From positions 1 through 51,951 of the forward strand of contig JAISUT010000019.1 of the NCBI GenBank assembly GCA_031271905.1: a DNA stretch of 51,951 bases, given 5' to 3'. Origin of the DNA: Acidobacteriota bacterium. Its GTDB lineage: Bacteria > Acidobacteriota > UBA6911. Positions 1 to 51,951 of this stretch are shown in pieces (position 1 is the stretch's first letter; every line of letters begins with the position of its first letter). Below the pieces are notes generated by a model, which saw nothing but the letters and a program-made list of their open reading frames with translations, did not search any database and was not told the DNA's origin. The translations under genes were made by a program, and so were the position numbers.

Positions 1-1506
1 CATGATAACGGTACGCTATCGCTGCCCACCGCTTTTGGCAAAACGGTTATCGGCGCGGCTTTGATAGATGAAAGAAAGTGTAATACGCTGATATTGGTTC
101 ATCTGCAAACGCTTCTTGCACAATGGAAGCGCTCATTGGAACAGTTTCTCGTCATCGAAACTATTCCGCAGGAGAAGAAAAGGAAACCGCGTTCCGCAAT
201 AGGACAAATAGGTCAGGGACACAACACCGCCACCGGAATTGTTGATATTGCACTGTTTCAAAGCCTGATACACGACGGCGAGGTTGATGAAACGGTTCAT
301 AACTACGGAATGGTTATCGTGGACGAGTGCCACCACGTCCCGTCGCTCAACTACGAGAAGGTACTTGCCGCCTGCAATGCACGCTTTGTTTACGGTCTTA
401 CAGCCACGCCGGTACGCGCCGACGGGCTTCATCCGCTCATTTTCATGCAGTGCGGCGCTGTGCGTTATGCCGTTGACGCCAAGTCGCAGGCTGCCAAACG
501 ACAGTTTGAACATTGCTTAATTCCCTGTTTCACAGCCTTTAAGAAACCATTGACGCAAGACGCCGACGACTGGCATATAACGCAAATCTATACTGCGCTG
601 ACCGAAGATGAGTTTCGCAATCAACAGATTGTTACTGACGCAGTTGAGGCGCTCAACGAGGGCAGAACGCCGATAGTCCTTGCCCAAAGAAAGGAACACG
701 TCGCCCGACTTACGGAAATGCTTAAAACACAGACAAACGCCACTGTCATAAGCCTTGTAGGAACCGCCTCCGCTAAAGCAAAACAGACTGCTATGGCAAC
801 ACTTACCAATATTGCTGACAATGAGCGCTTTGCTATCGTAGCAACCGGCAAGTATGTTGGCGAAGGCTTCGACTGTCCGCGCCTCGACACCCTGCTGCTC
901 GCATCTCCGATAGCGTGGAAAGGTACGCTGGCGCAGTATGTCGGTCGCCTGCACCGTGATTTTCAGGGCAAAACAGACGTCCGTGTTTATGATTACGTTG
1001 ATATTCATGTCCCTGTGCTTGAGCGAATGTATCATAAGCGTCTAAACGGCTATGCACAAATAGGTTACAAAGTATCTGCCGCCAAAAATGAGCCGGACAG
1101 GATGAGTCTTATATACGACAGTAAAAGTTTCCTGCCCGTCTTGAAGAACGATTTGCTTCAGTCACAGCGCGAAATCCTGATAGTCAGCCCCTATATGCGC
1201 AAACGACGGGTAGAAACCGTCTTGGAATGGCTTAAAACGCCTGTCAATAAAGGCATTGCTGTAACAGTCATCACCCGTCCGCCGGAAGCCTACAAAGACA
1301 ATCAGACAATTTCAGACTGCATAACACTCTTACAGCCAGCCGTCAAAGTAGTGCTCAAGCCCCGCATACATCAGAAATTTGTCATCATCGACAACCGCCT
1401 TGTATGGTACGGCAGCGTCAACCTCTTGAGTTTCGGCTCGTCCGAAGAGACCATGATGCGCCTCGATTCCCGCGAACTCTCCGCCGAACTCGAATTGCAG
1501 GGATGA
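1..1506 (+). CDS. SF2 DEAD/DEAH helicase with C-terminal PLD-like domain (TOTE-type conflict protein), 5' end cut by window
   Basis: The frame is open from base 1, so the N-terminus lies outside the window and 501 residues are visible. Helicase motifs appear in order. A Walker A-like PTAFGKT sits at visible residues 9-15, DECH (motif II) at 108-111 (bases 322-333), TATP (motif III) near 135 and GRLHR (motif VI) near 330. The last 120 residues contain HQKFVIIDN followed by a GSVN segment, the HxK(x4)D...GSxN signature of phospholipase-D-like nucleases. This order matches the helicase and PLD part of TOTE conflict proteins, which carry an archaeo-eukaryotic primase domain upstream. That domain cannot be seen here. 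TOTE proteins are proposed to act in conflict with invading DNA. Codon use is more AT-rich than the flagellar region, which suggests transfer. A type III-like restriction subunit is the alternative. Confidence 0.75.
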   Translation, partial: HDNGTLSLPTAFGKTVIGAALIDERKCNTLILVHLQTLLAQWKRSLEQFLVIETIPQEKKRKPRSAIGQIGQGHNTATGIVDIALFQSLIHDGEVDETVHNYGMVIVDECHHVPSLNYEKVLAACNARFVYGLTATPVRADGLHPLIFMQCGAVRYAVDAKSQAAKRQFEHCLIPCFTAFKKPLTQDADDWHITQIYTALTEDEFRNQQIVTDAVEALNEGRTPIVLAQRKEHVARLTEMLKTQTNATVISLVGTASAKAKQTAMATLTNIADNERFAIVATGKYVGEGFDCPRLDTLLLASPIAWKGTLAQYVGRLHRDFQGKTDVRVYDYVDIHVPVLERMYHKRLNGYAQIGYKVSAAKNEPDRMSLIYDSKSFLPVLKNDLLQSQREILIVSPYMRKRRVETVLEWLKTPVNKGIAVTVITRPPEAYKDNQTISDCITLLQPAVKVVLKPRIHQKFVIIDNRLVWYGSVNLLSFGSSEETMMRLDSRELSAELELQG

Positions 1507-1576
1507 GACAGCAGATAGAGACTATCCGTAAAACGAGTAAACAGACTGATATATCGTAGTTTTAACCGTAGCGTAG

Positions 1577-2020
1577 TCGTTTTCCAAATCGAGGCCGGTC
1601 CCCGAAGGCGACGAGCGCACCTTGTGGGACTGGAAGATCACCTTCGACCGGCACAAGCCCGGCGAGGCCGGGGGGAAGCCCGAGTTCCGCATCGTCAGGG
1701 CGTGGGTCCCGACGCAAGGCAGGTTCTTCACGTTCCTGACCAACGACATGGAGTTCGACGCCGCGACCGTGGCCGCGGTCTACAAGGAGCGCTGGCGGAT
1801 CGAGGCGTTCTTCAAGGCGATCAAGCAGAACCTGAAGATCAAAACGTTCCTGGGGACGTCGGAGAATGCGGTCAAGACGCAGATATGGACGGCGCTGGTC
1901 GCCATGCTGATCCTGCGCTACCTGCAACTGCCCTCCACCGCCGGATGGTCCCTGTCGAACCTGGTTCCATGTTGCGTCAGCAACTGTTCGTGCACCGCGA
2001 CCTGCGCACTTGGCTCGCCA
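1577..2020 (+). pseudogene. IS4-family transposase, C-terminal fragment with frameshift
   Basis: The first frame is open from 1577 and reads through ERTLWDWKITF and TNDMEFDAATVAAVYKERWR, then IEAFFKAIKQNLKIKTFLG. It contains the Y-(2)-R-(3)-E-(6)-K signature typical of IS4-group DDE transposases. The usual continuation, MLRQQLFVHRDLRTWL, is found only in another frame starting at 1969. One base appears to be missing near 1965-1968. The N-terminal two thirds with the first catalytic Asp residues is absent, and a stop lies at 1574-1576. This is a dead remnant. It abuts the AT-rich helicase gene on the left and GC-poor junk on the right, marking a scar at the edge of the accessory segment. Confidence 0.8.
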
Positions 2021-2073
2021 GGGATCAGATATTGTTGTATGCTTCGCTTCAGGCTGAAAAGCATGGTTGCCAT
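1918..2073 (-). pseudogene. Possible 5' stub of an unknown gene cut by the IS fragment
   Basis: On the minus strand an ATG at 2073 follows a strong AAAAGGAG Shine-Dalgarno sequence and begins MATMLFSLKRSIQQYLI. After about 17 codons the frame enters the antisense of the transposase fragment and ends at 1918. The first part is AT-rich, unlike the rest. The simplest reading is a real start whose gene was truncated where the insertion sequence ends, near 2025. I do not recognise the product. It could also be chance. Confidence 0.3.
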
Positions 2074-2263
2074 AAGTCTCCTTTTTGGCGATTGGAAACC
2101 TATAATGCCATGTTTTTCATCCACTTACAACAAAACCGTTCATTATTCCTTCTTCGGCTGGGGTTTTGCAATCGGCTCTCCTGTTTGCGGTTCTCGTGGT
2201 TTTCGGTTCGCGGGCGGCGTGCCGCCGGCGCGGTGGCGCGGGTTTGCGACATGGCGCATCCTG

Positions 2264-2914
2264 TCAGTAGCCTTGGTCGCGCAAGGCGTCCAGCTCCCTT
2301 TGCAGGCGCCGGTCGTACTCAGCCAATCGCTCCTTGGGCGCGGCGGCGTCCACGTAGATCGGCTCGCCGATCTCCACCAGCGCGCGGGAGAACGGCGCGG
2401 GGATCTGGAAATGGTCCCAACTGCCGAGCGTCCACCGCCTCTGCGCCGAGACGCCGAAGGGGACGACCGGGTGGCCGCTTTTCCAAGCGATGTAGGTCGC
2501 GCCGCGCTTGGCGACGTACCGAGGGCCGCGCGGGCCGTCGATGGCAAAACCGATGTCCTTGCCCCCCGAGACCGCCTCCAACGCCGCGCGGGTCGCGCCA
2601 TGGCCGCCGCGCGTGCTCGAGCCGCGCGCCGCCTCGTAACCGAGCCGCCGGATGACCTCGGCGATGTAGTCGCCGTCGCGGTGGCGGCTGGTCATGACCA
2701 CGATCCCACGGTTGCGGAAATAGTAACTCGCCAGGAAGATGCGTCCATGCCAGAAGGCGAGGATGGGGCGCTTGCCCGCCTTGTAGACCGCCTCCAGCCT
2801 GTCCCAGCCGACGACCCGCCAGCGCAACGACGCACCGACGCACCGGATGGCGCAGTACCCCAACGTGGAGATGACGCGGGTCTTCACCCGCGCGAAAAGA
2901 TTTTTACCGGCCAT
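2264..2914 (-). CDS. DUF374 lysophospholipid acyltransferase-family protein
   Basis: About 216 residues, the usual size for this family. The N-terminal half carries ILAFWHGRIF (the HxxxxD-like block seen in DUF374 and LPLAT proteins), then VVMTSRHRDGDYIAEVIRRL and GFAIDGPRGPRYVAKRGA, a signature of the COG2121 group related to lipid A acyltransferases. It probably transfers an acyl chain to a lipid or lipid A precursor at the inner face of the cytoplasmic membrane. The ATG at 2914 is chosen because it has AGGACGGG upstream; a TTG at 2950 would extend it. It is the last gene of a minus-strand run behind the two permeases, separated by 170 bp. Its exact substrate is not evident. Confidence 0.75.
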   Translation of the reverse strand: MAGKNLFARVKTRVISTLGYCAIRCVGASLRWRVVGWDRLEAVYKAGKRPILAFWHGRIFLASYYFRNRGIVVMTSRHRDGDYIAEVIRRLGYEAARGSSTRGGHGATRAALEAVSGGKDIGFAIDGPRGPRYVAKRGATYIAWKSGHPVVPFGVSAQRRWTLGSWDHFQIPAPFSRALVEIGEPIYVDAAAPKERLAEYDRRLQRELDALRDQGY

Positions 2915-3087
2915 CCCGTCCTGCGACGCCACCGCCCCCGCATCCTTCAATAATCAAAGCCCGTCCACCTCGCAACGTTCCTGCGTCAAACCGCCGTTTG
3001 TGTCGCACGGGCGCATGGCGGCGCGTCTGCCGCGTTGCCGCTTGGGCGGGCGTACAAAATAGATCCCCGGTCCCGAAGGGGTTGCGC

Positions 3088-4317
3088 TCACTCGTAGCGC
3101 AGGGCGTCTATCGGGTCGAGCATCGCGGCCTTGCGCGCCGGCCAGACGCCGAAGACCAGCCCGATGCCGACCGAGACGCACAGGCCCGTGACGACGGCCC
3201 ACAGCGGCGTGGACGCGGGCAGCTCCGGCACCAGCCACGCCACCAGCCAACTGAGCGCCGCCGCGAGGACGATGCCGAACACCCCGCCGATGCCCGACAG
3301 GGTCATCGCCTCCATCAGGAACTGCACCACGATGTCGCGACGCCCCGCGCCGATGGCCTTGCGCACCCCGATCTCGCGCGTCCGCTCCGTCACCGAGACC
3401 AGCATGATGTTCATCACCCCGACCCCGCCCACCAAGAGCCCCACGCTGGAGATTCCGATGAGCACGCTGCCGAGCAGGGATGTGATCGTGTCCAGTTGCT
3501 GGATGATCTTGTCCATCGTCGTCAGGTCGAAGTTGTTAGGGTCTTTGAACGCGACGTTGCGCCGCCGCCGCAACAGGCTCTCCACTTCGTCCAGCGCCTG
3601 GTCGCGCACCCCCTGCCCGGCTTGGACGTAGAGCAGGAGCATCTCGTTTTCCGGCGTCATCCGGTGCAACGTCCCGTAGGGAATGACGACGAAGTTGTCG
3701 GCGTCGGACGAGATGACGCTTTTCTTGCTCTTGGCTGTGACGCCGACGACGGTGAAGGGGCGGCCGCCGACGAGGATCTGCTTTCCCACCGGGTCGGCGT
3801 CGTCGAACATGGCTTCGGCGGCGTCGGGCCCCAGCACCGCCACCGACATCCGGCGGCGGTCCTCGGAGTCGGAGAAGAAGCGCCCGTTCTCGAAATTCAG
3901 GTTGTTGATGGCGGCGTAGTTGGAGGAGACGCCCGCGAACTGCGTGTTCCGGAGCCGGTGTTTCTTGTACTGTATCTGCACCCCCATCCCCGGCATCTCC
4001 CAGCCCACGTCTTGGACGGAGGGGCACTGCTCCTTGATGGCGGCGGCGTCGGCGAGCGTGAGGGGCTTGCGCATCCGCTCCTCCTTGGAGCGCCGCCCCC
4101 CCGTCTGCATGATCTGCTGGTGGAAGGCGTAGATGTTGTTGGTCCCGTAGGATTCGAGCGTCGCCGTGATGCTCCGCTGCAGGCCGGAGAGCACCGACGC
4201 CAGGAGGATCACGACGACGATGCCCACGACGATGCCCAGGATCGTCAGGAAGGAGCGGAACTTGTGCGCCAGGAGCGTATCGACCGCCATCTTCAAATTC
4301 TCCCGGTAATCGATCAT
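3088..4317 (-). CDS. MacB/FtsX-type ABC transporter permease (second of pair)
   Basis: 409 residues. One N-terminal transmembrane helix (about 20-46, FRSFLTILGIVVGIVVVILL) is followed by a periplasmic MacB core domain of about 210 residues. Three C-terminal helices form an FtsX domain containing VGVMNIMLVSVTERTREIG and VRKAIGAGRRDI, the typical coupling region. It starts 7 bp after the preceding permease, with an AAGGAG site inside that gene's end, so the two are co-translated and probably form a heterodimer. MacB-family proteins usually carry a fused or adjacent ATPase; none is visible on either side. The pair may work in lipoprotein or peptide export or as a mechanotransmission complex. Confidence 0.88.
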   Translation of the reverse strand: MIDYRENLKMAVDTLLAHKFRSFLTILGIVVGIVVVILLASVLSGLQRSITATLESYGTNNIYAFHQQIMQTGGRRSKEERMRKPLTLADAAAIKEQCPSVQDVGWEMPGMGVQIQYKKHRLRNTQFAGVSSNYAAINNLNFENGRFFSDSEDRRRMSVAVLGPDAAEAMFDDADPVGKQILVGGRPFTVVGVTAKSKKSVISSDADNFVVIPYGTLHRMTPENEMLLLYVQAGQGVRDQALDEVESLLRRRRNVAFKDPNNFDLTTMDKIIQQLDTITSLLGSVLIGISSVGLLVGGVGVMNIMLVSVTERTREIGVRKAIGAGRRDIVVQFLMEAMTLSGIGGVFGIVLAAALSWLVAWLVPELPASTPLWAVVTGLCVSVGIGLVFGVWPARKAAMLDPIDALRYE

Positions 4318-4324
4318 GAGAATC

Positions 4325-5608
4325 CTACTCCTTGGCCAAGGCGACGATGGGGCTCAGCTTCGACGCCTTGTAGGCCGGATAGATGCCCGATACGATGCCG
4401 ATGCCGCCCGACGCCAGGAGCGCCAGGAGGATGTAGCCGAGGGAGATGTGCATCGGCATCTCCACCGCCAGTTCGACGAGCGCGCAGGCGCCGTAGGCCA
4501 ACAGGATGCCGAACGCGCCGCCGAGCGTCGCCAAGAGCGCCGACTCCACCAGAAATTGCAGCAGTATGTCGCTACGCTTCGCCCCCACCGCCTTGCGCAT
4601 GCCTATCTCCACCGTGCGCTCAGTGACCGTGACCAGCATGATGTTCATGACCACGATGCCGCCGACCACCATGGAGATCAGGGTGAGCGGGAGGATGGCG
4701 GCCCCGATGACGGCGATGATCCCCCCCACCATCTCCTGCGCGGCGTCGCTGGACAGCATGTCGAAGTCGTCCTCGCGGCTCGGCCTCAGCTTGTGGCGGG
4801 CGCGCAGGATCTGCCGCACCTCGTCCATCGTGTAGGTGAGCGTGTCGTCCGAGGCGGCGCGCACCCGGAACTGGAGGGACTGGCGGATGCCGTAGCGCTT
4901 CAGGAAGACCGTGTAGGGGATGTAGACGTTGCGGTCGAGCGACTGCCCCATCATGTTGCCGTTCTTCTTCTCGACGCCGACCACGGTGTAGTTGTCGCTC
5001 CCCAGCTTGACGACCTTGCCCAGCGCCTCGGCCGTGCCGAAGATCTCCTCGCGCACCTCGGCGCCGATGACGGCGAAGGGGCGGGCGTGGCCGACGTCGA
5101 AGCCGGAGAAGAAGCGCCCCTCGTCCAGGTCTATCGCCTGTATCTTGGGCATGTCCTCGCTGACCCCGCGCACCGAGGCGTCGTAGACCACCCGGTCTTT
5201 CCGCCTGACGTCCGCCGTGCGTTGCAGGTTGGGGGAGATGGCCTGGCAGCTTTCGCACTGCGCCATCACCGCCTCCAGGTCTTCGCGCTTCAGGTTCTTG
5301 TTGCGCTTGATGATCTGCTCCCACTCGTCCGCGGCGACGTTCACGCGCGCGAAGCGGGAGACGATGAAGGTGTTGCTGGCCAGTTGCGAGGAGAGCAGGT
5401 CGGAGACGAATACGCCGATGCCGCCGATGGCGCCGCCCACGGTCACGACGGCGGCCACGCCGATGATGATGCCCAGCAGGGTCAGCACTGAGCGCATCTT
5501 GTGCGTCCAGATAGACTCCACGGCGATGCGGAACGCCTCCCAGAGCGCCGCGCCGAAGCGCCGCTGCCCGGTTTTCGCCGCCGCAACCTCAGACGATGCC
5601 ATTCCCAT
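4325..5608 (-). CDS. MacB/FtsX-type ABC transporter permease (first of pair)
   Basis: About 427 residues from the ATG at 5608, preceded by GGGAGC; a TTG at 5635 is in frame but less likely. The layout matches its neighbour: an N-terminal helix with VLTLLGIIIGVAAVVTVG, a large periplasmic domain and three C-terminal helices with VMNIMLVTVTERTVEIGMRK. The periplasmic domain has a CESC pair (AQCESCQA) absent from the other copy. It follows flhB on the same strand after 186 bp that hold a hairpin repeat, so it is probably a separate unit. The paralogous pair points to an old duplication. Confidence 0.88.
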   Translation of the reverse strand: MGMASSEVAAAKTGQRRFGAALWEAFRIAVESIWTHKMRSVLTLLGIIIGVAAVVTVGGAIGGIGVFVSDLLSSQLASNTFIVSRFARVNVAADEWEQIIKRNKNLKREDLEAVMAQCESCQAISPNLQRTADVRRKDRVVYDASVRGVSEDMPKIQAIDLDEGRFFSGFDVGHARPFAVIGAEVREEIFGTAEALGKVVKLGSDNYTVVGVEKKNGNMMGQSLDRNVYIPYTVFLKRYGIRQSLQFRVRAASDDTLTYTMDEVRQILRARHKLRPSREDDFDMLSSDAAQEMVGGIIAVIGAAILPLTLISMVVGGIVVMNIMLVTVTERTVEIGMRKAVGAKRSDILLQFLVESALLATLGGAFGILLAYGACALVELAVEMPMHISLGYILLALLASGGIGIVSGIYPAYKASKLSPIVALAKE

Positions 5609-5732
5609 AGCCGCTCCCGCGAACCTCCCCGACAAACTTTATCACTATACGCTGAAAAGAAGGGAAATGTTATCCGCGTTACGCCCCGGAGGCAAACCCG
5701 GAGGCAAACGCCGGTCTGTGTCGCAGGGATGT

Positions 5733-5790
5733 TCGGGGTGCGGGGCGAAGCCCCAGGTCGGCGGACGCGAAGCGTCGCCCACCCTGGGAC
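5733..5790. repeat. Dispersed mini-hairpin repeat, copy 1
   Basis: Intergenic block between flhB and the permeases. It contains GGGGCGAAGCCCC at 5742-5754 and GACGCGAAGCGTC at 5764-5776, each a short stem around the same GCGAAGC core. The block recurs at 7703-7757 with the same order and spacing and about 85 percent identity by eye. Just upstream an 11-bp unit, CGGAGGCAAAC, occurs twice in tandem (about 5695-5720). Confidence 0.8.
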
Positions 5791-5794
5791 GGGG

Positions 5795-6853
5795 TCAGAA
5801 CATGCGCTTCGCCTTGTAGACGTAGGCGAGTATCTCGGCGACGGCCTTGTAGAGGTCGGCGGGGATGAAACCGCCCACGTCCACGTCCTTGTACAGCGCC
5901 CGCGCCAGAGGCTTGTTCTCCATGATCGGCACGTTGTGCTCCCTGGCGATCTCCTTGATCCGCTGCGCAACGAAATCGACGCCCTTGGCGACCACCTTGG
6001 GCGCCATCTCGTCCATCTTGTAGGATAGCGCCACGGCGTAATGGGTCGGGTTGGTGACCACCACGTCCGCCGTCGGCACGTCGCTCATCATGCGCTTGCG
6101 CGCCATCTCGCGCTGCACGCGCCGGATGCGCCCCTTCGTGATCGGGTCGCCCTCCATCTCCTTGAACTCGTCCTTGACCTCCTGCTTGGACATCTTCATC
6201 TGCTCCATGAACTGGTAGCGCTGGAAGGCGTAGTCGGCGAGCGCCAGCACCGCCATCAGGACGGCGACCCGGATCAATATCTCGTAGCTGATCGTGGAGG
6301 TCCAGTACAGGAGCTGGCGCACGTCCATCAGGATCAGCCGCGGGTAGATCGCCATGTGCCGATGGACCACCTGCCAACTGATGATGGAGACCATCGTGAT
6401 GACCGCCATGCTCTTCGCCAGTTGCACCAGCCCGTTCTTGGAGAAGACGTTTTTGACGCCGTTGACCGGGTTGAGCTTGTTGAACTTGAATTTGAGCGCC
6501 TTGACGGAGAAGGCGAAGCCCCCCTGCGCCGCGTTGCCCCCGATCGACAGTGCGACGATGGCCAGCATGATGGGGACGATCAGCAGCGCCATGCGGAACG
6601 AGGTGTCCTTGAAGATGCTGGAGACGGCGGCGACGGTCAGATCCTGCGGGACGTGGAAACGGAGATGGTGCTGCATCTCCAGCTCCAGCTTCTGCACGAT
6701 GGCGGTCCCGGAATAAGAGAGGATCAGCAACGTGCCGATCAGCACCGCCGCCGAAGGCACTTCGCGGCTCCGGGCGATCTGCCCCTCCTCGCGCGCCTTG
6801 CGCAGCTTTCGCGCTGTCGGTTTCTCAGTCTTGTCGCCCTTGTTGTCCGCCAT
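5795..6853 (-). CDS. flhB: Flagellar export apparatus switch protein FlhB
   Basis: 352 residues, normal length. It forms the gate next to FliPQR and switches substrate class from rod/hook to filament. The basic N-terminus (GDKTEKPTARKLRKAREEGQ) is the FlhB signature and is followed by four transmembrane helices. The autocleavage motif NPTH is at about residues 264-267 in VVVTNPTHYAVAL, and the C-terminal domain ends in ADLYKAVAEILAYVYKAK. The ATG at 6853 follows a GGGGGAGGGG ribosome site. It is the last flagellar gene in the cluster, 21 bp after fliR. flhA, which usually follows, is not in the window. Confidence 0.97.
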   Translation of the reverse strand: MADNKGDKTEKPTARKLRKAREEGQIARSREVPSAAVLIGTLLILSYSGTAIVQKLELEMQHHLRFHVPQDLTVAAVSSIFKDTSFRMALLIVPIMLAIVALSIGGNAAQGGFAFSVKALKFKFNKLNPVNGVKNVFSKNGLVQLAKSMAVITMVSIISWQVVHRHMAIYPRLILMDVRQLLYWTSTISYEILIRVAVLMAVLALADYAFQRYQFMEQMKMSKQEVKDEFKEMEGDPITKGRIRRVQREMARKRMMSDVPTADVVVTNPTHYAVALSYKMDEMAPKVVAKGVDFVAQRIKEIAREHNVPIMENKPLARALYKDVDVGGFIPADLYKAVAEILAYVYKAKRMF

Positions 6854-6874
6854 GCGCCCCTCCCCCGCCCGACC

Positions 6875-7651
6875 TTAGCTCGCGCCGGACGCCAGCGCGT
6901 GCAACGTGCGGGAAAGCGACAGGAACACGCCCTCCAGTTGGCGCGGCAGGAAATAGAAGGAGAAGCTCAGGCAGGCGAACCCCGCCAGGAGCTTCAACGG
7001 CATCCCGACCACCAGCAGGTTGATCTGCGGCGCCGTGCGGCCGATGATGCCGATCACGATGTCCACGATGGTGGTGACGATGATGACCGGCCCCGCGATC
7101 TTCACGCCGATCGCGAAGATCGTCGCCGTCATGCCGACGAACTGCTCCACCAGCGCCCCGCCGATCACGAACCCGCCGACGGGGAGGACGCCGAAACTGT
7201 CATGCACCGCCAGCAGGAACCAGTGGTGCCCGTTGACGAGCAGGAACAGCAGGATTCCGACGTAGTTGGCGAAGAAGGAGAAGACTGGCATGTCCACCTC
7301 GGTCTGCGGGTCGATCAGGTTGATGACCGAGAAGCCCATCTGGAACGAGATGATCTGTCCGGCGAATTGCAGTCCGGCGAACACGCAGTTCGCCACAAAG
7401 CCGAGGACGAGCCCGAATACGACCTCCATCAAGATCGTCCCGGTCAGGGAGCCGAGGCTCAACCCCGCCGGGAGCGAGCCCAGCGGCAGCGACGGCGCCA
7501 GCACCCAGGCGGCGAGGAGGGAGAACGCCACCCGTATCGTGACGGGGATCGAACCGCCGCTGAAAAACGGGGCGCTGACCATGATGCCGCCGAGCCGCGC
7601 CAACACGATGGCGAAGCGGACGACCTCGGCGATGGGGAAGCTGATGTCCAT
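6875..7651 (-). CDS. fliR: Flagellar biosynthesis protein FliR
   Basis: 258 residues. It is a polytopic membrane subunit of the FliPQR export gate. Recognisable blocks are VVRFAIVLARLGGIMVSAPFF at the N-terminus, INLIDPQTEVDMPVFSFF in the middle and VGMPLKLLAGFACLSFSFYF near the end, with six predicted membrane spans. The ATG at 7651 is chosen because the family begins shortly before this block; the frame upstream is only a shadow of neighbouring DNA. About 140 bp separate it from fliQ, and that gap holds the second copy of the mini-hairpin repeat, unusual within this normally tight operon. Confidence 0.95.
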   Translation of the reverse strand: MDISFPIAEVVRFAIVLARLGGIMVSAPFFSGGSIPVTIRVAFSLLAAWVLAPSLPLGSLPAGLSLGSLTGTILMEVVFGLVLGFVANCVFAGLQFAGQIISFQMGFSVINLIDPQTEVDMPVFSFFANYVGILLFLLVNGHHWFLLAVHDSFGVLPVGGFVIGGALVEQFVGMTATIFAIGVKIAGPVIIVTTIVDIVIGIIGRTAPQINLLVVGMPLKLLAGFACLSFSFYFLPRQLEGVFLSLSRTLHALASGAS

Positions 7652-7702
7652 ATCCAACTCTCGGTCCCGCTCACGCGCCCGCCGCGACCTTGCGCCAATG
7701 AC

Positions 7703-7778
7703 GGGGTGCGGGGCGAAGCCCAGGGTTGGCAGACGCGAAGCGTCGCCTCCCCTGGGGATAGGCAACCGCGAAGCGGTT
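7703..7778. repeat. Dispersed mini-hairpin repeat, copy 2
   Basis: It lies in the fliQ-fliR gap. It contains GGGCGAAGCCC at 7711-7721, GACGCGAAGCGTC at 7732-7744 and AACCGCGAAGCGGTT at 7764-7778, three stems around the core GCGAAGC. The part 7703-7757 matches 5737-5790; the third hairpin is extra. On the minus-strand transcript it would fold between two essential export-gate genes. Confidence 0.8.
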
Positions 7779-7788
7779 GTGCGGCGGC

Positions 7789-8058
7789 TTACTTCGCAAA
7801 GTTCTCCAAATGGCCGAACAACTGCGCGGCGTAGGCGATCATCGTGTGCATGATCCACGGGAAGGTGACCAGGAACACCACGAACACCGCTATCACCTTG
7901 GGCACGAAGGTCAACGTCATGTCCTGGATGGAGGTCACCACCTGGATGACGCTGATCAGGATGCCGATGACGAGCGACGCCGCCAGCATCGGCCCGCAGA
8001 CCCAGAGCGTGACCTGGAGCGCGTCCTTGGCGAGTTGCAACACCATCTCCTGGTTCAT
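7789..8058 (-). CDS. fliQ: Flagellar biosynthesis protein FliQ
   Basis: 89 residues, the canonical size. Two transmembrane hairpin helices are seen, with LVIGILISVIQVVTSIQDMT followed by LTFVPKVIAVFVVFLVTFPW, the standard FliQ pattern. It packs around FliP and FliR in the export gate. The start at 8058 has GGAGGGGAT just upstream, and the gene begins 24 bp after fliP. Confidence 0.97.
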   Translation of the reverse strand: MNQEMVLQLAKDALQVTLWVCGPMLAASLVIGILISVIQVVTSIQDMTLTFVPKVIAVFVVFLVTFPWIMHTMIAYAAQLFGHLENFAK

Positions 8059-8082
8059 ATCCCCTCCATCCTCCCTCGCCCG

Positions 8083-8826
8083 CTAATAGAAGCTTTTGAC
8101 GAGCGAACCGATGATCAGGTTCCAGCCGTCCACCATCACGAACAGCAATATCTTGAACGGCGTCGAGATCATCGCGGGCGGGAGCTGCATCATCCCCATC
8201 GAAAGCAGGATGGACGCCACCACCATGTCGATCACCAGAAACGGTATGTAGAGCACGAAGCCGATCTGGAACGCCGTCTTCATCTCCGAGATCATGTAGG
8301 CGGGGATCACGACGCGCATCGGGACGGCATCGGCGCTCTTCGGGCGCGGCAGGCGGGCGATCTTCATGAAGAGCGCCAGATCCTTCTCCCGCGTGTAGCG
8401 CAGCATGAACCGGCGCAACGGGACGCTCGCCTTGTCCAGCGCCTGCATCTCGGTCACCTTGCCGTCCATCAACGGCTGCAACGCCTCCTTGTTCACCCGG
8501 TCGCAAACCGGCTGCATGATGAACCAGGTCAGGAACAGCGACAGGCCGATCAGCACCTGGTTCGGCGGCATGGTCTGCGTGCCCAGCGCCTGCCGGATGA
8601 AATGCGAGACGATGATCAGGCGCGTGAACGAGGTGACCGACATCAGGATCGCCGGGATGACGGTCAGCACCGTCAGCAGGATCAGGATGCGCACGGGGGT
8701 GGTCAACGTCCCGTCGCCGCCGCCGATGCGTATCTCAAGGCCCGCGCCTCCCGGCGCAGCCGACGCCGACGCCTGGCACAGCAAGGTCACAGCCACTACG
8801 GGCAATGCAGACAGAAGCTTTTTCAC
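8083..8826 (-). CDS. fliP: Flagellar biosynthesis protein FliP
   Basis: 247 residues with a cleavable signal peptide (MKKLLSALPVVAVTLL...ASA), as in other FliP proteins. Family blocks include LTVIPAILMSVTSFTRLIIV, RQALGTQTMPPNQVLIGLSL and EMKTAFQIGFVLYIPFLVID, then VASILLSMGMMQLPP. It forms the pentameric core of the export gate. The start is GTG, overlapping the fliO stop in a TAGTG junction, so translation is coupled to fliO. Confidence 0.97.
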   Translation of the reverse strand: MKKLLSALPVVAVTLLCQASASAAPGGAGLEIRIGGGDGTLTTPVRILILLTVLTVIPAILMSVTSFTRLIIVSHFIRQALGTQTMPPNQVLIGLSLFLTWFIMQPVCDRVNKEALQPLMDGKVTEMQALDKASVPLRRFMLRYTREKDLALFMKIARLPRPKSADAVPMRVVIPAYMISEMKTAFQIGFVLYIPFLVIDMVVASILLSMGMMQLPPAMISTPFKILLFVMVDGWNLIIGSLVKSFY

Positions 8827-9701
8827 TACTGCTCCAGCGCTTCGCGCAACCGGCGCATCTTCAAGCGGATGTCCTCCGGCGGCATGTTGCCTGTGTACTG
8901 CATCGAGCTCGGCGGAGGCGCCGGGCGCTTCTTCTCGATCTCGAAGATGTTGCGGAAACCCTTGCCCTCGGCGCCCTCCTCCGCCGCCACGACGGGCGCG
9001 CCCTCGCCAACCATCGATTCAACCAGCGAGACCTGCCCCGGCAGGTTCGCCAGCAGGTTGACCTGCCCCGGCGTGCTCCCCAGGAGGAATCGGCTGCCCC
9101 CCACCTCGACCAGGGAGAGGGAGCGCTTGTCGCCCAGGCTCAGGGTCTCGATGAGCTTGAGGTTGTTGCCGCCGGCGACCTTGGGGAACGGGAACATCCC
9201 GGGGGCGAATTTCCGGACGCCGAAATAGGCGGCGCCGAGCAGGCAGAGCACCAGTCCCAGCCCCCCCAGCGTGCGCAGCATGGAGATCTGCGGCGGCCCC
9301 TCTTGGAACGGATACCCTTCCCCGTCCTCGGACGCGGCCGAGACCGTCGGCGCGGCGCCGTCCTCGCCGTCCGACGCGGACGATTCGTCGCCCACCCCCC
9401 CGGCGGCGGTCACGTCTGCGGCGACGGCGACGGGTTTGGCGGCCTTCTTGGGTTCGACCTGCCGCTCGGCCTTCGTCTCAGGCTTCTTCGCCGCCTTGGC
9501 GGCTTTCTTGGACGACGGATTTTTCTTCGCGCCCTCACCCCCCGCATCGGCGGAGTCGACGGAAGCCGTCGAGCCCTCTGCGGACGGATGCGCGACAGCT
9601 TCCGCGTCGCCCGCGACGCGGGCGGCGTCCTCCGCGCCTTGGGGGAAGGCTGCGCCCAGCCCCAACGCCAACGCCAGAAAAATCGGCAGAATCCCTCTCA
9701 T
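8826..9701 (-). CDS. fliO: Flagellar biosynthetic protein FliO, long N-terminal extension
   Basis: 291 residues, much longer than typical FliO (about 100-150). An N-terminal signal peptide (MRGILPIFLALALGLGAAF) is followed by about 110 residues of low-complexity Ala/Lys/Glu/Asp-rich sequence (for example KKNPSSKKAAKAAKK). A single membrane span lies near residues 139-155 (LGGLGLVLCLLGAAYFGV). The FliO domain follows, with LIETLSLGDKRSLSLVEVGG and FLLGSTPGQVNLLANLP. FliO assists assembly of FliP. The extended periplasmic segment is the odd part. RBS: AGGAGAG before the ATG at 9701. Confidence 0.9.
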   Translation of the reverse strand: MRGILPIFLALALGLGAAFPQGAEDAARVAGDAEAVAHPSAEGSTASVDSADAGGEGAKKNPSSKKAAKAAKKPETKAERQVEPKKAAKPVAVAADVTAAGGVGDESSASDGEDGAAPTVSAASEDGEGYPFQEGPPQISMLRTLGGLGLVLCLLGAAYFGVRKFAPGMFPFPKVAGGNNLKLIETLSLGDKRSLSLVEVGGSRFLLGSTPGQVNLLANLPGQVSLVESMVGEGAPVVAAEEGAEGKGFRNIFEIEKKRPAPPPSSMQYTGNMPPEDIRLKMRRLREALEQ

Positions 9702-9726
9702 CGCTCTCTCCTAATTTAAGCTTCTT

Positions 9727-9911
9727 GCAATGGGACCAGCGCCCTGCAACATCAAAAACTTTGCCTCCCTGACGGTCTTTTTTCCGCCATACCGCGTTGT
9801 CGTCACTCGCCGTGGCACCACGACGCCTCGTTCCTCCGCCTTGTCTGACGAAAAAATCCTCTCCGGTTAGGCAGTATTTAGATGTTACAGGGCGCTAGTT
9901 TTTCCCAATGC
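9727..9911. mobile_element. MITE-like element or structured RNA with imperfect terminal inverted repeats
   Basis: Within the fliN-fliO gap, AGCGCCCTGCAACATC (9738-9753) is matched inversely by GATGTTACAGGGCGCT (9881-9896), 15 of 16 bases complementary. Further out, GCAATGGGA (9727-9735) pairs with TCCCAATGC (9903-9911), 8 of 9. The interior has no ORF, is more AT-rich than its surroundings and has an internal hairpin around 9808-9825 (GTGG-CA-CCAC core). It could be a non-autonomous transposon or a structured operon RNA. Confidence 0.55.
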
Positions 9912-9924
9912 GTCCCAATGTTGC

Positions 9925-10221
9925 CTACGCCGGGGTGTTCAGGTCGGTTATGCGGATGCCGGTGGAGCTTTCCAGCTCCATCACCTCCCCGAACGCCACC
10001 AGCTTGCCGTTGATGAGGATATCGACGTTCTCGCCGGCGGATTTCGGCAGGTCGATGACCGAACCGGATTGCAGCCTCAGGATGTCCAAGACCTTCATGC
10101 GGCGTTCGCCCAACTGCACCGTGACTTTCAGCGGGACGTCCATGAAGCCCTGCAACTCCCTGATGGTGCTTTCGTAAGAAAGCGCGGCTTCGTTTTTCCG
10201 GTTTTCCGGCATCTCGTCCAT
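9925..10221 (-). CDS. fliN: Flagellar motor switch protein FliN
   Basis: 98 residues, consisting of a short N-terminal tail and one SpoA (surface presentation) domain: DVPLKVTVQLGERRMKVLDI, then SGSVIDLPKSAGENVDI and LINGKLVAFGEVMELESSTG. The canonical pattern includes NGKLVAxGEV. FliN forms the lower part of the C-ring and an export docking site. It begins 13 bp after fliL with AAGGAAG upstream. fliM, which nearly always lies between fliL and fliN, is missing, so the C-ring scaffold must be encoded elsewhere. Confidence 0.94.
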   Translation of the reverse strand: MDEMPENRKNEAALSYESTIRELQGFMDVPLKVTVQLGERRMKVLDILRLQSGSVIDLPKSAGENVDILINGKLVAFGEVMELESSTGIRITDLNTPA

Positions 10222-10234
10222 TTTTTTGACTTCC

Positions 10235-10771
10235 TTAAAGTTGCACGACGAATTCGACTATGTACACTTCCGCCACCTTGTTCGCCGGCGCCATCGCATT
10301 GACGCGCGTCTTGATCTCCTCGCGCAACGCCTCTTTGCCCTGCGAGGTCATGATCTCGTCCGACGACTTGGCGGTGAGCAGGGAGATGATGGCGTCGCGG
10401 ATGGCGGCGACCTCCGCCGAGTTCTTGTCCACCTCGCCCACCATCTCGCCCGCCATCCCCAACTGGAACGTCGCCTTGAGGAAGCGGACGTCGTCCTCGT
10501 CGGCGAGGTTGACCAGGAAGGGGTCTAGCGGCAGGAGCCCCTTGACGGCGGGACGCTTGGGCTCCTCCTCCTCGTGCGCGGCCGCGCTCGCATGGCCCGC
10601 CAGGGTGGGCAGGCGCGTGTAGCCGATCAAGCCCCCGACGGCGACCACCAACAGGAAAACCAAAATCCCGATGATGACCAAGAGTATGTTCGATTTCTTC
10701 TTGCCGCCAGCGGGGGCGCTGCCTTCCGCAACTGCGGCGTCCGTTTTCTGTTCGTTTTCTCCTGCTGCCAT
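10235..10771 (-). CDS. fliL: Flagellar basal body-associated protein FliL
   Basis: 178 residues from the ATG at 10771, chosen because a near-perfect AAAGGAGGG site lies upstream. There is a short cytoplasmic tail with GKKK, one membrane span (NILLVIIGILVFLLVVAVGG, about 29-48) and a periplasmic FliL domain containing LLPLDPFLVNLADEDDVRFL and ending in VAEVYIVEFVVQL. FliL surrounds the stator units and supports torque. It is the first gene after a sequence with sigma-54 spacing at 10816-10832. Confidence 0.93.
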   Translation of the reverse strand: MAAGENEQKTDAAVAEGSAPAGGKKKSNILLVIIGILVFLLVVAVGGLIGYTRLPTLAGHASAAAHEEEEPKRPAVKGLLPLDPFLVNLADEDDVRFLKATFQLGMAGEMVGEVDKNSAEVAAIRDAIISLLTAKSSDEIMTSQGKEALREEIKTRVNAMAPANKVAEVYIVEFVVQL

Positions 10772-10814
10772 CCGAAATCGTCCCTCCTTTGCGATGCTTT
10801 GCCGGGAAAAACCC

Positions 10815-10832
10815 ATGCAACTCACATGCCAA
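10815..10832 (-). promoter_or_regulatory. Putative sigma-54 promoter of fliL-fliN-...-flhB
   Basis: Read on the minus strand this is TTGGCATGTGAGTTGCA. GG and GC are separated by exactly 10 bases, and the -24 (TGGCA) and -12 (TTGCA) boxes match the sigma-54 consensus. The predicted start near 10805 leaves a leader of about 34 nt before the fliL ATG. Many bacteria use sigma-54 for hook-basal body genes. Confidence 0.7.
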
Positions 10833-11096
10833 AGGGAGCCACACTCGAAAGAAATCCGCAGAATCCTCCCAAGGCGCGGCGCCGACCGGGGGCGCAAGGG
10901 CGCGGAAACCGGTGCGGGGAGAGGGGGAGGCACGATCCCAAAGGGGGGGGTGCCAAGGGGAGTCGGGGGGGGAGACAGGGGCGTCGGGAAATGACGCCGC
11001 CCCGCCAAAAGGGGGTGCCGGGGACGGTCCCGGGCGCAGGGGGATCGTCACGATACCGACGCGGCGCGTCAGAATCCCAGACGCGGCGCGGCGGCG
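10833..11096. other. G-run-rich gap between fliL promoter and flgE
   Basis: No convincing gene. The plus strand has many G-runs of four or more between about 10916 and 11045, giving G-quadruplex potential on the strand opposite the flagellar genes. The minus strand is correspondingly C-rich. Frames open through this area lack family similarity and a good ribosome site. Confidence 0.5.
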
Positions 11097-11130
11097 GCAC
11101 CGGCGTCGCGGGAGCCTGCGACGCCGGTGC
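11097..11130 (-). terminator. Strong hairpin after flgE (no T-tract)
   Basis: GCACCGGCGTCGC at 11097-11109 is perfectly complementary to GCGACGCCGGTGC at 11118-11130, giving a 13-bp stem with an 8-base loop. It begins 21 bp past the flgE stop. No run of T follows, so it may stabilise the flgDE transcript 3' end or act with Rho rather than as a classical intrinsic terminator. Confidence 0.55.
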
Positions 11131-11151
11131 GATGGTGGCGAACGCCGTCCG

Positions 11152-12396
11152 TCACCGCTTGAGGTTGATGGCCTCCTGGTACAGCTCGTCCGAGGTCGTG
11201 ATGACGCGCGTGTTGGCCTGGTAGGAGCGTTGCGCGAGGATCAGGTTGACGAACTCCTCCGCCATGTCCACGTTCGACGCCTCCAACGCCGCCCCCGTGA
11301 TGGTGCCGCGACCGCCGGAGCCTGCGGTGCCGATGGACGGCTCGCCAGCGGCGGGGAACGCCGTGAAGGTGCTGCCGTTGTATTTCAGCATCCCTTCGTA
11401 GTTCGGGAAGATCGCCAGCGCCAATTGCGCCAGCTCCACCGTGCTGCCGTTCTCGGTCAGCCCGAGGATGACCCCTTCGCCGTTGATGCTGATGTCGGCG
11501 AGGATGTCGGCGGCGTAGCCGTTCTGCGTCGTCTTGGAGGTCTCGGAGCTGCGCGCGGCGTCGGTGATCACCGGAGAGCCTTGGGAGTCCCACATCAGGA
11601 AATCGATGGACAGGGGGGATGCGCCGTCGACCAGGCCCGACACCGTCAGGGTCGGGTTGGAGGTGGGCGAGGTGAGGACGCCGTTCGAGTCGAAGGTCAA
11701 CGTGCCCGTGCCCATGCTCACCGTGGTCCCCGGCGTGCCGCCGACATCCTCGGCGGGAATCGTCGCGTCCCATGTCCATTGCAGGGTGCCGGTCTTCTCG
11801 AAAGTCACCGTCACCGTGTGCTTGGTGCCGAGCGAGTCGTATACCTGCACCGGCGCGGCGAACTTGTCGCCGACGGCGGCTTGCGCGTCGAGGTTGGATG
11901 TGATGCTCATCTCCGTCGTCGCGTTGGCGGGGACGAGCTGCCCCATGCGGATCTCGATGGGCACGGTGCCGGCGGCGAGGTTGATCTTGCCGTTGTCCGC
12001 CATGTAACCCATCAGCTTGTAGCCGTCCGAGCTGAGCAGGTTCCCCGTCTTGTCATACTGGAACTGCCCTGAGCGGGTGTAACCGATCCCTTCGCCCAAG
12101 GAGACGACGAAGTAGCCGTTGCCGTTGATGGCGGCGTCGGTGGAGTTGCCTGTGCCGTTGACAGCCCCGTCCGACAGGTCGTGGGTCACCCCGTTGACCT
12201 TGCTGCCGAGGCCGACGACGATGGGGTTGCCTGCGGGGTTGACGCCCGACATGCCCCCCAGCAGTTCGGCGAAACTCGCCTTCCCCGCCTTGAAGCCGAT
12301 GGTGCTCATGTTGGCGAGGTTGTCGCCGATGACGTTGATCGACTGACTGCTGGAGTTGAGCCCGGTCAGGGCCGTGTAAAAAGAGGTCAGAGCCAT
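11152..12396 (-). CDS. flgE: Flagellar hook protein FlgE
   Basis: 414 residues, the typical hook size. The N-terminus (SFYTALTGLNSSSQSINVIG, then DNLANMSTIGFKAGKASF) and C-terminus (DMAEEFVNLILAQRSYQANT) are the conserved D0 coiled-coil segments of axial proteins. The middle holds the FlgE-like domain DAAINGNGYFVVSLGEGIGY, GQFQYDKTGNL and variable domains. Hook subunits are exported through the FlhB/FliPQR gate encoded downstream. The ATG at 12396 is preceded by GAGGAG. It lies 201 bp after flgD; I see no promoter of known type in that gap. Confidence 0.96.
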   Translation of the reverse strand: MALTSFYTALTGLNSSSQSINVIGDNLANMSTIGFKAGKASFAELLGGMSGVNPAGNPIVVGLGSKVNGVTHDLSDGAVNGTGNSTDAAINGNGYFVVSLGEGIGYTRSGQFQYDKTGNLLSSDGYKLMGYMADNGKINLAAGTVPIEIRMGQLVPANATTEMSITSNLDAQAAVGDKFAAPVQVYDSLGTKHTVTVTFEKTGTLQWTWDATIPAEDVGGTPGTTVSMGTGTLTFDSNGVLTSPTSNPTLTVSGLVDGASPLSIDFLMWDSQGSPVITDAARSSETSKTTQNGYAADILADISINGEGVILGLTENGSTVELAQLALAIFPNYEGMLKYNGSTFTAFPAAGEPSIGTAGSGGRGTITGAALEASNVDMAEEFVNLILAQRSYQANTRVITTSDELYQEAINLKR

Positions 12397-12597
12397 GGTG
12401 CTTTATTCTCCTCGGCGGAGCGGTCGCCGGAGTCCGGGGATCGCCGCCTGGTTCGATTCCTAAAGGACTCTAAAAACCTCGCCGACAGGGCGTCGCCGCA
12501 GGTCGGAAAGCGGAGTTCGCCGAGGCGAATGAGCATTTTCGACCAAGGCGCGACGCAGCGTCCGGGGTTTTCAGGGGTTCCCTAAATTGTTTTAAGA

Positions 12598-12969
12598 TTA
12601 CGCGGCGTCCTCGTCGGACGCTGTCAGGGCGGAGGTCAAGGCGCTCACCCCCTCGTTGATGGAGGCCAACTGCTCCAGCGAGCTGAACGCCGCCAGTTGC
12701 GCGACGTCGGCGGTCTCGTTGAACGCGGCCAAGGTGTCGGTCAGGGTGCCCACCCCCTCGTTGATGGAGATCAACTGCTCCAGCGAGCTGAACGTCGCCA
12801 GTTGCGCGATGAAGTCTTGGTTCTCCACCGGGTTCAGCGGATCCTGGTTCTCCAGTTGCGCCACCAGCAGCGTCAGGAACTGCTGCTGGTCGAGCGCGGC
12901 GTTCTGCCGTGCCGCCTCGGTGCCGCTGACGGCGGTCGAGCCGCCCGCTATCGGATTCACAGTGCTCAT
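12598..12969 (-). CDS. flgD: Flagellar hook-capping protein FlgD, short form with internal duplication
   Basis: 123 residues from the ATG at 12969, chosen for its GGGAGGAAA ribosome site. The N-terminal FlgD block is present: LDQQQFLTLLVAQLENQDPL, then NPVENQDFIAQLATFSSLEQ. The usual C-terminal FlgD Ig/tudor region is absent. Instead the segment IAQLATFSSLEQLISINEGV is repeated 35 residues later as VAQLAAFSSLEQLASINEGV. FlgD forms the scaffold cap on which FlgE polymerises. Short forms exist in other phyla, but the duplication is unusual. flgE follows on the same strand. Confidence 0.9.
   Translation of the reverse strand: MSTVNPIAGGSTAVSGTEAARQNAALDQQQFLTLLVAQLENQDPLNPVENQDFIAQLATFSSLEQLISINEGVGTLTDTLAAFNETADVAQLAAFSSLEQLASINEGVSALTSALTASDEDAA
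12646..12811 (-). repeat. In-frame tandem duplication inside flgD (105-bp period)
   Basis: Bases 12646-12706 and 12751-12811 are close to identical, offset by exactly 105 bp, or 35 codons. The high nucleotide identity indicates a recent duplication or ongoing homogenisation. Confidence 0.9.
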
Positions 12970-13034
12970 ATTCGCGTTTCCTCCCTGATCGTCATGTGGC
13001 GGACGACATCCCGGCCGTCCGTCCCGCATTGCAA

Positions 13035-13051
13035 TGCACTTCGCGTGCCAA
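13035..13051 (-). promoter_or_regulatory. Putative sigma-54 promoter of flgD-flgE
   Basis: On the minus strand the sequence reads TTGGCACGCGAAGTGCA, with GG and GC separated by 10 bases. The -24 element TGGCACG is a perfect consensus match; the -12 element is GTGCA. The predicted start near 13024 gives a leader of about 55 nt to the flgD ATG. A second site of the same kind precedes fliL. Confidence 0.72.
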
Positions 13052-13227
13052 TTGCCGCCTGCGTCCCGTTTTCGTCGGAAACCGGCGTCGCCACAGGGTT
13101 TGGGGAATCCGGGGCGGGGACGCCGCCGCCGGGGGGGGCGGGCAGGTATTGCCCGGTGGGAATTTTTTCACCTCCGCCCGGCGCCCCGCCGGGGGGATGT
13201 GTGGGGGCGCGCCTTGCGGCGGCGGGG

Positions 13228-14589
13228 CTATTCGCGCGACCGCCCCCGGCGGCGACGCCTAGTCTCCTCGATGACCTCGCCGATGCGCCGCTCCATCCCT
13301 TGGTCGGAAGGGTGGTAGTAGCGCCGGTCTTTCAAGGCGTCGGGGAGGCAGTCCATGTCGGCGACCTTCTCCTTGAGGTCGTGCGCGTACTGGTAGCCCT
13401 TGCCGTAGCCCAGATCCCTCATGAGGCGGGTCGGGGCGTTGAGGATGTGCTTGGGCGGCGGCTCGTTGAAGGTGTTCTGCACGTCGCCCTCCACCCGGTT
13501 ATAGGCGGTATAGAGCGCGTTGGACTTGGGGGCGACCGAAAGGTAGACGGCGGCCTCCGCCAAGGCGAGCTTGCATTCCGGCAGCCCGACGAGGCGCACG
13601 GCGTCCACGGCGGCCAGCGCCACCGAGAGCGCCCGCACGTCGGCGAGCCCCACGTCCTCCGAGGCGAAGCGCACCATGCGCCGTCCGATGTAGACCGGGT
13701 CCTCGCCCCCCTCCAGCATCCGCCCCATCCAATAGAGGGCGGCGTCCGGGTCGCTGTTGCGCATCGACTTGTGCAACGCCGAGATCAGGTTGTAATGCTC
13801 CTCGCCCCCCTTGTCGTACTGCACGAACTTGCGTTGCAGCGCCGACTCCAGGTCGGCGACCGTGAGCGTCGCAGCCTTCCCTTTCGCGCGCCGCCCCACC
13901 AGCGACACCGCCAGCTCCAACGTGTTCAGGGCGCTGCGCGCGTCGCCGCCCGCGAAGGTCGCGAGCTTGAGCAGCACCTCGTCGGACGCCTCGACGCCGC
14001 ACCCCCCGAGGCCGCGCTCCGCGTCGTCGAGGGCGCGTCGCAGGATCACCTGCACATCCGGCGGCTGGAGGGGCTCCAGCACATAGACCTTGCAACGGGA
14101 CAGGAGCGCGCTGATGACCTCGAACGATGGGTTCTCCGTGGTCGCGCCGATCAGGGCGATCACCCCCGACTCGACGTAGGGGAGGAAGGCGTCCTGCTGC
14201 GCCTTGTTGAAACGGTGTATCTCGTCCACGAATACGACGGTGCGCCCGCCGGTCTGGTGGCAGTGGCGCTCCGCCTCCGCCATCACCCCCTTGATCTCCT
14301 TGATGCCTGAAAGGACGGCGCTGTAGGAGACGAACGGCGAGCGCGTCTCGCGCGCCATGATGCGGGCGAGGGTGGTCTTGCCGGTCCCCGGCGGGCCCCA
14401 GAGGATGATGGACGCCAACTGGTCGCGCTCGACCATGAGGCGCAGCACCTTGTCCGGGCCGACCAGGTGCGCCTGCCCCACGACCTCGTCCAAGGTGCGC
14501 GGGCGCTGGCGCTCCGCCAGCGGCGCGTCCTTCCTCACCTCCGGCGCCCCTTTCGGGTCGCGGGCTTCCGGGAAAAGCGAATCTGTCAT
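13228..14589 (-). CDS. rarA: Replication-associated recombination protein A (RarA/MgsA AAA+ ATPase)
   Basis: 453 residues. It is a clamp-loader-like AAA+ ATPase acting at stalled forks. Walker A GPPGTGKT is at residues 65-72 and Walker B with the family block VFVDEIHRFNKAQQDAFLPY follows. GATTENPSFEVISALLSRC (sensor 1 and Arg-finger area) is next, and the C-terminal tetramerisation domain includes ALYWMGRMLEGGEDPVYIGR and DLGYGKGYQYAHD. The ATG at 14589 follows GAGGGA. It starts 13 bp after the M2 peptidase stop and may be co-transcribed with it. Confidence 0.96.
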   Translation of the reverse strand: MTDSLFPEARDPKGAPEVRKDAPLAERQRPRTLDEVVGQAHLVGPDKVLRLMVERDQLASIILWGPPGTGKTTLARIMARETRSPFVSYSAVLSGIKEIKGVMAEAERHCHQTGGRTVVFVDEIHRFNKAQQDAFLPYVESGVIALIGATTENPSFEVISALLSRCKVYVLEPLQPPDVQVILRRALDDAERGLGGCGVEASDEVLLKLATFAGGDARSALNTLELAVSLVGRRAKGKAATLTVADLESALQRKFVQYDKGGEEHYNLISALHKSMRNSDPDAALYWMGRMLEGGEDPVYIGRRMVRFASEDVGLADVRALSVALAAVDAVRLVGLPECKLALAEAAVYLSVAPKSNALYTAYNRVEGDVQNTFNEPPPKHILNAPTRLMRDLGYGKGYQYAHDLKEKVADMDCLPDALKDRRYYHPSDQGMERRIGEVIEETRRRRRGRSRE

Positions 14590-14602
14590 CGGGTGCGATC
14601 CC

Positions 14603-16486
14603 TCATCGCAAGGACGGCGCCAGCGGATCCTTCGGGAGCGTCCAGCCCGGCTTCGCGCCGGCGGCGGCGTTCTGCGCGTCCAGCCACTCCTTCAGCGGGG
14701 CGAAATACTCCATGACCGCCGAGCCGTCCATCCGCCGCTCCCCCGTCATCGCCTCCAGCGCGTCCGGCCACGGCTTGCTGCGCCCCAGCTCCAGCATGGC
14801 GCGGAGCTTGGCGCCCGCCGCCTTGTCGTCGTAGAACGAGCAGTCGTGCAACGGCCCCGTGCACCCCGCCTCCCTTGCGAGGGCGCGGTAGAACTGGAAC
14901 TGCAAGATGTGCGCCAGGAAATAGCGCGTGTAGGGGACGTTGGCGGGGACGTGGTACTTCGCGCCGGGGTCGAAGTCCTTTTCCGTGCGCGCGACGGGCG
15001 GCGCGACGCCTTGGTACTTCTCGCGCAACTCCCACCAGCCGCTGTTGTAGCGCCCCGCCGGATAGGAGCCGTCCATGACCTTCCAGCGCCACTGGTCGAT
15101 CATCAGCCCGAAGGGGAGGAAGGCGATCTTGTCCATCGCCTGCCGCAACAGCCTGCCGGTGTCGTCGGACTGGACGCCGCCGGGGAGCAGCCCCACCCGC
15201 TTCAGGTAGTCCGGCGTGATGGAGAGCGCGATGGTGTCGCCGATGGCCTCGTGGAAGCCGTCGTTCGCCCCCTCCTGGAAAAGGAACGGCTGGCCGTGGT
15301 ATGCGCGCTGGTAGAAGTTGTGCCCCAGCTCGTGGTGGATGGTGACGAAATCCTCCGCGTCCACCTGGATGCACATCTTGAGGCGCAGGTCGCCCTTGCT
15401 GTCCATGTCCCAGGCGCTGGCGTGGCAGACCACCTCGCGGTCGCGCGGCTTCACAAAGAGCGAGCGGTCCCAGAAGGACTGCGGCAGGGGGTCGAAGCCC
15501 AGCGACTTGAAGAAATTCTCGCCGAAGCGGACCATGCCCAGCTCGTCAACCTTCTTCTGCCGCAGGATGGCGGTCAGGTCGTAGCCGCGACCCGCTCCGG
15601 GCGGCGCCGCCAGCGGGTAGGCGTAACTCCACTCCTGCGCCCAGATGTTGCCGAGCAGGTCGGCGCGTATCAGCCCCTCGTCGGTCACGGCCCGGTCGCC
15701 GTACTGCTTGACCAGGCGCGTGCGGATGTAGGCGTGCAACGACTCGTAGAAGGGGCGCACCTGCTCCCACAGCCGCTCCACCTCGGCGGAGAACTCCTCG
15801 GGCGCCATGTCGTAGTTGGAGCGCCACATCGCCCCCATGTCCTTGAAGCCCAGCTCGCGCGCCCCCTTGTTCTGCAATTGGATGAAGCGCGTGTAGCGCT
15901 CCCGCATCGGCGCGCCCACGCCGTCGTGCCACGCCTTCCACGCGGCGCGCAGCTCCTCCGGGTCGCGGCCGTAGGCGAAGATGCGCTCCACCTCGCCGAT
16001 CTCCAGGCACTCGCCCTTGCGCGGACCTTCGTCGAAGCAGGCGCGCCCCTTGCCGTAGTCCCCCTCCAGCCCCGTCGAGAGCGTGGCGATCTCCTCGCGC
16101 TCCTTGGGGTCGCCCAAGGAGAAAAGGGACAGCTTCAACAACTGGAACTTGCGCGCCAGCTCCGGCGGCAACTCCATCCCGTCGAAACGCTTGACGTCCC
16201 CGGCGAGCTTGATGTTGGCATCCATCCGCTCCTGGCTCGCCTGGGCGGCGATGGCCTCCGTGTCATCGGTGATGAAGTTCGCCTGCACCCAATACGCCCG
16301 CGCCTCGCGGGTGGCGAGCTCCATCAACATGTCCTCCGTTTCGGCGATGAACCGCTCCGCCTCCTCGACCGTGGGCGCCTTGCCCGCCGGGGCGTCGCCG
16401 CAACCGCCGAGGATCAGGGATGCGGCGAGGAGCGCGCCGACGGAAGAGAACAGGCGCAAGGGGGCGGGGGTATTCGACATCATCAT
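14603..16486 (-). CDS. M2-family peptidyl-dipeptidase (ACE-like) lipoprotein
   Basis: 627 residues from the first of three ATG codons at 16486. A lipoprotein signal ends in LGGC with Cys29, so the enzyme is envelope-anchored. The zinc site HELGH is at residues 385-389 with the third ligand Glu413 in ANDGFHEAIGD, exactly the 28-residue spacing of angiotensin-converting enzymes. Other family blocks include MWRSNYDMAPEEF and KMCIQVDAEDFVTIHHELGH. It should release dipeptides from peptide C-termini in the periplasm, probably for nutrition. Bacterial M2 enzymes are scattered and include acidobacterial members. Confidence 0.95.
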   Translation of the reverse strand: MMMSNTPAPLRLFSSVGALLAASLILGGCGDAPAGKAPTVEEAERFIAETEDMLMELATREARAYWVQANFITDDTEAIAAQASQERMDANIKLAGDVKRFDGMELPPELARKFQLLKLSLFSLGDPKEREEIATLSTGLEGDYGKGRACFDEGPRKGECLEIGEVERIFAYGRDPEELRAAWKAWHDGVGAPMRERYTRFIQLQNKGARELGFKDMGAMWRSNYDMAPEEFSAEVERLWEQVRPFYESLHAYIRTRLVKQYGDRAVTDEGLIRADLLGNIWAQEWSYAYPLAAPPGAGRGYDLTAILRQKKVDELGMVRFGENFFKSLGFDPLPQSFWDRSLFVKPRDREVVCHASAWDMDSKGDLRLKMCIQVDAEDFVTIHHELGHNFYQRAYHGQPFLFQEGANDGFHEAIGDTIALSITPDYLKRVGLLPGGVQSDDTGRLLRQAMDKIAFLPFGLMIDQWRWKVMDGSYPAGRYNSGWWELREKYQGVAPPVARTEKDFDPGAKYHVPANVPYTRYFLAHILQFQFYRALAREAGCTGPLHDCSFYDDKAAGAKLRAMLELGRSKPWPDALEAMTGERRMDGSAVMEYFAPLKEWLDAQNAAAGAKPGWTLPKDPLAPSLR

Positions 16487-16563
16487 AAGGGCTCCGATCC
16501 ATGGGGGCGCGGCGCGCCGCGCCCCGGGTGCGTAACGACGCCAAGCGCGCCTCCCGTCGCGTC

Positions 16564-17178
16564 CTAGGGGACGGGGGCGGCGGGCGCCTTCCTCCGGGCG
16601 AGCGAGCGCACGCCCCTGACAAAGCGTTTGACCAGCAGGAACAGCATCAGTCCGATGACCGCCACGACCAAGACGCCGAGGACGGGGGCGACGAAGGAGA
16701 GCACCGTGACCAGCGCGGACCCCGCCGTCTCCAACGTCGTCATCACCGGCGTGGCGACGACCGGGGCCGCCGCCTGCCCCGCCGCCCGCAACGCCACGGT
16801 GGAGGTTTGCACCGCCCCGGCCGCGCCGCCCCCTGCGATGATGGCGAGAGACCACTTCAGGAACGGCGAGACGTCACCCACCATCGCCGCCGTGACGATC
16901 GCCCCCGCCACCACGGCGGACGGCGTGGCGAGCGTGTCCATGACGCTGTCCACGACGGGGATGTAGTAGGCGGCGATCTCAAGGACGGTCGCCACGGCGA
17001 AGGCTATGAGCGCCTGCCACGAGCCCAGCCACGCCATGCCGGGGCTCAACGGCAGGTACCCCGACAACGCGGCGGCGCTGACCCCCAGCAACGGCACGAA
17101 CACCCTGAATCCGCACACCGCGCTCAACCCGACGCCGACCAGGACGCCGAAGACGTTAGCCATGCTCAGCCATTCCAT
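16564..17178 (-). CDS. DUF4126 membrane protein
   Basis: 204 residues with a GGGGAGGAC ribosome site before the ATG at 17178. About five hydrophobic spans; the block GLSAVCGFRVFVPLLGVSAA near the N-terminus and YYIPVVDSVMDTLATPSAVV in the middle are typical of the DUF4126 family. The C-terminal tail is basic (RGVRSLARRK). The biochemical function of the family is unknown. It lies 77 bp upstream of the dipeptidase gene on the same strand. Confidence 0.82.
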   Translation of the reverse strand: MEWLSMANVFGVLVGVGLSAVCGFRVFVPLLGVSAAALSGYLPLSPGMAWLGSWQALIAFAVATVLEIAAYYIPVVDSVMDTLATPSAVVAGAIVTAAMVGDVSPFLKWSLAIIAGGGAAGAVQTSTVALRAAGQAAAPVVATPVMTTLETAGSALVTVLSFVAPVLGVLVVAVIGLMLFLLVKRFVRGVRSLARRKAPAAPVP

Positions 17179-17332
17179 GTCCTCCCCCCCATCCGCAGAG
17201 CGACCGCGTCCGAACGCCGGCGGCCGCGCCCCATCACGATAAACCAGAAAGCCCGTAGATGGAATGCAAAAAAATGGGCGGGAAAAAATGGGCGGGGGAC
17301 GGGCGGCGGGCGGCGGCGCCCCCGAGGCGCCC

Positions 17333-18013
17333 CTAGGCGTCGGTCTGCGGCCGCTCCGCCCCGTCGGTCGGTTGGCCGGGGCGGGGGAGCTCCAGCCAGG
17401 TGTAGTGGATGCGGTTGATCACCGTCCAGTTGCCGAGGATGGCGAGCACCCAGAGCACCGCCTCCATGTGCCCGTGGAAATTGACCGTGAACGCGCCGAA
17501 GACCGGAAGGTCGACGTCAGGCAGGCCGTAGGAGAGGCCGCCGATGATCAGGAGCACGACCCGCTCCGGGCGCTCCATGAAGCCGACCTTGCAGGTGGGG
17601 ATCAACGATTCCGCCCGCGCGCGCGCATAGCTGGTCAAGACCGCCCCCATCACCACCACCCCCACCAAGACCACATGCCCCAGCATCTGTTCGCGGGCGT
17701 AGTAGACCATCAGACCTTGCAGGACGATGACGTCGGAATAGCGGTCGATCACCGAGTCGTAGAAGGCGCCGAACTTGGAGACCCGCCCGCTGATGCGCGC
17801 CACCCCGCCGTCGAGCATGTCGAACAAGCCCGCGAAGATGAGCACCAGCGCCGCGTGAACGAACCTTCCGTAGCCGAACGCGAACGCCGCCCAGAAGCTG
17901 ATGAGCACCCCGGTGAAAGTCAGGATGTTCGGGTTGATGTGAAGGCTTGACAGAAACCCCACGATCTTGTCCAGGAGGAACTTGCCTCCCTTGCCGATGA
18001 CCTCTGTTAACAT
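17333..18013 (-). CDS. CDP-alcohol phosphatidyltransferase family protein
   Basis: 226 residues with several membrane helices. The full catalytic signature D65xxD68G69xxA72R73...G82xxxD86xxxD90 is present in DMLDGGVARISGRVSKFGAF and the following YDSVID. The enzyme condenses CDP-diacylglycerol (or another CDP-alcohol) with an alcohol acceptor at the inner membrane. The acceptor cannot be read from the sequence; a PgsA, phosphatidylinositol-phosphate synthase or archaetidyl-type enzyme is possible. Divergent from the outer-membrane protein gene, with a TTGACA promoter upstream. Confidence 0.9.
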   Translation of the reverse strand: MLTEVIGKGGKFLLDKIVGFLSSLHINPNILTFTGVLISFWAAFAFGYGRFVHAALVLIFAGLFDMLDGGVARISGRVSKFGAFYDSVIDRYSDVIVLQGLMVYYAREQMLGHVVLVGVVVMGAVLTSYARARAESLIPTCKVGFMERPERVVLLIIGGLSYGLPDVDLPVFGAFTVNFHGHMEAVLWVLAILGNWTVINRIHYTWLELPRPGQPTDGAERPQTDA

Positions 18014-18019
18014 GGCGTA

Positions 18020-18048
18020 AGGCTAGACTCATTCAAAAACCTTGTCAA
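18020..18048 (-). promoter_or_regulatory. Putative sigma-70 promoter of the CDP-alcohol phosphatidyltransferase
   Basis: On the minus strand a perfect TTGACA (18043-18048) is followed after 17 bases by TAGCCT (18020-18025). The -10 is weak. The hexamer lies only 7 bp before the ATG at 18013, implying a very short leader or a leaderless mRNA. Confidence 0.45.
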
Positions 18049-18152
18049 GCCCTTGTCGCCCTGCGGCGAGGGCCTGCGGCGAGGCGCCGCCGGGACTGGC
18101 GGGCCCGCGAGCCGGCGCATCGACAAATCGACGCGGCCGGCAACATTTGGAA

Positions 18153-18181
18153 TTGCGATTCCCGCCGTTTGCCCCTATGTT
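18153..18181 (+). promoter_or_regulatory. Possible promoter of the outer-membrane protein gene
   Basis: TTGCGA (18153-18158) and TATGTT (18176-18181) are separated by 17 bases, each matching consensus at four positions. It lies 28 bp upstream of the GTG start. A tandem CTGCGGCGAGG pair lies further upstream at about 18060-18088. Confidence 0.35.
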
Positions 18182-18208
18182 TTTATCCTGATTTGGGAGG
18201 GATTGCCC

Positions 18209-19081
18209 GTGCGGAGATGGATGGCTCTGGTCTTGTTGGTGGTTTCTTGCGGGACGGCATACGGACAACAACGGCCGCTCAGGACCGATGACGCGGAGCT
18301 GCTCCCGGTCGGGCGGGTGCGGCTGGAGCTGGGCGCGGAGTTCTTGCAACGGCAGCGGTACTCGCTCTCGGGGCTGGAGGGCGACCTGACCCGGGGCGTC
18401 GCCGCCATCGGCGTCGGCGTCGGCGAATATGCCGAGTTCCAGATATCGAGCGTGTTCCAGGAGGTGCTGTCGATCTCGCGGCGGAACGAGCCCGTGGTCG
18501 CCCCCGAACTGCACGGCGACTCGACCCGCTCGGTGGGCGACCTGGTCCTGGGGACCAAGTTGAAGCTGGTGGGGGAGAAGGGGCGTCGCCCCGCCATCTC
18601 CTTCAAGTTCGCCGTCGAGCTGCCGAACGCCAACCAGGCGCACGGCCTAGGCAACGACGAGACCGGCTTCTACGCCGACCTGCTGTTCGGGAAAGACCTC
18701 GGGCGCGTGCGCCTGCTGGGCGACGTGGGCTTCGCCATCTTGGGCTCGCCCGTCATCGCGGGCAGGCAGGCGGACCCGTTGACCTACGGGCTCGCCGTCC
18801 TCGCCCCGGTGCATCGCCGCGTGAACCTGGTCGCCGAGGTCAACGGGCGCAAAGGGCCGTCGGGGCGCGTCGGCAACGAGAACAGGTCGCAGTTCCGCGC
18901 CGGGGCGCAGATCCGGACCGGCGCGATCCGCTGGGACGTCGGCGCGGTCGCGGGCTTGGAGCACCACGACCCGAAGTCGGGGATCGTCATCGGCGCGACC
19001 TACGAGTTCCAGGCGTTCAAGCGCCCGGAGGCGCCGGTGAAGCTCCGCCCGCCGGCGTCCGGACAGGCCGGTCAAAGGTAG
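18209..19081 (+). CDS. Probable outer-membrane beta-barrel protein
   Basis: About 290 residues from a GTG at 18209 with GGGAGG eight bases upstream; an earlier in-frame start at 18053 would put the signal peptide in the middle. The signal peptide VRRWMALVLLVVSCGTAYG is followed by alternating short strands with Gly turns (RVRLELGAEFLQRQRYSL, IRWDVGAVAGLEHHDPKSG) and an aromatic end. The start TDDAELLPVGRVRLELGAEF resembles transporter-like barrel families of unknown substrate. The 3' end overlaps the convergent alr gene by 10 bp. Confidence 0.7.
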   Translation: MRRWMALVLLVVSCGTAYGQQRPLRTDDAELLPVGRVRLELGAEFLQRQRYSLSGLEGDLTRGVAAIGVGVGEYAEFQISSVFQEVLSISRRNEPVVAPELHGDSTRSVGDLVLGTKLKLVGEKGRRPAISFKFAVELPNANQAHGLGNDETGFYADLLFGKDLGRVRLLGDVGFAILGSPVIAGRQADPLTYGLAVLAPVHRRVNLVAEVNGRKGPSGRVGNENRSQFRAGAQIRTGAIRWDVGAVAGLEHHDPKSGIVIGATYEFQAFKRPEAPVKLRPPASGQAGQR

Positions 19082-20214
19082 ATCCTCGGGACGCGGGTGT
19101 TGATGTTGGTCAAGACCTCGTAGGGGATCGTGCCCGCCCACCCGGCGAGATCCTCCGCCGTGACGCGCTCCCCGCCCGACTCCCCGAGGAGGATCACCTC
19201 GTCCCCGTTCCACGCCGAGCCTTGCCCGATGTGCGCCATCATCTGATCCATGCAGATCGCCCCCACCTGCGGGTACCGCACCCCCCGGATGATGACTTGG
19301 GCGCGGCCCGACATGCGGCGGAAATAGCCGTCGCCATAGCCCACGGGGACGGTGACCACGCGCGTCTCGCGCTCCGGCCGCCAGCGCCCGCCGTAGCTGA
19401 CCGGGTGGCCGGGTCTGACCACCTTGAAATAGACGACGCGCGACTTCCACGCGAGCGCGGGCGCCACCTCGACCGTGCGCGCGACCTCCGCCGAAGGATA
19501 GACGCCGTAGAGCAGGATGCCGGGGCGCACCATGTCCAGGTAGCTGTCGGGGAGTTGCAGGATGGCTGCGGAGTTGGCGATGTGGCGCATCGGCGTCGGC
19601 AGGCCGCGCCGCCCGTAGAAGTCGAGGACTTCCAGGAAGCGCTCCAACTGCAGGCGGGAGCGCCCGCCGTCGGCGGCGTCGGCGTCGGCAAAGTGCGAGT
19701 ATATCCCCTCGACATCGACGTTGCGGCAGCGGAGCGCCGCCTCCTGGAGCTTGTGCGCGCTGTAGTAGTGGACGCCGATGCGCTCCATGCCGGTGTCGAT
19801 CTTCAGATGGACCTTCGCCCGCGCCCCCAGCCGCCCCGCGACGGCGTCGATCTGCTCCAGGCGCTCCACGGAGGACGCGGTCAGGGTCAGGCCGTGCCGC
19901 AGGTAGCCCTGTATCTGTTCGCCCCAGACGCCGCCCAGCACCAGTATGGGCGCGGTGACGCCGTGGCGGCGCAACAGGACGCCCTCCTCCAGCACCGCCA
20001 CGCCGACGTAGTCGGCATCGCCCGCCAGCGCCTGCGCCACCCTCACCAGGCCGTGCCCGTAGGCGTTCGCCTTGACGACGAGCATGACCTTGGCGTCGCC
20101 GACCTTGCGCCGGATGGCGGCGAGGTTCCGCGCCAGGCGGTCCAGGCGAACTTCCGCCCACGTCGCGCGCACGCCATCCCGGTCGCCTGCGGTCAATTCC
20201 TCGTTGATGGTCAT
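19072..20214 (-). CDS. alr: Alanine racemase
   Basis: About 380 residues. It is a PLP enzyme making D-alanine for peptidoglycan. The PLP lysine is K48 in VVKANAYGHG. The catalytic tyrosine block VGYGDGYFRRMSGRAQVII, the PQVGAICMDQ segment and the C-terminal AGTIPYEVLTNINTRVPRIY are all standard. The ATG at 20214 is preferred to an in-frame TTG at 20226. It sits 43 bp after the radical SAM gene on the same strand and may share its transcript. Confidence 0.96.
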   Translation of the reverse strand: MTINEELTAGDRDGVRATWAEVRLDRLARNLAAIRRKVGDAKVMLVVKANAYGHGLVRVAQALAGDADYVGVAVLEEGVLLRRHGVTAPILVLGGVWGEQIQGYLRHGLTLTASSVERLEQIDAVAGRLGARAKVHLKIDTGMERIGVHYYSAHKLQEAALRCRNVDVEGIYSHFADADAADGGRSRLQLERFLEVLDFYGRRGLPTPMRHIANSAAILQLPDSYLDMVRPGILLYGVYPSAEVARTVEVAPALAWKSRVVYFKVVRPGHPVSYGGRWRPERETRVVTVPVGYGDGYFRRMSGRAQVIIRGVRYPQVGAICMDQMMAHIGQGSAWNGDEVILLGESGGERVTAEDLAGWAGTIPYEVLTNINTRVPRIYL

Positions 20215-20257
20215 AGGTGCCGCCAAGGTCGATGTCGTTGCGCCGCGCCCCCGCAGG

Positions 20258-22237
20258 CTACGCCCGCGCCATGTCGCGCATGAACAGCAGGAACAGCTGC
20301 ACGTCCTTCAACAGGTGGACGGCCGTCTCATACGGGTGCGCCAGCAGCGTCTTCAACCGCCGCCTGCGCCGCCAGAAGCTTTTCAGGTCCGCGCGGGAAT
20401 AGGTCAGGCGCTTGGCCATGTCGAAGTTCAGGTCGCGGAACGCCAGCGCCAGCTTCGACGGGACCCTCAGCTCGGGGAACTGCAGGCGCGCGCGCATGTG
20501 GGCGAGTTGGAGCTCCGCCGCGTGGAGGTTGCGGTTGAGCTGCTTGCGCAAGTTCTCGATCTCGAACCGCAGGCGCACCTCGGCATCGGAGCGGATGCGC
20601 GTCTGGAGCCAAAGCTCCTCCATCTCCAGCAACAGCGAAGTCCAGTTGCGCAACAGGTGCGCGACCTCGCGGGTGCGGCGGCAGAGGTGCTTCCAGCGGG
20701 ACTCCACCGCACGGCCCGGCCGCCGGTCGGCGCGATCCTTCATCCTGAAGAAGCCGGACAGCATCGGATGGCCGCCTTCGATCAGCGCGGAGTTCTTGTA
20801 CCAGAGGAAGTCGCAGAAGATGTTCCAGTAGTTCTCCGGGTTGGCGTGCGCCAAGACCTCCTTCATGTAGTCGAAGGAGTAGAAATTCCTCCACGCCTCG
20901 CGATAGGACGCCGCCAGCTCCCCCGGCTTGAAGTTCGGATGCTTGATCGTCTCGTGGAACGAGTCGTAGTCGTTCAGGTCGGGATGCAGCTCCTCGCCCC
21001 GGGCGACCATGCCGGCGTGATCCTGCGAGCCGGGGATGGGGGTCAGCATGAAGAACGACGCCTGTTCCACGCGCAACTCGTCCTGCAACCGCCGCACGTC
21101 CCCGCGCAACGACTCCGGCGTGTCGAACGGGAAGCCGAAGATGTAGGCGACATGCGTGGCGACCTTGGCGTCGTGCCACGCCGAGATCAGGTTCTTGTAG
21201 TCGTCCGCCTTGTTCTGCAGCTTGCCCGCAGCCTTCAGGTTCTGCGGGTTGATGCTCTCCATGCCGATGAAGACCTGCGAACAGCCCGCCCTGGCCGCCA
21301 TCGGGACGAAGTCGTCGATCTTGTGCGACTGCGTGTCCACCTGCATCATGAACTGGATGGGTATGCCCTCCTCCTCGCGCAGCTTGGTCAACCCTTCGAA
21401 TATCTTGCGCCAGTTCGTGTTGCGGGCGAAGTTGTCGTCGGTGAAAAAATAGAAGTAGAGCTTGCGGCGGTGGTAGTTCTCCCGCAACGTGTCGATCATG
21501 GTCTCGGCGGCGCGCACGCGCATCTTCTTCCCCTGCACGTTGATGATGGTGCAGAAGCTGCAGTTGAAGGGACAGCCCCGGCTGCAGTCGATGGTGCCGA
21601 AGTTGGAGACGATGAATTTTTTGAGGTACTTCCCATCGACCATCGGGATGGGCTTGTGCGTGAGGTCGGGCTTGCAGTCCATGAAATCGTACAGCGGCTG
21701 GAGGCGGTCGGCGTCCGCGTCCGCGAGCAGTTCGCCCCAAGTGTCCTCGACCTCCCCCTTGACCACGGTCACGCCGAGGTCGAGCAGCTCCTGGATGTCC
21801 GGCGTGACGACCGGCGACAGCGCCAACATGCCGCTGACGTGGAAGCCGCCGATGAGCACCTGCAATCCCCCCGCGCGGAACCTCCTCGCCAGATCCACCG
21901 CCCGGGGGAACTGGTTGGACTGCACGCCGGCCAGCGCGATGACGGTGCGCCGCTCGGGCAGGCGTTGCGAGTCGATGATGCGCTGGACGGGGAGCTTCTG
22001 CACGGTGTCGTCGTAAAGCTCGACCTCGATCTCCACCTCCTCGCCCAGCAGCTTGCGCTCGGCGACGTCCCGCGTGAGGCTGGCGAGGCACGCCAAGGTG
22101 TTGCTCGGCAAGACGCCCCGGAAATAGCGGATGACGTAGCCGTCATCGTCGTATTTGGAGGGTTTGATGAGGACGACGCGGATCTTGCGGCGCGTCGGCG
22201 CGGACGGTGTGGGGCTTCCAGGCATTTTCGAGGGCAT
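20258..22237 (-). CDS. Radical SAM protein with N-terminal B12-binding-like domain
   Basis: About 659 residues from the ATG at 22237 (GGAAG upstream). The N-terminal 170 residues resemble a cobalamin-binding fold (RVVLIKPSKYDDDGYVIRYF, then VLIGGFHVSGM). The radical SAM cluster motif is CPFNCSFC, preceded by GTIDCSRG, and later blocks FYFFTDDNFARN and QVFIGMESINPQNLKAAGK are typical of the BchE/HpnP-like class. The last 170 residues are highly basic and predicted helical (FWRRRRRLKTLL). Such enzymes methylate or rearrange lipids or cofactors; the substrate is unknown. Proximity to alr is probably not functional. Confidence 0.85.
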   Translation of the reverse strand: MPSKMPGSPTPSAPTRRKIRVVLIKPSKYDDDGYVIRYFRGVLPSNTLACLASLTRDVAERKLLGEEVEIEVELYDDTVQKLPVQRIIDSQRLPERRTVIALAGVQSNQFPRAVDLARRFRAGGLQVLIGGFHVSGMLALSPVVTPDIQELLDLGVTVVKGEVEDTWGELLADADADRLQPLYDFMDCKPDLTHKPIPMVDGKYLKKFIVSNFGTIDCSRGCPFNCSFCTIINVQGKKMRVRAAETMIDTLRENYHRRKLYFYFFTDDNFARNTNWRKIFEGLTKLREEEGIPIQFMMQVDTQSHKIDDFVPMAARAGCSQVFIGMESINPQNLKAAGKLQNKADDYKNLISAWHDAKVATHVAYIFGFPFDTPESLRGDVRRLQDELRVEQASFFMLTPIPGSQDHAGMVARGEELHPDLNDYDSFHETIKHPNFKPGELAASYREAWRNFYSFDYMKEVLAHANPENYWNIFCDFLWYKNSALIEGGHPMLSGFFRMKDRADRRPGRAVESRWKHLCRRTREVAHLLRNWTSLLLEMEELWLQTRIRSDAEVRLRFEIENLRKQLNRNLHAAELQLAHMRARLQFPELRVPSKLALAFRDLNFDMAKRLTYSRADLKSFWRRRRRLKTLLAHPYETAVHLLKDVQLFLLFMRDMARA

Positions 22238-22341
22238 CGCAATCACTTCCAATAAGTGGAACAGACACAAGACAGCAAACCACTAATGTTAAGTGTCGGC
22301 GGAAGTGGATGCAACCGTCAATTCACCGAATTCGTGCGCAT

Positions 22342-22740
22342 CTATGCATCCGGGGCGTCGTCCGGCCCGCCGCCCTCCCCGTCCACGGGCGGCGGGGGCG
22401 GCGCCGAGGCGGGGAGGTCTTCGACGATGTAGGCGATGTTTTCTTTGCGCAAGAGGAAGCGGGGGCCGGTGGGGGACAGTCCGATGCTGAAGCAGTCGCG
22501 GTCATGGTAGCGGATGTGCCCCTGCAACCGCTCGCCCCCTTGCATCACGACCGTCACCTGGGCGCGGGACTTGACGAGCTCTTGGAGCCAAGAGGTTTCC
22601 GCGCCGGTATGGTCCAGGCGCTCCCGGCGCCCCGGAGGCGGCCTGTGCCCCTGCGGACCCTGCGGGCGCTCCTGGCGTTTTTTATAGTTGAAACCCGGTC
22701 TGTGGGAGGAAGCCGACCCGGACTTGTTTTGATATGCCAA
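22342..22740 (-). CDS. Divergent Hfq-like (Sm-fold) RNA chaperone candidate
   Basis: About 132 residues from a TTG at 22740, which follows AAGGGGA by seven bases; no ATG fits. The core ETSWLQELVKSRAQVTVVMQ, then GGERLQGHIRYHDRDCFSIG and FLLRKENIAYIVED, follows the helix plus five-strand Sm pattern of Hfq (compare G-x-x-L-x-G-x-I and the final strand). It lacks the YKHAIST motif. A basic Gly/Pro/Arg/Gln-rich N-terminus and a Pro/Asp-rich acidic tail flank the core. Acidobacterial genomes carry Hfq forms like this. It would bind small RNAs. It starts upstream of the radical SAM gene with a 104-bp gap. Confidence 0.7.
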   Translation of the reverse strand: MAYQNKSGSASSHRPGFNYKKRQERPQGPQGHRPPPGRRERLDHTGAETSWLQELVKSRAQVTVVMQGGERLQGHIRYHDRDCFSIGLSPTGPRFLLRKENIAYIVEDLPASAPPPPPVDGEGGGPDDAPDA

Positions 22741-22977
22741 AACCGTTCCCCTTATCGTTCGCGTGCCGCCGCTGTCACCGCAGGCTCTTTCAAACCCCTT
22801 CAACCGCACCCCCCGATTCCGCCGCTACTAGCGTCATCGGAGCTTTGATGATAGTCGGGAAACGGTCGTCAAGTCATCAAAAAAAGACCCGGGGCCGCAT
22901 TTTTCTCGCATTTTGCCCATTTTCCCCGGAAGCGCCTGTCGCCCATCCGGTAGCGGCGCGGCGCGCAGGGGCGCCCG

Positions 22978-23511
22978 TCAACGCGCCGCCGCGCCCCTGC
23001 CGCGCAGGAAGGCGTCGATGTTCCTCCGCAGGCGGGCGACTTCGGCCGGGCTCAACCACGGGTTGGAGAGGTGCTTGACGACCTGCTCCTCGGTCATGCC
23101 GAGGCGCAGGCCCTCCTCGACCGCCACCGCGTAGCCCTCGACCTCGGTCGGCCTGTCAACGTAGTGCAGCTCGCGATCCCACAGATCCCTCCCCTCGGCG
23201 TGTTGGCGCAGGTGGGTCAGCTCGTGCGCAAGGTCCATGTAGAGGTCCAGCGGGTTGCCGTCGCGGTAGTAGCTTTCGAAGAGGATGATGGATGGCGCGT
23301 CGGGATCCTCGACATCCACGAAGCAGAACCCCTCCCCTCCGGCGATTTCGACGCGGGCCGCGTCCAGCAGCGCGCCGATGGGAAAGGCGGCGGTGGCGAC
23401 GCGCCGGGCGGCGGGGCTCTCCTCGAAGCGGGGCAACAGCTCGCGGTAAGGGTGCACCCCCTTCCCCAGCGAGCGGACGACGATCGCGTATTCGGGCAGT
23501 TCGATGGCCAT
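22978..23511 (-). CDS. Small HExxH-containing putative zinc metallopeptidase
   Basis: 177 residues from the ATG at 23511. LAHELTHLRQHAEGRDLWDR carries HELTH, and a downstream Glu in RPTEVEGYAVAVEEGLRLG is placed as a possible third ligand. There is no signal peptide, so the protein is cytoplasmic. I do not assign it to a named family; general similarity is to IrrE/SprT-type gluzincins. It is transcribed divergently from the rodZ-like gene. Confidence 0.6.
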   Translation of the reverse strand: MAIELPEYAIVVRSLGKGVHPYRELLPRFEESPAARRVATAAFPIGALLDAARVEIAGGEGFCFVDVEDPDAPSIILFESYYRDGNPLDLYMDLAHELTHLRQHAEGRDLWDRELHYVDRPTEVEGYAVAVEEGLRLGMTEEQVVKHLSNPWLSPAEVARLRRNIDAFLRGRGAAAR

Positions 23512-23639
23512 GCGCGAATTGTGCCAGATTTCCCCCGCGAGTGCGAGAGGGTGCTTGCGGCGAAAGGGCGGCGAAAGGAAAGCGAAAAGCCGCCGGGAAA
23601 GCCGATGGGGCCCGAAGGGTTTGAAGTGCCCGCAGACGA

Positions 23640-23669
23640 TTGACACGCCAACAACCCCACGTGTAGAAT
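23640..23669 (+). promoter_or_regulatory. Sigma-70-type promoter of rodZ-like gene
   Basis: Perfect TTGACA at 23640-23645 and TAGAAT (five of six) at 23664-23669 with an 18-base spacer. Predicted start near 23676, giving a leader of about 95 nt. Confidence 0.7.
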
Positions 23670-23769
23670 GTCGGGGCGTTCGTCATACGCCTATCGGCGC
23701 GGCGCCGGGTCAGGCGCGGGCACGCACGACGAAGCAATCGTTTTCCAGGAAAGTGGGCGGGTTAAAGGC

Positions 23770-24630
23770 ATGGGCGCTGTCGCAGATGAGCTGAAGGCGA
23801 AGAGGGAGAGCCTGGGCTTGTCTTTGGAACAGATATCCGAAGACACGCGCATCAACCTGCGCCACCTCGAAAGCCTCGAAGGAGGCCGCTACGACGAGCT
23901 TCCCAGCGGCATGTACGCCCGCGCGTTCCTCCGCACCTATTGCGACATCCTGCAACTCGACAAGGGGGACATGCTGCGGCGCTACGAGGAAGAGGTGGGG
24001 CCCCCGACCGAAAAGCCGGCAGTCCCGCAAAGCCACCTCCCTTCGACGCGCAGGCTCTCCCCCGCCATCGTCTGGGGCGTGGTGTTCTTGGTCTCCGCCG
24101 GGGGCATCTTCTTCGGGCGGGAGTGGATCACCGCCACGTTCTCGCCCTATTTCACATCCGAGGCGGACGACGCCCCACCCGCCGTGCAACGCCCCCCTTC
24201 GCCGGCGCCTGCGGCGGATGCGGCCCGGACAGGCGCATCTGGCGCAACCGGCGCCCCGTCGGGGGACGCCGCCCCGCCCGAGGGGACGCCTGAGGCGGAT
24301 GCGCCGTCGGCGGCAACCGCGCCCGCGCCGGGGCGATCGGCGACCGGCGGGCAGGACCGCCCGCTGTGGCTCGAGGTCATCGGCAAGGAATCGTGCTGGC
24401 TCTCCGTCAACAGCGACGACGCCTTCGCCTTCGAGGACATGTTGAATCCGGGCGACACGAAATCATTCATCGCCAACCGCAAATTCGCCATCACGGTCGG
24501 CAACGCCAACGGCGTCCAACTCAAGCTCAATGGACGCGCGGTCCCGCCCCTCGGCAAGGCGGGCCAGGTCGTCCGCCTGACCCTCGACGCCAGTTCCCTG
24601 GCGCAATTCACCCCCCCGCCCGCGAGCTGA
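23770..24630 (+). CDS. RodZ-like membrane-anchored helix-turn-helix protein
   Basis: 286 residues from the ATG at 23770 (AAAGG upstream). An N-terminal HTH_25 domain (LKAKRESLGLSLEQISEDTR, INLRHLESLEGGRYDELPSG) is followed by one membrane span near residues 97-117. A Pro/Ala-rich periplasmic linker of about 80 residues comes next, and then a DUF4115 domain (LWLEVIGKESCWLSVNSDDA). This is the RodZ layout, linking MreB to the cell wall elongation machinery. The wider family also includes proteins of unknown role. It lies 11 bp before the following gene, so the two form an operon. Confidence 0.85.
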   Translation: MGAVADELKAKRESLGLSLEQISEDTRINLRHLESLEGGRYDELPSGMYARAFLRTYCDILQLDKGDMLRRYEEEVGPPTEKPAVPQSHLPSTRRLSPAIVWGVVFLVSAGGIFFGREWITATFSPYFTSEADDAPPAVQRPPSPAPAADAARTGASGATGAPSGDAAPPEGTPEADAPSAATAPAPGRSATGGQDRPLWLEVIGKESCWLSVNSDDAFAFEDMLNPGDTKSFIANRKFAITVGNANGVQLKLNGRAVPPLGKAGQVVRLTLDASSLAQFTPPPAS

Positions 24631-24641
24631 AAGACCGGCCT

Positions 24642-25748
24642 ATGAGCGAGTACAACCTGCGCGAACTGGTCATTTCCGGCCACGCCCCGAAGAACGTCCG
24701 CATGTTGATGGCGCGGGGGGCGGCGCCGTTGCAGGCGGAGGAGATGCTCGAGCTGCTGGTGCACCTGCGCAACGACCCCGACGGGGAGGTCGCCGGCCAG
24801 GCCGGAGAGACGCTCGACTCGTGGAACGGCGCCGAAGTCCTCGCCTTGCTCCGCAGCAAGGACTGCCCCGCAGCCGTCCTCGATTATTTCGCCGACCCCG
24901 CGAGGCCGGAGGAGTTCCTGCAGACGATCATCGCCAACCCCGCAACCTCCGGGGAGGCCGTCACGCGCCTCGCCCTCGGCGTCTCGCCGCTCCTCCTGGA
25001 CGCGATCCTGGACAACCGGACGCGCATCTTGGAATACCCCGCGATCCTGGAGGGCATCCGCCGCAACCCGGCGGCGACGCCCCGGACGCTGGGGGTGGTC
25101 GAGGAGATCGAGACCGAATTCCTGGGGGAGAAGCGGAAGGACTACTCGATCGAATCGACCGAAGATGCCGAGGACGCCCCCGGGCCTGCGGACGCCGGCG
25201 CGGCGGCCGTCGACGAGGAGCTCCTGGACATAGAGGCGGAAATAGCCATGCTCTTGGCGTCCCCCCCGCCCGACGACATCGAGCTGTCCCTGGAAGGGCT
25301 GCCCATAGAGACCGAGGACAACGACGCCAACCTCGCCAGCCGCATCGCCACCATGCCGGTGAAAGAGAAGATCAAATACGCCCTGTTCGGCACCCGCGAG
25401 GTGCGCGCCATGCTCGTGCGCGACACCAACCGCGAAGTCGCCCGCTCGGTGTTGCGCAGCCCCAAGCTGCGCGAGAACGAGGTCGAGGGGTTCGCCGCCA
25501 TGCGCAACGTCTCCGACCACGTCCTGCGGGAGATCGGCAACAGCCGCGAGTGGCTCAAGAACACCTTCATCGTCCACAACCTCGTGAAGAACCCGAAGAC
25601 CCCCACGGTCATCTCCATGCGCCTCATGCCCCGCCTGCGCACGCACGACCTGATGCTCATGTCGCGCGACCGCAGCCTCCCGGACGCCACCCGCATCGCC
25701 GCCACGCGCCTCATGAAGCAGCGCCTGGCCAAAGGTTCCAGCAAATAG
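24642..25748 (+). CDS. Helical-repeat (HEAT/leucine-rich-variant-like) protein of unknown function
   Basis: 368 residues, soluble and mostly helical. Short alpha-helical units resemble HEAT or variant repeats with recurring (A/S)R-VL/I and NP patterns: VRMLMARGAAPLQAEEMLEL, IIANPATSGEAVTRLALGVS, VARSVLRSPKLRENEVEGFA and VHNLVKNPKTPTVISMRLMP. An acidic linker (about residues 170-205) splits two repeat blocks. Related proteins of unknown role occur in Acidobacteriota and myxobacteria. It is co-transcribed with the rodZ-like gene, which hints at a scaffold role in cell shape or division. Confidence 0.6.
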   Translation: MSEYNLRELVISGHAPKNVRMLMARGAAPLQAEEMLELLVHLRNDPDGEVAGQAGETLDSWNGAEVLALLRSKDCPAAVLDYFADPARPEEFLQTIIANPATSGEAVTRLALGVSPLLLDAILDNRTRILEYPAILEGIRRNPAATPRTLGVVEEIETEFLGEKRKDYSIESTEDAEDAPGPADAGAAAVDEELLDIEAEIAMLLASPPPDDIELSLEGLPIETEDNDANLASRIATMPVKEKIKYALFGTREVRAMLVRDTNREVARSVLRSPKLRENEVEGFAAMRNVSDHVLREIGNSREWLKNTFIVHNLVKNPKTPTVISMRLMPRLRTHDLMLMSRDRSLPDATRIAATRLMKQRLAKGSSK

Positions 25749-25834
25749 GGGCGCCGCGCCCGCCGCAAGCCGCGGCCGTACCGGGGCCCGTCCGCACCGG
25801 AAGAAATTTTCCCTACCCCGGAAACGGCGGTCTG

Positions 25835-25843
25835 TGCTATAAG
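25835..25843 (+). promoter_or_regulatory. Extended -10 promoter element upstream of small secreted protein
   Basis: TGCTATAAG, a TGn extended -10 with a five-of-six TATAAT match. There is no good -35. It is 95 bp before the ATG at 25938. Confidence 0.4.
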
Positions 25844-25937
25844 GAAAAACAGGTCACGACGATAAGGTGGTTGACGCCCCTCGCGGAAGACGCCGGGAGG
25901 TGCGGATGATTGAGATCAGATCGAAAAGGAGGGAGAC

Positions 25938-26399
25938 ATGAAAGTTCCTAAAATTCGGTTGTCCATCGCCCCCGTCGCCTTGCTCCTCGCGTGGAGCGCA
26001 TTCTCGTTCGCGCAACAAGACGAGGTCGAACGGGAGACGGCGATTCACGAAAACGTCAAGCTGATCGCGCTGGCCCCGTCGGCAGACCTCTCGGCGGAGA
26101 TACAGAAGGACTACCGGGCGTTCCTGCCCATCCTCGAAGAGGCGCTGAAGGAGAACGTCGCCGCGCAAAGCGACGCCTGCGCCCTCACCCTGCGCGTGAC
26201 GCCGGGGATGCGCGAGGTCGGGTCGAAAAAGACCCAGCGGCCGCAGGTGCAGGTCACCGCCCACCGCAAGAACTCCCGGCAGGAGTTCGTCTCCTCGTTC
26301 ATCCTTTACAGCTACATAAACGAGGGGTTGGTGGACAAGGAGGAGACGACGCAGTTCCTGCAAAAACAGGTGCTGAACGTCGCCGAGTGCGCGGAGTAG
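25938..26399 (+). CDS. Small secreted protein of unknown function
   Basis: 153 residues with an AAAAGGAGGG ribosome site. The signal peptide (RLSIAPVALLLAWSAFSFA, ending before QQ) directs it to the periplasm. The mature part has no cysteine pair except ACAL and a terminal AECAE, and is predicted mixed alpha/beta (KLIALAPSADLSAEIQKDYR, QVTAHRKNSRQEFVSSFILY). I do not recognise the family. A GC-rich inverted repeat (GGGGCGGGG with CCCCGCCCC, about 26415-26452) lies between it and the convergent regulator gene. Confidence 0.6.
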   Translation: MKVPKIRLSIAPVALLLAWSAFSFAQQDEVERETAIHENVKLIALAPSADLSAEIQKDYRAFLPILEEALKENVAAQSDACALTLRVTPGMREVGSKKTQRPQVQVTAHRKNSRQEFVSSFILYSYINEGLVDKEETTQFLQKQVLNVAECAE

Positions 26400-26517
26400 C
26401 CTTGGCCGGAGGACGGGGCGGGGTGCCGGGATCCCGGGCGTCCCCGCCCCCGCACAGTCGGAGGGCGCGCGCCCATCCCCGTTCGGCGACGACCGCCCCC
26501 GACGGCCGTCGCGGCGG

Positions 26518-29061
26518 CTATCGCGGGAGGATGCCCTTCTCCACGGCGATGCGGAGGACTTCCGCGACGTCCCCGGTCTCGAACTTGGCGAACAGGGAGT
26601 TCACCGTGTTGCGCACGGCGTGCATGGAAAGGTTGCGGATCGCCGATATCTCCGCGCGCGACAGGTCGAACGCCAGATCCTCCAACACGTCCTTCTCGCA
26701 CTGCGTGAGCACGATGCGCTCCTCCACATGGTGCGCCTCCTTGTATTTCTCGACGAAGCGCCGCTGGTTCGCGGCGTAGGCGGCCGCCGCGTCGTGGACG
26801 CCCTGCAACCAGGCGCGCGGGACGCCGCAGGCGCCGTCGCCCATAGCCGCCTCCACGAGTGCGCGCATGGCGTCGCCCATCTCGATGAACGGCATCGTGA
26901 TGCGGTTTGACAAGGCGAGCCCGTACCCTTGGCGCAACGCCTCCAACGCCCCCGCGCCGTCCCCGATCCGCTCCCGGCACACGGCCTCCAGCACCAGCCA
27001 CTCCAACCGCCCGAACAACACCATCCCCGGCCACCGCCGGTTGCGGATGAACGCCAGCAGCTTTTGGAAATCCCCGGAGACGAGCTGGTGCCGCGCCCGC
27101 ACCAGCTTGCTGAAATTGGCGACGAAGCCGGTCAGTGCGCTCTCATCGAGATCCGTCTTCAGCCATTCCGCCACGCTCTGCGGCTGCCCGAGCATCAGGT
27201 AATAGGTGCCCGCCACGATGTCGAAAGTGATGTTGCGCAAGGCGTACTCCGGCGCGTCGAGCTGCCTTTCCAGCTCCTTCATCGCCCGCTCGGCCTTGGC
27301 GGGCTCCCCGCGCGCGAAGCCGATGCGCAACAGGTAGAGCAACGCCCGGTTGCGCAGGTCGTGCTGCCTGTGCCGCATCGACGCCTCCAACGCCTCGTCG
27401 ATGAACGCCTCCGCAGCGCCCAGCTCGTTCCGATAGAAGCAAAGCTCCCCGCGCGCCAAGGCGTCCATGCCGGACACGTTGCCCCCCATGGCGTGGACCG
27501 TGTGCGACACGGTGCGCGACAGCGCGTCGATGTATTCGTCCATGGCGCCCGGACGATCCGTCGCCACCATGGATATCCACGGCCCCACGACCGCGTGGGT
27601 CATCGCCCCGGACACCGGATAGGGGTTGCGCGAGTAATATTCGTCCTGCTTTATGTAGTAGACGTCGAAGTCGTAGACGTCCGTGAAGGGCGCGGACAGG
27701 TAGCGCGTGTAGCCGAGCGCCGAATAGACGCCCGCCAAGGCGCGGGTGGTGAACGGGGTCTCGGGCATGGCCTCGAACTCGTCCCGGTATCGGCAGCCGA
27801 GTTCGAATGCCTTGTCCAGTTGCCGCAGGCTCAGCTTCAGGCAGAGGTGTATCGCCGCGAACCGCGCGTCGGACAGCTTCGCTGCAGGCGGCGCGTTGTC
27901 GAACATCGGCATGACCAGCTTGGACATGGCGGCGGGGGGTTGCACGGTGGAATCGCACATGATCTGCACGATCGGGGAGTATTCCCCCGTCTTCTCGTAA
28001 TAGTAGATCGCGTCGATCTTGGAGCCCCGGCCGCTGCACCACGCCGCCGCCTGGCGATACGTGTCGCGCACATCTTCCTCCGGCAGCTCCGCCTGTTTCC
28101 GGCACAGGTACTCGCGGAAAAGGGGGTGGAGCATGTACGCGCCCAGCCTGTCGTCGCAGTGAACGCCGAAGCCGATGCGCTCCATCTCCCCGACCAGCCC
28201 CGCGTCCCCCGCGAGCGTCCACACCAGATCCGTCGCCAGGTGGTCGATCAGCGACAGGCGCACCAAGAAGCGTTGCAGGCGTTTGGACGCGGCATGGAAT
28301 ATCTCCGAGTCCAGCAACTTGAAGATGTTCGATTTCATCGCCGTCCACACGTACCCATCCAAAGACGGGTTCTTCTGCAACGCCAACCCCAGCAACACCA
28401 GCGCCAACGCCCATCCGTGCGTTTTCGCGTGGATGGACGCCAGCGCGTCCATCGGGACTGACAGCCCCAACATCTTGAAATATTCGGCGACCTCGTCCCG
28501 CGTGAAGCGCAGGTCGTCCATGGTCACGCTCACGACGGGGACGCCGGAGGGCAACTTCTGCTTCTCGGCGTCCGTGTCCATGCGCGCAATCAAGATGATC
28601 GAGAAATTCGGCAACGGCGACCTTGTGGAGCGTTCAAAGAACCGGAGTATCGCCGGGTTGTGGATCAGGTGGCAGTCGTCGAACACGGCGACGAGCTGGT
28701 CGTCTTCGAGGCGCTCCTCCAGGACGACGCGGCGGTATCGCCTGAAGTCCGCGTTCGTCTCGGGAAAGTCCAGTTGCCTGAGTCGCTCCGCCATGCGCAT
28801 GTTGTAGGAGGCGGTCGCCCGGACGAGGTTCTCCCAGAACCTCCCGCCGGCGTTGTCGCGCTCGGTGAGTTGCAGCCACAACGTGTCGACGTCTTGTTTT
28901 CTCAGGAAAGCCGACACGGCGCTGGTCTTGCCATAGCCCGCGCCCGCGCGGACGGAGACGAGGGTGCCGCTGCGCACCGCTTCGGCGAGCAGGTTGTTGA
29001 TGCGGGGGCGCTCCAAGTAAACGGTCGCGCCGCCGAGTGGGGCTTGCTGGATCACGGACAT
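26518..29061 (-). CDS. MalT/LuxR-type large ATP-dependent transcriptional regulator (STAND)
   Basis: 847 residues, the normal size for LAL/MalT-type regulators. Walker A GAGYGKTS is at residues 40-47, Walker B LVAVFDDCHLI near 118, then GLAL and arrayed TPR-like helices from about 400 to 770 as signal sensor. A C-terminal LuxR HTH spans about 785-847 (LSRAEISAIRNLSMHAVRNT, VNSLFAKFETGDVAEVL). These regulators oligomerise on ligand binding and activate transcription. The ATG at 29061 matches the family start; its GAGG is immediately adjacent, which is weak. No co-regulated gene is obvious next to it. Confidence 0.9.
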   Translation of the reverse strand: MSVIQQAPLGGATVYLERPRINNLLAEAVRSGTLVSVRAGAGYGKTSAVSAFLRKQDVDTLWLQLTERDNAGGRFWENLVRATASYNMRMAERLRQLDFPETNADFRRYRRVVLEERLEDDQLVAVFDDCHLIHNPAILRFFERSTRSPLPNFSIILIARMDTDAEKQKLPSGVPVVSVTMDDLRFTRDEVAEYFKMLGLSVPMDALASIHAKTHGWALALVLLGLALQKNPSLDGYVWTAMKSNIFKLLDSEIFHAASKRLQRFLVRLSLIDHLATDLVWTLAGDAGLVGEMERIGFGVHCDDRLGAYMLHPLFREYLCRKQAELPEEDVRDTYRQAAAWCSGRGSKIDAIYYYEKTGEYSPIVQIMCDSTVQPPAAMSKLVMPMFDNAPPAAKLSDARFAAIHLCLKLSLRQLDKAFELGCRYRDEFEAMPETPFTTRALAGVYSALGYTRYLSAPFTDVYDFDVYYIKQDEYYSRNPYPVSGAMTHAVVGPWISMVATDRPGAMDEYIDALSRTVSHTVHAMGGNVSGMDALARGELCFYRNELGAAEAFIDEALEASMRHRQHDLRNRALLYLLRIGFARGEPAKAERAMKELERQLDAPEYALRNITFDIVAGTYYLMLGQPQSVAEWLKTDLDESALTGFVANFSKLVRARHQLVSGDFQKLLAFIRNRRWPGMVLFGRLEWLVLEAVCRERIGDGAGALEALRQGYGLALSNRITMPFIEMGDAMRALVEAAMGDGACGVPRAWLQGVHDAAAAYAANQRRFVEKYKEAHHVEERIVLTQCEKDVLEDLAFDLSRAEISAIRNLSMHAVRNTVNSLFAKFETGDVAEVLRIAVEKGILPR

Positions 29062-29134
29062 CCTCGGGTCATAGTTTCGCGGTTCGCCGCAGGGGGCGGG
29101 GCGACGCCGTCCCCACGCATGTTTGAATTCGTCT

Positions 29135-29143
29135 ATGATAGCA
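29135..29143 (-). promoter_or_regulatory. Extended -10 element of the STAND regulator gene
   Basis: On the minus strand TGCTATCAT, a TGn extended -10 with five of six bases of TATAAT. The predicted start near 29128 leaves a leader of about 67 nt. Confidence 0.45.
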
Positions 29144-29204
29144 CAAAGCGGAAGGGAGGTCGCAGTTTTCATCTTCACCGCTTCACCTGCGGCCCCAGCA
29201 CACC

Positions 29205-30344
29205 CTACGCCCGCAACGCGGCGTCCAGGTCGTCGACGAGGTCGTCCACGTCCTCCAGCCCGACCGAGAGCCGGAGCAGGTTCTCGTTGATGCCCGCCTG
29301 GTCGCGCAGCGCCGGATCCATCGAGGCGTGGGACATGCTCACCGGGTGCTCCAGCAGCGACTCGACGCCGCCCAGGGACTCGGCCAGCGCGAACACCTTG
29401 ACCGAGCGCATGACGCGGTGGACGTCCGCCAAGCCCCCCGCGACCTCGAAGGAGACCATGCCGCCGAAGCCCGACTGCTGGCGGCGCGCGACGGCGTGGT
29501 TCGGATGCGTCGCCAGCCCCGGGTAGTAGACCTTGCGAACCCCGGGGTGCCCGGACAGGAAGCGGGCGACCGCCGCCGCGTTCTTCTCGTGCAGGTGCAT
29601 CCTCGGGACGAGCGTCTTGACGCCGCGCAACACCAGCCAGCAGTCGAAGGGCGACGCCCCCTGCCCCAGGGTGTTGGCGAGGAATTGCAGGCGCTCCACC
29701 GTCCCGGCGTCTTTGGCCACGATGGCTCCGCCCACCACGTCGCTGTGGCCGTTCAGGTATTTCGTGGTGGAGTGGACGACGACGTCCGCCCCCAGCTCGA
29801 ACGGGCGTTGGTTGGCGGGTGACAGGAAGGTGTTGTCCACGACGGCCGTCGCCCCGCACCCGTGCGCCACGCGCGCGACCTCGCGGATGTCCAGGATGTT
29901 CAGCAAGGGGTTGCTGGGGGTCTCTATCCAGACCGCCTTGGTCTCGGGCCGGAACGCGGCTTCGAGCGCCGCCTGGTCTTGGAGGTTCACGAAGCTCAGC
30001 CGCAGGCCGAACTGCTCCTCGTACAGGTGCAGGAGCCGGTAGGTGCCGCCGTAGCAGTCGTGCGTGCAGACGATGTGGTCGCCCGGCTTGAAAAGGTGCA
30101 GCACCGTGGTGATGGCGGCCATGCCGGTGGCGGTGGCGACGGCGCCGGCGCCACCCTCGAGCGAGGCGATGTTCTCCTCGAGGGCGCGGCGCGTGGGGTT
30201 GCCCGCGCGGGTGTAGTCGTAGCCCGCGTTGACGCCGACGTCGGTGAAACGGAACGTCGATGTCTGGTAGATGGGGGTGATGACGCTGTTGTAGGCGGTG
30301 TCCTTATCGACGCCGACGTGAATCGTCCGGGTTTGCAAGCGCAT
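29205..30344 (-). CDS. metB: Cystathionine gamma-synthase/lyase-type PLP enzyme
   Basis: 379 residues from the ATG at 30344 (GGAGGACGGAC upstream). The PLP lysine is near residue 195 in HSTTKYLNGHSDVVGG. Other blocks are YDYTRAGNPTRRALEENIAS and IWIETPSNPLLNILDI-like WIETPSNPLLNILDIREVAR. The C-terminal SLGGVESLLEHPVSMSHASM distinguishes gamma-synthase/lyase proteins from O-acetylhomoserine sulfhydrylases. The reaction is formation or cleavage of cystathionine in methionine/cysteine metabolism. A SAM riboswitch in its leader favours a biosynthetic, methionine-pathway role, hence metB rather than a lyase. Confidence 0.88.
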   Translation of the reverse strand: MRLQTRTIHVGVDKDTAYNSVITPIYQTSTFRFTDVGVNAGYDYTRAGNPTRRALEENIASLEGGAGAVATATGMAAITTVLHLFKPGDHIVCTHDCYGGTYRLLHLYEEQFGLRLSFVNLQDQAALEAAFRPETKAVWIETPSNPLLNILDIREVARVAHGCGATAVVDNTFLSPANQRPFELGADVVVHSTTKYLNGHSDVVGGAIVAKDAGTVERLQFLANTLGQGASPFDCWLVLRGVKTLVPRMHLHEKNAAAVARFLSGHPGVRKVYYPGLATHPNHAVARRQQSGFGGMVSFEVAGGLADVHRVMRSVKVFALAESLGGVESLLEHPVSMSHASMDPALRDQAGINENLLRLSVGLEDVDDLVDDLDAALRA

Positions 30345-30367
30345 GTCCGTCCTCCGTCGCAAGTGCG

Positions 30368-30404
30368 AAAAAAAAAAGCCTCTCCGATGACGTGGGGAAG
30401 AGGC
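30368..30404 (-). terminator. Intrinsic terminator, expression platform of the SAM riboswitch
   Basis: On the minus strand GCCTCT (30399-30404) pairs with AGAGGC (30378-30383) and is followed by ten T (30368-30377). Its 5' arm can instead pair with GGAAGAG next to the aptamer's last helix, an antiterminator. It lies 24 bp before the metB ATG. Confidence 0.88.
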
Positions 30405-30427
30405 GTGCGAAAGACGGTCGGCTCTTC

Positions 30428-30548
30428 CTCATCTTTCCCCGCCGAAACCGCGCGGGGCAGGAATTAGCACCTGGCATCCAGCCGGCTCGCGAGCTGGATC
30501 GGTTGCTACGGCGTCGCTGGGCCTGTTCCCTCAGCCGTTCTCGATAAG
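30428..30548 (-). ncRNA. SAM-I riboswitch (S-box) controlling metB
   Basis: Read on the minus strand, P1 is CTTATC (30543-30548) pairing with GATGAG (30428-30433). In order come the signature blocks CTGAGGGAACAGGCCC, GTAGCAACC, GGTGCTAATTCCTGCC and GGAAAGATGAGG, all close to S-box consensus. Binding of S-adenosylmethionine should favour the downstream terminator and switch metB off. Length and order are canonical. Confidence 0.95.
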
Positions 30549-30592
30549 TTCGCGCCCGGCGCGCCTTCCCGGCGCCCCGGACGCTGACGAGA

Positions 30593-30621
30593 TATATACC
30601 ACACGGCGCGGGCGTGTGCAG
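30593..30621 (-). promoter_or_regulatory. Promoter of the riboswitch-metB transcript
   Basis: On the minus strand CTGCAC (30616-30621), 17 bases, TATATA (30593-30598), with TGG directly upstream as an extended -10. It lies 45 bp before the riboswitch P1 helix. Confidence 0.5.
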
Positions 30622-30700
30622 GGAGAATGTGTGAAATATTTGCGGTCGGCGCGCCGCTGTGCTTTTATTGCTGTTCGCAATGGCTCGGACGGGGGGTTCC

Positions 30701-31744
30701 ATGGAAAACGGGGTTTCAAACGGCATGCCGGGGCGCTATTCCCGGCAAGTGCTCTTCGGCGGCATCGGCGAGGCGGGCCAGGCGCGCATCATGCGGTCGC
30801 GGGTGGCCGTCGTCGGTTGCGGCGCGCTCGGCGCGATGCAGGCGTCGCTGCTCGCACGCGCAGGGGTCGGGACGCTGCGCGTCATCGACCGCGACTTCGT
30901 CGAGGAGAGCAACCTGCAGCGGCAGGTGCTGTTCGACGAGGCGGACGTCCGCGACGCGCTCCCAAAGGCGGCGGCGGCGGAGAGGAAGTTGCGCGCCGTC
31001 AACTCGCTGATCGCGGTCGAGGGCGTCGTCGATGACGTGAACGCCACGTCCATAGGCCGGCTGCTCGACGGCTTCGACCTGATCCTGGACGCGGCGGACA
31101 ATTTCAACGTCCGCTTCCTCGTCAACGAATACGCGGTCAAAAACAAAGTCCCGTGGATCTACGGCGCCTGCGTGGGCGCCTACGGGTTGACATTCCCCGT
31201 CCTGCCGGGGGAGGGGGCGTGCCTGCGCTGCGTGTTCGAGTCGGCGCCGCCGCCGGGGGCCTCCCCCTCGTGCGACACCGCCGGCGTCATCGGCCCCGTC
31301 GTCGGCGCGGTGGCGTCGTTCCAGGTCGCCGAAGCCCTAAAGCTCCTGGCGGGCGCGCGCGACCGCCTGCGGCGCAAGATCACGACGTTCGACCTGTGGG
31401 AGAACCGCTACGACTCCATCAACCTGCCCGAGCCTTTCGCCGACTGCGCCTGTTGCGGGCGGCACGAATACCCCTTCCTCGAAGGGGAGGCGGGCGAGGA
31501 GGTCGCTTCGCTCTGCGGCAGGAACTCGGTGCAGATACGCCCGAAAAACCCGGGGATGCTCGACCTCGAAGGCCTGGCGGCTCGGCTCGGGCGGCTCGGG
31601 CGCGTGGAGCGGAACAAGTTCCTCCTGCGGGCGTCCATCGACGGCCATTCGCTGACCGTGTTCTCCGACGGGCGCGCCATCGTGCAGGGCACCTACGACG
31701 AGTCCGTCGCCAAATCCATCTACGCGAGGTATGTGGGGGGGTGA
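30701..31744 (+). CDS. ThiF/MoeB/HesA-type E1-like adenylyltransferase
   Basis: 347 residues from the ATG at 30701, preceded by GGGGGG; an ATG at 30680 is in frame but has no good site. The nucleotide-binding loop GCGALGAMQASLLARAGVGT, followed by RVIDRDFVEESNLQRQVLF and DAADNFNVRFLVNEYAVKN, is the E1 signature. Zinc cysteines are CLRC and CACC. The protein activates the C-terminus of a ubiquitin-like sulfur carrier (ThiS/MoaD/CysO type). An extra 75-residue C-terminal region is basic and not obviously rhodanese-like. Lying 212 bp before cysK and divergent from metB, it points to sulfur-carrier-dependent cysteine or methionine synthesis. No carrier gene is seen. Confidence 0.85.
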   Translation: MENGVSNGMPGRYSRQVLFGGIGEAGQARIMRSRVAVVGCGALGAMQASLLARAGVGTLRVIDRDFVEESNLQRQVLFDEADVRDALPKAAAAERKLRAVNSLIAVEGVVDDVNATSIGRLLDGFDLILDAADNFNVRFLVNEYAVKNKVPWIYGACVGAYGLTFPVLPGEGACLRCVFESAPPPGASPSCDTAGVIGPVVGAVASFQVAEALKLLAGARDRLRRKITTFDLWENRYDSINLPEPFADCACCGRHEYPFLEGEAGEEVASLCGRNSVQIRPKNPGMLDLEGLAARLGRLGRVERNKFLLRASIDGHSLTVFSDGRAIVQGTYDESVAKSIYARYVGG

Positions 31745-31788
31745 ACAAGCCGGGTTCGCGAAAAAATCACAAATATTAATAAACCCTA

Positions 31789-31820
31789 TTGACAATATAT
31801 AGATTACAGTGCAGTATAGT
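31789..31820 (+). promoter_or_regulatory. Promoter region of cysK, AT-rich
   Basis: Perfect TTGACA at 31789-31794. Candidate -10 boxes are CAGTAT (31812-31817, 17-base spacer) and TATAGT (31815-31820, 20-base spacer). The AT-rich stretch 31760-31825 contrasts with its neighbours and could bind a redox or sulfur regulator. The following leader of about 130 nt contains a GGCAAT/ATTGCC hairpin near 31832-31854 and the palindrome AGACGTCT. Confidence 0.6.
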
Positions 31821-31956
31821 CGCGTGACGAAGGCGGCAATCGGCAATCATTGCCATGTTGGCGCCCGGCGACCGGACGCGCCGCCGGCGGCGAGACGAAC
31901 GACGGACGACCGACGGATTTAAAAGACGTCTGACAATTAAAAATGGAGGAGCAGAA

Positions 31957-32922
31957 ATGGCTCGAATCTATGACGACAACTCATTGTCCATCGGCAACAC
32001 CCCTTTGATTAAACTGAACCGCCTCACGGCGGGCCTCCCGGCGACGGTCGTGGCGAAGATCGAGGGACGCAACCCGTCCTATTCCGTCAAATGCCGCCTG
32101 GGCGCGGCGCTCATCTGGGACGCGGAGAAGAAGGGCATCCTCAAACCCGGCTCCGACGTCACCATCGTCGAGCCGACCAGCGGCAACACCGGCATCGCGC
32201 TGGCATTCGTCGCCGCCGCGCGCGGCTACAAGCTGATCCTGACCATGCCGGAGACGATGTCGCTGGAACGCCGCCGCCTGCTGAAGGCGTTCGGCGCGGA
32301 CTTGATCCTGACCGAAGGCGCGAAGGGGATGCCCGGCGCCATCGCCAAGGCCGAGGAGCTGGCGGCCTCCGACCCCAAGAAATATTGGATCCCGCAGCAG
32401 TTCAAGAACCCCGCGAACCCGGAGATCCATTTCAAGACGACCGGCCCGGAGATTTGGGACGACACCGACGGCAAGGCCGCCATCCTGATCTCGGGCGTGG
32501 GCACGGGCGGCACGATCACCGGCGTCAGCCGCTATTTCAAGCAGGAGAAGAAGGCCCCGTTGTGGAGCGTCGCGGTGGAGCCCTCCGAATCGCCGGTGCT
32601 GGCAGCCGTCAAACGCGGCGATCCGCCCAAGTCGGGTCCGCACAAGATCCAAGGCATCGGCGCCGGGTTCAAGCCTGACGTGCTCGACCTCGACCTGGTG
32701 GACGAGATCCAAGGCATCTCCAGCGACGAGGCGGTCGAGACCGCGCGCCGCCTGCACAGGGAGGAAGGCATCACCGCCGGCATCTCCTCCGGCGCGGCGG
32801 CGGCGGCGGCCGTCAAGGTGGCGGCGCGCCCCGAGAACGCGGGCAAGCTGATCGTGGCGATCCTGCCGGACGCCGGCGACCGCTACCATTCCTCGATCCT
32901 GTTCCAGAACATCACGGTGTGA
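31957..32922 (+). CDS. cysK: Cysteine synthase (O-acetylserine sulfhydrylase)
   Basis: 321 residues from the ATG at 31957 (GGAGGAG upstream). The PLP lysine is K45 in [12 protein letters not shown], and [20 protein letters not shown] and [19 protein letters not shown] are the phosphate and PLP binding loops. The C-terminus [15 protein letters not shown] is typical of CysK. It makes cysteine from O-acetylserine and sulfide. Pairing with a ThiF-type enzyme raises the alternative of a CysM-type enzyme using a thiocarboxylated carrier. Confidence 0.95.
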
Positions 32923-32951
32923 CGGCGCCTACGCCGCGTCCACGACGAATC

Positions 32952-32988
32952 GGGGCGCCGGACGCGCATCTGCGGCGTCCGGCGCCCC
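32952..32988 (+). terminator. Long GC hairpin downstream of cysK
   Basis: GGGGCGCCGGACGC (32952-32965) and GCGTCCGGCGCCCC (32975-32988) form a perfect 14-bp stem 30 bp past the cysK stop. There is no T-run, so it may protect the 3' end or act in Rho-dependent termination. Confidence 0.6.
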
Positions 32989-33117
32989 AGCCCCACCCAG
33001 CCCCGCCCTCCCCCGTGAAACTTTCTGGATTTCCGGTCGTAAGTGACCGATAAGCAACCCGTGCCTCGCGCCGCATCGGTCGCGAGGCTGGAAAACATTG
33101 CCCATGGAGGATGTCTC

Positions 33118-34044
33118 ATGAGATCAGGGAATAGGAAATTCGGACAAGTCGCCGCCCGTGCCGCGATGGCGTTGTTTTTGATGTCGGGCGCGGCGGCGGC
33201 CGCCCATGCGCAGAACCTCGGCTGGGACGGCAACACCGGGGTGCTCGGCACGCCCCTGGCGTACACCGCCCCCTCGCCGTCCAAAGGGCTGGGGCTGCCC
33301 GTGGTCGGCTACCATTTCCTCGACGGCGGCGACGTGCTGGGGGATTTCTACAACGCCTCGGTGACCGTGGGCGCCTTCTCCCGCGCCGAGTTCGGCTACA
33401 CCCGCTCGCTGCACAGCACGAGCGGCGATTCCACCCTCGGCCCCCTGTGGGACAACGACGGCTTCAACATCTTCCACGGCAAGGTGAACATCGTCCCGGA
33501 AAACCTCGGCGGCAAGGCGTGGGTCCCCGCCGTCTCCACGGGCTTCGTCGCCCGCACCCAGGTGAAGAACGTCGTCGGGACGCTCTTGAACCCGGCCGAC
33601 CCGGAGAACAGGACTAACGCCGACTTCTACGCCGTCGCCACCAAGACGGTCACGCAGACCGGCATCCCGCTGATCCTCAGCGGCGGCGTGCGCGGCACCA
33701 ACGCCCAGATTTGGGGCCTGGGCGGCAACGCCCCCGAGTGGGAGGCGCTCGCCTTCGGCGTGGTCGGCTTCGCACTGCCGCTGCCGAACAAAGGCTCGGT
33801 GGTCTTGGCCGTGGAGCTGGCGCAACAGCCCAAGCATCCCGAGGGCCTGGAATACGCCAACGTCCCCACCACTGTGACCTACGCCGCGCGCATCACCCCG
33901 CCGGGCGCCGGCAAGCTCAACATCGATTTCGGGATGGCGCAGATCGCGGGCAAGGTCTTCGGCGGCGTCCCCGGCGTGCCCGGCACGGAAATCGACCTGA
34001 AGGCGCGCACCCGCTTCGGGATGCAGATGTCCTACGGGTTCTAG
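33118..34044 (+). CDS. Outer-membrane beta-barrel protein (DUF3034-like)
   Basis: 308 residues from the ATG at 33118 (GGAGG upstream); the in-frame ATG at 33043 lacks one. The signal peptide (VAARAAMALFLMSGAAAAAHAQ) is followed by a barrel with many Gly/aromatic strands: SVTVGAFSRAEFGYTRSLHS, AWVPAVSTGFVARTQVKN, VTQTGIPLILSGGVRGTNAQ and a C-terminal RFGMQMSYGF ending in Phe, the outer-membrane sorting signal. It resembles DUF3034 proteins. Function unknown, perhaps a porin. Its leader holds CGGTCGTAAGTGACCG near 33034, a 5-bp inverted repeat. Confidence 0.65.
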   Translation: MRSGNRKFGQVAARAAMALFLMSGAAAAAHAQNLGWDGNTGVLGTPLAYTAPSPSKGLGLPVVGYHFLDGGDVLGDFYNASVTVGAFSRAEFGYTRSLHSTSGDSTLGPLWDNDGFNIFHGKVNIVPENLGGKAWVPAVSTGFVARTQVKNVVGTLLNPADPENRTNADFYAVATKTVTQTGIPLILSGGVRGTNAQIWGLGGNAPEWEALAFGVVGFALPLPNKGSVVLAVELAQQPKHPEGLEYANVPTTVTYAARITPPGAGKLNIDFGMAQIAGKVFGGVPGVPGTEIDLKARTRFGMQMSYGF

Positions 34045-34094
34045 CCCGCCTGCCGCCGCGAAACGCCACCGGCTCCACCGGCTTAATTTTCCGC

Positions 34095-34123
34095 TTGTCC
34101 CCGGCGTTGAAAATGCTTATAAA
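34095..34123 (+). promoter_or_regulatory. Promoter of the MBL-fold protein gene
   Basis: TTGTCC (34095-34100), 17 bases, TATAAA (34118-34123). The -10 matches five of six. The start would be near 34130, upstream of a terminator-like hairpin. Confidence 0.5.
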
Positions 34124-34148
34124 TGTCGTTCGCCGATTTTCAGCACTG

Positions 34149-34185
34149 GGGACGGGCCGGTGCGGCCCGTCCCTGAAATTTTTTC
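34149..34185 (+). terminator. Terminator-like hairpin in the leader of the MBL-fold gene (possible attenuator)
   Basis: GGGACGGGCC (34149-34158) and GGCCCGTCCC (34164-34173) form a perfect 10-bp stem with a 5-base loop, followed by TGAAATTTTTTC. It ends 6 bp before the GGAGAG ribosome site of the gene starting at 34202. It may terminate the preceding gene, or attenuate this one. Confidence 0.8.
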
Positions 34186-34201
34186 AAACCGGAGAGATTC
34201 C

Positions 34202-35056
34202 ATGGAAATCAGATATACCGCCAGCGGTCAGAACTCATTGTCAACCAAGGTGTTTTTCAGCGACGAGACCGGCTTTTCCGTAGCCTCCGTCATCGTCATG
34301 GGCCAGAAGGACTGCGTCCTCCTGGACGCGCAGTGGACGCTCTCGAACGCCCACCGCGTGATCTCGGAGATCATCGACACGGGCAAGAACCTGACGACGA
34401 TCTTCTGTTCGCACGCCCACCCGGACCACTACTTCGGCGCAGGGGTCATCGCCCAGGCGTTCCCCAAGGCCAAGGTGGTCGCCATCCCGTCCGAGGCCGA
34501 GCTGATGAACACGCAGTTCTTCGGCAAGCTCGAGCATTGGGAGGGGATCATCGGCGCGCACAACGTCTGTCGCGTGGAGGCGAAGGTCGAGTCGCTGCCT
34601 GAGAACAGCTTCGAGCTGGAAGGGCAGAAGCTCGAGGTCATGACCAAGGTCATGGGCGACATGCGCTACAACACCATGGTCTGGATCCCCTCGATCAAGA
34701 CGCTGTACGCCAGCGACGTGCTGTTCAACCAGTCGCACCCCTTCACCTGCGAATGCACCAAGGAAGAGCGCGCGCAGTGGATCAAGGACGTGGACAAGAT
34801 CGAGACGCTGGGCGCGGAGGTGATCATCCCCGGCCATCAGAAGCCCGGCATGCAGTTCGACAAGAGCTCCCTGGACTTCACCCGGGAATACATCCGCGCC
34901 ACCGAGGAAGTGCTGGCGCAGACCGAGACCGAGGCGGAGTTCTTCCTCGCCATGTTCAAGAAGTTCCCCGGCGCGAACATCAACGGCCTGAGCAACGGCA
35001 TGAACGCCGCAGTGTTCAAGGGCGGCCTGGACTGGAACTGGCGCAACATCGAGTAG
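34202..35056 (+). CDS. Metallo-beta-lactamase-fold hydrolase
   Basis: 284 residues, cytoplasmic. The zinc motif HAHPDH is at residues 71-76 (H71, H73, D75, H76). Later metal ligands fit GDMRYNTMVWIPS and VIIPGHQKPGMQFDKSS. The C-terminal half is helical (EYIRATEEVLAQTETEAEF). It belongs to the broad hydrolase group including quorum-quenching lactonases and glyoxalase II-like enzymes; the substrate is not evident. The ATG at 34202 is preceded by GGAGAG. It is convergent with the amidohydrolase gene. Confidence 0.85.
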   Translation: MEIRYTASGQNSLSTKVFFSDETGFSVASVIVMGQKDCVLLDAQWTLSNAHRVISEIIDTGKNLTTIFCSHAHPDHYFGAGVIAQAFPKAKVVAIPSEAELMNTQFFGKLEHWEGIIGAHNVCRVEAKVESLPENSFELEGQKLEVMTKVMGDMRYNTMVWIPSIKTLYASDVLFNQSHPFTCECTKEERAQWIKDVDKIETLGAEVIIPGHQKPGMQFDKSSLDFTREYIRATEEVLAQTETEAEFFLAMFKKFPGANINGLSNGMNAAVFKGGLDWNWRNIE

Positions 35057-35072
35057 GGGCGGGCAGGTGTTC

Positions 35073-35104
35073 AGGCGGCGCAGACGGATGCGCCTGCGCC
35101 GCCT
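35073..35104. terminator. Bidirectional hairpin between convergent genes
   Basis: AGGCGGCGCAG (35073-35083) pairs with CTGCGCCGCCT (35094-35104), 11 bp. It lies between the MBL-fold stop and the stop codon of the convergent amidohydrolase, reaching into the latter. No T-run. Confidence 0.55.
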
Positions 35105-35900
35105 AACGCAGACCCATCAGCCCGGCGGCATTCCCCCACAACATCGCTTCGCGGTCGCGTTCCGAGAACGGCTGGCGCAGGAACGCCGCCAAGACCTCGG
35201 CGGGCGACTGCCACGGCGCGTCGCTGCCGAACAGTATCCGCTCCGCGCCGTGCTTGCCGACGAAACGGACGATCTGCTCGTCCGGCATCCAGAAGAACGT
35301 GTGCGACAGGTCTAGGTATACGTCCTTTCCAGCCAGCAGCTCCTCCGCCTCGTCCCACATCTGGAAGCCGCCCAGGTGCGCGGCGACGACCGTCAGCCCG
35401 GGATGGTCGCCCAGCAGGCGGGCGATGGTCGCGGGACTGGTCCTGTAGGGCGGCTGGAAGACCCGCTCCCCCCCGGCGTGCAAGAACACGAAGAGTCCGA
35501 GCCGTTCGCACTCGTCCCACACCGGGGCGACGCGCGGGTCGTCCAGCGAGAACGCCTGGTATTCGGGATGGAGCTTTATGCCCCGGAAACCGGCGCGGGC
35601 GATGCCGGAGAGCGTCCGCCCCATGTCCGGGTCGTCCGGGTGGACTGTCGCCAGGCTGTAGACGCCCTCGGCGGCGGCGTTCACCTGCGCCGCCCATTCG
35701 TTGATGGACGCGGCCTGCTCCGGCTTGGTGGCGACCGGGAGGTTCAGGGACGCGGAAATGCCGGAGCGTCCCATGTCCTCGCGCGCGCCGCGCACCGAGC
35801 CGTCGAATGCGGGGGGATTGCCGAAGCGCGCGGAGAGGTGCGCCACGGCCTTCGCCGCCAAGGCGTCGGGATAGAGATGCACGTGAAAGTCGAAAATCAT
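35103..35900 (-). CDS. Amidohydrolase-2 family metal-dependent hydrolase
   Basis: 265 residues from the ATG at 35900. The start MIFDFHVHLYPDALAAKAV carries the HxH metal ligands at the first strand of a TIM barrel. GIKLHPEYQAF, VVAAHLGGFQMW and ILFGSDAPWQSPAEV follow, the typical later ligand positions (His and Asp). These enzymes decarboxylate or hydrolyse aromatic acids and lactones; the substrate is unknown. An upstream TTGACA promoter (35943-35948) drives it. Confidence 0.8.
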   Translation of the reverse strand: MIFDFHVHLYPDALAAKAVAHLSARFGNPPAFDGSVRGAREDMGRSGISASLNLPVATKPEQAASINEWAAQVNAAAEGVYSLATVHPDDPDMGRTLSGIARAGFRGIKLHPEYQAFSLDDPRVAPVWDECERLGLFVFLHAGGERVFQPPYRTSPATIARLLGDHPGLTVVAAHLGGFQMWDEAEELLAGKDVYLDLSHTFFWMPDEQIVRFVGKHGAERILFGSDAPWQSPAEVLAAFLRQPFSERDREAMLWGNAAGLMGLR

Positions 35901-35919
35901 ACGCCCGTGAAAATTCGTT

Positions 35920-35948
35920 AATTTACGCAATCGGACGTGCGATGTCAA
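35920..35948 (-). promoter_or_regulatory. Sigma-70-type promoter of the amidohydrolase gene
   Basis: Perfect TTGACA (35943-35948), 17-base spacer, TAAATT (35920-35925) on the minus strand; leader of about 13 nt. Confidence 0.6.
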
Positions 35949-36128
35949 CGAGACGGGGCGGTCGGGGTGTCGCGCGCACTGGCGGAAATCGGGTCTCCAA
36001 TGGGAGGGCGAAACCGACCCCGGCCCGCAGGTTGCGGCACCGACTGGCGGCCCGCCACCTCCGAACCGGGGTGGTCTCTCGAATAGCCACCCACCATATC
36101 GGCAACCGGGGCGGGAAAGAATAGGGGG

Positions 36129-37175
36129 TTATCGCGAATCCCCCGTTTTTTTTTCGCCGCCGCCTGCAGTCAGCCGCGCCAACGCCTTTTCCAACTCCCG
36201 CACCCGCCGACCGAGTTCGGGGAGCTTGGCGAAGGCGACGGTCGAGCGCAACCACTCAGAGTTCTTGAAGGCGGGGGAGCCCGAGACGACCGCCCCTGCG
36301 GGCACGTCGTGCGAGGTGCCGCTCTGCGCCGTGATGACCGCGCCGTCGCCCACCTCGATATGCCCGGCGAAACCCACCTGCCCGCCGACCCAGACGTTGC
36401 GCCCGAGGCGCGTACTCCCGGCAAGCCCCGACTGCGCCGCCAGCACCGAATGCGCCCCGACCTCCGCGCCGTGCCCGACCTGCACCAGGTTGTCGAGCTT
36501 CGCCCCCTTGCGGATGACCGTGTCGCCCACGGCGGCGCGGTCGATGGTCGTGCCCGCGCCTATCTCCACGTCGTCCTCGATGACGACCGCGCCGGTCTGG
36601 CGGATCTTGTAGAAGGTCCCGTCCTTGAGCGGGGCGAAGCCGAAGCCGTCCCCGCCGACGACCACGCCGTTTTGCAAGACCACCCGGTCGCCGAGCCGGC
36701 AACCTTCGCGCACCGACGCCAGCGCGTGCAGCTCGCACCCGGCGCCGACGACGACATCGGGATAGAGCACCACGTGGGGGTGGAGGATCGTCCCCGCGCC
36801 GACGCGGCAGTTCTCGCCGATGACGGCATAGGCGCCGACATGCACCCCCTCGCCCAGCACCGCCCCTGCGCCGACGACCGCCGTCGGGTGGACGCCCGGC
36901 TCAGGCCTCGGACGGGGGGAGAACAGCTCCAGCGCCCGCGCGAAGGCGAAGTAGGGGTCGTCCGTCCGCAGGCTGGGCGTCTCGACGTCGGGGATGTCCT
37001 CGCCCAGGATGATGGCGGAGGCGCGGGTGGTCTTGATGCGGCTGACATATTTGCGGTTGGAGACGAAGGTCAGGTCGCCGTCGCCCGCCTGGTCGATGCC
37101 CGCCACCCGCACGACGTCCACGTCGCGCCCGACCATCCGGCATCCCAGCTTTTTCGCGACCTCCGACAGTTTCAT
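36129..37175 (-). CDS. lpxD: UDP-3-O-acylglucosamine N-acyltransferase LpxD
   Basis: 348 residues from the ATG at 37175 (GAGGGGTGGGG upstream). An N-terminal LpxD domain (MKLSEVAKKLGCRMVGRDVD, LTFVSNRKYVSRIKTTRASA) precedes many hexapeptide repeats (VGAGAVLGEGVHVGAYAVIG, VVIEDDVEIGAGTTIDRAAV). The catalytic histidine lies in LVQVGHGAEVGAHSVLAAQ. It adds the second acyl chain in lipid A synthesis in the cytoplasm. The C-terminus has a helical tail. It follows a dehydrogenase by 11 bp, unlike the usual lpxD-fabZ-lpxA order. Confidence 0.95.
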   Translation of the reverse strand: MKLSEVAKKLGCRMVGRDVDVVRVAGIDQAGDGDLTFVSNRKYVSRIKTTRASAIILGEDIPDVETPSLRTDDPYFAFARALELFSPRPRPEPGVHPTAVVGAGAVLGEGVHVGAYAVIGENCRVGAGTILHPHVVLYPDVVVGAGCELHALASVREGCRLGDRVVLQNGVVVGGDGFGFAPLKDGTFYKIRQTGAVVIEDDVEIGAGTTIDRAAVGDTVIRKGAKLDNLVQVGHGAEVGAHSVLAAQSGLAGSTRLGRNVWVGGQVGFAGHIEVGDGAVITAQSGTSHDVPAGAVVSGSPAFKNSEWLRSTVAFAKLPELGRRVRELEKALARLTAGGGEKKTGDSR

Positions 37176-37186
37176 AACCCCACCCC

Positions 37187-38161
37187 TCAGACGCCGACCA
37201 GGTTTTGCGGCCTTCCGGCGAGGAACGCCGCCAAGTTCTCCTCCAGCACGCGCAGCAGGCGCGTCCGCGCCTCGCGCGTCGCCCAGGCGATGTGCGGCGT
37301 GATGACGCAGTTCGGCGCCTTCAACAACGGGTTGTCCGGGCGCGGCGGCTCGGTGGAGAGCACATCCAGGCCCGCCCCTCCCAAGCGCCCGTCCGCCAAG
37401 GCGTCGGCGACGTCTCGCTCGTCGATCACCCCTCCGCGCGCGGTGTTGACCAGAAGCGCGCCCGGCTTCATCAGGGCGATGGCATCGCGGTCGATCAGCC
37501 CCGTCGTCTCGGGGAACAGCGGGCAGTGCAGGCTCACCACGTCCGAACCCGAGAGGACGCCCTCCAGCGAGGTCAACCGCACGGCGCCGGCAGAGGCGTC
37601 TCCGCCGGGCTGCGCGCCGGGCTGCGGACGGCGGCAGGCGAGCACCTCCATGCCGAACGCCCCGGCGATCTTCGCCACCTCGCGGCCGATGCTGCCGAAG
37701 CCGACCACCCCCATCGTCTTGCCGGCAAGCTCCACCAAGGGGTGCTTCCAGTAGCAGAAGTCGCGCGAGCGCTCCCATTCGCCGGCGCGGACCGAGGCGC
37801 CGTGCGCCGCGACGTGGCTGGTCAGCTCCAACAGCAACGCGAAGACGAGCTGCGCCACGCTGGGGGTGGAATAGGCGGGGATGTTGGCGACGGCGACGCC
37901 GTGGCGCCGCGCCGCATCGAGATCGACGGCGTCGTACCCGGTGGAGAGCAGGCCGATGTAACGCAACTTGGGCAACCGGTCGAGCTGCGCCGCCCCCAGC
38001 ACGGTCTTGTTGCTGATGACGACCTCGGCGTCACGCGCGCGCTCGACGGTCAGCTCCGCCGGCGTGTGGTCGTAGACGGTCAGCGCGCCATGCTTGCGCA
38101 AGGCGTCCCAGGACAGGTCGCCGGGGTTGCTGGTGTAGCCGTCCAGGATGACGATGTCCAT
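37187..38161 (-). CDS. D-2-hydroxyacid dehydrogenase (glycerate dehydrogenase-like)
   Basis: 324 residues. The NAD-binding motif GFGSIGREVAKIAGAFGMEV, an arginine in NTARGGVIDERDVADALADG and the catalytic His in ITPHIAWATREAR are present. N-terminal catalytic-domain segments such as VISNKTVLGAAQLDRLPKLR and LLSTGYDAVDLDAARRHGVA are typical of hydroxypyruvate/glycerate dehydrogenases. It lies between the hybrid kinase (3 bp gap) and lpxD (11 bp gap), so all three are co-transcribed. Confidence 0.9.
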   Translation of the reverse strand: MDIVILDGYTSNPGDLSWDALRKHGALTVYDHTPAELTVERARDAEVVISNKTVLGAAQLDRLPKLRYIGLLSTGYDAVDLDAARRHGVAVANIPAYSTPSVAQLVFALLLELTSHVAAHGASVRAGEWERSRDFCYWKHPLVELAGKTMGVVGFGSIGREVAKIAGAFGMEVLACRRPQPGAQPGGDASAGAVRLTSLEGVLSGSDVVSLHCPLFPETTGLIDRDAIALMKPGALLVNTARGGVIDERDVADALADGRLGGAGLDVLSTEPPRPDNPLLKAPNCVITPHIAWATREARTRLLRVLEENLAAFLAGRPQNLVGV

Positions 38162-38164
38162 GGT

Positions 38165-40663
38165 TCAACCTTCGTCCAGTTCCAGCCCCTGCAAGACCAT
38201 CTCCTTCACCTCCTCGATCTTGAAGGGTTTGGCGAGGTAGCGGATCTGGTTGTCCTCGAAAAAGGAGTGGGTTTCGGGGTTCACGACATCCCCGGTCATG
38301 AAGATGATCTTGCCCGCCAGGGACGGGCGGTTCTCGCGCACCCAGTTGAACAAGTCCCTGCCGCTCATCCGCGGCATCTTGTAGTCGGTGAGCACCAGGT
38401 CGTAGCGGTTCTCCTGTATCTTCTCCATCGCCGCCTGGCTGTTGTTCGCCGTGTCGATGTTGATCGACAGGGAGCGGAACACCTCCGTCAGGAAGTCGAG
38501 GATGTAGCGCTCGTCGTCCACCGCCAAGATGCGCTTGCCGTTCTCCCTTCCGGTGAGCGCGTGGTCTTCGGGCGAGGCGTCCGGCGCCTGGCCGTCGTCC
38601 TCGTCAGGGGCGTGGACGATGGGGATCTCGATGAAGAAATGAGCCCCCTTCCCCGGGTTGCTCTTGACGTAGATGTCGCCGCCGTGCTCCTTGATCATCC
38701 CATAGGAGAGGCTGAGCCCCAACCCGGTCCCCTTGCCGACCTCCTTGGTGGTGAAGAAGGGGTCGAATATGCGCATCTGCTGTTTCTCGGAGATGCCCGG
38801 GCCGTCGTCGATGATCTCCACGGTGATGGTCTTCGCCTGGGCGTCCGCCCCCGTGCGGATGGTCAGGTGCCCCTTCCCGTGCGCCTCCAGCATCGCCTGC
38901 TCCGCGTTGGTGATCACGTTCAGGAACACCTGCTGGAGCTGTTGCGCGTCGGCGATCGTCGGCGGGATCGTTCGATCCAGCTCCGGGGTCACCTCGATGT
39001 TGTTGACCATGAGGTCGTAGCCGCGCAACTCCACGGTCTTTTCCAAGATGTCGTTGATGTCCGAGAGCGTCCGCTCCGGCTTCTGCTTGCGCGCGAAGGA
39101 AAGGAGGTTCTGCACGATCTTCCGGCAACGCAACGCCAGGTCGTTGATCTTCGCGAGGCTCTCCTTGGCGCGGTCGTCCAAATCCCGGCGCAGTTGCAAC
39201 AACTGCGAATAGCCCATCACGCCCGTCAGGGGGTTGTTCAGCTCGTGGGCGATGCCGGAGATCAGCTCGCCGATGGCGGAGAGCTTCTCGGACTGGATCA
39301 ACTGCTGTTGCAGGAGCTTTTCGTTGCTGATGTCGCTGGCGACGTGGATGGAGCCGGCGATCTGGTTGTTCTTGTCGTACCAGGGGCTGATGGATATCTG
39401 GAACACCCCGTCCATGTGGGGGATGGCGACCTCCTCCATGACGACCGCCCCCGGCTCGAACGGCTGACGGTGGCGGCAGCAACGCTCCGCGCCCCCCGCC
39501 GGGCCGTAGACCTCGGAGCAGTAGCGCCCCACCACCTTTTGCGGGATCGTCTTCAGGCGCTTTGCCAGCGCGACGTTGGCGCGGATGATCTTGCCGGAGG
39601 TGTCATGCACCGAGACGCAGTCCTGCATGGCGTCGAACGTCGTCTCCCACGACTTCTGGCTGCGGGAGACCACTTGGAACAACCGGGCGTTCTCCAGCAC
39701 GATCGCCGCCTGGTGCGCCAGCATCTCCGCCCGCATGACCTCGTCGTCGGTGAACTGCCCCCCCTCCGTCTCGTCGTTGCAGATCAACACGCCGGTGGCC
39801 TGCTCCTGGGTCAGCAACGGCGCGATGATGGCGGCGCGCCACTTCATCACGTCCAGCACGCAGCCGTTGCCTTCCCCGCAACTGGTCTGGCGCAAGTCCT
39901 CGACGGCGATGCCGCGCCGCTCCCGGAACGACGCCATGACCGTGGGGGCGTTGGAGAGCTTGATCCTGACCCCGCTTATCTCCTGGACGCTCTTCTGCGT
40001 GGACGCCGCGCCGACCAGGTGCTCCCGCGACTCGTCCAGGAGGAACAGGTGGCAGTGGTTGCTCTTGGCAAGGCGCTTCCCCTCGGCGACGATGCGTTGG
40101 ATGAGGTCGTCGAGGTTGAACCCCTGCGTCGTGATCTTGTTCACCTCCTGCAACGCCACCAGGTCTTCCGCGAGCTTGCCCGACTGCTGGCGCAACCCGG
40201 CGTTGACGATGACGACGCCCAGGACGTCCAGGCACGCGGCGGGGATGGCGCGCGCCCGCGCGGACGCCCGCCCCCTCCACCCCAGCCCGACGTATCCGAC
40301 GGCGTGCCCCTCGGCGTTCACGGGATGGAGGACGAAGGATTGCAGCCCGTCCTTGCGCAACGCCTCGGTGATGGCGCCGGGCTTCCACTCCTCGGCGCAT
40401 TCCGGGATGCGCAGGCTCGTCTCCGGGACGTTCCTGAGCAGGGAGGCGGACTCCTTGCCGAAGCCTTGCGACAGGAAGCGGCGCGATTTCTCCTGCACGG
40501 CGTTCAGGCGGACAAACCCCGCGTCGCAGACGCACAGATCCAGGAACACGTCGAGCGCACCCGAGAGGACCGCCTTCAAATCCTGGGAGCCGCCAGCAAG
40601 CGCCGCTATCTTGCCGACCGCTCCCGCCGCAGCCGATTCCATTGCCGATCCGTCAGCGTCCAT
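38165..40663 (-). CDS. Hybrid sensor histidine kinase: GAF-GAF-PAS-HisKA-HATPase-REC
   Basis: 832 residues from the ATG at 40663; no transmembrane helices, so it is cytoplasmic. Two GAF-like domains (about 15-330) are followed by a PAS domain (about 340-455, WETTFDAMQDCVSVHDTSGK). The HisKA box SEKLSAIGELISGIAHELNN has its histidine near residue 473, and the ATPase has DDGPGIS and GKGTGLGLSLSYGMIKEHGG. A C-terminal receiver domain starts near 710 with the phosphoacceptor Asp near 758 in LVLTDYKMPRMSGRDLF and KP at its end. The PAS contains CCRH, an unusual Cys pair that might sense redox or metal. Its partner output is unknown. Confidence 0.92.
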   Translation of the reverse strand: MDADGSAMESAAAGAVGKIAALAGGSQDLKAVLSGALDVFLDLCVCDAGFVRLNAVQEKSRRFLSQGFGKESASLLRNVPETSLRIPECAEEWKPGAITEALRKDGLQSFVLHPVNAEGHAVGYVGLGWRGRASARARAIPAACLDVLGVVIVNAGLRQQSGKLAEDLVALQEVNKITTQGFNLDDLIQRIVAEGKRLAKSNHCHLFLLDESREHLVGAASTQKSVQEISGVRIKLSNAPTVMASFRERRGIAVEDLRQTSCGEGNGCVLDVMKWRAAIIAPLLTQEQATGVLICNDETEGGQFTDDEVMRAEMLAHQAAIVLENARLFQVVSRSQKSWETTFDAMQDCVSVHDTSGKIIRANVALAKRLKTIPQKVVGRYCSEVYGPAGGAERCCRHRQPFEPGAVVMEEVAIPHMDGVFQISISPWYDKNNQIAGSIHVASDISNEKLLQQQLIQSEKLSAIGELISGIAHELNNPLTGVMGYSQLLQLRRDLDDRAKESLAKINDLALRCRKIVQNLLSFARKQKPERTLSDINDILEKTVELRGYDLMVNNIEVTPELDRTIPPTIADAQQLQQVFLNVITNAEQAMLEAHGKGHLTIRTGADAQAKTITVEIIDDGPGISEKQQMRIFDPFFTTKEVGKGTGLGLSLSYGMIKEHGGDIYVKSNPGKGAHFFIEIPIVHAPDEDDGQAPDASPEDHALTGRENGKRILAVDDERYILDFLTEVFRSLSINIDTANNSQAAMEKIQENRYDLVLTDYKMPRMSGRDLFNWVRENRPSLAGKIIFMTGDVVNPETHSFFEDNQIRYLAKPFKIEEVKEMVLQGLELDEG

Positions 40664-40751
40664 TGGATTTCCGAATGTCCCCCCTTTATACAAAATGGGA
40701 ATTAGTATAGAACATGGGTCGCCAATTACCAGAGCGGATTTTCAAGGGCCC

Positions 40752-41843
40752 TCACGGGCCGGGCGCGAAATAGCCGCGCCGATGGCGTATCTTCATGTCG
40801 GTCTTCTTGCCCGTCAGCTCGATCTTGACCGTGCGGAACGCCCCGTCCCGGGCGAGGTTGGACGATATGTAGCCGAGGCTGTACTGGCTGCGCAGGTCGT
40901 TGGCGATCTCCGCCACGATGGCGTGGACGTCCGCGGCCGTCTTCGGGAAGAACACCTTGCCGCCGGTGTCCTCGGAGATGCTCGCCAGCGCGTCGGAATA
41001 TTTCTTCGCCTCGGAGTTGGACCAGCGGCCGAAGATGCCTTTCTTGGGGGCTTCGTCCAGGAAGCCGACGCAGAACACCTGCACGTCCGACTCCTGTATC
41101 TTCGCCAGCAGTTCCTTGAGCCTGTAATAGCTGGTGTCGTCGGCGCCGTCCGTGATGACCACCAACGCCTTCTTGGGCTTGTTCCCCTTCTGCGCCTTCT
41201 CGACGCCCAGGTAGACGGCGTCGTAGAGGTGCGTCTTGCCCGCCACGACGGTGTTCTCCAACGCGTCCTGCAGCTCGTCGTGGTCGCCGGTGTAGTCCTG
41301 CAACAACTCCACATCGTCGTTGAAGCCGACCAGGAAGAACTCGTCGTCGGGGTTGCCCGCCTGGATGAACGCCATCGCCGCCCGGTTCACCTGGCCGATC
41401 TTGCCGTGCATGGAGCCGCTCAAATCGAGGGCGATGCCGATGCTCACGGGCACGTCCTCGCGCGAGAAGGTCTCCAGCCGCTGCTCGACGCCGTCTTCCA
41501 GCACCCGGAAACGGCTTTGCTCCAGACCGGGGACGAAGCGCCCGTCCTTGTCCACGACCGACGCATACAGCGAGACCAGGTCGACCCGGACGCCGACGCG
41601 GAAGCCGGTCAAGGTCTCCACATCCTCCGCCTCGTCCGCGACGGGGGCGTCCCCAGCCTCCCGCCCTTGCGCCCACGCCGCCAGGGCGGCGGCGGCAAGC
41701 AACGCCGCAAGCATGGCGGCGGCGCGGAAAAGGCGGGGGAGGCGCAAGCCCGCACGCGCGCCCGGATGCGGGCGCGCGCCCGGCGTCAAGGGGCGGCGGG
41801 CGCGGCATGTGCAATCATCGGGAGACTCATCTCTTCGGCGCAT
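40752..41843 (-). CDS. VWFA-domain protein of the acidobacterial TIGR03436 type (second of pair)
   Basis: 363 residues from an ATG at 41843 that overlaps the preceding gene's end by 17 bp. The start is preceded by AAGGATATT. A basic stretch of 40 residues leads to a hydrophobic signal (MLAALLAAAALAAWAQG), so an internal start at 41714 is possible. The VWA domain has the MIDAS motif DLSGSM (IALDLSGSMHGKIGQVNRAA), VVITDGADDTSYYRLKELLA and a TIGR03436-like N-terminal strand block VRVDLVSLYASVVDKDGRFV. These proteins are thought to be exported and to bind protein partners in a metal-dependent way. Confidence 0.85.
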   Translation of the reverse strand: MRRRDESPDDCTCRARRPLTPGARPHPGARAGLRLPRLFRAAAMLAALLAAAALAAWAQGREAGDAPVADEAEDVETLTGFRVGVRVDLVSLYASVVDKDGRFVPGLEQSRFRVLEDGVEQRLETFSREDVPVSIGIALDLSGSMHGKIGQVNRAAMAFIQAGNPDDEFFLVGFNDDVELLQDYTGDHDELQDALENTVVAGKTHLYDAVYLGVEKAQKGNKPKKALVVITDGADDTSYYRLKELLAKIQESDVQVFCVGFLDEAPKKGIFGRWSNSEAKKYSDALASISEDTGGKVFFPKTAADVHAIVAEIANDLRSQYSLGYISSNLARDGAFRTVKIELTGKKTDMKIRHRRGYFAPGP

Positions 41844-42768
41844 AATATCCTTCCCGGGCGCGCACCGCCAGCTTGGGTATCCCCGGCGGCGGGTTCAGTC
41901 GGACGGAGACCTTCCTCCATTTCCCGTCGCGGGCCCTGTTCTTGGGGGAATACCCCACAAGGTACTGGTTGCGCAGCTCCGCGTGTACCAGGTCGATGTA
42001 ATAGTCCAAGTCGTTGAAGCTGTCGGGGAAGAACGCCCTGCCCCCGGTCAGGGTGACGATGTGCTGTATCTCGCCGTAGCCGTAGCCGAGCCGCCCCTGC
42101 TCCCCGATGCCGTAGACCTGCACGTCGGCCTCCTTGGCGAACTCGCGGACCTCGGCGGGGGAGTAGCGGCTGCTGTTGTCCTCGCCGTCGGAGATCAGCA
42201 CGAGCGCCTTCTTCTCGTGCCGCCCGCGCCGTATCTGATCCAGCCCCATGTAGACGGCGTCGTAGAGCGCGGTCTTGCCGCCGGTTTTCCCCAGCGCCAG
42301 CGCGCTCCGCAGCGAGGACACCTGCTCGGTGAAGCGGTGCGTCATGTTCGCCCGCTCGTTGAACGTGATGAGGAACGCCTCGTCCTCCGGGTTCTCGGAT
42401 TGCAGGAAGCGGGTGATGGCGTTCTTCGCCTTGCCGATGTTGTTGTTGTCCTTCATGCTGGCGCTGACGTCGAGGATGATGCCGACGCTGATGGGCGCCT
42501 CCTGCCTGCCGAAATAGGTGACGTCCTGCTCCACCTTGTCCTCGAAGACGCGGAAGTGCTCCTTCTTGAGGCCGGTCACGTAGCGGCCGAGCGAATCGCT
42601 CACGGCGACGGGGATGTAGACGTTCTCGACGCTGACGCGGAACACGGGCGGCCTGGCGGGCGCGTCGCCGTCGTCGGCGCAGGCGGCGCGGCGCGGCGCC
42701 AAGGCGAGCGCCCCGCCCGCGAGCCGGGCGACGGTGAGAATAAAATGTCTTCTTGCCAAAGACGGCAT
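41827..42768 (-). CDS. VWFA-domain protein of the acidobacterial TIGR03436 type (first of pair)
   Basis: 313 residues. N-terminal export signal MPSLARRHFILTVARLAGGA with an RR-x-F motif, probably Tat-dependent. MIDAS motif DVSASM in IILDVSASMKDNNNIGKAKN, then VLISDGEDNSSRYSPAEVRE and a conserved C-terminus YLVGYSPKNRARDGKWRKVS. AAAAGGAGGGGAGG before the ATG. It shares the fold and about a third of its residues by eye with the following gene, so this is a tandem duplication. Confidence 0.87.
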   Translation of the reverse strand: MPSLARRHFILTVARLAGGALALAPRRAACADDGDAPARPPVFRVSVENVYIPVAVSDSLGRYVTGLKKEHFRVFEDKVEQDVTYFGRQEAPISVGIILDVSASMKDNNNIGKAKNAITRFLQSENPEDEAFLITFNERANMTHRFTEQVSSLRSALALGKTGGKTALYDAVYMGLDQIRRGRHEKKALVLISDGEDNSSRYSPAEVREFAKEADVQVYGIGEQGRLGYGYGEIQHIVTLTGGRAFFPDSFNDLDYYIDLVHAELRNQYLVGYSPKNRARDGKWRKVSVRLNPPPGIPKLAVRAREGYYAPKR

Positions 42769-42804
42769 CGCCTCCCCTCCTTTTGCGTTCCGCCGATGGG
42801 GGTC

Positions 42805-42813
42805 ATTTTAGCA
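42805..42813 (-). promoter_or_regulatory. Extended -10 promoter of the VWA gene pair
   Basis: On the minus strand TGCTAAAAT, TGn plus a five-of-six -10 hexamer, 36 bp upstream of the ATG at 42768. Confidence 0.5.
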
Positions 42814-42867
42814 CGCCGTCCGAATTCCACGAAGACGGCGGCTCGCCGCCGGACAACCGCGCCGCCG

Positions 42868-43749
42868 TCACTCGCCGAAAAACCGCCGCATGGCGTCGAT
42901 GACGACTTCCGGCTGGTCGTGGTGGACCCAATGGCCGGCGGTGGGCACCTCGATCAGCCGGTAGTCGGCGATCGCCTGTATGCGGCCCGCCTTGGCAGGG
43001 TCTTCCGACCAACTGTCCAAACCCCGGAACAGCAGCACCGGGCAGCGGATCCCCCGCCATATCTCCATCGCGTCGTCCATGCGGAAGGAGTAAGGGGAGG
43101 GCGCCCGCATGTAGCTGTCGAACTTCCAGGTCAGCGTCCCGTCCGGGTTCCAGTTCGAGCCGTGCAACGTCAGGTGGCGGGCGGTCTCCGGGGCGAGGTA
43201 GGGGTTCTCCTTCATCATCCGCTCGCACGCCGAGCCCAGGCCGGGATAGCGGTGCGGCGTCCGGCGCTCGCATTCGCGCACCCCTTCGATCCAGTTGCGC
43301 AACCGCTCCCGCAGCGGCTTGGGGGCCGCCAGGTGAGGGGGCGGCGAGAACCCCTCGATGGCGACCAGCCTCGCCACCCGTCCGGGATAGATGCCTGCGT
43401 ATTGCAAGGCGGCCGCCGCGCCCATCGAATGGCCGACCAGGTGGCAAGGCCCGCCCCCCAAGATATCGACCAGCGCCGCGAGGTCGAGGATGTACTCCGC
43501 CGTGCCGTACATCGCGCCGGTCGCCCAATCGCTGTCGCCGTGACCGCGCAGGTCGGGGGCGATCACGCGGAAGTCGGCGGCGAACGCCTCGGCGACGCGA
43601 TCCCAACTGCGCGCGTGGTCCCGCGCCCCATGCACCAGCACCAAGACGGGTTTGGAGCCCCCGTCACCGCCCGCCGCGCCGCCCCAGTCCCAGAAGTGCA
43701 GCTTCAGGCGGTGCGAGTAGTAGAATTGCGAAATCGGCTCTTTCACCAT
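42868..43749 (-). CDS. Alpha/beta-hydrolase fold protein
   Basis: 293 residues. The nucleophile is Ser108 in LVGHSMGAAAALQYAG, with the oxyanion block LVLVHGARDHARSWD and DLRGHGDSD. The acid is probably Asp in LLFRGLDSWSED and the base His in PTAGHWVHHDQPE. Typical of esterases, epoxide hydrolases and haloalkane dehalogenases; substrate unassigned. It begins 6 bp after terC, with its ribosome site GGAGTGA in the end of that gene. Confidence 0.88.
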   Translation of the reverse strand: MVKEPISQFYYSHRLKLHFWDWGGAAGGDGGSKPVLVLVHGARDHARSWDRVAEAFAADFRVIAPDLRGHGDSDWATGAMYGTAEYILDLAALVDILGGGPCHLVGHSMGAAAALQYAGIYPGRVARLVAIEGFSPPPHLAAPKPLRERLRNWIEGVRECERRTPHRYPGLGSACERMMKENPYLAPETARHLTLHGSNWNPDGTLTWKFDSYMRAPSPYSFRMDDAMEIWRGIRCPVLLFRGLDSWSEDPAKAGRIQAIADYRLIEVPTAGHWVHHDQPEVVIDAMRRFFGE

Positions 43750-43755
43750 GGCGGC

Positions 43756-44715
43756 TCACTCCGCTTTTTTCGGGTGTCTCGGCGGGAACAGGATCGACGC
43801 GCCGATGGCGATCCCCAGGATGGCGGCGACCGTCGCCAGCGACCAGTGTATGGGTATCTTGACATGGATGCTCTCGATCAGCATCTTGACGCCGATGAAG
43901 ACCAGGATGAGCCCCAGCCCCATCCCCAGGTAGGCGAACTTCTTCATGACCGACGCCAGCAGGAAATAGAGGGAGCGCAGCCCCAGGATGGCGCAGACGT
44001 TAGAGGTGTAGATGATGAACGGATCCTGGGTGAGTCCGAAGATCGCCGGTATGGAGTCGGTGGCGAAGATCACGTCGGTGGCCTCGACCGTGACCAGCAC
44101 CAACGCCAGAGGCGTCGCCAGCCACCTCCCGCCCTCGCGCAGGAAGAACTTCCCCGACTCGAACCCGGAAGTCATCGGGATGAAGCGCCGGAAGAGCCTC
44201 ACGACCATGTTGTCCTCCAGCTTCACGTCGGTCTCGCCGTGGAAGAGGATCTTGCATCCGGTGTAGACCAAGAACGCGCCGAAGATGTACAGCACCCAAT
44301 GGAACTCCCGGATCAGCGCCGCGCCGACGCCGATGAAGGCGGCGCGCATGACCAATGCGCTCAGGATGCCCCAGAACAGCACGCGGTGGTGCAGCTTGGG
44401 CGGCACCGAGAAAAAGGCGAAGACCAGGATGAAGACGAAGATGTTGTCTACGCTCAGCGCGTATTCGGTCAGGTAGCCCGCGAAAAACTCCAGACCCTGC
44501 TTATGGCCGAAATGGAGGTATATCCAAGTGCCGAAGGCGAGCGACAGCACGACCCAGGCGACGCTCCACATGGCGGCTTCCTTGAGCTTGACCACATGGA
44601 CCTTGCGTTGGAGCACGCCTAGGTCGATGGCGAGCAGCGCCAGGACGACGACGATGAAGCCGACCCAGAACATCGGGTGGCCTCCGGCGATGGATTCTAT
44701 GGTAGTGGGTTGCAT
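43756..44715 (-). CDS. TerC/Alx family integral membrane protein
   Basis: 319 residues with about nine membrane helices and a GGAGGAGC ribosome site. Metal-binding signature acidic residues lie in FAGYLTEYALSVDNIFVFIL and TVEATDVIFATDSIPAIFGL. The family exports manganese or other divalent metals at the inner membrane. A yybP-ykoY riboswitch, often found before such genes, is not visible in the 108-bp upstream gap. Confidence 0.92.
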   Translation of the reverse strand: MQPTTIESIAGGHPMFWVGFIVVVLALLAIDLGVLQRKVHVVKLKEAAMWSVAWVVLSLAFGTWIYLHFGHKQGLEFFAGYLTEYALSVDNIFVFILVFAFFSVPPKLHHRVLFWGILSALVMRAAFIGVGAALIREFHWVLYIFGAFLVYTGCKILFHGETDVKLEDNMVVRLFRRFIPMTSGFESGKFFLREGGRWLATPLALVLVTVEATDVIFATDSIPAIFGLTQDPFIIYTSNVCAILGLRSLYFLLASVMKKFAYLGMGLGLILVFIGVKMLIESIHVKIPIHWSLATVAAILGIAIGASILFPPRHPKKAE

Positions 44716-44823
44716 GCTCCTCCTGCGCGGTTTTCCCGTTACGCACCCTTATGCACTTCATCGACCGGACTGGCGCGGAGGGACACGATTTTCTGCTTTC
44801 CGCGCGGGCGGCGCGTCGCGCCG

Positions 44824-45795
44824 TCACGACGCGGCGGCGCGACGCAGGCGATCCATGATCGCCAGCCCCAGCCCTTCCTCCGGAACCGGCAGCGCCACGA
44901 TGCGCTCCAGCCCCAGCGCGTCCAGGCGGTGCAGGGCGCGGTACAGGTTCGCCGCCGCCTCGCGCAAGTCGCCGGAAGGCGAGAGCACCTCGATGGCGGC
45001 ATATTTTGACGCATCCGCCGCAGGGGTCAAGGTCAAAAGCCCTATCCTTGCGCACGACGCCTCCGGCCGCGCGCCGCTGGCGGCGACCTCGAGCGGCGTC
45101 CGGGTGGAGTAGTGGCGCTTCATCTGGCCCGGGACGCTGGGCCGGAAGGCCGTCCCGACCTCGATTCCCACCGGCCCGAGCACCGCCTGCAACTCCTCCG
45201 GCGGCGTCCCGCCCGCGCGCAGGACGACGGGGCGTCCGCCCTCGAACGACAGGATGGTGGACTCCACGCCGACCGCCGAGGGGCCGCCGTCCAAGATGAG
45301 ATCGACCGCGCCGCCGAGCTGTTCGGCGACATGCCCCGCCTCGGTCGGGCTGACCCGCCCGAAGAGGTTGGCGCTGGGGGCGGCGACGGCGCGTCCGGCG
45401 GCGCGGATCAACGCCAGCGCGGCGGGATGCGCGGGCACGCGGATGGCGACCGTGTCCAGCCCGGCGGTGACGATGGCGGGGACCGGGGGGGACTTCGCGG
45501 CGACCAGCGTCAGCGGCCCCGGCCAGAAGCGGTCGCAGAGCGGCAGGGCGGCGGCGGGGAGCGTCCCGTAGCGCCGCGCCGATTCCGCGTCGGCGACATG
45601 CACGATGAGCGGGTCTATGAGGGGGCGGCGCTTCGCCTCGAAGATGCGCGCGACGGCGACGGGGTTCTCCGCGTCCGCCCCCAGCCCGTAGACGGTCTCG
45701 GTGGGGAAGGCGACCAGCCCCCCGTCGCGGATGACCTGTGCAGCCTCGGCGATGGCGATAGGGTCGAAAGCGTCGGCGATGCGTACCGATGACAA
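44824..45795 (-). CDS. L-threonylcarbamoyladenylate synthase, Sua5 type
   Basis: About 323 residues from a TTG at 45795, preceded by a perfect AGGAGG seven bases earlier; no ATG fits the family start. The YrdC domain holds GLVAFPTETVYGLGADAENP, KRRPLIDPLIVHV, RVPAHPAALALI, APSANLFGRVSPTEAGHV and LDGGPSAVGVESTILSFEGG. A C-terminal Sua5 domain of about 100 residues follows. The protein makes threonylcarbamoyl-AMP for t6A37 tRNA modification from threonine, bicarbonate and ATP. Confidence 0.93.
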   Translation of the reverse strand: MSSVRIADAFDPIAIAEAAQVIRDGGLVAFPTETVYGLGADAENPVAVARIFEAKRRPLIDPLIVHVADAESARRYGTLPAAALPLCDRFWPGPLTLVAAKSPPVPAIVTAGLDTVAIRVPAHPAALALIRAAGRAVAAPSANLFGRVSPTEAGHVAEQLGGAVDLILDGGPSAVGVESTILSFEGGRPVVLRAGGTPPEELQAVLGPVGIEVGTAFRPSVPGQMKRHYSTRTPLEVAASGARPEASCARIGLLTLTPAADASKYAAIEVLSPSGDLREAAANLYRALHRLDALGLERIVALPVPEEGLGLAIMDRLRRAAAS

Positions 45796-45917
45796 CGGGG
45801 TTCCTCCTGAAAATGACAATGCCGCGCACGGACGCGCCCCCAAGAACCGGCGTCGCGCCTTTGCGGCGACCGGGGCGTGGCGACAACGTCTCGGGGTGTT
45901 GCGAAATCCCGGCGGGT

Positions 45918-46604
45918 TTATGCGGACGGGCGCCCCACCTCCGCCAGACGGCGCTCGTCCAGTATGGTGATCCTGCGGCTGGTGATGTCGATGACCCCGT
46001 CCTTGCGGAGCGACGCCAGCAGGCGCGAGACCGTCTCCCGCGAGGTGGAGACCATCTCCGCCAGCTCCTGGTGGGTGATCTTCAAGTCGATGATGACGCC
46101 GCGCGCGTCGCGCACGCCGTGCCGCGTCGCCAGCTCCTGCAACGCCGCGCAGATGCGGGCGTCCGCGCTGTCGCCGCTCCGGCTCTGCCGTTGCCACTCC
46201 TGGCGCAGCCGCGCGCACAGCACTTGGATGATCTGCGACATCACCTTCACGTTGCCCATCAGGTGCTTGTGGAAGTCCTCGCCGCTGACCGAGACGATGC
46301 GGGAGTCCTCCATGGCGGAGACGGTCGCGGGCGCGGTCTTGCCGTCGAGCAACGCCATCTCCCCGAAGAAGTCTCCGGAACGGTGGATGGCGAGGATGAC
46401 CTCCTTGCCCTCCACACCCGACTTTTTGGCGACCTTGACCTTGCCCGAGAGCACCAGGTACATGTAGTCGCCCGTCTCCTCCTCGAGGAAGACCACTTGG
46501 TTCTTGCGGTATTGGCGCTCCACGAAGATGCTCGACAACCGGATGAACTCGTCCTCGTCCAGCGTGGCGAAAAGCGGTATCCGGCGAATCCCTTCGGTTT
46601 TCAT
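45918..46604 (-). CDS. Crp/Fnr-family transcriptional regulator
   Basis: 228 residues. A cyclic-nucleotide-binding-like domain (1-120, RSGDFFGEMALLDGKTAPAT matches the phosphate-binding cassette) is followed by a helical hinge and a Crp HTH (KITHQELAEMVSTSRETVSR, LLASLRKDGVIDI). No iron-sulfur cysteines typical of FNR are present, so a cyclic nucleotide or no ligand is likelier. The ATG at 46604 overlaps the upstream stop as ATGA, so it is translationally coupled to the membrane protein. Confidence 0.92.
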   Translation of the reverse strand: MKTEGIRRIPLFATLDEDEFIRLSSIFVERQYRKNQVVFLEEETGDYMYLVLSGKVKVAKKSGVEGKEVILAIHRSGDFFGEMALLDGKTAPATVSAMEDSRIVSVSGEDFHKHLMGNVKVMSQIIQVLCARLRQEWQRQSRSGDSADARICAALQELATRHGVRDARGVIIDLKITHQELAEMVSTSRETVSRLLASLRKDGVIDITSRRITILDERRLAEVGRPSA

Positions 46605-47380
46605 CTCAGATCCAATCGCGTGAAACCGGGGTCGTCCTCGACCGGGCGGGGCAGGCGCCGCTCCCGGAACCCTCGCAACGCGAAGCGCCCCGCGCCGAGC
46701 GCGACCCCGATCAGTATCGCGCAAACCCCCGCCAGCGCGGAAAAGACCAAGGATCCGACCACGGCGCCCAGGATGCTCGTGGGGACGCCCCAGACGACAT
46801 TCCCCCCGCCCTTGTCCTCGTCCATCCATCGCACCGCGTAGCCGAACTTCACCGACGCCAGAAGCCCGTCCGCCTGTCGCGGCGCGAAGTCGCCCTCCAA
46901 CACGGCGACCAGCGGCCCCGTGCGCCGGGCGTAGACGGCCGCGCCGCCGGCGACGGCGGGGATTGCGAGGCGGTCATAGTAGTCTTCGGCGAGCTCCGGC
47001 GTGGGGTGTTTCAACAGGGTGAGCGTCCCCGTGCGCCCCGCATCGGCGTAACGCGCCCGGGCGACCTCCATGTCGTAGGACGGGTCGATGTGCGCGGCGT
47101 CCTTCGCCTGCGCCCCCGCCCCTTCCGCAATCCACGCCTCGTAATCGGCGGTCGAGGGGAAATAACGGACGCTGGCGGCGTCGAGCCCTTGCCCGGGCAG
47201 ATGACCGACCAGCCCGGGTTTGCGGGAGGCGGCGGCCCGCGCCTCATATTCACGGCTCTCCGGCGCGGACGCCCTTTCCGCCCCCGGCGCGGCGGCGGGG
47301 ACGCCCGGAGGGGGCGTCTGGGCGAAGAGTGCGCAGGCGGACAACAGCGCCAACAAAGGTACGGCGATAGGAAATCTCAT
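46601..47380 (-). CDS. Exported membrane-anchored protein of unknown function
   Basis: 259 residues. A signal peptide (MRFPIAVPLLALLSACALFA) precedes a Pro/Ala-rich linker and a periplasmic region of about 150 residues. A C-terminal membrane span follows (SILGAVVGSLVFSALAGVCA) with a basic tail (GFRERRLPRPVEDDPGF). Segments such as GTLTLLKHPTPELAEDYYD and YARRTGPLVAVLEGDF resemble a family I associate with Acidobacteriota, function unknown. It lies 16 bp after the amidase stop and overlaps the Crp/Fnr start. Confidence 0.6.
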   Translation of the reverse strand: MRFPIAVPLLALLSACALFAQTPPPGVPAAAPGAERASAPESREYEARAAASRKPGLVGHLPGQGLDAASVRYFPSTADYEAWIAEGAGAQAKDAAHIDPSYDMEVARARYADAGRTGTLTLLKHPTPELAEDYYDRLAIPAVAGGAAVYARRTGPLVAVLEGDFAPRQADGLLASVKFGYAVRWMDEDKGGGNVVWGVPTSILGAVVGSLVFSALAGVCAILIGVALGAGRFALRGFRERRLPRPVEDDPGFTRLDLR

Positions 47381-47396
47381 TTTATTACCGCGTTCT

Positions 47397-49427
47397 TCAG
47401 CGCGCCTGTTTTCGCGCCATCTTGCCACCAAGGGCATCCACATAGTTCGATATGCCCGCATAGAGAGACCGGGCGATCGCCTTTTGGGAGCCTTTATCGC
47501 CCAAGACCTTCTCGTCCTTGGGATTGCTGATGAAGGAGACCTCCGCCAAGATGGAGGGCATGTTCGCGCCCATGAGCACCACGAACGGGGCGCTGCGCAC
47601 ACCCCGGTCGCGGGAGGCGGGGATCAGCTTCCGCGCGTCGGCGAAGAGGGTCCGTTGGACTACGGACGCGAACTCCTTCGACTCGGCGATCTTGTCGTTG
47701 ACCGCGATTTTCTTCACGAGGTCCCCCAACTCGCCGACGGTGTAGGTGGAGGATGCGTTCTCCCGGGCGGCGACCTCTTGTTCGGCGGCGGTTTTGGCGA
47801 AATCGAAATAGTAGGTCTCCACGCCGCTGAGCGCCGCATGGGTGCTGGAGTTGGCGTGGATGGAGATGAACAGGTCCGCCCGGCTCGCGTTGGCGATCGC
47901 CGTCCGCCGCGTCAGCGGGACGGTGACATCCGAATTGCGGGTCATGATCACCTCCACGTCCAGCTCCGACTCGATCTTCGCCTTGAGTTCGCGGGCGATC
48001 GCCAACGTCAGATCCTTTTCATACAACCCCCCGGGCCCGACGGCCCCCAGCTCCGTCCCGCCGTGACCGGGGTCCAGCACGATGCGATGGACCTTCAACC
48101 CCAACATGCGCGTCAGCGTGCTGGTCCCGCCGCTGGTGCGCGCCAACATGGCGGTGCCGATCTCAGCGGCCTTCCGATCCGAGTTGTTTTTCGCCGAGTT
48201 GGCCTTCGCCGGCGCGTTTTTCGCCGGGGCGTCCTTCGACTGCGCGCCCTTGGACGAGGCGTTCTTCGTGGGTGCGCCCTTTGTCTTCGCCGGGGTTCCC
48301 TGCGCGGCGGCGCCCTTCACCGAAGCGCTTTTCACCGACGATTGCTTCGCGGCGGCGTCCTTCGACGTCGTGCCCTTCGACGGGGCACCCTTGGCGGACG
48401 CGACTTGCACAGACGCGACGACGGCCGGGGCGGGTTTCTTGCCGGAAGCGCCCGGACGGGGCCTGGTCGATGCGGGCACCGCGGCGTCCGCATATCGGAG
48501 CTCCACCTCCAAGCGATAGGGGGCGCTGAGGCTCGTGACCGTGTACTCGCCCACCGAGGCGATATCAAACACGATCCTGACGGTGCCCGAGGCGTTCTGC
48601 GAAGTCCGTATCTGGCGCAGGTGGCCGTCCCCCACCGCAATTGTCTTGTTCTTGTAACGCTCCACCAGGGACGCCTTCGCAATGTCGATGAAGACGCGAT
48701 CCGGGCCGGAGAGCCTGTCATGGGTGTAGTCCGCATGCCCGTTCAGCCCGATGACGACGCGCACGGAGTCTGCGCCGACCCTGTGGGAGATGTCGCTGAC
48801 GGTGACCGGGCCGGCAGAGGGGGGCTTCGCCGAGACCGGTTTCGACGCAGCGTCCGGGGACGTCTTCGCCGTCTCGAAGGGCTTGGCGGCAGTCGCCGGC
48901 GGCGGGGGCGCGGTCGCGATCTTGGCTATCGGGGTGCCCATGAGCGCAGCCTCCTCTGGATAGCGCTCGCGCAACATCCGGGCGGCGTCGGCGGCGCCAT
49001 TCTCGTTCTTCAGATGGGTCTGCATGTCGCGTATGCGCCGGAGCGCGTCGGGGCAATGGGAGTTGTCCGGATAGTTGGACACCAGGAACTGCAAGCGGTT
49101 CACGGCAGTCCGGTAATGCTCGTTGCCGCCGAAGATGTCGCCGACCTGTTGGTAGAGGAGCCCTTCCTCATAGACGGCGTCGCCAGCGAACCGGTAGCCC
49201 TTGTCGATCTGGTAGACCTGGCGGAACGCCTGGGCGCAAGCGACCCATTGCGACTGCTCCGGCAACGTCGCCTGACTCAACCGACCCCTTTTCTGGAGGG
49301 CTTCTTGGTACGCCCTGTCCGCCTTGGAACCGCCCCCTTCGAGCGGCGCGGCTTGCCGGGGGAGGCAGACCACTCCCCATAAAAGGGAGAGCAAGCCCAC
49401 CATCCACACCACGCGCCCATGTCTCAT
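47397..49427 (-). CDS. N-acetylmuramoyl-L-alanine amidase, TPR-like/AMIN/Amidase_3
   Basis: 676 residues. A signal anchor (VVWMVGLLSLLWGVVCL) is followed by a TPR-like helical block (about 35-150) and an AMIN domain (about 205-315, TVSDISHRVGADSVRVVIGL). A Lys/Ala/Ser-rich linker of about 90 residues comes next (SSKGAQSKDAPAKNAPAK). The Amidase_3 domain begins at IVLDPGHGGTELGAVGPGG, with later zinc and catalytic parts in DLFISIHANSSTH, GVETYYFDF and PSILAEVSFISNPKDEKVL. It cleaves peptide stems from peptidoglycan during division. Placed between an exported-protein gene and the lytic transglycosylase. Confidence 0.93.
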   Translation of the reverse strand: MRHGRVVWMVGLLSLLWGVVCLPRQAAPLEGGGSKADRAYQEALQKRGRLSQATLPEQSQWVACAQAFRQVYQIDKGYRFAGDAVYEEGLLYQQVGDIFGGNEHYRTAVNRLQFLVSNYPDNSHCPDALRRIRDMQTHLKNENGAADAARMLRERYPEEAALMGTPIAKIATAPPPPATAAKPFETAKTSPDAASKPVSAKPPSAGPVTVSDISHRVGADSVRVVIGLNGHADYTHDRLSGPDRVFIDIAKASLVERYKNKTIAVGDGHLRQIRTSQNASGTVRIVFDIASVGEYTVTSLSAPYRLEVELRYADAAVPASTRPRPGASGKKPAPAVVASVQVASAKGAPSKGTTSKDAAAKQSSVKSASVKGAAAQGTPAKTKGAPTKNASSKGAQSKDAPAKNAPAKANSAKNNSDRKAAEIGTAMLARTSGGTSTLTRMLGLKVHRIVLDPGHGGTELGAVGPGGLYEKDLTLAIARELKAKIESELDVEVIMTRNSDVTVPLTRRTAIANASRADLFISIHANSSTHAALSGVETYYFDFAKTAAEQEVAARENASSTYTVGELGDLVKKIAVNDKIAESKEFASVVQRTLFADARKLIPASRDRGVRSAPFVVLMGANMPSILAEVSFISNPKDEKVLGDKGSQKAIARSLYAGISNYVDALGGKMARKQAR

Positions 49428-49433
49428 GTGGAA

Positions 49434-49462
49434 AGCATAAGGAGGCGGCAGTCGTATGTCAA
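49434..49462 (-). promoter_or_regulatory. Promoter of the amidase, possibly giving a leaderless mRNA
   Basis: Perfect TTGACA (49457-49462), 17-base spacer, TATGCT (49434-49439) on the minus strand. The predicted start falls at about 49427, the A of the annotated ATG. Confidence 0.55.
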
Positions 49463-49574
49463 GGCATTAAATCGCTTGCCTTCAATCGATAACTCGTTGA
49501 CAACTAAGGCGTTTCATCTTTTCTATATCCTTCGTCGCCATCTTTGCGAAAATGTTAGGAGGTCGGGGCGCCGA

Positions 49575-50438
49575 TCAGTTGAACGTCCGTATGTTGGTCA
49601 GGTGCGTGACCCCCGACTCGTCCGTGTAGCGCATGATCGGTTGCGGACGCACCTCGCGCGGCGTGACGGGAGCCGTACCGCCGTTCATCTCATACTTCCT
49701 CTTGATGGATGCGACGTATTCCCTGGTCTCCTTGTAATCGGGGATGCGGCCGAGGCGGCTGACGATGTTTTCCCCGGCGTTGTAGGCGGCGAGGCTCAGT
49801 TCCAAGTCTTCGTTGAATTTGTCCATGAGGGCGCGGAAATGGCGCACCCCCGCCCGGATGTTCTCCTCCGGGTCGAAGCTGTTGCGGACGCCGAGGCTCT
49901 TGGCGGTCGCGGGCATGAGTTGCATGAGCCCGCGCGCGCCGGCCCGGGAGACCGCCCGATGGTTGAAGCCCGACTCCTGCTCGATGATCGAGCGGATCAA
50001 GGAGGGGTCGAGGTTGTTCTCCTCGGCGTATTTCTCGATCAGCTCGTTGATGGACGCCAAGTCTGTGGCGACGGTCTCCGGCTGGCGCGGCGCGGCCGGC
50101 GCGGGCACCCTAGGCGCCGACCGGGCCATCCGCGACGCCGAGGGCGCGGGCGGCGGCACTTGGCCGGGGATCGGGGACAGCTCGTCCTCGTACACGCCCC
50201 GCTCCGCGTCGAACGCGGCATAGTATTCGTCGTCCCCGTCCTCGAACACGTCGGATCCGTCCGGGCGTGGGGCGTTGGTGTATTCCCGCACGCCGTCCGT
50301 GTCCACGGCGGCATAGAGGTCTTCGTAGGTCGCGACTCCCACATAATCGGGGTAATCCTGCCCGAAGGCGGCGACGCACCCCGCCCCGAGGCAGAACGGC
50401 GACAACGAGATCGTCAATATGTAGATATATCTTTTCAT
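49575..50438 (-). CDS. Lytic transglycosylase (SLT family)
   Basis: 287 residues from the ATG at 50438. An N-terminal signal peptide and a long acidic, Asp/Glu/Tyr-rich linker (about 27-110) precede a soluble transglycosylase domain. The catalytic glutamate is in RSIIEQESGFNHRAVSRAGA, followed by GLMQLMPATAKSLGVRNSFD and LSLAAYNAGENIVSRLG. The C-terminus PIMRYTDESGVTHLTNI is a DUF4124-like tail. It cuts glycan strands of peptidoglycan in the periplasm. Confidence 0.93.
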   Translation of the reverse strand: MKRYIYILTISLSPFCLGAGCVAAFGQDYPDYVGVATYEDLYAAVDTDGVREYTNAPRPDGSDVFEDGDDEYYAAFDAERGVYEDELSPIPGQVPPPAPSASRMARSAPRVPAPAAPRQPETVATDLASINELIEKYAEENNLDPSLIRSIIEQESGFNHRAVSRAGARGLMQLMPATAKSLGVRNSFDPEENIRAGVRHFRALMDKFNEDLELSLAAYNAGENIVSRLGRIPDYKETREYVASIKRKYEMNGGTAPVTPREVRPQPIMRYTDESGVTHLTNIRTFN

Positions 50439-50484
50439 TCCCCTGCATCCATGCGTCCATGCAAATCGTCCTGCGCGCACCGCC

Positions 50485-50618
50485 GTGGGCAGGACTTGCC
50501 CACACGTGCGGCGTAGGCTGCGGTTCTTCCGCAGTTTGTTTATCGGCGGGAATACTCGAACCCTATAGTTTTCGGCGTCGCCCTTTGGGGCGGCACTCGG
50601 CATTTGGCATTTGGCATT
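50485..50618 (-). other. Structured leader of the lytic transglycosylase gene: three hairpins and heptamer repeats
   Basis: GTGGGCA/TGCCCAC (50485-50503), CTGCGG/CCGCAG (50518-50534) and CGCCC/GGGCG (50579-50592) form three hairpins in a row. Next to them a 7-bp unit is repeated about four times (50591-50618; AATGCCA on the minus strand, the last copies degenerate). The stretch would lie in the 5' leader if transcription starts near 50650. Confidence 0.6.
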
Positions 50619-50656
50619 CGACGACCTCCCCGCCGTCTCCCGTCGGATGTTTCAGA

Positions 50657-50684
50657 TATATAGAGTCCGTCCATAAACCATCAA
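50657..50684 (-). promoter_or_regulatory. Possible promoter of the lytic transglycosylase gene
   Basis: TTGATG (50679-50684), 16 bases, TATATA (50657-50662) on the minus strand. Both boxes match consensus at four positions. The leader would be about 210 nt. Confidence 0.4.
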
Positions 50685-50688
50685 AAGT

Positions 50689-51048
50689 CTAGTCACGACT
50701 GCTGTCGCCCATAGCCATATCCCTTGCGCCTGTCGAAAGACGCCCGCCGTAAGACCTAGTCGGAGGATTTCGGAAAAACGGCGACACCGCCTGTTTCTCG
50801 TCGCCCGTTGACGGTTTCGCCTCGAACGACGGCTTCACCTCGACGCCCGACGCCGGCTGTGCCGCCCGCGACGCCCCGCCGACGGTGTCGGGTTTCGGTT
50901 TCACCTCGCCTCCCTGCGCCGCGTTCAAAACCGGGATGCCCATTTGGGCCGCCGCCGCGAGCACTGTCGCGCCAGCCACGCTGGAAGTGACGCCGCGAAA
51001 GAACTCCCTCCGGTTGCTCTTGTCTTTTTCGCCTCCTGTAGAACTCAT
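50689..51048 (-). CDS. Small Tat-exported protein of unknown function
   Basis: 119 residues. The twin-arginine motif NRREFFRG and the hydrophobic SSVAGATVLAAAAQMG give a Tat signal; TAGGAG precedes the ATG. The mature region is short and Pro/Lys/Gly-rich with near-repeats (GGEVKPKPD, GVEVKPSFE), probably disordered. There are no recognisable domains. It lies 9 bp after the truncated rhuM gene; its composition matches the native genome. Confidence 0.6.
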   Translation of the reverse strand: MSSTGGEKDKSNRREFFRGVTSSVAGATVLAAAAQMGIPVLNAAQGGEVKPKPDTVGGASRAAQPASGVEVKPSFEAKPSTGDEKQAVSPFFRNPPTRSYGGRLSTGARDMAMGDSSRD

Positions 51049-51057
51049 GCTTTTCTC

Positions 51058-51951
51058 CTATTCGATTGAGTCAATTTGTAAGACATTCGTTTGCTCGTGT
51101 GAACGCGGGCGGACGGGCATGTCAATGAAGGGAACCGCTAAAAACCCCGGATGCCGCGTTGCGCCTTGTCTGCGGGGGATGGCGGCGGTTATTTTTCCTG
51201 CATTCTGCAACAAATCTTTGCCGTTTGCCTGCAAAATCAAGTCCAAATGTTTTGCCCAATCCTCCATCGTGAGCGGAATTTGCCGTTTCGCGTATTCTTC
51301 GGCAAAATCCAAATACCCGTTGACAATGCGCCCCAGTGATTGTAATTCGCTTTCAGTCAAATAGTTCTTGGCTATCGACACGTCTGTTTTGACGATTTTT
51401 CCGTTGGGCGATTTTTCCCACGATGTCAATCCCATATTTTCTTTTGTATGGTCGGCACGGCGATAAATCAGTTCGGCTGCCGTGTGTTTATGAACTGCAT
51501 AGTGCATTTTGTTTTGCACTTTGGCGAAAAACTCTTTGGTAACGGGCGATTCCGGATTGTAATCCATTGCCGTAGCATAAATGTCCGTGATTTTCTGATA
51601 AAAACGCCGTTCCGACAAGCGAATTTCGCGGATTTCTTCCAACAGCCGTTCAAAATAATCATCGTCTAAGAACGCGCCGTTTTCCATCCTTTTGCGGTCA
51701 ATCACATAGCCGCGCAAAGCGAAATCGCGCAAAACAGTCGTAGCCCATTGTCTGAAAGCCGTTGCACGTTTTGAATTTACGCGATAACCAACCGCGATAA
51801 TGGCATCGAGATTATAGTGCTTTACCGTTCTGCAAACTTCCCGACTGCCTTCCAATCGAACTACCGAGAAATCCTCGGTAGTTGAAATTTCTTTTAATTC
51901 ATTTTCTGCATAAATATTTTTGATGTGCAGCCCAATATTATCGCTTGAAGT
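51058..51951 (-). pseudogene. rhuM: RhuM-family virulence protein, N-terminus outside window, C-terminus replaced
   Basis: 297 residues are visible, and the frame is open to the window edge. Family segments RVNSKRATAFRQWATTVLRD, DDYFERLLEEIREIRLSERR, FYQKITDIYATAMDYNPE and ESELQSLGRIVNGYLDFAEE are well conserved. The family's normal end after MEDWAKHLD is replaced by about 40 unrelated residues starting near AIPRRQGATRHPG (base about 51190), where base composition shifts to GC-rich. It looks truncated and fused to native DNA. RhuM proteins are widespread on mobile islands; function unknown. Confidence 0.8.

Follow-up and report, generated by a model that had tools for sequence, protein, structure and literature searches.

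What is the stretch of non-coding DNA that lies between fliN and fliO in the flagellar operon of an acidobacterium, and does it serve that operon or has it come from elsewhere? The question arises in a contig of Acidobacteriota bacterium (JAISUT010000019.1), analysed here over 51,951 nucleotides (the window), in which fliN (9925..10221, minus strand; PF01052 E 2.9e-20) is followed downstream by fliO (8826..9701, minus strand; PF04347 E 2.1e-12) after a spacer of 223 nt. The original prediction offered two readings of this spacer, either a MITE or an RNA structure that controls the stoichiometry of the switch and the export gate, on the basis of a 16-bp inverted repeat with one mismatch that was thought to be extended by an outer 9-bp repeat. 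The inverted repeat is indeed present, with its left arm CCAGCGCCCTGCAACATC at 9736..9753 and its right arm GATGTTACAGGGCGCTAG at 9881..9898 (both given on the plus strand), and the two terminal inverted repeats (TIRs) match at 16 of 18 positions, or with a single mismatch when trimmed to 16 bp. The left arm begins with CCAG, a mutated form of the CTAG target, and the right arm ends with an intact CTAG. As predicted, the DNA that they enclose (127 bp, for a predicted length of about 130 bp) is non-coding, with no open reading frame of at least 60 amino acids, and the element is poorer in G+C than the window (55% versus 65%). No other such pair of arms (16 bp, at most one mismatch, spacer of 100-200) occurs in the window, and 17 of 20 shuffles contained none at all. 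The whole element (9736..9898, assigned to the minus strand to match its core) is 163 bp long with the CTAG-type tetramers at both ends, or 157 bp between the TA dinucleotides, and it has the size (<500 bp), the non-coding sequence and the terminal inverted repeats of a MITE.

A whole-genome search found five full copies of 9736-9898 (E 1.8e-92 to 2.4e-56), namely the one in the window and four further copies on contigs C7, C25, C36 and C46, which are 90-93% identical over about 160 bp and lie at unrelated sites, in various gene contexts and orientations; the copy on C25 adjoins a tRNA-Ser gene. When the copies are aligned with their flanks, similarity ends at CTAG or a one-base variant of it on both sides, and the flanks beyond are unrelated. 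Most ends read C-TA-G, which fits a duplication of TA or CTAG and is indistinguishable from conserved TIR sequence, and several ends are altered (CCAG at the left end here; in other copies, a single end reads CTAA, CTGG or TTAG). The outer 9-bp repeat (9727..9735 and 9903..9911, plus strand) also exists, its halves matching at eight of nine positions with one mismatch, and it is found at the fliN-fliO site only. Since it is missing from the other four copies, it is host flank outside the element, and it can be counted neither as an extension of the arms nor as a part of the element. In this host flank, CCCAATG occurs twice in tandem at 9899-9920, with a near-complement at 9727-9735, which suggests that the insertion site held a small, older palindrome. 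A further match on contig C60 was rejected as a copy, being a partial or degenerate stretch of 62 bp, and a 25-base match in genome G019 was treated as chance because the surrounding sequence is unrelated. A sequence search of nine genomes of the same genus found no copy, and an exact 27-base pattern of arm and interior had no match in 84,980 genomes, a set to which the source genome does not belong.

In eight relatives (six of the same genus and two of the same family), fliN and fliO are separated by only 4-14 nt, and none of them carries the element at this junction. Given this difference from the 223 nt found here, the element is an insertion into a once-tight operon. The comparison holds at the level of the operon rather than base for base: the short spacers of the relatives contain no CTAG and hence no base-exact empty site, and about 60 nt of the 223-nt spacer lies outside the MITE, beyond what the insertion accounts for. 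Multiple copies, conserved arms, a common target tetramer and uninterrupted junctions in relatives all support the MITE reading of the original prediction, and we conclude that the element is very probably a MITE that an ancestor of this strain acquired by insertion at a CTAG between fliN and fliO. The element in the window is probably a fossil, because the other copies diverge from it by 7-10%, four of the five copies carry one altered terminal tetramer, and the only transposase sequences found are remnants.

As a non-autonomous transposon, the MITE would have depended on a DDE transposase acting in trans on its inverted ends, presumably one that targets TA within CTAG (IS630-like or IS5/IS427-like). 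Both families are possible mobilisers, and this genome yielded no intact mobilising transposase with these ends. That the mobiliser is an IS630-family element of this genome stands at about an even chance. Two IS630-family transposase remnants (L029:1342-1756 and L030:1367-1640; NF033545 E 3.9e-15) have CTAG-bounded ends, both ending CTAGTACACTGTAAAAATC, and their ends CTAGTACACTGTAA have 11 of the first 14 bases in common with the MITE end; however, both are internally deleted, with no intact copy, and elsewhere the same core occurs under TIRs that resemble IS5/IS427. The remnant in L029 is missing most of its catalytic domain, and its reading frame continues past the terminal CTAG into host DNA. 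An isolated end at C19, CTAGTACACTGTAACATCTAA, is closer to the MITE end than the IS630 remnants are. At L021:1440-1518, a lone transposon end CTAGTACACTGTAACATCTAACATG, which adjoins a gene resembling cinA by eye, is intermediate between the ends of the IS630 remnants and those of the MITE.

Mobilisation by an IS5/IS427-type element is a serious candidate as well, which we place somewhat below an even chance. The TIRs of sister MITEs, for example TTAGGGCCTGTCTGACAAATC and CTAGTGGCCTGTAACAG, which we take to belong to the IS5/IS427-like family, and a CTAG-flanked IS5-type element with DUF4096 in another genome of this phylum (G164) have a similar start, and the existence of this IS5-type element also speaks against the IS630 alternative. 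Nevertheless, DUF4096, the one IS5 subgroup searched for, has no match in this genome (G000), and likeness of such short ends is weak evidence. Although the IS630 remnants here and the IS5-type element in G164 resemble the MITE in ending in CTAG-bounded repeats, the MITE encodes no protein, and a covariance model of its core (see below) finds no core in the tested IS loci.

The interior of the MITE contains a conserved hairpin core of about 75 nt (9780..9854, minus strand; 82.4 bits with model R1), which consists of an outer stem, a 5' RA bulge, a GGCG/CGCN stem, a 3' CAA bulge and an apical hairpin with tandem G.A pairs, so that the near-invariant motifs RAGGCG and CAACGC flank opposite bulges in a covarying hairpin. 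In an alignment (A4) of sixteen cores collected by sequence similarity (BLAST) and aligned by MAFFT, 118 paired cells are doubly changed, versus 44 in shuffles and 25-41 in slid controls, and the covariation score is 0.560 versus 0.182. Many apparent mismatches are tandem G.A pairs, at positions where other lineages have Watson-Crick pairs. Covariation is similar in a second alignment, built from 33 model hits, but this set leans to the model that found it. Covariation indicates that the hairpin is maintained but not why, since palindromic DNA can keep complementary arms without any function of the fold. Rfam 15 gave no match up to E 1 for the window and seven loci, and no earlier description of the core was found in Rfam or in the part of the literature that was searched.

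To what extent is the core distributed beyond this genome? The covariance model found it in 92 of 396 genomes of this phylum at E<=1e-3 and in 29 of 296 Actinomycetota genomes (the phylum of Rs511_bin70) at E<=1e-4, in a scan with rough E-values and 12-16 candidates scored per genome. Across 23 loci (91 kb), the model matched MITEs only, with no match outside an element at E<=0.1. In the window, it gave one additional weak match inside a gene (20 bits, E 0.0019), and low-scoring matches in the genome scan may therefore include false positives. The core is also present in Streptomyces plasmids, a Coriobacteriales MAG, a ribosomal operon of gut Clostridia and faecal phage scaffolds. A BLAST search with the interior of the element matched Vescimonas fastidiosa, Streptomyces plasmids and a human faecal phage scaffold, and a follow-up search with the Vescimonas core added another faecal phage scaffold at E 0.07, with a fold that agrees; the TIR pattern and a gapped core pattern gave no match in viral contigs. 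G164 contains a further copy. In the six genomes that were measured (G001, G011, G063, G164, G202 and G253), the unit that repeats spans about 160-280 bp, mostly with CTAG-type ends, and the core lies near one end under a TIR that differs from genome to genome. A simple test for a gapless inverted repeat (at least 17 of 22 positions, starting at TA) detected one at 10 of 45 sampled core loci and none at the others. The core recurs across several phyla, in MITEs whose terminal repeats differ.

Of 84,980 genomes, just two named ones, Coriobacteriales Rs511_bin70 and Pelotalea chapellei, contain an exact match to the TIR of the window element (CTAGYGCCCTGTAACATC), and in a Geobacterales locus (L072) the TIR is present and the core absent. 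In the Coriobacteriales MAG, where CTAGYGCCCTGTAACATC occurs on six contigs, there are MITEs with ends nearly those of the window MITE; two MITE types occur, and one of them aligns with the window element through the interior (score 70 versus a shuffle maximum of 27). No IS630 transposase was found in this MAG. At L067:6176-6540, a MITE of the second type abuts one of the first type at a common CTAG.

From these patterns we infer a role for the core in the mobility or the maintenance of its MITEs. A broader proposal, which we hold only tentatively and just short of an even chance, is that the core marks a previously undescribed cross-phylum MITE superfamily, in which a structured module with two conserved opposing bulges is selected for a role in mobility or host interaction and does not change, whereas the terminal repeats do and the mobilising transposase may as well. 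MITEs are usually regarded as what is left when a single local transposon decays by internal deletion, with interiors that do not matter. In these elements, by contrast, no part is as widely conserved as the interior, where paired changes keep the fold while the terminal repeats vary from genome to genome. Should the fold prove functional, bacterial MITEs would contain a working part that has gone unrecognised, and one covariance model could detect them across phyla. The bulges RA and CAA, conserved in a strand-specific way within a covarying stem, could also point to a single-strand hairpin substrate that is moved like REP/RAYT or integron attC, with the CTAG arms being secondary, but this is very unlikely because the copied unit, where measured, is the whole element of 160-280 bp and not the core alone.

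Described MITEs offer partial parallels. The repeat unit of pneumococcus (RUP) is similarly non-coding, about 107 bp long, with TIRs resembling IS630-Spn1 and a tight fold that includes the TIRs; it differs in sequence and host, and no cross-phylum core is reported for it in the description consulted (PMC3049150). The Chunjie MITE of Geobacter uraniireducens (178-235 bp) is described as likewise having a copy inserted in an operon (PMC10969869).

Returning to the MITE between fliN and fliO, its effect on the flagellar operon is probably incidental. The other reading in the original prediction, a cis-acting RNA that evolved in the operon to set the FliN : FliOPQR ratio, is highly improbable, since, despite a strong predicted fold of the minus-strand (sense) RNA (-86.8 kcal/mol, z -7.8) and a position exactly between two functional blocks, the same element stands in other gene contexts in its four further copies, is missing from this junction in all eight relatives and has no Rfam match. 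Because of the strong fold, a side effect of the MITE is possible: it would presumably be transcribed in the flagellar operon as a strong hairpin, and it probably separates the translation of fliN from that of fliO. By analogy with the Correia elements of Neisseria, MITEs transcribed into a hairpin that RNase III cuts at the TIRs (PMC10969869), the hairpin may offer an RNase III site, although the window element has different ends and no promoter-like site was found in it. A scan for promoters and terminators, including Rho-independent terminators (a GC stem followed by a U-run), found none, and the insertion is expected to be tolerated because there is no terminator U-tract and fliO has its own ribosome-binding site (AGGAGA) before its start. 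A comparable case is found in Vescimonas fastidiosa (NZ_AP023416.1, L075:1278-1583), where a 306-bp spacer between the genes for ribosomal proteins S14 and S8 contains the core, antisense to the genes of the operon. Hairpins of this kind inside operons are insertions, and annotating them as local regulators would be a mistake. In the copy on C7 (L002:1497-1664), which lies between two convergent reading frames, the terminal tetramers of the element supply the stop codons TAG and TAA.
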